NCBI GenBank assembly: GCA_002071335.1
Contig: MWEZ01000008.1
Location: 1 to 33,073, forward strand
Source of the DNA: Verrucomicrobia bacterium ADurb.Bin018
Lineage (GTDB): Bacteria; Verrucomicrobiota; Kiritimatiellia; CAIQIC01; Lenti-01
Reading direction: 5' to 3'
DNA: 33,073 bases
Part shown: positions 1 through 33,073 of the stretch, in pieces
Position numbering within the stretch: position 1 is the stretch's first letter
Layout: each line of letters opens with the position of its first letter
Made by a program: the position numbers and the translations under genes
The notes under the pieces: generated by a model
The model's input: the letters and a program-made list of their open reading frames with translations, nothing else
What the model was told of the DNA's origin: nothing
The model's database searches: none

Positions 1-69
1 AACGCAGGAGACTTAAAACAGAGCGTCACCATTGATCCAAACGAATAACACCCTCAAATCACCCAGTGT

Positions 70-315
70 TCATCGAGTGATGACGCAACCCCTATGCCCA
101 AATGCATTTTTCGGGATAAAATTAGGTGTCAGGTGGACGCGTTGCAGGACGTTCAGCGGCTCAAACACGCCGCCCAGCTTGAATAGCAGCATGCCCACAA
201 ACACCAAGCCGACTGTGCAGGGAAACCGCAACTTGCGGAACAAGATATGCGCGAACAACGCAATCAGTACCAGCCCGACAAAACAGGCCACAACTTCAAC
301 CGGAAAATCTCTCAT
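70..315 (-). pseudogene. N-terminal fragment of a CPA1-type Na+/H+ (cation:proton) antiporter
   Basis: The reading frame starts at the ATG at 313-315 (MRDFPVEVV...). It encodes a first membrane helix (VGLVLIALFAHIL) followed by R-K-L-R-FP, VGLVFVGMLL and a segment ending HLTPNFI. In CPA1/NhaP antiporters this is helix 1, helix 2 and the run-up to the conserved FLPPLIFEAA-type motif. Here the resemblance stops abruptly near position 119, and the frame ends about 16 unrelated residues later at the stop at 70-72. An intact antiporter would need more than 400 further residues, so this is a 5' remnant cut by a deletion or insertion. The 69 bases left of it show no gene. The assignment rests on helix pattern and motif order only. 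Confidence 0.55.
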
Positions 316-376
316 GGCTTGTGCATGGTGCCGGTCCCGCCCGCGGAATGTCAAACCGCAAAAAGGGCCGCGCCGT

Positions 377-1120
377 TCAGAAGGTCACGCCCAGCCCGAC
401 AATAAAGCCCGCCAGCGTGAATTTCAGTTCGTCCGCGGAGTGCTTGGCCCGGTAGCCGATGGCGCGATAGCCCGCCCGCGCCACGAGGTGCGGAGTCACT
501 TGGTAGCGCACTTGCGGGAACAGTTCATACACCAGTTTGGAATCGCCACCACCGCCGATGGAAAACGCAGGCGTGAGGCTCAACCCTTGAACTTTGCTGG
601 CCAGCAGCGGCAAGCTGGGCCACAGGATGATCATCGGGTCCCAACGATCCTGCCGATGATGAAAGGAGCCGGTGCCGTGGGCATCCAAGTCATTCGCGAT
701 GCGTGCATAACGGAAGCCCAGCGCCAGCGTGAACGTCTGGCCTTCCTTCCAACCCGGAAATACACGACCCGCGGCCAGCTCCCCAAAAATCAGGTCCGTA
801 TCCATTTGTCCGGCGAGGGGCGTGCCATTCACGGTCAGGGCGTCGGTGGATAACTGGTAGCCGTCGAGTTGGCCGCCCAATGCCCACCCGTTCCACACCA
901 CCTTGCCCGCCAGTGAGCCGCCGGCTTCGAGGTGTTCCCACAAATCGCCCGTGGAGCGGTCATATTTCACGTCCTGCCCGTGGAGCGTGCCGGAGCCGGA
1001 CAAGCCGGCCACCCACAAGCTGGGCACAAACTCAAACGTTGGCGGCACCGGTTCGGCGACCGCGACCATGACGACCAGCGTCAAACCGGCGGTGAGTCCC
1101 CAAAAGATTTTTTTATTCAT
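377..1120 (-). CDS. Outer-membrane beta-barrel protein, uncharacterised
   Basis: A 247-aa protein with a signal peptide (MNKKIFWGLTAGLTLVVMVAVA, probable cleavage after A-V-A). Alternating hydrophobic/polar strands and a C-terminal strand ending in phenylalanine (VGLGVTF) are the usual signal for outer-membrane insertion. There are about eight predicted strands (for example LALGFRYARI and HLVARAGYRAIGY), consistent with a small eight-stranded barrel. It is last in the RND efflux run, 30 bases after the stop of the beta-CASP RNase gene, with a weak GGAAA ribosome-binding site. No specific family is recognised and the substrate or role is unknown. Co-transcription with the pump is inferred from spacing and strand. 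Confidence 0.75.
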   Translation of the reverse strand: MNKKIFWGLTAGLTLVVMVAVAEPVPPTFEFVPSLWVAGLSGSGTLHGQDVKYDRSTGDLWEHLEAGGSLAGKVVWNGWALGGQLDGYQLSTDALTVNGTPLAGQMDTDLIFGELAAGRVFPGWKEGQTFTLALGFRYARIANDLDAHGTGSFHHRQDRWDPMIILWPSLPLLASKVQGLSLTPAFSIGGGGDSKLVYELFPQVRYQVTPHLVARAGYRAIGYRAKHSADELKFTLAGFIVGLGVTF

Positions 1121-1150
1121 ATTTTCCGGCCCGTTGCGCGCCGCTTCTGA

Positions 1151-2542
1151 TTACAATTCAAGCACCTCGTTCATCGCCGGCAATTCCGCGGGCAAGTCGA
1201 AGCGGCGTTGAATCTGGACCGCCAACCCCTGGCGCGATTCAGTTTCGCCATGCACCAGCACCACGCGCGGGCGCGAAGGCGCGATGGCCTCCAGCCACGC
1301 GAGCAAATCGGTCTGCCCCGCATGCGCGCTGAAGCCGCCCATGGTGTGCACATTCGCTTTGACCGCAATCTTTTCGCCAAAGATTTTGACGTACTCCGCG
1401 CCGTCCACCAACTGCCGGCCCAGCGTGCCGGCGGCCTGATAACCCACAATCAGCACATGCGTTTCCGGTTTCCAGAGATTGGCTTTGAAGTGGTGCAGAA
1501 TCCGGCCGGCATTGCACATCCCCGCGCCGGCCATGACCAGACAAGGCCCGGCCGCCTGATTGATCTGCCGAGAGTCGTCCGCCGTCACGCACAGTTTCAT
1601 GGTGCGCAACTCATCGCGCAGCGTACCCTGCTCAATGAACTTCAAGGTGGCATCGTCGAACAGCTCATGATGCCGGGTATAGATGGCCGACGCCTGAATG
1701 GCCATCGGGCTATCCATATAAATGGGGAACGGCTGCGCCTTTTGGTTGCGGAACATCCAGCCCAGCAAACCGGCAATGAGCTGGGCACGCCCGACGGCGA
1801 AGGTGGGCACCAGCATTTTGCCGCCCGCCGCAATGGCTTCATTGACGATGCCCACAAACTCCTCGACGGTGTTGACAAACGGCCGGTGGTCGCGCGAGCC
1901 ATAGGTGGACTCTAGGAACACCATGTCGGCCTCGTGGAACGGCTCAAAGGAGCGCAAAATCGGCGCGCTGCGCGGGCCGAGGTCGCCCGAGAACACGATG
2001 CGCTTTTGCCGCCCGCCTTCCTCGACAATCAACTGGATGGAGGCCGACCCCAGCATGTGACCGGCTTCCGTCCAGATGGCCTGAATGCCGGGCGCGACCT
2101 GCACCGGCTCCTGATACGGCACGGGGCGCATCATGCGGAGGGCGTTTTCCACATCCTCCAAGCTATAGAGCGGCGTGACCGGCGGCTTGCCCGCCCGTGC
2201 CAGCCGGCGGCTTTTGTGCATGGCATCCGCGGCGAGAATATGCGCGGAATCGCGCAGGATCAGGGCAGTCAGCTCCAAGGTGGCTTCCGTGGCATAGACC
2301 GGCACCTTGTGGCCTTTTTGTGCCACCAGCGGCAGGCGGCCCGTATGGTCCAAGTGCGCGTGAGTAATCAAGACCGCATTCAGCTTGATGCGCGCGGGCG
2401 GGCGCCAGCGGTTGAGCGCCTCCGCTTGGCGGGAGCCTTGAAACTGGCCGCAGTCCACCAGCACGCAGGCTTGGTCGGTTTGCACATAAAAAGCGGAACC
2501 CGTGACCTCCCCGCCCGCGGCGCCAGCAATATAAATTTTCAT
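1151..2542 (-). CDS. Beta-CASP metallo-beta-lactamase-fold ribonuclease (CPSF73/YSH1-like exonuclease family)
   Basis: A 463-aa metallohydrolase. The zinc motif THAHLDHTG sits at residues 60-68 (H61, H63, D65, H66), with H162 in EAGHMLGS, D187 in FSGDLG, and ESTYGSRDH at about 211-219. The beta-CASP insertion follows (MLVPTFAVGRAQ; later CVTADDS), then the RMMBL-type C-terminus with FSAHAGQTDLL and VLVHGE. Family knowledge: these enzymes cleave or trim RNA in the cytoplasm. There is no signal peptide. The ATG overlaps the stop of the outer-membrane factor gene by 4 bases (ATGA), and an AAAGGA site lies 5 bases upstream, so translation is probably coupled to the efflux genes. An RNase in an RND operon is an odd partner. 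The cellular RNA substrate is unknown. Confidence 0.9.
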   Translation of the reverse strand: MKIYIAGAAGGEVTGSAFYVQTDQACVLVDCGQFQGSRQAEALNRWRPPARIKLNAVLITHAHLDHTGRLPLVAQKGHKVPVYATEATLELTALILRDSAHILAADAMHKSRRLARAGKPPVTPLYSLEDVENALRMMRPVPYQEPVQVAPGIQAIWTEAGHMLGSASIQLIVEEGGRQKRIVFSGDLGPRSAPILRSFEPFHEADMVFLESTYGSRDHRPFVNTVEEFVGIVNEAIAAGGKMLVPTFAVGRAQLIAGLLGWMFRNQKAQPFPIYMDSPMAIQASAIYTRHHELFDDATLKFIEQGTLRDELRTMKLCVTADDSRQINQAAGPCLVMAGAGMCNAGRILHHFKANLWKPETHVLIVGYQAAGTLGRQLVDGAEYVKIFGEKIAVKANVHTMGGFSAHAGQTDLLAWLEAIAPSRPRVVLVHGETESRQGLAVQIQRRFDLPAELPAMNEVLEL

Positions 2543-3966
2543 GGATTTCCTTTCGCTTGTGTCGGGCTGGCTGCCGACGATCCCCAGCCGCCGCCCAATG
2601 CCTTGTACAACTGCACGAGGGATTGCAGCAGCTCGTTGCGGGTTTGCACGGCGGTCAGCTCGGCGCTGAACTGGTAGCGTTGCGCGTCGAGCACGTCACT
2701 ATAGCTGGCCACGCCGCCTTCGTAGCGCGCCCAGGCCAAATCCAGCCGGCGGGTTTCCGCCCGCAGGGTTTCTTCATCAGCCGCGAGTTGTTGCCGGAGA
2801 TACTCTTGCCCCGTCAGCGCGTCCGCCACCTCGCGGAACGCCGTTTGCACGGCCTTTTCATAGTTGGCCAGCGCTTCCTGGCGTTGCGCCGCGGCAACGC
2901 GCACGCCGGCGCGAATCTTGCCGGCATTGAAAATCGGCGCCGCCAGATTGGGGCTGAACGTCCACGCCTTGGCCAAGCCGGTATCGAACAAATCGGCCAA
3001 ATCATCGCTTTGCAATCCGAGCGCGCCGGTAAGCGACAGCGCCGGGAAGTAGGCCGCGCGCGCCACGCCAATGTTGGCATTGGCAGCAATAAGCTTTTGT
3101 TCCGCCGCGCACACGTCGGGGCGGCGCAGGAGCAAATCGGCGGGCAAGCCTGCCGGCACGTCTTCCGGCTGCCACTGCTGCACGATGTCCAATCCGCGCG
3201 GGATGTCGCCCGGATAACCACCCAGCAACCAGTTGAGCGCGTTTTCTGTCGCCGCAATCGCCCGTTGCAAGTTGGCCATGGCGGATTGCGCGGCGGCGAC
3301 TTGCGTCTGCGCCTGCGCCACATCCAATTCCGAAACGATCCCGTTGCCGTCGTCGAATTTGATTTGCGTCAGCTCCAGCATGTCACGGCGCGAGGCCAGT
3401 GTTGCGCGGGCGATGGCCAACTGACTGTCCAGCGCGCGCAAATTGAAGTAGGCCGAGGCCACGCCCGCCACCAGCCCGATCTCCACGGTGCGGCGGGCTT
3501 CGGCCGTCGCCAGATATTGGGCGCGCGCGGCTTCGTTGAGCCGGCGGATGCGGCCCCAGACATCCACTTCGTAGGACAACACGCCAAAGACATCAAACTG
3601 ATCGCCCTCCACGCCCGGCACCGGCGGCAGATTTCCTTTTCGCGCGCGGGTGTAGTTGGCGGTGCCGTTGACGGCCGGCCAGTAGTCGGCACGCTGGGCG
3701 CGCAACGCCGCGGCGGCTTGTTCGATGCGCGCGGCGGCGGCGCGCACGTCCGGGCTGTTCGTCAGCGCGGTGGTGATCAGAGCAACCAGCACCGGGTCGC
3801 GGTAAAAATCCGCGTAGGCCAGATCGGCGAGCGACTCGCTGGTGGCCGGGCCGCCGCGCCATGCTTCCGGCAACGCCAAGTCTGGGCGCTGGTAGTCCGG
3901 ACCGGTGGCGCAACCAGCCAGCAGCAGGGGCAGCAAAATCAAGGCGGCATGGCGATGACGGATCAT
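2539..3966 (-). CDS. RND efflux outer-membrane factor lipoprotein (NodT/OprM family)
   Basis: A 475-aa TolC-like channel subunit. The start at 3966 gives a lipoprotein signal (MIRHRHAALILLPLLLAGC, lipobox LAGC) followed by ATGPDYQRPDLALPEAW, the standard mature N-terminus of NodT-type factors. A GGAGG site sits 6 bases upstream. The frame is open for 142 more codons upstream, but that part is a shadow of the pump gene. The two OEP repeats are visible: helix-rich stretches around ALTNSPDVRAAAARIEQAAA and again after LLLRRPDVCAAEQKLIAANA, with the conserved RPDV and NIGVARAAYFPALSLTG. The gene overlaps the pump stop by 4 bases (ATGA) and the RNase start by 4 bases. It forms the outer-membrane exit duct of the efflux complex. 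Confidence 0.95.
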   Translation of the reverse strand: MIRHRHAALILLPLLLAGCATGPDYQRPDLALPEAWRGGPATSESLADLAYADFYRDPVLVALITTALTNSPDVRAAAARIEQAAAALRAQRADYWPAVNGTANYTRARKGNLPPVPGVEGDQFDVFGVLSYEVDVWGRIRRLNEAARAQYLATAEARRTVEIGLVAGVASAYFNLRALDSQLAIARATLASRRDMLELTQIKFDDGNGIVSELDVAQAQTQVAAAQSAMANLQRAIAATENALNWLLGGYPGDIPRGLDIVQQWQPEDVPAGLPADLLLRRPDVCAAEQKLIAANANIGVARAAYFPALSLTGALGLQSDDLADLFDTGLAKAWTFSPNLAAPIFNAGKIRAGVRVAAAQRQEALANYEKAVQTAFREVADALTGQEYLRQQLAADEETLRAETRRLDLAWARYEGGVASYSDVLDAQRYQFSAELTAVQTRNELLQSLVQLYKALGGGWGSSAASPTQAKGNP

Positions 3967-6900
3967 GCGGCACCTCCCTGCCGGCGATGACTCAGGCGCT
4001 CGATGGCAATGAAGAATGCGGGCGTCAGGAACACGCCGAGCAGCGTGGCCGTCAGCATGCCAACCAGTACCGCAATGCCCATCATCTTGCGGGCGTTGGC
4101 GCCGGAGCCGCTGGCCAGCACCAACGGCAACACCCCCAAGATGAAGGAAAAGGCCGTCATCAAAATGGGGCGGAAGCGCAGCTTGGCGGCCGCCATCGCG
4201 GCGGCCAGCGGCGCTTCTCCTTGATCTCGCTGCATCTTGGCGAACTCCACAATCAGAATGGCGTTTTTCGCAGCCAGCCCGATCAGCATAATCAATCCGA
4301 TTTGCACATAGATGTTGTTGTCGAAGCCCAGCAGCCACACCGGGAGAAACGCGCCCAGCAGAACGGTCGGCGTGATAAGCATGACGCTCCACGGCAGCGC
4401 CCAGCTTTCATAGAGCGCCGCCAGCAGCAGGAAGACAAACACCACCGCCAGAATCATGGTGGGCACCGAGCTGGGGGCGTTTTTCTCCTGATACGAAAGT
4501 CCGGTGAAAGCAATGCCCATTTCGCGCGGCAACACGTCGCGGGCCACGGCTTCCAGCGCGGCCATGGCTTGGCCCGAGCTATATCCTTCGGCCGCCTGCC
4601 CGGTGATTTGCACCGAGCGCATCAGGTTGTAGCGAATGGTCAGCTCCGCGCCGGCGGCAGGCGTCACCTTGACCAGCGTGGAGAGCGGAATCATGGCGTT
4701 GGTGGTCCGGCTGCGCACATAAAATTGGCCGATGTCCTCCGGCCGCCGGCGGAAGTCCGAGTCGGCCTGCACAAAGACGCGGTAGAGCCGGCCAAAGCGG
4801 TTGAAGTCGTTCACATAGGCCCCGCCCAGCGAGGCCTGCAACGTCGCGAACACATCCGAAATCGGCACGCCCAACGAGCGCGCTTTTTCGCGGTCCACCG
4901 TCAGCTCCACCTGCGGCACGGTGGGGTCGAAAGCCGAAAAGAGCCCGGTCAATTCGGGCCGTTGCCGCGCGGCCGCCAGGAAGGCCTGGGCGCGCTCGTG
5001 CAGTTCCTCCACCGACAGGTTGCCGCTGCGGTCCTGCAGCAGCATGTCGAAGCCGCCGGCCGCACCGAATCCCGGCAGCGAGGGCGGCACAAACGGGAAC
5101 GCCACCGCTTCGGGAATCGCCGCCAGCCGTTGGCGCAGCCCCAACACCAGCCCGATTAAGCTGGTCTCCGGCGTGGTGCGCTCGGCCCACGGTTTCAGCC
5201 GGATGAAAAACGTCCCGGTGTTGGGCGTGTAGGTGCCGCTCAAAAGCGACATGCCGCCGATGACGTTATAGGACTCGACGCCCGGCGTGGTGCGCAGCAC
5301 TTCCTCCACTTGCCGGGCGGCTTCGCTGGTGCGCTCCAGCGAGGCCGCGTTCGGCAACTGCAAGTTGGCCAGCAAAATGCCTTGGTCCTCAATGGGCACA
5401 AACCCCGCCGGCACCACTGACGAGAGCCCCCCGCCCAGCAACGCCACGCCGCCGATGATCAGCAGGCTCCACGCCGCGCGCCGCCCCAGCGCGGTGGCCC
5501 ACCGCAGATAGCCGCCGGTGGTGCGGGTGAACACCCGGTTGAAACCGCGGTAAAACCACCGCAGCGGCGATTGCTCAATATGTGCGGGCCGCAGCATCAG
5601 GCTCGCCAGCGCCGGGCTCAGGGAAAGCGCGTTGAACGTGGACAAAATCACCGACACCGCGATGGTGAGCGCAAACGGCGCATACATGCGCCCCGTCAGC
5701 CCGCCAATGAAGGCCACCGGCACAAAGACGGCAACCATGATCGCCGAGGTGCCGATGACCGGCCCGGTCACCTCGCGCATGGCCTGCGCGGTGGCTTCGC
5801 GCGGGGATTTGCCGCGCTCGATGTGCGACATCACCGCCTCCACCACCACAATGGCATCGTCCACCACGATGCCAATGGCCAGCACCAGCCCGAACATGGT
5901 CAGCGTGTTGATCGTGAAGCCCATCAGCGGGAAGAAAATGAACGTGCCGACCAGCGAAACCGGAATGGCCGCCAACGGGATCAGCGTGGCGCGGAAGTTT
6001 TGCAAGAAGATGAACACCACGAGCACCACCAGCACAATGGCCTCAAACAGGGTGTGGACGATTTCCTCAATGGAGGCCGAGACCGCCGGCGTGGAGTCGT
6101 AGGTGATGGCGTAATCCATATCATCGGGGAAATAGCGCTTCAATTCGTCCAGCGTGCGGTACACTTCTTTGGCGCACTCGATCTGGTTCGCGCCCGGCAG
6201 CAGATAGAGCATCAGCAGGCCCGCCTCGCGGCCGTTGTAGCGACCAAACGATTTGTAATTTTCCGCGCCCAGCTCGATGCGCGCCAAATCCTTGAGCCGC
6301 ACCTGCCGGCCATCCTCGGTGGAGCGCACCAAAATCTCGCCGAATTCCTCCGGCGTGGTCAGGCGGCCCGGCGCGCGCACGGTCAGGGTGAACTCCTGCC
6401 CGGCGGGCGCGGGCGCGGCCCCCACCTGCCCCGCCGGCGCCTGCGCGTTTTGTTCGCGGATGGCGCTCATCACATCGGCCGGCGTCAGGCCCAGCTTGGC
6501 CAGCTTGTCCGGTTGCAGCCAGATGCGCATGCCGTATTCCGCGCCGCCGGCCATGTCCACCTGGGAGAGGCCCGGCACCCGCAACAGGGCGTCGCGGACA
6601 TTGAGCACGGCGTAGTTGTTCAGGAAGAGGCTGTCGTAGGTTCCATTCGGCGAATACAGACTCACCACCATCAGGATACTGGGATTGATCTTCTTGACCG
6701 TCAGCCCCTGCGCCACGGCCTCCGCCGGCAATCGCGATTCCGCCTGCGCCACTCGGTTCTGGGTGAGCATGTTGGCCGTGTCCATGTCGCTGCCGACATC
6801 AAACGTGACACTCAATTGCATCCGGCCGTCGCTGGAGTTGAGCGACTTCATGTACAGCATGCGCTCCACGCCGTTGACCTGCTGCTCAATCGGCGTGGCC

Positions 6901-7082
6901 ACGGACTGCTCCACCGCCTCGGCGCCCGCGCCGGGATATACCGCGGTGACCTGGATGTTCGGCGGCGACAGTTGCGGATACTGCTCGATGGGCAGCGTGA
7001 GCAGGGTCTGCACCCCGATCAGCACCATCAGAATCGCCAGCACGATGGCCAGAATTGGCCGGCGGATGAAGAACTGCGCCAT
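3963..7082 (-). CDS. RND multidrug efflux pump, HAE1/AcrB-like inner-membrane transporter
   Basis: A 1,039-aa protein of typical family length starting MAQFFIRRPILAIVLAIL. The proton-relay acidic pair D408-D409 lies in GIVVDDAIVVVE of helix 4. The first periplasmic loop carries PPNIQVTAVYPGA and TPIEQQVNG, helix 4 is preceded by GFTINTLTMFGLVLAIG, and the second half has GLAAKNAILIVEFAK and RFRPILMTAF. Twelve membrane segments and two large periplasmic loops match hydrophobe/amphiphile exporters, which use the proton motive force to expel drugs or lipophilic compounds from the periplasm and inner membrane. It sits 3 bases after the adaptor stop and overlaps the outer-membrane factor by 4 bases. 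The substrate cannot be read from sequence. Confidence 0.97.
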   Translation of the reverse strand: MAQFFIRRPILAIVLAILMVLIGVQTLLTLPIEQYPQLSPPNIQVTAVYPGAGAEAVEQSVATPIEQQVNGVERMLYMKSLNSSDGRMQLSVTFDVGSDMDTANMLTQNRVAQAESRLPAEAVAQGLTVKKINPSILMVVSLYSPNGTYDSLFLNNYAVLNVRDALLRVPGLSQVDMAGGAEYGMRIWLQPDKLAKLGLTPADVMSAIREQNAQAPAGQVGAAPAPAGQEFTLTVRAPGRLTTPEEFGEILVRSTEDGRQVRLKDLARIELGAENYKSFGRYNGREAGLLMLYLLPGANQIECAKEVYRTLDELKRYFPDDMDYAITYDSTPAVSASIEEIVHTLFEAIVLVVLVVFIFLQNFRATLIPLAAIPVSLVGTFIFFPLMGFTINTLTMFGLVLAIGIVVDDAIVVVEAVMSHIERGKSPREATAQAMREVTGPVIGTSAIMVAVFVPVAFIGGLTGRMYAPFALTIAVSVILSTFNALSLSPALASLMLRPAHIEQSPLRWFYRGFNRVFTRTTGGYLRWATALGRRAAWSLLIIGGVALLGGGLSSVVPAGFVPIEDQGILLANLQLPNAASLERTSEAARQVEEVLRTTPGVESYNVIGGMSLLSGTYTPNTGTFFIRLKPWAERTTPETSLIGLVLGLRQRLAAIPEAVAFPFVPPSLPGFGAAGGFDMLLQDRSGNLSVEELHERAQAFLAAARQRPELTGLFSAFDPTVPQVELTVDREKARSLGVPISDVFATLQASLGGAYVNDFNRFGRLYRVFVQADSDFRRRPEDIGQFYVRSRTTNAMIPLSTLVKVTPAAGAELTIRYNLMRSVQITGQAAEGYSSGQAMAALEAVARDVLPREMGIAFTGLSYQEKNAPSSVPTMILAVVFVFLLLAALYESWALPWSVMLITPTVLLGAFLPVWLLGFDNNIYVQIGLIMLIGLAAKNAILIVEFAKMQRDQGEAPLAAAMAAAKLRFRPILMTAFSFILGVLPLVLASGSGANARKMMGIAVLVGMLTATLLGVFLTPAFFIAIERLSHRRQGGAA

Positions 7083-7085
7083 GGC

Positions 7086-8201
7086 TTACTCGCTGGCCGG
7101 GGCGGCCGGCTGAAGGGCAATCGCCGTGCCATTTTGCAGCTTCTGCCCGCCCTCCACCACCACTTTTTCGCCCGCGTGCAGGCCGGATTCAATCACATAA
7201 AGGTTATCCACCCGCGGCCCCACCCGCACCGGGCGGAACTCCGCGCGGCCATCCTCGCCGACCACAAAAACCGAGTGGGTCCCCTGCAATTCCTGCACGG
7301 CGCGTTGCGGTACCAGGATTGCACCCGCAACCGTCCGGATCGGCGCGCGCACCCTCCCGAATTGCCCCGGCCGCACCAACAGCCCTGGATTTGGAAATGC
7401 CACTTCCAGCAGCATGGTGCCGGTGGCCGGGTCCACGCTCCGGTCCACAAACACCACTTTCCCTTTATCGGGCAGGGAGGAGCCATCGGCCAGCACCAGC
7501 TCAAAAATCGCCGCGCTGGCCAAGGCCTGCTGGTCTTCCGGAATCACGTGCTGCAACGTCAGAAATTCTTTTTCGCTGATGCTGAACCGCACGGCGATGG
7601 GGTCCAACACCGAAAGCGTGGTCAGCAGCGTATTCTGGCCGCGGCCAACCAGGTTGCCGGGTTTGACTTCGGTTTTGCCGATGAGCCCGGCAATCGGCGC
7701 ATGGATTTTCGTGTAGCCAAGCAGAATCTCCATGTTATCCACCGCGCCGCGCGCGGTCACCACCGCGCCCGATGCCGAATGTTGCGCGGCAAGGGCATCA
7801 TCCAGCATTTGGCGGGAGATCGCATTTTTCTCCCAGAGCGGCGTCAGTCGGCGGACATCGCGACGGGCCTTGTCATCGGCGGCTTCTGCTTGCGCCAGCG
7901 CGCCGCGCGCCTGCGCCAGGTTGGCTTCCACCGTGCTGGGATCAATGGTGTAGAGCAGTGCGCCTTTTTCCACCATGGCGCCTTCGCGGAAGTGGACGGA
8001 CTCCAAAATACCCTCCACCCGCGCGCGAATTTCCACATCCTGCGAGCCCAGGGTTTGCCCCATCGCCTCGTAATAGATCGGCTGGTCGCGCACGATGACA
8101 TCGGCGGCCACCACGGGAACCGGGCCTGGCGGGGGGGCGGGCATTTTTTCGCGGCACCCCACCGCCAAGACAATCACGCTTAAGAGGATGGAGTAACGCA
8201 T
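7086..8201 (-). CDS. RND efflux periplasmic adaptor (membrane fusion protein)
   Basis: A 371-aa lipoprotein when started at the ATG at 8199-8201. The signal MRYSILLSVIVLAVGC ends in a lipobox with C16, and an AAAGGA site lies 6 bases upstream. The frame continues 48 codons further upstream, but this extension has no signal peptide and runs through the promoter region. Domains in order: beta-barrel/lipoyl half (VEIRARVEGILESVHFREG...V.KGALLYTIDP), a coiled-coil hairpin (ANLAQARGALAQAEAADDKA...), lipoyl second half (YTKIHAPIAGLIGKTEVKPG), and the C-terminal membrane-proximal domain (VPQRAVQELQGTHSVFVV...GLHAGEKVVVEGGQKL). It bridges the pump and the outer-membrane factor and is the first gene of the operon; its promoter should lie in 8202-8350. 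No adjacent TetR/MarR repressor is present. Confidence 0.95.
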   Translation of the reverse strand: MRYSILLSVIVLAVGCREKMPAPPPGPVPVVAADVIVRDQPIYYEAMGQTLGSQDVEIRARVEGILESVHFREGAMVEKGALLYTIDPSTVEANLAQARGALAQAEAADDKARRDVRRLTPLWEKNAISRQMLDDALAAQHSASGAVVTARGAVDNMEILLGYTKIHAPIAGLIGKTEVKPGNLVGRGQNTLLTTLSVLDPIAVRFSISEKEFLTLQHVIPEDQQALASAAIFELVLADGSSLPDKGKVVFVDRSVDPATGTMLLEVAFPNPGLLVRPGQFGRVRAPIRTVAGAILVPQRAVQELQGTHSVFVVGEDGRAEFRPVRVGPRVDNLYVIESGLHAGEKVVVEGGQKLQNGTAIALQPAAPASE

Positions 8202-8350
8202 AGGAGGTCCTTTCCCACATTCACAATCTGAAAAGTCTAGACCGATGGGGTGAGCCATGTCAAAGGCCGAATCCAAGCGCGGCCAACCCAACCCGCGCGG
8301 GCGCAATGTATTCGCGTTTTTACGCCCGGCATTTTTCCGACACACTAAAC

Positions 8351-10045
8351 TCAGTATCCATCCACGCGGTAGTTGGTCACGCCGCCGGAGACCGGCGGGA
8401 TTTCCGAGCTGAGGTCAATCTGGTAGAAGGGATCGCCCTTGCCCATGCCATCGTTGTACTTCGGCGGGCGCATGCCGGTCGGCAACTGGACCGGTGGGTT
8501 GAAGCTGTACCGCGACACATCCGCGCGTGCCTGTTCAATGTGGTCGGGGAACACCCGCAGCACCATGAGGTCGAACGACCACACGATATCGCGCCCCATC
8601 TCGACATCCGGGCAATGCGCCCGCACGCTTTCAAACGCGCTGGCCACTGTGTCATCCGCCACGGGGAAATGGGTGGCCACGGTCAGCTTGGGCCGCGGAT
8701 TAATCTGGCTCAAAATGTACCCGAATGCGCCCTGCGGCGTGTGCGAGCTGTTTTGCACAAACGTCAGCCCTTGCACCGTGGCTTGAAACTCGGCGTAGTT
8801 GGGATCGCCGGGTTGCGGTGGCGCGTCGAGGCCCATGTTTTTGTAGGCCCAGACCTCGGGCGGCACGACCATTTCGTGGATGAACACATCCACCCCGTTT
8901 CCGCCGTTCTTGGCTTGCTCGATACAGTTGGTTTCGGGCTTGGTATCGCTGGTGTAGATCATGCTCAAGGTCGCGCCCTCCGGCGTGAGCCAATCCAGCT
9001 TGTAGCCCATGGAACCGCGGCGACAATGGATCACCGGGAAATGCGTGATAGTTGCGCCCGTGTCCGCGTTGCTATAGGCCACGCCACCCACCACCGACCA
9101 ATCGAGTTCAATCGGCACCACGGCGTAGGCATCGCGTGGGTCGTCATTGCCCACGGGCACGGGATCGTGTGGCAACCCCCAGCTTTCCTTGGTGGGCGGC
9201 ACATAGTTCGTGTAGCTGGTACCCTGGAAACTGAAACTCTCCGAGTGCCAGCGCCACGCGCTGCGTAGGCTCGCGCAGAAGTTGCTCGTACCGTCGTCGT
9301 ACACCACGCCATCGTCGTTATAGATATCCCAATCGTTGGAGGGACACGCCACGCCGGAGGACTTCGAGCCCCACACATACAGCGGTGACTTGCGATCGCT
9401 GGCTGGGCCGAAACAATAAATGTGCGTCAAGTCGTTCATGTGGTCGCCGTGCAGATGGTTGATAAACACCTTGTCCATTCGCCGGAATCCGACTTTGGCC
9501 GCGGCGTAGTTGGCGGAAATGCCCGCGCCGGCGTCGAAGATGAATTGGTCGCGTGCCCGCCCGCCATACACCTTGTCGTTGGGATCGTTGCTCCACCCCA
9601 CCTCCACAAAAATACTCATTTCTGCCTGCGCCAACCGCACGGGCAAGGGAATCATCGAGCCCATGAACGTGATCCGCATTTCGTTGGTGGCCAGCGGGGT
9701 CAATGGATCAAACAACGGCAATTTTTGGAAATAGGTATAACTCTCGGTGGGCTTGTAGGTGGGGTCTTGCGCCACCACGCGGTAGAACATCGGCACCGCC
9801 GCCGAGCCCGTCGGCCCCAGCCCCGCCAAAGTGGCCTCCGCATCCTGCCACGACATCCAATTGCTCAAGCCCGACGTGGACCACTGCACCGCGTAATGCG
9901 TGCCCGTGCCGCCCGGGTCAACCCAACTAATCTGCCCGTTACCGTTGAACGCGGTGATCTCCGGCTGCCCGCTCGCCACCCCGGCCGCCAGCAGCCCCAC
10001 CAGCGCGATTCTAGCCACCCAGCCCATCATGCGTTTCTTTTGCAT
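8351..10045 (-). CDS. Exported metallo-beta-lactamase-fold hydrolase (arylsulfatase/GntH-like)
   Basis: A 564-aa protein with a signal peptide (MQKKRMMGWVARIALVGLLAAGVASG). Residues 28-92 form an FN3-like module ending VPMFYRVVAQ, a style common in PVC bacteria. The catalytic MBL fold follows: HLHGDH at 197-202, then H340, D367 (TSDTKP), H435 (SSHTPQGAFG) and H459 (ATHF), a full set of candidate two-zinc ligands. The long insertion at about 225-310 and the SSHT...LSQINPRPKLTVATHF end resemble the MBL subgroup that includes GntH-type and arylsulfatase-type enzymes (recalled, not searched). The ATG has AGGAG 9 bases upstream. It follows the beta-barrel gene by 22 bases, so the two probably form one transcript. 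Site: periplasm or outside. Substrate unknown. Confidence 0.85.
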   Translation of the reverse strand: MQKKRMMGWVARIALVGLLAAGVASGQPEITAFNGNGQISWVDPGGTGTHYAVQWSTSGLSNWMSWQDAEATLAGLGPTGSAAVPMFYRVVAQDPTYKPTESYTYFQKLPLFDPLTPLATNEMRITFMGSMIPLPVRLAQAEMSIFVEVGWSNDPNDKVYGGRARDQFIFDAGAGISANYAAAKVGFRRMDKVFINHLHGDHMNDLTHIYCFGPASDRKSPLYVWGSKSSGVACPSNDWDIYNDDGVVYDDGTSNFCASLRSAWRWHSESFSFQGTSYTNYVPPTKESWGLPHDPVPVGNDDPRDAYAVVPIELDWSVVGGVAYSNADTGATITHFPVIHCRRGSMGYKLDWLTPEGATLSMIYTSDTKPETNCIEQAKNGGNGVDVFIHEMVVPPEVWAYKNMGLDAPPQPGDPNYAEFQATVQGLTFVQNSSHTPQGAFGYILSQINPRPKLTVATHFPVADDTVASAFESVRAHCPDVEMGRDIVWSFDLMVLRVFPDHIEQARADVSRYSFNPPVQLPTGMRPPKYNDGMGKGDPFYQIDLSSEIPPVSGGVTNYRVDGY

Positions 10046-10067
10046 CTTTGTTCTCTCCTGCCACTTT

Positions 10068-10763
10068 TTAAAACCGGAATTTTAGGTCCACCGCCACGTC
10101 GTGATAGACCGGGTCGTAATCGCTCTGTGTGCCGTTCGCCCAAGTGAACGACGGTTGTGCGGCAAAGTAGCGGTAGCCCGCGCCCACCATCACGCGCGCG
10201 GAGATGTCGAAGTCCACCCCGGCCAATGCCTGCCAGCAAAAGGTTGTGTCGTCCCCGGACTCCGCGAATCCAAAACCCTCGGTTGTCAACTCGGCTTCGT
10301 TGAACGACACCGTGCAACGCGTGACACCCGGCCCGAAGCCGATGTAGGGATGCACCCTGCCGTCCGGATAGCGAATCAGAAAATTCACGAATAGCGACTG
10401 AAACTCAATATGTGAATCCGTCGCCGGGGAATAGAAGCCCGCGATGGTGTACGGCCCCGCCGCGAAGCCCGGCGACATGATCCTGTCGAACTCGGCCCGC
10501 CGGTAGCTGTATTCCAACTCCGCCGCGAACCGCCCCCCCAGCACCGCCGGTATCCAGCCCGCTTTCGCGCCGATCACGAAGCCGTTGTGTATCTCTTCCT
10601 TCAGATCGGCCTGTTGACCGCGTTCCGGCCAGCTCCATTCCTCCAGCATATTCATGGGCATCGCCAAGCCACCCGAAATCCCCGCATAGAACGACGGTGT
10701 CTCTGCCGCCCACCCGGCCGTTGCGATCCAAACCGCCCAAACACCCAACGCCATTTTGTTCAT
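10068..10763 (-). CDS. Outer-membrane beta-barrel protein (OmpW/OmpX-like size), uncharacterised
   Basis: A 231-aa protein with signal peptide MNKMALGVWAVWIATAGWAA, then ETPSFYAGISGGLAMPM, a typical first strand. Further strands include FAAELEYSYRRAEFD, FLIRYPDGRVHPYIGFGPGVT, VMVGAGYRYFAA and the terminal VAVDLKFRF, which ends in the phenylalanine needed for outer-membrane assembly. A strong GAGGAG site precedes the ATG. The gene starts about 180 bases from the divergent SEC-C/TPR gene and is followed after 22 bases by the exported MBL hydrolase. It may form a pore or serve as a surface partner of that enzyme; this is an inference from gene order. Confidence 0.8.
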   Translation of the reverse strand: MNKMALGVWAVWIATAGWAAETPSFYAGISGGLAMPMNMLEEWSWPERGQQADLKEEIHNGFVIGAKAGWIPAVLGGRFAAELEYSYRRAEFDRIMSPGFAAGPYTIAGFYSPATDSHIEFQSLFVNFLIRYPDGRVHPYIGFGPGVTRCTVSFNEAELTTEGFGFAESGDDTTFCWQALAGVDFDISARVMVGAGYRYFAAQPSFTWANGTQSDYDPVYHDVAVDLKFRF

Positions 10764-10815
10764 CGGTTTCTCCTCAGTTACAGGCCAGCCATTACGCGCC
10801 CCATCCTACCCTCCC

Positions 10816-10843
10816 TCCCCTCCCGCCGCGGGAGAGGGTTTTT
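10816..10843 (+). repeat. Imperfect hairpin with short T-run in the divergent promoter region
   Basis: TCCCG (10821-10825) pairs with CGGGA (10829-10833). The stem extends outward by one pair, then a C-A mismatch and three more pairs, and TTTTT follows at 10839-10843. It looks like a rho-independent terminator in shape, but no gene on the plus strand reads into it. It may be one of the dispersed pyrimidine/purine-rich repeats common in bacterial intergenic DNA. Confidence 0.4.
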
Positions 10844-10903
10844 CCTCTCATAAGCACCATCTCCCGCAGATTTCATTTTTCAATTGCGTGGGCATGTACT
10901 AGC

Positions 10904-10923
10904 CTGATTCAAAATTGAATCAG
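10904..10923. promoter_or_regulatory. Candidate operator: 9-bp inverted repeat, 2-base spacer
   Basis: CTGATTCAA and TTGAATCAG flank AA, giving a 20-base dyad that ends 19 bases before the ATG of the SEC-C/TPR gene. It lies between that gene and the divergent outer-membrane gene, where a dimeric repressor or activator could control one or both. It is AT-rich compared with its surroundings. An alternative is a small RNA hairpin in the 5' leader of the plus-strand gene. No regulator gene is adjacent. Confidence 0.55.
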
Positions 10924-10942
10924 ACCTTCGCCCCAACCCGAC

Positions 10943-12550
10943 ATGAGAATCGAGCCTTATAGTCCTTGCCCCTGCGGCAGCGGCAAAAAATACAAGTTTT
11001 GTTGCTACCGCAAAAAACCGGATACCGCTTCGTTTTCCGCGACATTCCACGTCGCCGGCGAGCCAGTCGGCACCGCCCCCCTGCCACCGTCGGCAGCCGA
11101 TGCAGGCCTGCGCACCGCCATGGATCTCAACGTCAAGGGCAACGAGCTGCTGCATCGGCTTGAGTTGGACGAAGCCATCAAAATCTTTCAACAGGCCTAC
11201 GCGGCCTGCGCGGATTACACGCCGGCGCTCAATAACCTGGCGCTGTGTTACTTTCAGAAATACGAAATTGAAAAGGCCATTGAGACCCAGCAGAAGGCAT
11301 TGGCCGTGCCGCGTTCGAATCCGTTCGGCCAGGCCAGCCTCGCGCTGTACTGCCGCTATTTGCCCCACCCCAAAGAACAAAAGCAACTCGCGGAGGACGC
11401 ATTGCGCCGGGCGCTCGAGATGCACTCGGTCAGCTTTGACAGCGTCCTGCGCACGTGCAAGTCTTTGGCTCTTTATGGCTGGCATCAGGAGATTTTGACC
11501 CTGCTGGAAACCAGCGATTTCGGACGCAATGAATCACTGGCTTTTTACGGCGGCGTGGCGGCGGCAAATCTGGGTGAATATGAACGAGCGGCCAAGTTCC
11601 TGAAAATTGCCCAGCGTGCGGGCGAACCCGCCAATGCCTTGGCCAAGCGCTACCGCCGCATGCTGCGCGACCATGCCGTCCCCAACACTATCCGGGGCAA
11701 CTGGCCCTATTTCACTCCCGATGAACTCATTCCTTTGCCGGTGTACGGCATGAGCCAACAGGCCCTGCGAGACGAAGTATTCACTCACTCCATCGCCGCG
11801 GTGGATTTGGCTGAAAGCCTCATCAATGCCGGCGAGGATATGGCCGATCACGGATTGACTCTTTTGGGCGAATCACAGCATCCCGCCGCCCGTGAGCTGC
11901 TTGAGATCATCGCCCGAAGCGTCACCGGTCCCGACGCCCGGCGGACGCGCGCCGCGATGCTCCTCAAGGGCGATGCCCCTGGCAGTGGCAAGCCACAAGA
12001 TTTGTGGTTTAAAGGCAAACAGCGGAGCGTCATCACTCGACGCCACACGCTGAATCCCGATTACCGATTTTGTCCCGATCCCCCGGCCAAGTGGGCCAAG
12101 CTCTTTAAGGACTCGGTGGAGCTGATGCAGCAGAACCCAGCCAATGCCCCCATTGCCGCCGAAGGTTTCAAAAAGGTGTTCACCAACGCCCCGGAAGTTT
12201 TTCCCGCCCGCTTCAATTATGCTACCACGCTGCTCGCGATGGGCCGATTCGCCGAAGCCGAAACTATCCTCCGTGACATTCTCCGCGAACATCCCACGTA
12301 TCTCTTCGCCGCTTCAGCCCTCTTGCGCATTATGACTCGTCAAGGACGCATGGACGAAGCCCGCGACTGGCTCCGCACTTACGAACCGCCGGAAGAGACC
12401 CACCCCGATGCCTGGCTAAGTTGGCTCTTTGCCCAGCTCGCCTACCACGTGAAGCAGGGTGACCGCGATGCCGTCCGACCGTTTCGCGACATGATAATGC
12501 GCCTGGCGCCGGATCACCCACTGCTCGACAAACCCGAACATCAGCTATAA
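10943..12550 (+). CDS. SEC-C zinc-motif and TPR-repeat protein
   Basis: A 535-aa protein that opens with a SEC-C motif, SPCPCGSGKKYKFCC, with candidate zinc ligands C9, C11, C20 and C21. In SecA this motif binds zinc and SecB; it also occurs as a stand-alone N-terminal or C-terminal tag on many uncharacterised proteins. Helical repeats of TPR type follow at about 60-140 (LNVKGNELLHRLELDEAIKI; ALNNLALCYFQK) and again near 395-510 (FPARFNYATTLLAMGRFAEA; LRIMTRQGRMDEARDWL). There is no signal peptide or membrane helix, so it is probably a cytoplasmic scaffold. No clear Shine-Dalgarno precedes the ATG. It stands alone on this strand, behind the 20-base dyad. The function is unknown. Confidence 0.85.
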   Translation: MRIEPYSPCPCGSGKKYKFCCYRKKPDTASFSATFHVAGEPVGTAPLPPSAADAGLRTAMDLNVKGNELLHRLELDEAIKIFQQAYAACADYTPALNNLALCYFQKYEIEKAIETQQKALAVPRSNPFGQASLALYCRYLPHPKEQKQLAEDALRRALEMHSVSFDSVLRTCKSLALYGWHQEILTLLETSDFGRNESLAFYGGVAAANLGEYERAAKFLKIAQRAGEPANALAKRYRRMLRDHAVPNTIRGNWPYFTPDELIPLPVYGMSQQALRDEVFTHSIAAVDLAESLINAGEDMADHGLTLLGESQHPAARELLEIIARSVTGPDARRTRAAMLLKGDAPGSGKPQDLWFKGKQRSVITRRHTLNPDYRFCPDPPAKWAKLFKDSVELMQQNPANAPIAAEGFKKVFTNAPEVFPARFNYATTLLAMGRFAEAETILRDILREHPTYLFAASALLRIMTRQGRMDEARDWLRTYEPPEETHPDAWLSWLFAQLAYHVKQGDRDAVRPFRDMIMRLAPDHPLLDKPEHQL

Positions 12551-12683
12551 ACGCCGAGCTGGGCTTCATCGCCCACAGGCAAACGCGCCGCTGGAGAAAT
12601 GTTTCCATATGGAAGACCTGCAGCCGTTGCAGCCCGACAATCCGTTGAGATCGGTTTTTTTTCGATTAAAAAATCGCATGGCA

Positions 12684-12702
12684 GCGGGGTCACCGCCCCC
12701 GC
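12684..12702. repeat. REP-like palindrome GCGGGG/CCCCGC
   Basis: GCGGGG at 12684-12689 and CCCCGC at 12697-12702 form a 6-bp stem with a 7-base loop, followed by CTACAGTCC. This resembles short dispersed palindromes of GC-rich PVC genomes, from recall only. Whether it is repeated in the genome cannot be judged from one window. Confidence 0.45.
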
Positions 12703-12731
12703 CTACAGTCCAACCCATTCCGACTGCTGTA

Positions 12732-12752
12732 GCCGGTCTCGCTGAGGCCGGC
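12732..12752. repeat. REP-like palindrome with 9-bp arms
   Basis: GCCGGTCTC (12732-12740) and GAGGCCGGC (12744-12752) form a stem with a single T-G pair and a 3-base loop GCT. It lies 30 bases from the previous palindrome, as paired REP units often do. Confidence 0.5.
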
Positions 12753-12942
12753 GGCTGTTACTGATTTCCACAATCCAGCCCGGATGCTTTTGTTGAGCGG
12801 GAATGGTTGAGGCACGAAACCTTCCCGCCGGGAGCGCCGGAAGGTCCGCGACCGTTTCGGCCCTACAATCCAAGCAGGATAATGACAACAGGATTTTCGA
12901 GGCGCGCGTAATTCAGAAAAACAAACACATGTTCTTCCCACC

Positions 12943-14634
12943 CTATTCCAAGTCAACGATGAGGCGGTAAATGACGTTGGGCTGGTTGGGGATGACGGGG
13001 GCAATGATGAGGCCGTCGCTGAAGGACAACTCGATGGGCGTCCATTCGCGCCACGGCAGTCTGATGTCGGTAGAGTAGCGGGCGGTATACGCGCGGCCAA
13101 ACAGGGCGGTGCCGAGGATCAAACCGTTGCCGGCGGGAGTGAGTTGAGCGGAACTTACGGTGAAGAAGTCGTTCGCCGCAACGGGGTTGGTTCCGGCTAT
13201 GCGTTCCAGATCGTTGGAGAAGCCGTCGCCATCGGCATCATCAGCCGGCCCGTTGGGTGCCCCCTGCCAGTCAATGGATGCGGACCAGGTTTCGTAATCG
13301 GGGCAGCCCTGCCCCGCCAGTGCGGCGTTTATGTTGGCGGTGGTTTGTCCTTCCTCGACGGTAATATCGGTGGCGTGGAAAATGTCGGGGACGTTGTCAT
13401 AGAATTCACCGAAACCGCCGTGCCATGCTTCAAATTGAATGCGGTATGTGCCGGGGGGGAGGTTGGTGATGGAGTAGTTGCCTTCGGTGTCGGTGATGCC
13501 CTCGGCATAACGCTGCCACCACACATCCACCCAGCGAAATGCCGTCACATGGACTTGCGCGATGGGGGTGGTGCCGTCCTGCTGCGTAACGGTTCCGGCG
13601 ATGGCGCCGGATTCGCCCCGTACGGTGGCAGCACCGGGGGACATGGCAGCATTGATGTTTGTGGTGGTTTCGCCGGCACTGACGGTGATATCGGTGGCGC
13701 TGAAAATGTCCGGGGCGTTATCGTAATACTTGCCCTCGCCATAGTGGGAGGCCTCGAAATAGACGCGGTATTTCCCGGGTGGAAGATTTTCAATAAGGTA
13801 CTTGCCCTCGGCATCGGTGACTCCTTCCGTATACCGCTGCCACCAAATATCCGCCCAACGGAAGATGGTGACGTAAATATGGTCGAGGGGGGTGACGCCG
13901 TCTTCCTCGGTGACGTTGCCGGAGATGGCGCCAACATTGGAGCGTTCACCCACGGTGAAGTTGATATTGGAGACCGCTTGCCCGGCAGCGATGGAAATAT
14001 CAGTGGCGGTGAGGAGATCGGGGGCGTTGTCGTAATAACCCTCCTGGCCTTCGTACGTGTAAAAAATTCGATAGATTCCGGCAGGCAGGCCGGCCAGGGC
14101 ATAGTTGCCGGCGGCATCAGAAAGAGTGCTCTCCATTGGCTGCCAGCCGACCCCGTTTTTGCGGAAACTCACGAGATAAGCGAATTGCAAGGGAGAGCCC
14201 GCCGAATTGGTGAAGGTCCCGGAGATTTTTCCCGCCAGCGCCAACGAGGCATTGATGTCGGTGGCCGGGCTTGCCGCGGTCACAGTAACCGTGTGGGCGT
14301 TGTACACCAAGAAGGTGTTTTCATAGATTTCGCGGGCGTAGACTCCGGCGGGGTCATCGAAAGCAACAATATAGCTGCCGTCGCCAAGGCCGGCGACGGT
14401 GTAAAGACCGGCCGCATCCGTGTTGTTTGTCTTTACTACGGGCCACGCCTGGCCGCTCTGCTGCCGGACTTCGACCGTGATATCCTTGAGGGGGGTGCCT
14501 TTGAGATCAGTCACCTTGCCGGAAATTTCGGCGTTGCCCGAATTAAGCATTCCCGGTGGCGCAGCACACAGGAGCAGCGGCACAATGAAAGTGAAAAGAA
14601 CAACACCCAAAACCCACTTCGTTTGTCGCCGCAT
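12943..14634 (-). CDS. Secreted protein with four tandem carboxypeptidase-regulatory-like repeats and a Ca-binding C-terminal module
   Basis: A 563-aa protein with a signal peptide ending near LLLCAAP. Four beta-sandwich repeats of about 100 residues occupy roughly 35-135, 136-231, 235-335 and 343-440. Each has the pattern I-x-G-x-V/F...D-x-x-G-x-Y-x-x-x-x-L-P-x-G-x-Y, then YDNAPD and a TDI-T-V...G-x-T-x-x-IN ending. Repeats 3 and 4 are nearly alike (FRWADIWWQRYTEGVTD against FRWVDVWWQRYAEGITD), a recent internal duplication. Residues 444-495 hold a calcium-loop motif (DADGDGFSND) and 496-563 a strand-rich PVC-type end (VIYRLIVDL). GGAG lies 6 bases before the ATG. The protein is probably extracellular and adhesive or structural; no catalytic residues are seen. 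Confidence 0.85.
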   Translation of the reverse strand: MRRQTKWVLGVVLFTFIVPLLLCAAPPGMLNSGNAEISGKVTDLKGTPLKDITVEVRQQSGQAWPVVKTNNTDAAGLYTVAGLGDGSYIVAFDDPAGVYAREIYENTFLVYNAHTVTVTAASPATDINASLALAGKISGTFTNSAGSPLQFAYLVSFRKNGVGWQPMESTLSDAAGNYALAGLPAGIYRIFYTYEGQEGYYDNAPDLLTATDISIAAGQAVSNINFTVGERSNVGAISGNVTEEDGVTPLDHIYVTIFRWADIWWQRYTEGVTDAEGKYLIENLPPGKYRVYFEASHYGEGKYYDNAPDIFSATDITVSAGETTTNINAAMSPGAATVRGESGAIAGTVTQQDGTTPIAQVHVTAFRWVDVWWQRYAEGITDTEGNYSITNLPPGTYRIQFEAWHGGFGEFYDNVPDIFHATDITVEEGQTTANINAALAGQGCPDYETWSASIDWQGAPNGPADDADGDGFSNDLERIAGTNPVAANDFFTVSSAQLTPAGNGLILGTALFGRAYTARYSTDIRLPWREWTPIELSFSDGLIIAPVIPNQPNVIYRLIVDLE

Positions 14635-14797
14635 GGCCTTCTCCCCGTTTCGATGTCGCTACCTCACGTTGTCCATAACAATTTCGGGATGAAACCGTCA
14701 AGATTCCTCCGTCGTCAAATACCCCCCGAAGCCTCATCCGTAGCCGCATCTTGATTCAGCCATTACTGATGCCGGCCGCGTGCTGCCGCACCCCCAG

Positions 14798-14836
14798 GCA
14801 CATCACGTGGCACACCACCCCGCATATACCACTCTG
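14798..14836. repeat. Left copy of a degenerate ~39-bp direct repeat flanking the low-GC island
   Basis: This segment shares ATCACGTGG, then ACC-x-CCCC, then CATATACC and ACTC with 17001-17039, in the same orientation and spacing apart from small gaps (about 80% match by hand alignment). The two copies enclose the low-GC segment with the nuclease-like and unknown genes. Possible identities are duplicated element ends, an attachment-site pair, or fragments of an IS200-like transposase, since the other copy can be read as VYHVVNR. Confidence 0.55.
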
Positions 14837-14917
14837 GATTACTTTGCATAGAGCGTTCACTCCACAACCCTCTATCCGCCCAAATTCAAAACATCATCTC
14901 AGCGGAACGCCCTGTTT

Positions 14918-15589
14918 TCATTCTGTAATACGCTGCCAATTCTGGAATTGATCAGCTTTCCGCCCATCGATTGTGAACAGTGTCATATCTTTTCGCTTTA
15001 CGAGCCGGTCCAAAGGGAGCGGTCGCGAAGCATAGATATTGTGATAAATGTCGAGGTGAAGCGTGTTCTCGATCCCCTGTTCATGGAGGACCGCAAGTGC
15101 GCTTATATAATTATGCGTATCATAGCGCAGCTTCTTCCCCTCACCAAATAACTCCCGCTCGAAAACGAGTGGCTTACCCATTTCTTTGGGCAACCTGAAT
15201 TCAATAGTAAGTGCTCCATACATGGCAACCGCGATTTCAGTGGGAGATATTCCGCATAATGGTTGGGGTCTAGTGTCATAAAGAATCAGCATGCCCGGGT
15301 ATTGCTTAGCGGTCATAGTTTCCAACTGCCGTTTACACCGATCAATCTTATAGCGAATTCTCTCACCAAATTTACTTATACCCCAAGACGCGAAGCCGGT
15401 TTCATCCATCCTGCGTTTAACCTTTATTTCATCATCGTTGAGTCGTATTTCTTTGATTTCCACGACAGTACGCTGATCCTCAAGAATAATCTCATAGTCA
15501 GGTGTCTTGTCTTCTCCTACTGCTATTCGGGTATACGGAATTGCATTAACACTGCAATAGGCCTCAAATTTAGCTTCAGATTCGGTCAT
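14918..15589 (-). CDS. PD-(D/E)XK-type nuclease-like protein, unrecognised family
   Basis: A 223-aa cytoplasmic protein. After an N-terminal helix (TESEAKFEAYCSVN, with E5 and E9) comes TPDYEIILEDQRTVVEIKEI. D31 followed 13 residues later by E44-I-K46 fits the PD-(D/E)XK catalytic pattern of restriction endonucleases and related nucleases, including the expected strand-turn-strand spacing. The following basic helical segment (KVKRRMDETG...KFGERIRYKIDRCKRQLETM) and LILYD fit the fold's later elements. I do not recognise the full-length family. The gene has low GC unlike its neighbours, no clear Shine-Dalgarno, and lies 110 bases downstream of the unknown gene on the same strand. It could be a restriction or abortive-infection effector. 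The nuclease reading is inferred from motif alone. Confidence 0.65.
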   Translation of the reverse strand: MTESEAKFEAYCSVNAIPYTRIAVGEDKTPDYEIILEDQRTVVEIKEIRLNDDEIKVKRRMDETGFASWGISKFGERIRYKIDRCKRQLETMTAKQYPGMLILYDTRPQPLCGISPTEIAVAMYGALTIEFRLPKEMGKPLVFERELFGEGKKLRYDTHNYISALAVLHEQGIENTLHLDIYHNIYASRPLPLDRLVKRKDMTLFTIDGRKADQFQNWQRITE

Positions 15590-15699
15590 CGTTACTGATG
15601 GATGTCAGCGTTCACCCTCACGCTGCTTGTGGCGCGTAGTACTGGAGTACCTTGGTGGTCTAATACTCCCCTAAATAAGGCGTTGGGATCATACGAATA

Positions 15700-16677
15700 C
15701 TACTTGCGGGGGGGGGAGAGTTTTTGCCGAAGAAAGAGGGGTTTTGATATATCACCTATGGATATGTTTAGAATACGTTGCCTAACGGCATGGAATGCAC
15801 CAGGACAAACTCCATTCTCAAGAGTACGATATATCTCTGAATCCTCATTAAAAAATGCATACAGTTCTTTAACGAATGTGAAGTGTGAATACACATGATT
15901 AACGCTTGAAACGTAATTCAGAAATACATCGATTGCACTCACACATTCCAAGTCAGAGCTGGGACCACGGATTGTTTTTGACAGCCAACTTTCCAATAAG
16001 CGTATACACCCTTTTTTATCAGGGTTATGCCAGTAGTTACTTGGTTCCGTATAATAAATTTTATATTTGAGTGGAAAATATTCGGGAATATCAGCATGAG
16101 CTTTGCCGAAATATCTTCTAGCAAGTTCGTTAATCCGTGGGATTAGAACCGTTCGAACATAATCGACCATCCATAGTCCAATTGCTTTTGAGTCATTGTC
16201 GAGACATGCATCAACATTAGACCTGTTCTCGGGCGTATAACGTTGAGACACTAGGTTGAGCATTTGATGGTTATCTCCACCATCAATCTGGATAGGATTG
16301 GACGTGTATGTTTGTTTTGCAGCAGCTTCGGCCATTCGGAAGGCTAGCCACGCATGAAGAAGTACCGATTGTGGTAAAATATACTCCCATGACTGGGCCT
16401 TGTCTTTCCTGCGTCTACCAAGTTTTTTTAGACGTGAACGTGTGTATTTTTTGCACTGATCTCTACCAGCTAATCCACAGATAATACTTTCGGTAGCCTG
16501 TTGCCAACTGTGCTGAAATTCAGATTTCAGCACTGCTTCATGAGCTGCACATAATTCTTCCTGCTCGCCAAAGTGAAGAAATGTGGGCGATAGCGATTTC
16601 CAGAACTTTTTACCGGGCAGGCTCTGAATCCTTGTCAGTTTAATGGTGTCCCACATTGTCTTATCTTTGTATCTCAT
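15700..16677 (-). CDS. Hypothetical protein, low-GC island, unrecognised
   Basis: The ATG at 16677 gives 325 aa (MRYKDKTMWDTIKL...). An ATG at 16692 and a TTG at 16725 are in frame upstream, and an ATG at 16656 downstream; none has a convincing ribosome-binding site. The protein is soluble and mostly helical, with a basic patch (KKYTRSRLKKLGRRRKDK), aromatic-rich helices and no signal peptide. No domain or catalytic motif is recognised. Codon and base use (about 43% GC in a counted row) differ sharply from the ~62% flanks, pointing to recent transfer. It precedes the nuclease-like gene on the same strand, suggesting a two-gene cassette. The last six codons contain a run of nine C on the coding strand, so slippage or a sequencing error would change the C-terminus. 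Confidence 0.6.
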   Translation of the reverse strand: MRYKDKTMWDTIKLTRIQSLPGKKFWKSLSPTFLHFGEQEELCAAHEAVLKSEFQHSWQQATESIICGLAGRDQCKKYTRSRLKKLGRRRKDKAQSWEYILPQSVLLHAWLAFRMAEAAAKQTYTSNPIQIDGGDNHQMLNLVSQRYTPENRSNVDACLDNDSKAIGLWMVDYVRTVLIPRINELARRYFGKAHADIPEYFPLKYKIYYTEPSNYWHNPDKKGCIRLLESWLSKTIRGPSSDLECVSAIDVFLNYVSSVNHVYSHFTFVKELYAFFNEDSEIYRTLENGVCPGAFHAVRQRILNISIGDISKPLFLRQKLSPPRK

Positions 16678-16837
16678 TTGTGACACCAACATGCACGGCC
16701 GATTAATACACGTCTGTTTTGCCAACAGTTTTGTCTACCCAAGAAAGGCTGGAATATCCCAACTGTTTGATCCTAAAATAACGGGAAAGCATTTTGCCGG
16801 CAACGGAGAAATTGGGGTTGTCTGGGCGGCTTTATGA

Positions 16838-17017
16838 AAACGCAAATGGGTCGCCCATCACTATCTATCCATTGCCGACACCTGTATGCCGCTGCACGGG
16901 CTAGATCACGAAGTATTTCTCCGGGCTGTTTTTGATCATCCGATTGCAATCGGATCCCGCTATGCAAAGGGGAGCGAAACATCCCTGCAGCGGTTCCATT
17001 GGTATATCACGTGGTAA
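16838..17017 (+). pseudogene. Possible family-2 glycosyltransferase fragment
   Basis: One open frame here (stop to stop, 59 codons) contains DHPIAIGSRYAKGSETSLQRF. The core IGSRYAKGS followed by a basic/aromatic helix closely resembles the motif after the donor site in dolichyl-phosphate-mannose-synthase-like GT2 enzymes (V-x-GSRY-x-x-G). A preceding IADTCMPLH could be a decayed D-A-D region. The rest of the gene is absent on both sides, and the likeness stops at the right-hand direct repeat (17001). It is too short for certainty; chance resemblance is possible. Confidence 0.35.
16938..16955. repeat. Perfect 18-bp palindrome
   Basis: ATCCGATTGCAATCGGAT reads the same on both strands with no spacer. 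It lies at the right edge of the low-GC island, 46 bases from the right-hand direct repeat. Possible roles are a regulator or recombinase site. It also overlaps the putative glycosyltransferase fragment, where it could be coincidental coding sequence. Confidence 0.5.
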
Positions 17018-17039
17018 ACCGCCCCCATATACCCCACTC
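17001..17039. repeat. Right copy of the ~39-bp direct repeat, with inner 7-bp inverted arms
   Basis: This is the same-orientation partner of 14798-14836. This copy also has a perfect internal dyad, GGTATAT at 17001-17007 and ATATACC at 17027-17033, which the left copy keeps only on one side. It marks the return to GC-rich DNA 34 bases before the response-regulator stop. Confidence 0.55.
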
Positions 17040-17072
17040 CACAGGACCCCGATTTTTGAATGATGGTATTGG

Positions 17073-17711
17073 TTACGGTTCGGGCTGATCCGGGCCGGTG
17101 GCGATGGCGGCGCGGATGGCGTGCTGGCGAAGTTCCTTGGCGCCCTGCACCCCGAGTTTATCCATGATGCGCACGCAGTAGGATTCCAATGTGCGGACGC
17201 TGATGCCCAACTGTCGGGCGATTTCCTCGTTGGCCAACCCCTGCCCCAACCGCCGGTAGATTTGCAATTGCTGACCGCTCAAGCCAGCCAGCGGGCTTTC
17301 CGTGCGCAACGCGGCAGCGGCGCGCGGACTCAAATAGGTTTCTCCTTGCCGCACAGCGTGGATGGCCGCCAGGAGCGAATCCGCCGCTTCGCGCTTGGTG
17401 ACATAACCCAACGCACCGGCGGCCAGCGCCTGCCGGATGATGTGGGCGCTTTCGTGCATCGAATACACCAGCACCGGCGTGCGCCGCGCGCGCAGCGCAG
17501 GGATCAGGCTCATGCCGTTTTCCTTGTCCAGCGCCAGGTCCACCACCACCAAGTGGCTGCGGGTCAGCGCCGGGTGAGCCAACACTTCCGCGGGGCTCCC
17601 GGCTTGGCCGCTGACCGCGTGGCCGTGGCCCGCGAGCAGTTGCTCCAACGCGGCGCGCACCAGCGGATGGTCATCCACCAGAAAAATCCGGATGGGTTCC
17701 GCCTTGGTCAT
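17073..17711 (-). CDS. NarL/FixJ-family response regulator
   Basis: A 212-aa protein from the ATG at 17711, which overlaps the kinase stop by 4 bases (ATGA) and has GGAGG 9 bases upstream. A longer frame to 17750 exists inside the kinase gene. The receiver domain has the acidic pair D13-D14, phospho-acceptor D58 in LVVVDLALD, a switch serine in VLVYSMHES and the lysine in GYVTKREA. The C-terminal LuxR helix-turn-helix is LSGQQLQIYRRLGQGLANEE followed by IARQLGISVRTLESYCVRIM, then DKLGV. It is the output partner of the adjacent histidine kinase. Targets are unknown; the upstream MATE exporter in the same run is a reasonable guess. Confidence 0.95.
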   Translation of the reverse strand: MTKAEPIRIFLVDDHPLVRAALEQLLAGHGHAVSGQAGSPAEVLAHPALTRSHLVVVDLALDKENGMSLIPALRARRTPVLVYSMHESAHIIRQALAAGALGYVTKREAADSLLAAIHAVRQGETYLSPRAAAALRTESPLAGLSGQQLQIYRRLGQGLANEEIARQLGISVRTLESYCVRIMDKLGVQGAKELRQHAIRAAIATGPDQPEP

Positions 17712-19003
17712 GCCGATTTTCCTCCCTGCGGCGCGCGGCAGGTCACGCACATTCCGCCGGCGGGCCCGCCGGCCACGGTCAAGACCCCGCCCAGCAATTG
17801 CGCGCGGTATTTCAGAATATTGAGCCCGAGGCCGGCTACTGGGACGGTATCCGGCGGCGTGTGGGGGCCGTCATCGCAAATGCGCAGCACGAGGTCGTCG
17901 CCATCGTGTTCCAGCGTGAGATCAAGGCGCGTGCAGCGGGCGTGTTTGATGGCGTTGGCCACCGCTTCGCGCGCGATGCGATACCAGTGCATGGCATCCT
18001 CCGGCCGGCGGATGGCCACCGCCGTCGGCGCCTGCAACCGGCACTGGATGCCGTGGTGTTCGCGAGTTTCGCGGCAGAGATGTTCCAACGCAGGCAGCAG
18101 GGCGTCGGGCGCGAGGTCCATGGGGCAGAGCCCTTGGGCCACATCGTGGGCCATGCCGATGGAGTCCGCAATGCTTTGGCGCACTTGGCCCAGCGCCACG
18201 GCATCCGGCTGGCCAGCCTCGGCCCAGCGTTTTTCCAAGAGCGAACAGTTGAGCAGCGTGGCGGTCAAATGCTGGCAAAGGCCGTCATGCAAATCCGAGC
18301 CGAGGCGGCGGCGTTCTTCTTCATCCACGCGCACGATGGCGGCTTCGAGTCGCTGGCGGTCGGCGGTTTCCACCTCTAACTGGCGCCGAGCCTGGTATTC
18401 GGCGCGCATGGCGCCAAAAAGCCGCGCATGAAAACGGGTAAAGAGGAACATCAACGTCAGCAGCACCACCAAGCCGAAGATTCCCTGCAACCCCCAAAAG
18501 GCCGGCGAGCGGTCGGTGGCGGTCCACGCCAAGCCCCGTCCCGCCAGCCAGCCGGATTGCAACAGCAGCGGTACGGCCACATATTCCGCCACCGCCACGC
18601 CAACCATGGCCCACCCCACGCGAGGCCCCGCCAGCACCAGCGCCAACAGTGGCAACAGCAGCAGGGTGATCCGTCCGCTGCCGTCCAACCGGCCGATCAA
18701 CAAGCGCAAAAATCCCACCAGCGCCAGCAGGCCCAAAAGCACCCCCAGCCGCCACGCAAAAGGCCCGCGCCGCCAGAGCGCCGTAACCACCAGCAGCAGG
18801 TAAACCAGCGCAAACAGAACCCGCAGCGGCCGGGTCAGTTCCATCCCCCACCCCGCCCAAACCGCCACGAGCGGCACGAACAGCAGCACGGAACTAAAGA
18901 TCAGCAGCACTTGCAAAACGCGCGCGCGCCAGGCCCGAATCCCGGCGTTCACATCCTGCGCGATGGCGTCATCCCACACGTTCGGCCCCGTTTCTTTCTC
19001 CAC
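17708..19003 (-). CDS. Membrane sensor histidine kinase (HisKA_3/NarX-type)
   Basis: A 431-aa protein starting at a GTG at 19001-19003, since no ATG occurs before the first helix; AGG lies 5 bases upstream. Six hydrophobic segments fall roughly at 31-51, 58-76, 84-104, 112-128, 130-150 and 170-190, with no large periplasmic loop, so the signal is probably sensed in the membrane. The HisKA_3 dimerisation box ERRRLGSDLHDGLCQHL has phospho-acceptor H239. The ATPase domain shows EAVANAIKHA (N box), CDDG (G1) and GLGLNILKYRAQLLGG (G2). The gene lies 48 bases after the MATE stop and is coupled to the response regulator. The stimulus is unknown. Confidence 0.93.
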   Translation of the reverse strand: MEKETGPNVWDDAIAQDVNAGIRAWRARVLQVLLIFSSVLLFVPLVAVWAGWGMELTRPLRVLFALVYLLLVVTALWRRGPFAWRLGVLLGLLALVGFLRLLIGRLDGSGRITLLLLPLLALVLAGPRVGWAMVGVAVAEYVAVPLLLQSGWLAGRGLAWTATDRSPAFWGLQGIFGLVVLLTLMFLFTRFHARLFGAMRAEYQARRQLEVETADRQRLEAAIVRVDEEERRRLGSDLHDGLCQHLTATLLNCSLLEKRWAEAGQPDAVALGQVRQSIADSIGMAHDVAQGLCPMDLAPDALLPALEHLCRETREHHGIQCRLQAPTAVAIRRPEDAMHWYRIAREAVANAIKHARCTRLDLTLEHDGDDLVLRICDDGPHTPPDTVPVAGLGLNILKYRAQLLGGVLTVAGGPAGGMCVTCRAPQGGKSA

Positions 19004-19051
19004 GAAAACCTACACCCCGCCCCGCCCCGCGGTAAATATATTTTCAAAAAG

Positions 19052-20470
19052 TTATTCCGCCGGCAGCTCGGGGTGCGGCTGGCGGATCATGTCAATGTGT
19101 TTCCATTTGCCGCGCAAGAAGCGCAGCCACAGGCCACCGGCCAGCAGAAAGACATACACCGACATCCAGAGCCAGGTGGCCAGCAGCCCGGCGTGGCACC
19201 ACAACACCAGCACCAGCTCGCCGGGAATCCACACCCCCCACGTCACAACGGCGGAATACAGCAGCACAAACCGGGTATCGCCCGCGCCCTTGAGTGAGCC
19301 GGCCACCACGAGGTTGATGGCGTCCAGCATTCCCCACAGCGCCATCAGCACCAACAACCAGCGGCCGAGGCCGATCACCTCATCCATGTGCAGCACATCC
19401 GGGCCTTCGCCGGTGAACAGCGCAAAATACATCCGCGGCAGCAGCAGGAAGGTCAGCGCGATGGCGCCCATGTAGAACCACGACAGCTTCAATGCCGTCC
19501 ACCCCGCCCGTGCCGCGGTGGCGGGGTTGCGCGCGCCCTGGTGCTGCCCCACCACAATCGTGGCCGCCATCCCCATGCCCAGCAGCGGCATGAACGCCAC
19601 ATTATTGATGCTGAACGCGATATTGCTGGCGGCCATTTCCACCGGCGGCAGGCGACCCAGCAATACCACAAAAAACGCAAATGCGCCCACATCCTGCACC
19701 GTATTGATGGCCGCCGGAACGCCGAAGCGCAGCAGCGGGCCCATGCGCTGCCAATCCAACCGCCGTCCACGCCATGTGCCATATTCGCGCCGGAACCTTT
19801 CCTGATAATACAGCACCAGCAGCATCGCCATGCCGAGCGCCGACGCGATCACTGTGGCGATGGCGCCCCCCGCGATGCCCCACTCCGGAAAACCCCAGTG
19901 GCCAAAAATCATCGCGTAATCCAGCCCGATGTTGGCGAGGTTGGCCAACAGGCTGGCGAGCATCGGCGTGCGGGTGTCGCCCCGCCCCGAAAAGAAACCC
20001 GCCAGCGCGTTCGTAATGGCATGAATTCCGCCGCCAAGCATCAAAATACCCAAGTAGGTTTGCTCCGCCGCCAGCACATCCGCCGGGTGCCCCGCCACGG
20101 ACAGCAGCCAATCGCCAAACGGAATCAGCGCGATACACAGCGGCCAGGTCAACAGCCCCAGCCAAATGCCTTGCGCCGTGGCGCGGCCGCATTCCTCGCG
20201 GCGGCCCGCGCCATGATATTGCGCCACAAACGTGCCCGCGTAGCCGGCCAGCGCCTGGAAAAAAGCCGTGAGCGTGAACGCCAAAATGCCGCCCGGCAAC
20301 GCGGCGCGCAGTGTGACCGAACTGTAGCGCGCCAAAAAGATGCGGTCGCAAAACTGCATCAGGGTGAACGACGCCATCGAGATGATGATCGGCGCCGCGA
20401 CGCGCCACACCTCGCGGTAGCCGCCGGGATATGGCTGGCCGGGCTTCCAGTTGGACGGACGCGAAAAGAT
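19052..20470 (-). CDS. MATE-family multidrug/Na+ (or H+) antiporter, probable ATC start
   Basis: A protein of about 472 aa with twelve membrane helices and MATE motifs (APIIISMASFTLMQFCDRIFLA; GGGIHAITNALAGFFSGRGDT; INTVQDVGAFAFF). The first standard start codon in frame is a GTG at 20408-20410, which would begin inside the conserved pre-helix segment and has no ribosome-binding site. Upstream, the frame reads RPSNWKPGQPYPGGYREV and is closed by the der stop codon in the same frame. The only well-placed start is ATC at 20468-20470, 7 bases after GGAG. ATC is a rare initiator, so either it is used or an ATG was mutated or misread. The exporter precedes a two-component system on the same strand. 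Confidence 0.85.
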   Translation of the reverse strand: MFSRPSNWKPGQPYPGGYREVWRVAAPIIISMASFTLMQFCDRIFLARYSSVTLRAALPGGILAFTLTAFFQALAGYAGTFVAQYHGAGRREECGRATAQGIWLGLLTWPLCIALIPFGDWLLSVAGHPADVLAAEQTYLGILMLGGGIHAITNALAGFFSGRGDTRTPMLASLLANLANIGLDYAMIFGHWGFPEWGIAGGAIATVIASALGMAMLLVLYYQERFRREYGTWRGRRLDWQRMGPLLRFGVPAAINTVQDVGAFAFFVVLLGRLPPVEMAASNIAFSINNVAFMPLLGMGMAATIVVGQHQGARNPATAARAGWTALKLSWFYMGAIALTFLLLPRMYFALFTGEGPDVLHMDEVIGLGRWLLVLMALWGMLDAINLVVAGSLKGAGDTRFVLLYSAVVTWGVWIPGELVLVLWCHAGLLATWLWMSVYVFLLAGGLWLRFLRGKWKHIDMIRQPHPELPAE

Positions 20471-20477
20471 GGCGGCT

Positions 20478-20481
20478 CTCC
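20478..20481 (-). promoter_or_regulatory. Ribosome-binding site GGAG that points to an ATC start
   Basis: GGAG lies just downstream of the der stop and 7 bases before the ATC at 20468-20470. No ATG, GTG or TTG follows it in any sensible spacing in the MATE frame. Confidence 0.5.
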
Positions 20482-20500
20482 AAGGGGCGCGCGGCCCGGC

Positions 20501-21877
20501 TCAGGTAGGTTCCTCGGGCGCGCCGTGGCTGGAGCGGTAGCGCAGGACCAGCGGCACGCCGGCCAAATCGAACGCCGCGCGCAGGCGTGCGGTCAAATAG
20601 GCTTGGTGCGTGGGGGTGTTCAGCGTGGGATCGTTGACAAACAACGTGACGCGCGGCGGGTTCAGCCCGGTTTGCGTGGCGTAATAAAACTTCAGTTGCC
20701 GGCCGCGGGTGAAGGGCGGTTGCGAGCGCATGAACGCGTCGCGTAGCACGCGATTCAACACGCCCGTGGGCATTTTGGTGGACAGCCGCGCGGCCACCGT
20801 GGCAATGACCTCAAAACTCCGGCGAATGTGGTAGCCGCTGGCCGCCGACACAAACAAAATGGGAATGTCATCCAGAAAAAACAGATCGGCGCGCATCCGT
20901 GCCGCGTAGTCCTCGGCCTTGACGCCGGAGCCCGTGGCCAAGTCCCACTTGTTCACCAGCACCACGCAGGCGCGGTGATGCTCGCGGATCATCGCCGCGA
21001 TTTTCTTTTCCTGCGCGCCGGGCCCCTCGGCGGCATCCAGCATCAACACCACAATGTCGGCCTCGGCAATGCATTGTTCCGTGCGGAAGAGGCTGAACTT
21101 TTCGACCGATTGATGCACCCGCCCCCGGCGGCGCATGCCGGCGGTGTCCACCAGCGTGTAGTGCTGCTCGCCGGTTGCGGTGCGCAGCGTGAACGGCACG
21201 TCAATCGTGTCGCGCGTGGTGCCGGGAATGTCGGACACAATCACCCGTTGCTGGCCGGTCAGTTTGTTGATGTAGGATGATTTGCCGACATTCGGCCGCC
21301 CCACCACCGCCACCTTCAGGCGCGGGGGCTCGGCTTCGCCACCGACCGGCGGCAGGTGCGGCAGGACCTCTTCCAGCAGCGCCTCGATGCCGCGATTGTG
21401 CGCGGCGGAAATCGCCACCACCGGGAATCCCAGCCGCGCGAAATCGTCGGTGTGGTCATCCCATTCCGGCAAGTCCGCCTTGTTGGCGGCCAACACCACC
21501 GGCCGCCCGGCCTGCCGGAGCAGGCGGGCCACTTCCACATCCAACGGCTGGATGCCCGCGGTGATGTCCACCACCAGAATCGCCGCGGCGGAATCGGCCA
21601 GCGCGGCCATGACTTGCTCCGCCGTGGCGCGTTGGATGTCGTCGCCCGTCTTGGCGCGATCCATCAAGGCCAGCCCGCCGGTATCCACCACCTGAAAGGT
21701 CTGGCCCAGCCACGTCGCCCGCGCCAGCAGGCGGTCGCGGGTCACGCCTTCTTCGGAATGCACAATGGCCAGCCGCCGCCGCACGAGGCGGTTGAACAGC
21801 GCCGACTTGCCCACGTTGGGCCGGCCCACAATGGCGACCATCCGGGCGGGCGAGTTGGTTGGAGTCGGTGTGGTCAT
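20501..21877 (-). CDS. der: Ribosome-biogenesis GTPase Der (EngA)
   Basis: A 458-aa double GTPase. The first G domain has GRPNVGKSALFNRL, DTGG (G3) and NKAD (G4). The second has GRPNVGKSSYINKL, DIPGTTRD, DTAG and NKWD. The C-terminal KH-like domain (PTGVLNRVLRDAFMRSQPPF; KFYYATQTGLNPP) binds the 50S subunit during its assembly. I chose the ATG at 21877 (MTTPTPTNSPARMVAIVGRP); the frame runs 23 codons further upstream into poor sequence, and M13 (MVAIVG) is an alternative. It sits about 100 bases after the nucleoside kinase gene on the same strand. Essential in most bacteria. Confidence 0.96.
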   Translation of the reverse strand: MTTPTPTNSPARMVAIVGRPNVGKSALFNRLVRRRLAIVHSEEGVTRDRLLARATWLGQTFQVVDTGGLALMDRAKTGDDIQRATAEQVMAALADSAAAILVVDITAGIQPLDVEVARLLRQAGRPVVLAANKADLPEWDDHTDDFARLGFPVVAISAAHNRGIEALLEEVLPHLPPVGGEAEPPRLKVAVVGRPNVGKSSYINKLTGQQRVIVSDIPGTTRDTIDVPFTLRTATGEQHYTLVDTAGMRRRGRVHQSVEKFSLFRTEQCIAEADIVVLMLDAAEGPGAQEKKIAAMIREHHRACVVLVNKWDLATGSGVKAEDYAARMRADLFFLDDIPILFVSAASGYHIRRSFEVIATVAARLSTKMPTGVLNRVLRDAFMRSQPPFTRGRQLKFYYATQTGLNPPRVTLFVNDPTLNTPTHQAYLTARLRAAFDLAGVPLVLRYRSSHGAPEEPT

Positions 21878-21976
21878 GGCAGCCAAGATAACGCAAAGGA
21901 CGCCGGCAGCGCAAACGCCGGTTGGTTGCCGGCGGGTGCGGGCCAAGCGCCCTTGGCGGGGTTTTCCGGTTCGCGT

Positions 21977-23656
21977 TTAGTACTGGAAGAAGCTCTTGCC
22001 GATGAATTCGCGGATCACGCTGGTGGGCGGCACCCGGTCCGGCGAAATCACGAGGAAGTTCGACAGGAACTGCTGGATGCGCACCGCCTCCGCATATTCC
22101 GGCATGGACGGCTTGATCTCCGCCAGCAGGGGTTCCGCGAACGGCCGCAGCACGGCCAGCTCGTAGTCCAGCGCGGAGTTGAAGGCCACGTCGGCTTCCT
22201 TCTGGAATGGGAAAATCCAGGTTTTTTCGCCGCGGCGGACCTTGGGCCACATTTGCAGCGTGCGCAGCGCGTTGTGGCTGCGGAAATTGTTGTCGCGCAC
22301 CATGCGGCGGATCAACCGGTTGTCCGTGGTGGAAATGCGGTTGTTGCTGTCAATGTTCAACTGCGTCAACGCGCTGATGTAGATGCGGAACTTGTGCTCC
22401 ACGGGGATGGAGGAAGTCAGCCGCGGGTTCAGTCCGTGGATGCCCTCCAGCACCACCACGTCATCCGGGCCGATGTGCATCATTTCGCCCTTCCACTCGC
22501 GCTGGCCGGTGTGGAAGTTGAAATACGGCAGTTCCAGCCGCTCGCCGGAATCCAGCTTGGCCAGTTGCTCGTGGACCAGATCCAAGTCCAACGCCTCGAT
22601 GTGCTCGAAGTCCACCTCGCCGTTTTCGTCCACCGGCGTCTTGTCGCGGCCCACGAAGTAGTTGTCCAGCGAGATTGGCTTGGCGTTCATGCCGCTGGCC
22701 TTCAATTGCAGCGAGAGGCGCTTGGAGAACGTGGTCTTGCCCGACGATGACGGCCCGGCAATCAGAATCCACTTCACCTGCCCGCGGCGTTGCACAATCT
22801 GCTCCGCCAGTAGCGCAATGCGCTTTTCCTGATAGGCCTCGTTCACGTCAATGAAGTCGTCAATCTTCTTGCGGGCGATGCGTTCGTTCAGGTCGCCCAC
22901 CGTACGCACGCGCACAATCCGGCCCCAGTCCTTGTGGCCCTTGAAAACGTCATAAATGTAGTGCGCAGGCTCAAACGGCGGGAAGGTTGTCGGGTCCATC
23001 CGGTCCGGGCCCATCATCACGAAACCCTGCTGATACGGGATCAACTGGTAGTTCACCAGTGCCGCGGCGTTGTTGGCCAGCGGCTGGTTGGCCAAGTCCA
23101 TGAACCGGCCGCACTGATACACCGTGACCTTGGAGCTGTTTTTGAACCGCAGCAGGTTGAGCTTGTCCTTCGCGCCGGCCGCCTCAAAGTGGGCGATGGC
23201 CTCGTCGTAGGTGATCTTGATCCGGTCAATCGGCGCCTTGTCATCCAGCAGTTTGCGCAGGGCGGCATCCAGCTTGGCCAGTTGTTCAGCGCTGATGCCC
23301 GGCACATCGCCCAGCCGGAAGCTGCAATATAGCCCCTTGGAGAGCGAGTGCTCCACCGCGAAATCACAGCCCGGGAACAGCTCATGCGCCACCTTCGCCA
23401 GCAAAAAGGCGATCGTGTAGCGGTAAATCCGCTGCCCATAGGAATCCCGGTAGCCCAGCAACCGCACCGTGCTGTCGGTTTCAATCCGGTATTCCACCGA
23501 GACAAACTCGTTGTTCACCAACGCGCCCAGCGGGATAAACTCCAGGCCTTCCTTCACCGCCGGGAACTGGGCCAAAATCTGGCTCAACGCAATTCCGGCT
23601 TCCACATCTTGTTCGGGCCCATGCTCGAACTTTACTTTAACCATCCGTTTGGTCAT
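21977..23656 (-). CDS. Nucleoside (uridine-type) kinase with TGS and ThrRS-editing-like N-terminal domains
   Basis: A 559-aa protein. Residues 1-70 form a TGS-like domain. Residues 75-240 resemble the ThrRS second additional (editing) domain (IAFLLAKVAHELFPG; EHSLSKGLYCSF) but without an evident HxxxH zinc/editing motif. The kinase begins near 296, with P-loop AGPSSSGKTTFSKRL (300-314), then ISLDNYFV and VVLEGIHGLNP, matching uridine kinase/phosphoribulokinase folds. Such fused proteins are known in Bacteroidetes, Firmicutes and PVC genomes and are annotated as nucleoside kinases that salvage uridine or related nucleosides. AGGAG lies 6 bases before the ATG. It heads the minus-strand run and diverges from the FAD enzyme gene across 71 bases. 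Confidence 0.9.
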   Translation of the reverse strand: MTKRMVKVKFEHGPEQDVEAGIALSQILAQFPAVKEGLEFIPLGALVNNEFVSVEYRIETDSTVRLLGYRDSYGQRIYRYTIAFLLAKVAHELFPGCDFAVEHSLSKGLYCSFRLGDVPGISAEQLAKLDAALRKLLDDKAPIDRIKITYDEAIAHFEAAGAKDKLNLLRFKNSSKVTVYQCGRFMDLANQPLANNAAALVNYQLIPYQQGFVMMGPDRMDPTTFPPFEPAHYIYDVFKGHKDWGRIVRVRTVGDLNERIARKKIDDFIDVNEAYQEKRIALLAEQIVQRRGQVKWILIAGPSSSGKTTFSKRLSLQLKASGMNAKPISLDNYFVGRDKTPVDENGEVDFEHIEALDLDLVHEQLAKLDSGERLELPYFNFHTGQREWKGEMMHIGPDDVVVLEGIHGLNPRLTSSIPVEHKFRIYISALTQLNIDSNNRISTTDNRLIRRMVRDNNFRSHNALRTLQMWPKVRRGEKTWIFPFQKEADVAFNSALDYELAVLRPFAEPLLAEIKPSMPEYAEAVRIQQFLSNFLVISPDRVPPTSVIREFIGKSFFQY

Positions 23657-23727
23657 TGCTTTCTCCTATTACTTGAATCGGGTAGTTTATCTGTGCAGCA
23701 AGACGTGAAGCAAGTTATATTGGGCGC

Positions 23728-25197
23728 ATGAGTGAACCGCTTCAACCCAGTCATGGCGATTATCTGCGCGACGAATCGCGCCGCACCGGCCACGCCGAAC
23801 AAATCGTCTTTCCCCGCAGCGAAGAGGACGTACTGGCCGCCTTGGCCGAAGCCCGCGCCAACCGCTGGCCCGTCACTGTCCAAGGCGCGCGCACCGGCGT
23901 AGCCGGCGGCGCCGTTCCGGAGGGTGGGCTCATCCTGAATCTGTCGCGCCTGACCGCCATCGAGGCTGCCGGCGACACGCTGCGCGTTGAGCCGGGCGCC
24001 ACCCTCAACGCCATCCGCGCCGCCACGCCCCCCGGCTATTTCTTCGCGCCCGATCCCACCGAAACCACCGCCAGCATCGGCGGCATGATTGCCTGCAACT
24101 CGTCCGGCGCGCTCTCCTTTCTCCATGGCCCCACGCGCAACCACGTCCTAGGCCTACGCGTCGCGCTGGCTAGTGGCGAAGTCCTTGACCTGCGCCGCGG
24201 GCGCGACCAAGCCCGCGGCCGCGCCGCCACTCTCGGCGCGTGGCAGGGCGAACTCCCTGCGCTGCCGCAGCCGGCCGTCAAAAATGCCGCCGGCTACTTC
24301 ACCGCCCCCGACATGGACCTGTGCGATTTATTTATCGGCGCGGAAGGCACTTTGGGCATCGTGACCGCCGCCACCCTGCGCCTGCTCCCCGCGCCCGCCG
24401 CCATCGTGGGCCTGATGATGTTCCTCCCTTCCACCGCAGCCGTGGTGGACTTGGTCAACGCCTTGCGGGCCGGCCGCACGGCCAGCCCCGCGCCGCTGGC
24501 CGCGCTGGAATATTTTGATTCCCGCTGCTTGCGTTTCCTGCAAGACCGCGCGGCCATTCTGGCCTCGAAGGGCATTGCAGTGCCGGCCCTGCCGCCGGGC
24601 GCCGCGTGCGTCTATGCCGAGTGGCATGCCCCGGGCGCCGCTGCCGCCGAAGCCGCCATGCTGGCCGCCGCCGAACAGCTTCCCGACCTCGGCGCCAACC
24701 CCGATGCCTGCATCCTGGCCGATAACCCGCACGAACTGGAAAAACTCAAACTCTTCCGCCACGCTGTCCCGGAACTCGTCAACGCCGAGATTGATGAACG
24801 CCGCCGCCAACACCCCGGCATCATCAAACTTGGCACCGACATGTCCGTGCCCGATGACCACCTCGCCGATGTCTGCGCGCTCTATGAACGCGACTTAGCC
24901 GCCACGGGCCTCGACCACCTCATCTTCGGCCACATCGGCGCCAACCACCTGCACGTCAACATCCTGCCCCGTAATGCCGACGACTACGCCGCCGGCCGCG
25001 AACTGTATGCCCGCTGGGCCGCGCAAATCATCGCGTGGGGCGGCAGCATTTCCGCCGAGCACGGCATTGGCAAACTCAAGCGTGACCTCTTTCGCCAGAT
25101 GGCCGGCGAGAAAGCCATCGCCGATATGCGCAAGCTGAAACAGCACCTTGACCCCACCGGGCTGCTCAACCCCGGCACGCTCCTGCCCGCCCCATGA
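23728..25197 (+). CDS. FAD-linked oxidase, GlcD (glycolate/D-lactate dehydrogenase) family
   Basis: A 489-aa flavoprotein. The PCMH-type FAD-binding domain shows VTVQGARTGVAGGAVPEGG (49-67), VEPGATL (87-93) and PDPTETTASIGGMIACNSSG (108-127), the motif that cradles the flavin. The C-terminal FAD-oxidase domain has FGHIGANHLHVN and SAEHGIGKLKRD (442-453), with H445 as the likely catalytic histidine, and ends DPTGLLNPG. It oxidises a 2-hydroxy acid such as glycolate or D-lactate; which one cannot be told, and no GlcE/GlcF subunits or cysteine-rich iron-sulfur partner are adjacent. There is no signal peptide. The stop overlaps the next ATG by 4 bases. Confidence 0.9.
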   Translation: MSEPLQPSHGDYLRDESRRTGHAEQIVFPRSEEDVLAALAEARANRWPVTVQGARTGVAGGAVPEGGLILNLSRLTAIEAAGDTLRVEPGATLNAIRAATPPGYFFAPDPTETTASIGGMIACNSSGALSFLHGPTRNHVLGLRVALASGEVLDLRRGRDQARGRAATLGAWQGELPALPQPAVKNAAGYFTAPDMDLCDLFIGAEGTLGIVTAATLRLLPAPAAIVGLMMFLPSTAAVVDLVNALRAGRTASPAPLAALEYFDSRCLRFLQDRAAILASKGIAVPALPPGAACVYAEWHAPGAAAAEAAMLAAAEQLPDLGANPDACILADNPHELEKLKLFRHAVPELVNAEIDERRRQHPGIIKLGTDMSVPDDHLADVCALYERDLAATGLDHLIFGHIGANHLHVNILPRNADDYAAGRELYARWAAQIIAWGGSISAEHGIGKLKRDLFRQMAGEKAIADMRKLKQHLDPTGLLNPGTLLPAP

Positions 25198-25598
25198 GCG
25201 CCGGCAAAACCCGTTTGGAACGCTGGGAAGCCCGGCTCAAAAAGGTGTTCGACGAAATTGATACCGAACTCGAACTCCGTTATGGCCACCGCGCCCGGCG
25301 GCATCCCAACCGCCCGCCCCATGGCGCCACCGCGAACCGAGAACACGATGGACTCTTCGACCTTGGCGCCGCGTTCACAGTCGGCATCGGTTCGCAGTAT
25401 GGCCCCGGCTATGTGGTCCAAGCGCGCATCGCCACCCTGACGGCCATCCCACCGGCCATTCAGCAAGAGCTGGAGGACATGGTGGCCCGCCGCCTCCGGG
25501 AAAAACTTCCCGCCGCATTTCCGGGCCACACTCTGCACGTGGACCGCGACGGCCCCATCTACAAAATCCACGGCGACCTTTCCCTCGGCACCCTCTAA
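25194..25598 (+). CDS. Small hypothetical protein coupled to the GlcD-like oxidase
   Basis: A 134-aa soluble protein. Its ATG overlaps the oxidase stop (ATGA), so it is almost certainly translated with it. It starts with a basic amphipathic helix (KTRLERWEARLKKVFDEIDTELE), then an HRARRHPNRPPHG stretch rich in His/Arg, then a predicted alpha/beta part (FTVGIGSQYGPGYVVQARIATL; AIQQELEDMVARRLREKLP; LHVDRDGPIYKIHGDLSLG). No catalytic motif is recognised. It may be a stability factor or accessory subunit for the dehydrogenase; this is an inference from coupling only. Confidence 0.75.
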   Translation: MSAGKTRLERWEARLKKVFDEIDTELELRYGHRARRHPNRPPHGATANREHDGLFDLGAAFTVGIGSQYGPGYVVQARIATLTAIPPAIQQELEDMVARRLREKLPAAFPGHTLHVDRDGPIYKIHGDLSLGTL

Positions 25599-25674
25599 CC
25601 GTTTGGGGTCAGCCCTTAACAATTGACATTCTGCCCATCGTTTATTTGGCGCGCAGTGATTGCCTCGGAAGAGG

Positions 25675-25704
25675 AAAAAGGCGGCCCGGAAAAGCCGGGC
25701 CGCC
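25675..25704 (-). terminator. Rho-independent terminator of the AraC-GyrI gene
   Basis: Read on the minus strand, GGCGGCCCGG and CCGGGCCGCC form a perfect 10-bp stem (25704-25695 and 25689-25680) around a 5-base loop, directly followed by TTTTT (25679-25675). It lies 15 bases past the stop codon of the regulator. On the plus strand the stem is followed by GGAGT, so it does not look like a terminator for the oxidase operon. Confidence 0.9.
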
Positions 25705-25719
25705 GGAGTATGGCGCTGC

Positions 25720-26637
25720 TTACTTTTGGAGGAGTGGGATACAGATATCGAACCGGCATGTCGCGCCGGTACAATCATCGTAATACAACTCATAGCAGGG
25801 CCGGTCCGCGCATTCATAACCTTTTTGGACCAAGTATTGAAACGCCTCGGTCCACGCGGCGGTGAAGTCGGTCGGCGGCAGGTTGAATGCACACACCAGA
25901 TACGGCCCACCCAGCACATCTTGGAGCGCCACCGGCGGTTCGACCGGCGTACCAGCGGGCACCACCAAGCAAGCATCCACCCGGCAGTTGGCCGGCGCAG
26001 TCACCTCGGGATTATCCCAGTAGATGCTCAGCATCGGCCCCTTGCCCAGCAACTGCCGCGGCCCTGCCCAGCGCATCAGCTCTTGGAATGCGGCCTCGCA
26101 GGTTGCTTTGCCATACGGCCCCAACCGCCGCACATACGCCACATGCCACGCCGGCATGGTTTTCACTTCTACTTTTTGCATCGTCCATTTCCTTTCGGGT
26201 TGTGGTGAAGTCCTCTTCACCTGCCGCGCATCCTGCGCCAAACGCAGCGAGAAGACTTCTCGCTCCTTGCGCTTTGTGTGTCCATCCTTGCGCCGGCGAA
26301 ACGCGGATGGAGCGCAGCCAAAATGCGCCCGAAAGGCCTTGGCAAAATTCTGCGAACTGGAAAATCCGTTGGCCAGCGCAATGCTCGTGATGTCGCTTTG
26401 CGGATGCCCCAACAACTGATTGGCCGCCCGCTCCAAGCGCAGGCGCCGCATAAACCCGAATACGGTTTCCCCCGTCACGGCAGAAAAAATCCGGTGAAAA
26501 TGAAACGCGGAGAAGCTGGCCGCCTGCGCGATTTCCGCCAGCGACAGCTCGCGGTTCAGGTGGGCATGGATATAATCCATCGCCCGGCACACTCGCTGGC
26601 GGTAATCCAACCCCGTCGCCACGCTCACCCGTTTCAT
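25720..26637 (-). CDS. AraC-family regulator fused to a GyrI-like ligand-binding domain
   Basis: A 305-aa protein from the ATG at 26637 (MKRVSVATGLDYRQRVCRAM). The AraC DNA-binding domain covers about 10-118: first helix-turn-helix ELSLAEIAQAASFSAFHFHR, second one in DITSIALANGFSSSQNFAKAF...GCAPSAFRR. A charged linker of about 35 residues follows (KDGHTKRKEREVFSL...). The GyrI-like/effector-binding domain covers about 153-305 (MQKVEVKTMPAWHVAYVRRL; ECADRPCYELYYDD). Relatives such as SbmC/Rob and BmrR-type regulators bind small amphiphiles through this domain and control drug or stress genes. An internal ATG with a ribosome-binding site begins exactly at the GyrI domain. A strong terminator follows. 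A longer frame to 26703 is not preferred. Confidence 0.92.
   Translation of the reverse strand: MKRVSVATGLDYRQRVCRAMDYIHAHLNRELSLAEIAQAASFSAFHFHRIFSAVTGETVFGFMRRLRLERAANQLLGHPQSDITSIALANGFSSSQNFAKAFRAHFGCAPSAFRRRKDGHTKRKEREVFSLRLAQDARQVKRTSPQPERKWTMQKVEVKTMPAWHVAYVRRLGPYGKATCEAAFQELMRWAGPRQLLGKGPMLSIYWDNPEVTAPANCRVDACLVVPAGTPVEPPVALQDVLGGPYLVCAFNLPPTDFTAAWTEAFQYLVQKGYECADRPCYELYYDDCTGATCRFDICIPLLQK
26191..26196 (-). promoter_or_regulatory. Possible internal ribosome-binding site for the free GyrI-like domain
   Basis: GAAAGG lies 9 bases before an in-frame ATG at 26179-26181 (MQKVEVKTMPAW), precisely at the boundary between linker and effector domain. It could yield a separate GyrI-like protein of about 153 aa, or be the relic of a separate gene fused to the regulator. 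Confidence 0.4.
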
Positions 26638-26728
26638 GGCGGGCATCCTACCCCCGGCATCAACCCGCTGACAACCCGATAACCTGTGCCCGGACTCGCG
26701 CACCCCATGCCATGGAAGAGAAACTGTT

Positions 26729-26776
26729 GCCCTGTTTTTTGGAGGGCGTGTTTAGCCTGTTAAATATTTTCAGGCT
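26729..26776 (-). terminator. Two tandem hairpins at the end of the permease gene
   Basis: AGCCTG (26754-26759) with CAGGCT (26771-26776) spans the permease stop codon, and GCCCT (26729-26733) with AGGGC (26743-26747) follows 6 bases downstream. Neither is followed by a T-run on the minus strand, so they may be 3'-end stabilisers or weak terminators. Confidence 0.35.
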
Positions 26777-28031
26777 GCTCTTCGTGGGCCTCGCGGGGGC
26801 CGGGGAGGAGGAGATTGAGCAGCACGCCGACGAGGCCGGCGAGGCCGATGCCGCTCAAGCAGAAGCGCCCGCAGGTAAAGGTCATGTCGCCGATGCCGGA
26901 GGTCAAGATGACGGAAGCAATCACAAGGTTTCGGGATTTGGACATATCCACGCGCGCCTTGACGAGGGAGTTGATGCCGATGGCGGCAATCATCCCGAAG
27001 AGCAGCACCATGATGCCGCCCATCACGGGCCCGGGGATGGTACGTAGGATGGCGCCGAGTTTGCCCGCAAACGCGAGGATCATGGCCACCACGGCGGCAA
27101 TGCGCATCAGCACCGGATCATAGGCCTTGGTGAGCGCCACGGCGCCGGTGACTTCCGAATAGGTGGTGTTGGGCGGCCCGCCGAGCAGGCCCGCCAGCGA
27201 GGTGGCGAGGCCATCGCCCAGCAGGGTGCGGTGCAGGCCGGGATTGGTGAGATAGTTCCGGCCGGTGACAGAAGAAATGGCCAGGATATCACCGATGTGC
27301 TCGATGGCTGGCGCCAGCGCAACCGGCAGCATATAGAGGATGGCTGCGGGATCAAAGCGCGGCATGGCGAACGAGCCGTTTTCGCGCGCGAGCGTCCATG
27401 GCAGTTGGAACCAAGACGCTTCGCGAATGATGGAAAAATCCACCACGCCCATGGCGATGGCCACGAGATAGCCAACGACAATCCCGCACAGAATGGGAAT
27501 CAGGCTCAACAGCTTTTTGCCGAACATCACCGCGGCCACAGCCGTCAGCAATGAGCAGGTGGCCAAGAACAGCGCCCGACCATCAAGCGCGGCGGAGCCG
27601 TCGAAATTGCGCGTCATGCCCACCGCCACGGGCGCGAGTTTCAAGCCGATCACCATGATGACGGGGCCGGTGACGATAGGCGGCAGATAGCGATTGAGCA
27701 TTTCGCGGCCACCGATCCGCGCCATCAAGCTGAAGATCAGATAGACCAACCCGGCAAAGAAAATCGCGCCCAGCGTGGCGCCAGTGCCGAATTCTTTCAT
27801 GGCGAATTGAATGGGGGCAATGAAAGCGAACGAACTGGCCAGAAAGATCGGCACGGAACCGCCGGTGATGGCGTGGAACAGCAGCGTGCCGACGCCTGCC
27901 GTGAACAGGGCGATGGACGGATCCAAGCCCGTCAGCAACGGCACCAGCACCAGCGCGCCAAAAGCCACAAACAGCATTTGGATGCCCAGAATCGTCTGCC
28001 GGCCCGAATAAGGATAGAGACTCCGTTTCAT
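26760..28031 (-). CDS. Uracil/xanthine permease (NCS2 family, UraA-like)
   Basis: A 423-aa transporter from the ATG at 28031 (MKRSLYPYSGRQTILGIQML); GGAGG lies 8 bases upstream (28040-28044). An 18-codon upstream extension lacks support. About 12-14 helices are visible. NCS2 landmarks include the N-terminal QMLFVAFGALVLVPLLTGLD, PIFLASSFAFIAP, and the helix-8/10 substrate region (LAPAIEHIGDILAI; GLLGGPPNTTYSEVTGAVAL) that carries the glutamate and the NTT-type motif used to bind a nucleobase. It imports uracil or xanthine/uric acid with protons. The E-H-I-G-D pattern favours UraA-like uracil transport. No pyrimidine gene or attenuator is visible beside it. Confidence 0.93.
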   Translation of the reverse strand: MKRSLYPYSGRQTILGIQMLFVAFGALVLVPLLTGLDPSIALFTAGVGTLLFHAITGGSVPIFLASSFAFIAPIQFAMKEFGTGATLGAIFFAGLVYLIFSLMARIGGREMLNRYLPPIVTGPVIMVIGLKLAPVAVGMTRNFDGSAALDGRALFLATCSLLTAVAAVMFGKKLLSLIPILCGIVVGYLVAIAMGVVDFSIIREASWFQLPWTLARENGSFAMPRFDPAAILYMLPVALAPAIEHIGDILAISSVTGRNYLTNPGLHRTLLGDGLATSLAGLLGGPPNTTYSEVTGAVALTKAYDPVLMRIAAVVAMILAFAGKLGAILRTIPGPVMGGIMVLLFGMIAAIGINSLVKARVDMSKSRNLVIASVILTSGIGDMTFTCGRFCLSGIGLAGLVGVLLNLLLPGPREAHEEQPENI

Positions 28032-28316
28032 GCGTTGATCCTCCCTGATGCGTTTTGTTTTACCTGTCCCAACATTTCCCCCCACGTCCCCTCGCCCGCA
28101 TTGGGCAAAGTAAATTGCCGATGGCTCCGGTTCATCACGCGACGAACCGCGCCCGGCACACCCTGTTTGCGCCCCCTTGCCATATTGTCATTATCAACAT
28201 AGGCCCGGTTTCACGTCAAGCTGGCGAACGCGCTCGTGAGTGGAGTATTATGGCGGAGGCCGGATGATAACGGGATTGCGCTGGGGAACGGGGTGCCGTA
28301 GGGTGTGCACGGTTTT
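28032..28316. other. Intergenic region between permease and tRNA-Val
   Basis: This 285-base gap should hold the permease promoter on the minus strand and the tRNA promoter on the plus strand. I see no riboswitch-like fold, no clear repeat and no gene in it. Confidence 0.4.
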
Positions 28317-28393
<77 letters not shown>

Positions 28394-28410
28394 GACCGCG
28401 CCGGGCATCC

Positions 28411-31400
28411 TTACGCGGGGGTATCGTCAGCCGCAGGCGGCTTTTCCTTGCCGCGGAACTTCACGGACACCACCTTGGAGATGCCTTGCTTTTCCATGGT
28501 CACGCCGTAGAGGGCGTCGGCCGAGCCGATAGTTTGCCGGTTGTGCGTGATGACAATGAATTGGGTGTCCTTGAGGAACCCCTTGAGCATTTCCAGATAA
28601 CGGGAGATGTTGCTGTCGTCGAGCGCGGCATCCAACTCGTCGGTAAGGCAGAAGGCGCTGGGTTTGACCTTGAATAGCGCGAAAAGCAAGGCCACGGCAG
28701 TCAATGTGCGCTCGCCGCCGGAGAGCAGCGAAATGGTCTGCAATTTTTTGCCGGGCGGGCGGGCAATAATCTCGATGCCGGACTCCAGCACATTTTCTTC
28801 ATCCACCAGCACCAGCTTGGCGTTGCCGCCGCCAAAGAGCTGCTTGAACAGCTCCTGGAAGTTGTCGTTCACCTTGTTGAAGGTGTCGGTGAAGAGCACG
28901 GTGGTGGTTTCGTTGATCTTGCGGATCAGGTCCAGCAACTGCTGCTTGGCGCTGAGCAGGTCATCGTTCTGCTGGTTCAGGAAGGCGTAGCGTTCTTCTA
29001 ACTCCTGATGTTCCTCGATGGCCACCAGATTGACGGGCCCCATGCTTTGGAGCTTGGTACGGATTTCCGCAACCATGGTTTCAAGCGCTTCGCGGTCGGC
29101 GGGCTTGGCATCCTCTTCCCACTCCGGTTCCTTGGCCTTGAGAATCTCGGCGGGTTGCAGGCTGTATTCGGCGCTCATGCGTTCCACAAGGTTCTGGCGG
29201 TGCAGGCGGTGGCGGGCCAATTGGACTTCCATGGTGTTGCGCTGTTCGCGGATGGTATCCAACTCGGCGCGCAGGGAATGGAGGGCGGCATCGCTTTGGG
29301 TCAGCTCGGCATTTTGGCGGTCGCGCAGGGCGCGAGCTTCCTGGAGCTCGGCCTGGCAGCGGGCCACTTCGTCGTTGAGCGGCGCCAGTTGCTGCTGCGC
29401 GTTGGCGGTGGCGGCGGCCAGCGCGGCGATGCGCTCGCGGTAGGAATCAATGCCGGCGGCACGCTCGCTGATCAAGGCGGTCAGCTCGCGCAGGCGCGCT
29501 TCCAGCGGCTCGCCGCGGGCGCGCAGGCCATCCACCTGCTGTTTATAGCCGGCCAGCGCCACGCGACATTCGGTGGCTTCTTCCAGCCGCGCGTTGCGTT
29601 CATCTTCCAGTTTGCGGAGGGTTTCGGAATCGGCGGTGGTCTGCGTGCGCACGGCGGCCTGCCGCTGGCGGATGTCCTCCATCTCGCCCGCCATTTCGCT
29701 GCGACGCTGGGTGCCGGCATCGGTCTTTTTCAGCAGCGCGGCCAATTCCCAGCCGATGGTTTCGGCGCGTTCGCCGGCCTGTTTGGCCTCACGCTCGACC
29801 ATGCGGATTTCGCCTTCGGCCAGTGCCATCTCGCGCTGCTGGGCTTCCCACGCGGTTTGTGCGGCGGCCATGGACTCGCGCGCGGCCTGCTCATCCTGCT
29901 GGAGCGCCGCGGCCTGCGCGTTATGGTTTTCGACCTCCTGCCGTAGGCGAGCCAAATCTTCCTGCCATTCCGCCAGTTGGTGCTCGCGGGCAAGCGGGTT
30001 GCTTTCGTTTTCGCCGGGGGCCCAGAACTCAACGCTGCCATCGCCGCGGGCCACGAGGCCATCGCGCGTGACATAGGTCAACCCCGCGGGGATTGCCGCC
30101 GGCATATCGGCGGCGGTGGGCACCACGCGCACCGCGCCGAGCAACCGGCGCAGGAGCCCCGCCAGATCGGCCGCGGCCTTCACGCGCGGCAGGAGCGGTT
30201 CGCCCGCGCCCGGCGGAGTATCGGGAACTTCGCCGGCTTCCAGCGCCAGCAGCCGCACCGCACCGCCGGCGGCGGCCTGCACTTGGCGGGCAATGGCTAC
30301 GGCCGCGGCGGCATCGCGCACCAGTACGGCATCCAGCCACGAGCGCAACACCGCCTCGAGCGCCAGTTGATCCTCTTTGGGCGCGCGCACTTTTTGGGCC
30401 AGCGCGCCCAGGATGTCTTTGGGATTCACGCCCGGCACTGTGGCGCCTTCGAGCAGCTTCTTGGCGCCGGCGGGGAAGCCGCGCGCCTCTTCGCGGCTGC
30501 GCGTCAACAGGGCCACTTGCGCCTCGCGCGCGGCGCTGGCGGAAGCCAGCCGCGACAGCTCCTGCTGCACCTGGGCCAACTGAGTGGCGCGGTCCGCCTG
30601 CGACGCGCGCAGCGCCGCCACCTGTTGCTGGGCCTGCTCCGCGGCGGTTTGTTTTTGTGCGCGTTGAGCAGCCATCAGGGCGAGGCGCTCGGCGTAGGAC
30701 TCCACGGCGCGCTCGGCCTCGGCCTTTTCGGCGGCGCAGCGCTCGCGGCGGATCAGATCCGTCCGCTCGCGGGCTTCGATTTCGTTCCATTCGTTTTGCA
30801 GCCGAGCCAAGCGCGACTCCAGCTCCAGCGCCTCCGTGCGCAAATCCTGCAACCGCTTGCGGGCGGCATCGGTTTGCTGGTCGTGGGCGGTCAGCGCGGC
30901 CTGCCGTTTGGTCAATTCAAGGCGGGCGGTTTCGTGGGCATCGGTGGCGGCAATCAAATCTTTTTTCAGCACGTCCAGCTCGGCCTGATGGCTGGCCAAA
31001 CTGGCGGAGGCGCTGGCGGACTCGCGCGAGTCGCGCTGGGAAAGCGTCTCGAGTTCCTGCGCGCGTTCACCATTGACCCGGATCAACTCCTGCGTGCGAG
31101 CCAGCGCGCCGCTGGCTTCGGACGACGCATCCAGCGCGGCGGCAATCCGGCCTTCCACTGCCGCCATATTGGCGCGCAACGCGCCCGCCGCAGCCTCGGC
31201 GCCCTCCACCTTTTGGCGCAGGCCGTCTTCGGTGGCTTGGTGCTGGCCCAGCTCCTTCTCCAGCGTGGCGAGGGCGAGGTCCAGCTCGCTCAGGCGGCCC
31301 TTGGCCAGCCAGACATCGCTGGCGCGCAGTTGCTCCTGCAAATTTTTGTAGCGCCGCGCCTTGCCCACCTGCCGTTGCAGCGAGATGATCTGGCGCTTCA

Positions 31401-31992
31401 CTTCCTTGATGATGTCGCTCAGGCGCAGCAGGTTGGCCTCGGTGTGTTCCAACTTGCGCAGCGCTTCGCGCTTGTCGGCCTTGTACTTGCTGATGCCGCT
31501 GGCCTCTTCGAACACCTCGCGGCGGTCATCCGGGCGCGAGCTGAGAATCTGGTCAATGCGCCCCTGCTCCATCACGCTATACGAATCAGTGCCCAGCCCG
31601 GTATCCATGAACAGCCGCTGGATGTCCTTCAGGCGGCACGGCGTCTTATTGATAAAATACTGTCCTTCGCCAGAGCGGAACACGCGGCGCGTCACCGTCA
31701 CCTCGTTATACTCCACGCCCAGCACCGCCTCGCAATCGGTCAGGGTCAGGCTGACCTCGGCCATGGCCAGCGGCTTGGCCTGGTCGGTGCCGTTGAAGAT
31801 CACATCGGTCATCGTGCCACCGCGTAGCGCCTTGGGGCTTTGCTCGCCCAGCACCCAGCGGATGGCGTCCGACACATTGCTCTTGCCGCAGCCGTTGGGG
31901 CCCACGATTGCCATCATCCCGGGTTCAAACATCATCTTCGTCCGCTCGGCGAAGCTCTTGAACCCGATCATTTCGACTGCTTTGAGATACAC
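28411..31992 (-). CDS. smc: Chromosome segregation ATPase SMC
   Basis: A 1,193-aa protein of normal family length. The GTG at 31990-31992 gives MYLKAVEMIGFKSFAERT, the standard SMC N-terminus, with GAGGAG 5 bases upstream; the 17-codon upstream extension has no such match. Walker A is GPNGCGKSN (31-39), followed by the QSPKALRGG loop. Two long coiled coils (rich in Ala, Glu, Gln, Arg) flank the hinge near 520-680 (VNPKDILGALAQKV; AREHQLAEWQ marks its end). The C-terminal head has signature LLSGGERTLTAVALLFALF and Walker B FCLTDELDAALDD. It forms a DNA-entrapping dimer with ScpAB that compacts and separates replicated chromosomes. No scp genes are adjacent. Confidence 0.97.
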   Translation of the reverse strand: MYLKAVEMIGFKSFAERTKMMFEPGMMAIVGPNGCGKSNVSDAIRWVLGEQSPKALRGGTMTDVIFNGTDQAKPLAMAEVSLTLTDCEAVLGVEYNEVTVTRRVFRSGEGQYFINKTPCRLKDIQRLFMDTGLGTDSYSVMEQGRIDQILSSRPDDRREVFEEASGISKYKADKREALRKLEHTEANLLRLSDIIKEVKRQIISLQRQVGKARRYKNLQEQLRASDVWLAKGRLSELDLALATLEKELGQHQATEDGLRQKVEGAEAAAGALRANMAAVEGRIAAALDASSEASGALARTQELIRVNGERAQELETLSQRDSRESASASASLASHQAELDVLKKDLIAATDAHETARLELTKRQAALTAHDQQTDAARKRLQDLRTEALELESRLARLQNEWNEIEARERTDLIRRERCAAEKAEAERAVESYAERLALMAAQRAQKQTAAEQAQQQVAALRASQADRATQLAQVQQELSRLASASAAREAQVALLTRSREEARGFPAGAKKLLEGATVPGVNPKDILGALAQKVRAPKEDQLALEAVLRSWLDAVLVRDAAAAVAIARQVQAAAGGAVRLLALEAGEVPDTPPGAGEPLLPRVKAAADLAGLLRRLLGAVRVVPTAADMPAAIPAGLTYVTRDGLVARGDGSVEFWAPGENESNPLAREHQLAEWQEDLARLRQEVENHNAQAAALQQDEQAARESMAAAQTAWEAQQREMALAEGEIRMVEREAKQAGERAETIGWELAALLKKTDAGTQRRSEMAGEMEDIRQRQAAVRTQTTADSETLRKLEDERNARLEEATECRVALAGYKQQVDGLRARGEPLEARLRELTALISERAAGIDSYRERIAALAAATANAQQQLAPLNDEVARCQAELQEARALRDRQNAELTQSDAALHSLRAELDTIREQRNTMEVQLARHRLHRQNLVERMSAEYSLQPAEILKAKEPEWEEDAKPADREALETMVAEIRTKLQSMGPVNLVAIEEHQELEERYAFLNQQNDDLLSAKQQLLDLIRKINETTTVLFTDTFNKVNDNFQELFKQLFGGGNAKLVLVDEENVLESGIEIIARPPGKKLQTISLLSGGERTLTAVALLFALFKVKPSAFCLTDELDAALDDSNISRYLEMLKGFLKDTQFIVITHNRQTIGSADALYGVTMEKQGISKVVSVKFRGKEKPPAADDTPA

Positions 31993-31997
31993 AAAAA

Positions 31998-32003
31998 CTC
32001 CTC
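31998..32003 (-). promoter_or_regulatory. Ribosome-binding site fixing the GTG start of smc
   Basis: GAGGAG is separated by TTTTT from the GTG at 31990-31992. It decides for the start that yields the canonical SMC N-terminus. Confidence 0.8.
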
Positions 32004-32112
32004 GTGCCGCCGCACCTTGCGGCCCGCACATTTGGCCGCGCATTCACTCAAAAATGGGCCGCGGACGCAACCCTAGTTTTACCCGCGCCGCCGCAACACG
32101 GCGAGGGATCAG

Positions 32113-32176
32113 GGTTCAGGGTTCAGAGGGCAGGTGAGGGCGAGAAGAGTTCAGAGGGCAGAGGGCAGAGTTCAGG
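32113..32176. repeat. Short direct repeats (GTTCAG / GAGGGCAG) between smc and the transposase
   Basis: GTTCAGAGGGCAG occurs at 32121-32133 and 32149-32161. Shorter GTTCAGG units lie at 32114-32120 and 32170-32176, and GAGGGCAG is doubled at 32154-32168. Just beyond, CCACCGAACC occurs at 32183-32192 and 32198-32207. The block sits in the otherwise gene-free 31993-32268 gap, next to the transposase end. Confidence 0.6.
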
Positions 32177-32268
32177 TGAAGACCACCGAACCGGCAGCCA
32201 CCGAACCAAGCAGGAACGCAGACCTCTGAGGATGTCCGTCAATCATATTTTTGTTTTTTTCACGCCTC

Positions 32269-33073
32269 CTAGGCTGGTTCGGCAATGAGGGCACATAGTG
32301 GCGATCCGCGCTGGGCGAGGGTTTGGAGGTAGAGGCTTTCATCATAGAGCGTGCGGGTCTGCCAGCAACGATGGATGATCCGGATCCACTTGAACGCCAG
32401 AGACCGGATGGCGGCGTTGTGACGCTTTCCACGTTGCTTCTGCTGGTCGTAGTAGGCTCGCGCCCAGGTCGAGTACAGAATGGAAACCTTGGCGTACTCG
32501 TGAAAGGTTTGGCGCAGGAACTTCGGGCAGTTCCAGCGCCAGTGGGTCCAGCAACTCTTGCCACTTCGCTCGATCACCGGCGCCACCCCGGCATAGGTTT
32601 GCATGTTCTGGGCGGAGGGATATCGGGCACGGTCGCTTCCAAACGCGCAGAGCAGTCGCGGCGCCAAGGTTTTGCCGGCGCCGGGCAGGCTCTCAAAGAG
32701 GAATGCGTCGGGATGCTGCCGAAAGAGTATCTGGATTTGCTGCTCGTAGGCCGCAATGGACTTGCCCAGAAGTTGAAGTTGCTTCGCCAGCATCTGAACC
32801 GTCAGCGGCTGGACGGCGAGCACCGCCACGTCCTGTGTCAGCGGCTTCGCTGTCGGCAGAGCGGCGATCACCCTTTCAATGTGCGTGGCGCTGCGACACT
32901 TGCGGGCGTAGAAGAACGAGCGGATGGTTTGCGGCCGGGCGCGCTGGGCGGCTGCCAACGTGGGCCATTTGAGCAACCAGTCGCAGGCCATCGGGGAAGC
33001 GAGGTCCGTTCCGGCCCACTGGAGCGCCTGTGGGAAGTACAGCTTCAGTGCGGATTGCAGGCGCAAAACCAGC
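32269..33073 (-). mobile_element. IS110-family insertion sequence: transposase C-terminal two-thirds, cut by the window edge
   Basis: The frame is open from the right edge (LVLRLQSALKLYFPQALQ...) to the stop at 32269-32271, 267 visible residues. The Transposase_20 region is clear: FESLPGAGKTLAPRLLCAFG, then RYPSAQNMQTYAGVAPVIERSGK, then RQTFHEYAKVSI and KWIRIIHRCW. The DEDD RuvC-like N-terminal domain lies beyond the window, so whether the element is intact is unknown. IS110 elements are known to lack long terminal inverted repeats and to use a structured RNA from a non-coding end to select targets. The left end of this element should lie between the stop codon and the smc start but I cannot place it. 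Confidence 0.9.

What the first reader, a model, noticed from the sequence alone, without database searches (positions are those of the whole stretch)
20408..20503. MATE gene appears to require an ATC start codon
The der stop codon closes the same frame at 20501-20503, and the only standard start after it (GTG at 20410) would drop a pre-helix segment (PGGYREV) that I recall as conserved in this MATE group, and has no ribosome-binding site. ATC at 20468-20470 has GGAG at ideal spacing.
Basis: partly seen in the sequence, partly recalled or inferred. Interest (0 to 1): 0.5.

Follow-up and report, generated by a model that had tools for sequence, protein, structure and literature searches.

The report
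Transporter gene with AUC/AUU start codon
A bacterial efflux-type transporter gene appears to begin at the rare start codon AUC, and three related species have AUU at the same place, so it is probably a real, inherited weak start of a kind already known from a few other genes.

Summary
The window's MATE frame is closed by der's TGA (20503-20501), and the only standard start before the first membrane helix is GTG 20410. ATC 20470-20468 has GGAG seven bases upstream. Of 15 family genomes with this gene, the likeliest start is ATG in six, GTG in five, ATC in the window and ATT in three. The ATTs stand at exactly the ATC codon, each with its own Shine-Dalgarno (SD). A base-calling error is therefore unlikely, and a conserved AUC/AUU start is the best reading. 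The segment a GTG start would drop is conserved. Of 45 loci compared, window included, 43 have a standard start at least 11 codons before a common anchor; the GTG is at four. Caveats: two ATT relatives also have a standard codon nearby, with no or poor SD; codon-level constraint over the whole dropped segment is not significant in the four species alone; many genes here lack an SD; nothing was tested at the bench. Starts of this kind, limited by IF3, are known (infC, sigR, ccpN, Borrelia pncA), so this is a new member of a known kind. In the same family 9 of 17 infC genes appear to start at AUA or AUU.

The parts
20501..21877 (-). der (GTPase EngA) coding sequence (ATG start chosen by me); its TGA 20503-20501 closes the MATE frame upstream
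   Evidence: translation and ORF list; der directly upstream of MATE in 14 of the 15 family loci examined, not found in the 1.5 kb held upstream of L018, nor in five loci outside the family
20478..20481 (-). GGAG, Shine-Dalgarno of the MATE gene, 7 nt before ATC
   Evidence: sequence; duplex energy -6.4 kcal/mol; anti-SD CCTCCTTT in this genome's 16S gene
20468..20470 (-). ATC, proposed start codon of the MATE gene
   Evidence: same codon is ATT in L002, L003, L004, ATG in L008, L011, L012 (L005, L006 with a one-codon gap) and GTG in L010
20411..20467 (-). N-terminal segment FSRPSNWKPGQPYPGGYRE that a GTG start would drop; PGGYRE (20411-20428) is conserved
   Evidence: 13-species codon comparison, third-position excess in PGGYRE, permutation P 0.0006
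20408..20410 (-). GTG, the only standard start in the frame before TM1 (rival start)
   Evidence: ORF list; weak GGCGG pairing -5.0 kcal/mol at spacing 9
19052..20470 (-). MATE family efflux transporter, 472 aa from ATC
   Evidence: Pfam MatE 4.2e-42; NCBIfam TIGR00797 7.5e-72, above its cut-off

Best explanation
The MATE gene downstream of der is translated from AUC (AUU in three related species), placed by an SD in the short gap after der. Initiator tRNA pairs with the first two bases and mismatches at the third, so the ribosome starts there inefficiently; initiation factor IF3, which rejects such codons, sets how much. The likely effect is to keep a membrane transporter at a low level that rises when IF3 is short relative to ribosomes, as for infC. 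Shown here: the sequence, AUC/AUU at one aligned codon in four species, the SDs, ATG or GTG at that codon in other relatives, and the lack of a proper alternative in the window. Inferred: that translation starts there, that it is weak, and that IF3 controls it.
For: ATC/ATT/ATT/ATT at codon -24 in G000, G016, G007, G015, 14 codons before the conserved PGG (RGG in G016), no indel among the four. SD energies -6.4, -7.2, -8.6, -8.6 kcal/mol at these codons; energies of -6.4 or better occur at 33% of 150 first ATGs and 6% of 992 internal standard codons of this genome's sample. ATT-CTC in G007 faces ATG-CTC in G012. Of 45 distinct loci of at least 45% identity, window included, 43 have a standard start 11 to 40 codons upstream of the anchor; the two that do not are the window and G007, both AUC/AUU species. 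The tree puts the four in a clade of seven (84/92), where one gain and two returns to ATG need three changes and separate gains four (my count). IF3 is found in 17 of 17 family genomes, and 9 of 17 infC genes appear to start at ATA or ATT with SD -6.6 to -8.3.
Against: In two ATT relatives a standard codon lies close by (TTG three codons downstream in G016; GTG two codons upstream in G015), and G007 has a GTG 17 codons upstream inside der; these have no or weak SD. SDs are not universal here: only 57 of 150 first ATGs, 9 of 54 GTGs and 6 of 59 TTGs follow an SD core, so a weak SD at the GTG is not decisive. Third-position excess across the whole dropped segment in the four species is not significant (P 0.14; -17..-5 P 0.038), and pN/pS there (0.58) is higher than in the body (0.24). 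One solved MATE chain (6fhz) aligns query residue 21 to its residue 4, so a protein starting at the GTG could fold. The four do not form an exclusive clade (p-AU 1.6e-16). The window genome's own infC has ATG. No expression data.
Confidence: 0.85

Rival explanations
1. Translation really starts at GTG 20410; the conserved upstream segment is a remnant or belongs only to the ATG and GTG species.
For: GTG or ATG stands at this codon in all four AUC/AUU species, with weak GGCGG pairing; many starts in this genome lack an SD; one solved MATE starts about there.
Against: The codon is GTC or GTT in L008, L011 and L018, so it is a Val/Met position rather than a kept start; the pairing comes from Gly codons also present in species with clear upstream starts; PGGYRE shows protein-level constraint across 13 species (P 0.0006).
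Confidence: 0.09
2. A base-calling or assembly error in this MAG hides an ATG.
For: The genome is a draft of 429 contigs and raw reads are not available here.
Confidence: 0.03
3. Read-through of the der TGA makes a Der-MATE fusion, so ATC is an internal Ile codon.
For: The two genes share a frame in the window and in G016.
Against: In G007 and G015 der ends in another frame, and the residues between the genes look unrelated.
Confidence: 0.01
4. The start is AUC/AUU, but only as drift tolerated because ribosomes finishing der re-initiate nearby; no IF3 regulation is selected. (A variant of the best explanation, so its odds overlap with it.)
For: All four AUC/AUU cases lie 13-30 nt after the der stop, while of four relatives with der 152-942 nt away none has AUC/AUU as its likeliest start, G010 being ambiguous.
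Against: Four relatives with der within 43 nt use ATG, so closeness is not sufficient. In E. coli excess IF3 lowers re-initiation where no SD is present (PMC2268962, passages seen); here there is an SD, so that case does not apply directly.
Confidence: 0.35

Closest known systems
infC (IF3) AUU/AUC/AUA start and autoregulation
   Same: Non-AUG AUH start; IF3-sensitive (PMC5472188 passages); AUA with extended SD in S. aureus (PMC13009471 section 10)
   Different: infC encodes the factor that discriminates; MATE is a transporter with no known feedback
S. aureus cvfC1 (AUU) and ccpN (AUA)
   Same: Conserved non-canonical start with strong SD across species; reporters give about 10% of AUG, up to 30% for ccpN in rich medium (PMC13009471 section 10)
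   Different: Unrelated genes; shown by ribosome profiling, here only by sequence
Borrelia burgdorferi pncA (bbe22), AUU start
   Same: Database annotation from a standard start is 24 residues too short (PMC13398362 abstract)
   Different: Shown by genetics, biochemistry and a crystal structure
E. coli pcnB (AUU) and Streptomyces sigR (GUC)
   Same: Translation limited by a non-standard start; sigR repressed by IF3
   Different: Different proteins; sigR uses GUC; pcnB seen only as a reference title

Membership tests
Genes with AUH start limited by IF3 | No usable standard start; AUH with SD at 5-9 nt | tested here: met
   window: (in the three ATT relatives a standard codon exists but with no or weak SD)
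Genes with AUH start limited by IF3 | AUH kept at the same codon in relatives | tested here: met
   4 of 15 family orthologues, 4 of 7 in the clade
Genes with AUH start limited by IF3 | Initiation shown at the codon by peptide or ribosome profiling | not testable with these tools
   no expression data
Genes with AUH start limited by IF3 | Output rises when IF3 is lowered and falls when it is raised | not testable with these tools
   needs a reporter
MATE transporters | Match to MatE models above curated cut-offs | tested here: met
   PF01554 144 bits, cut-off 24.9; TIGR00797 242.4 bits, cut-off 147.4
NorM-type equivalog MATE | NCBIfam equivalog cut-off | tested here: not met
   NF001214 141.7 bits, cut-off 449

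The most novel reading that the evidence does not exclude
In this Kiritimatiellae family IF3 level is read by a small set of genes with selected AUH starts, at least infC (AUA/AUU) and the der-linked MATE transporter (AUC/AUU), tying efflux to the state of the ribosome pool. The phylum's initiator tRNA, which seems to have A:U instead of G:C at the first of its three conserved anticodon-stem pairs, may make such starts more tolerable.
Probability: 0.2. Interest if true: 0.62.

Novelty: new member of a known kind. Interest (0 to 1): 0.42.

Why it matters
Few genes are known to start at AUU or AUC, and gene finders usually do not allow it, so such genes are misannotated (as for Borrelia pncA, and sigR and infC). 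A conserved case in a little-studied lineage, found by comparing relatives, shows how more could be found, and adds a membrane transporter to the list.

Tried and rejected
A genome-wide excess of AUH starts was sought in 427 kb of this genome (263 called genes, which I think misses many): none (9 of 108 AUH codons SD-preceded against 314 of 3390 others). So this looks like a rare case, not a habit of the genome.

A conserved hairpin around the start was sought. In 90-nt folds three of four placed the start in or near a loop with the SD in a stem, but 71-nt folds are not clearly more stable than shuffles (z -0.91, 0.64, 2.53, 1.04 for the four; 1.09 for G001), so it was dropped.

An initiator-like tRNA reading AUC/AUU was sought in the 30 tRNA loci returned (of 38 matches): none; the two Met tRNAs have CAT and the Ile tRNA has GAT. 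Matches without a locus were not read, apart from one Tyr tRNA that lay in another's locus.

Papers: searches (at least three of MATE transporter, AUU, start codon, efflux; 20 of 52 listed; Kiritimatiell-, start codon; 10 of 10 listed), seen only as listings, show no title reporting this start; the library holds only open-licence papers.

In one search a control is labelled 57 nt; it was 39 nt (13 codons). My infC motif scripts found nothing or two loci; one search replaced them. In some searches one locus (L034) was placed one codon late.

Full report
What is there. The window is contig 8 of a 429-contig draft genome; its closest named relatives are Kiritimatiellae, Verrucomicrobia, Lentisphaerae and similar MAGs. 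On the minus strand der ends at TGA 20503-20501 and a MATE gene follows in the same frame. The protein matches Pfam MatE (4.2e-42) and NCBIfam TIGR00797 (7.5e-72) above their cut-offs. Between the der stop and the GTG at 20410 there is no ATG, GTG or TTG. ATC at 20470 has GGAG seven bases upstream.

Relatives. Of 17 genomes held for the family, 16 match the protein and 15 carry this orthologue (56% identity or more; G003 has only distant MATEs and G014 none). Their likeliest starts, my reading, are: ATC in the window; ATT in G016, G007 and G015; ATG in G013, G012, G010, G001, G008 and G005; GTG in G004, G011, G009, G006 and G002. G010 is ambiguous: its ATG lacks an SD at normal spacing, and an ATT three codons upstream has -6.4 kcal/mol at spacing 6. 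In the four AUC/AUU species the codon is exactly 14 codons before PGG (RGG in G016), with no indel. The ATGs of G012 and G013 align to the ATT of G007 once a one-codon gap before PGG is allowed.

Are other starts possible? In the window none but the GTG. In G016 there is a TTG three codons after ATT, without SD at 4-9 nt. In G007 a GTG 17 codons upstream, inside der, has none. In G015 a GTG two codons upstream has -1.2 kcal/mol and an ATG inside der none. The ATT codons have -7.2, -8.6 and -8.6 kcal/mol. Among 45 distinct loci of at least 45% identity, window included (one more, L058, was left out because its alignment starts later), 43 have a standard start 11 to 40 codons before the anchor; the exceptions are the window and G007. 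The GTG is four codons before it. Against this, SDs are not universal in this genome (57 of 150 first ATGs), and one solved MATE begins near the GTG position.

Is the dropped segment translated? In 13 of the 15 family orthologues (L009 and L014 were left out) the PGGYRE codons differ mostly at third positions (32, 44, 199 differences at positions 1, 2, 3; permutation P 0.0006). In the four AUC/AUU species alone the signal is weak: 36, 31, 45 for codons -23..-5 (P 0.14) and 15, 18, 31 for -17..-5 (P 0.038), against 7, 3, 26 for the first 19 body codons (P 0.005) and no periodicity in the 39 nt upstream (46, 41, 44; P 0.53). pN/pS is 0.58, 0.41 and, in the body, 0.24. So the part near PGGYRE looks coding; the first few codons vary freely. 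The permutation does not correct for relatedness of the species.

History. A der+MATE protein tree places the four within a seven-species clade (84/92) with G001, G012 and G013 (84/93 from MATE alone); they are not a clade by themselves (p-AU 1.6e-16). The simplest history by my count is one origin of AUC/AUU and two returns to ATG (three changes against four separate gains), a small margin. All four lie 13-30 nt after der's stop. Of the other ten of the 14 family loci with der found, four have der within 43 nt and ATG, two have GTG right at the der stop, and four have der 152-942 nt away.

Mechanism. The anti-SD CCTCCTTT is intact in this genome and in G007; no 16S gene was found in the four other genomes searched. 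IF3 is found in all 17. In 9 of 17 infC genes the best SD points to ATA (8) or ATT (1); in four of those nine no standard codon lies between the upstream stop and the conserved motif; the other 8, including the window's genome, have ATG. Published work shows that IF3 represses such codons and that they lower expression to about 10-30% of AUG (PMC5472188 passages; PMC13009471 section 10; PMC10158994 abstract). I infer the same for MATE. Whether this is selected regulation or tolerated drift beside der is open.

Comparison. Conserved AUU/AUA starts in staphylococci (PMC13009471) and the Borrelia pncA AUU start with a truncated annotation (PMC13398362 abstract) are the closest precedents found. 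This is a new member of that known kind, in a new gene and lineage.

Side result. The initiator tRNA of this genome has A:U at 29:41, the first of the 'three GC pairs' (numbering mine). A pattern that allowed A:U or G:C there matched 13 of 17 family, 48 of 57 class and 107 of 115 phylum genomes (overlapping samples). All hits listed read AGG/CCT. In one search three second hits (G036, G058, G068) read otherwise, one of them GGG/CCC; each of these genomes also has an AGG/CCT hit. Only the window genome's tRNA was read in full. A review calls the three GC pairs highly conserved in all domains (PMC7949028 passages). The feature is too widespread to explain this gene alone.

Noticed in passing
L189 (G000:C27:12441-12514) and hits: Initiator tRNA with A29:U41 in place of the first of the three conserved G:C pairs of the anticodon stem; a pattern allowing either pair found this form in 107 of 115 sampled genomes of the phylum. 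Only one of these tRNAs was read in full.
   Followed up: partly
L121, L123, L124, L125, L126, L128, L129, L130, L137 (infC): infC appears to start at ATA (8) or ATT (1) in 9 of 17 family genomes; the other 8, including the window's genome, have ATG, six of them with the SD very close. In the window's genome the ATG stands two codons before an ATA.
   Followed up: partly
window 19602-20483: A 293-aa open frame starting at TTG 20483 overlaps the MATE start in another frame; it looks like a shadow frame of the G+C-rich gene.
   Followed up: no
L006 and L007, upstream of MATE: G012 and G010, where der is farther away, share TTTGGAGAAAGCCG with the GGAG about 15-17 nt before ATG, a long SD spacing; in G010 an ATT three codons before the ATG is better placed and may be a further AUU start.
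   Followed up: partly
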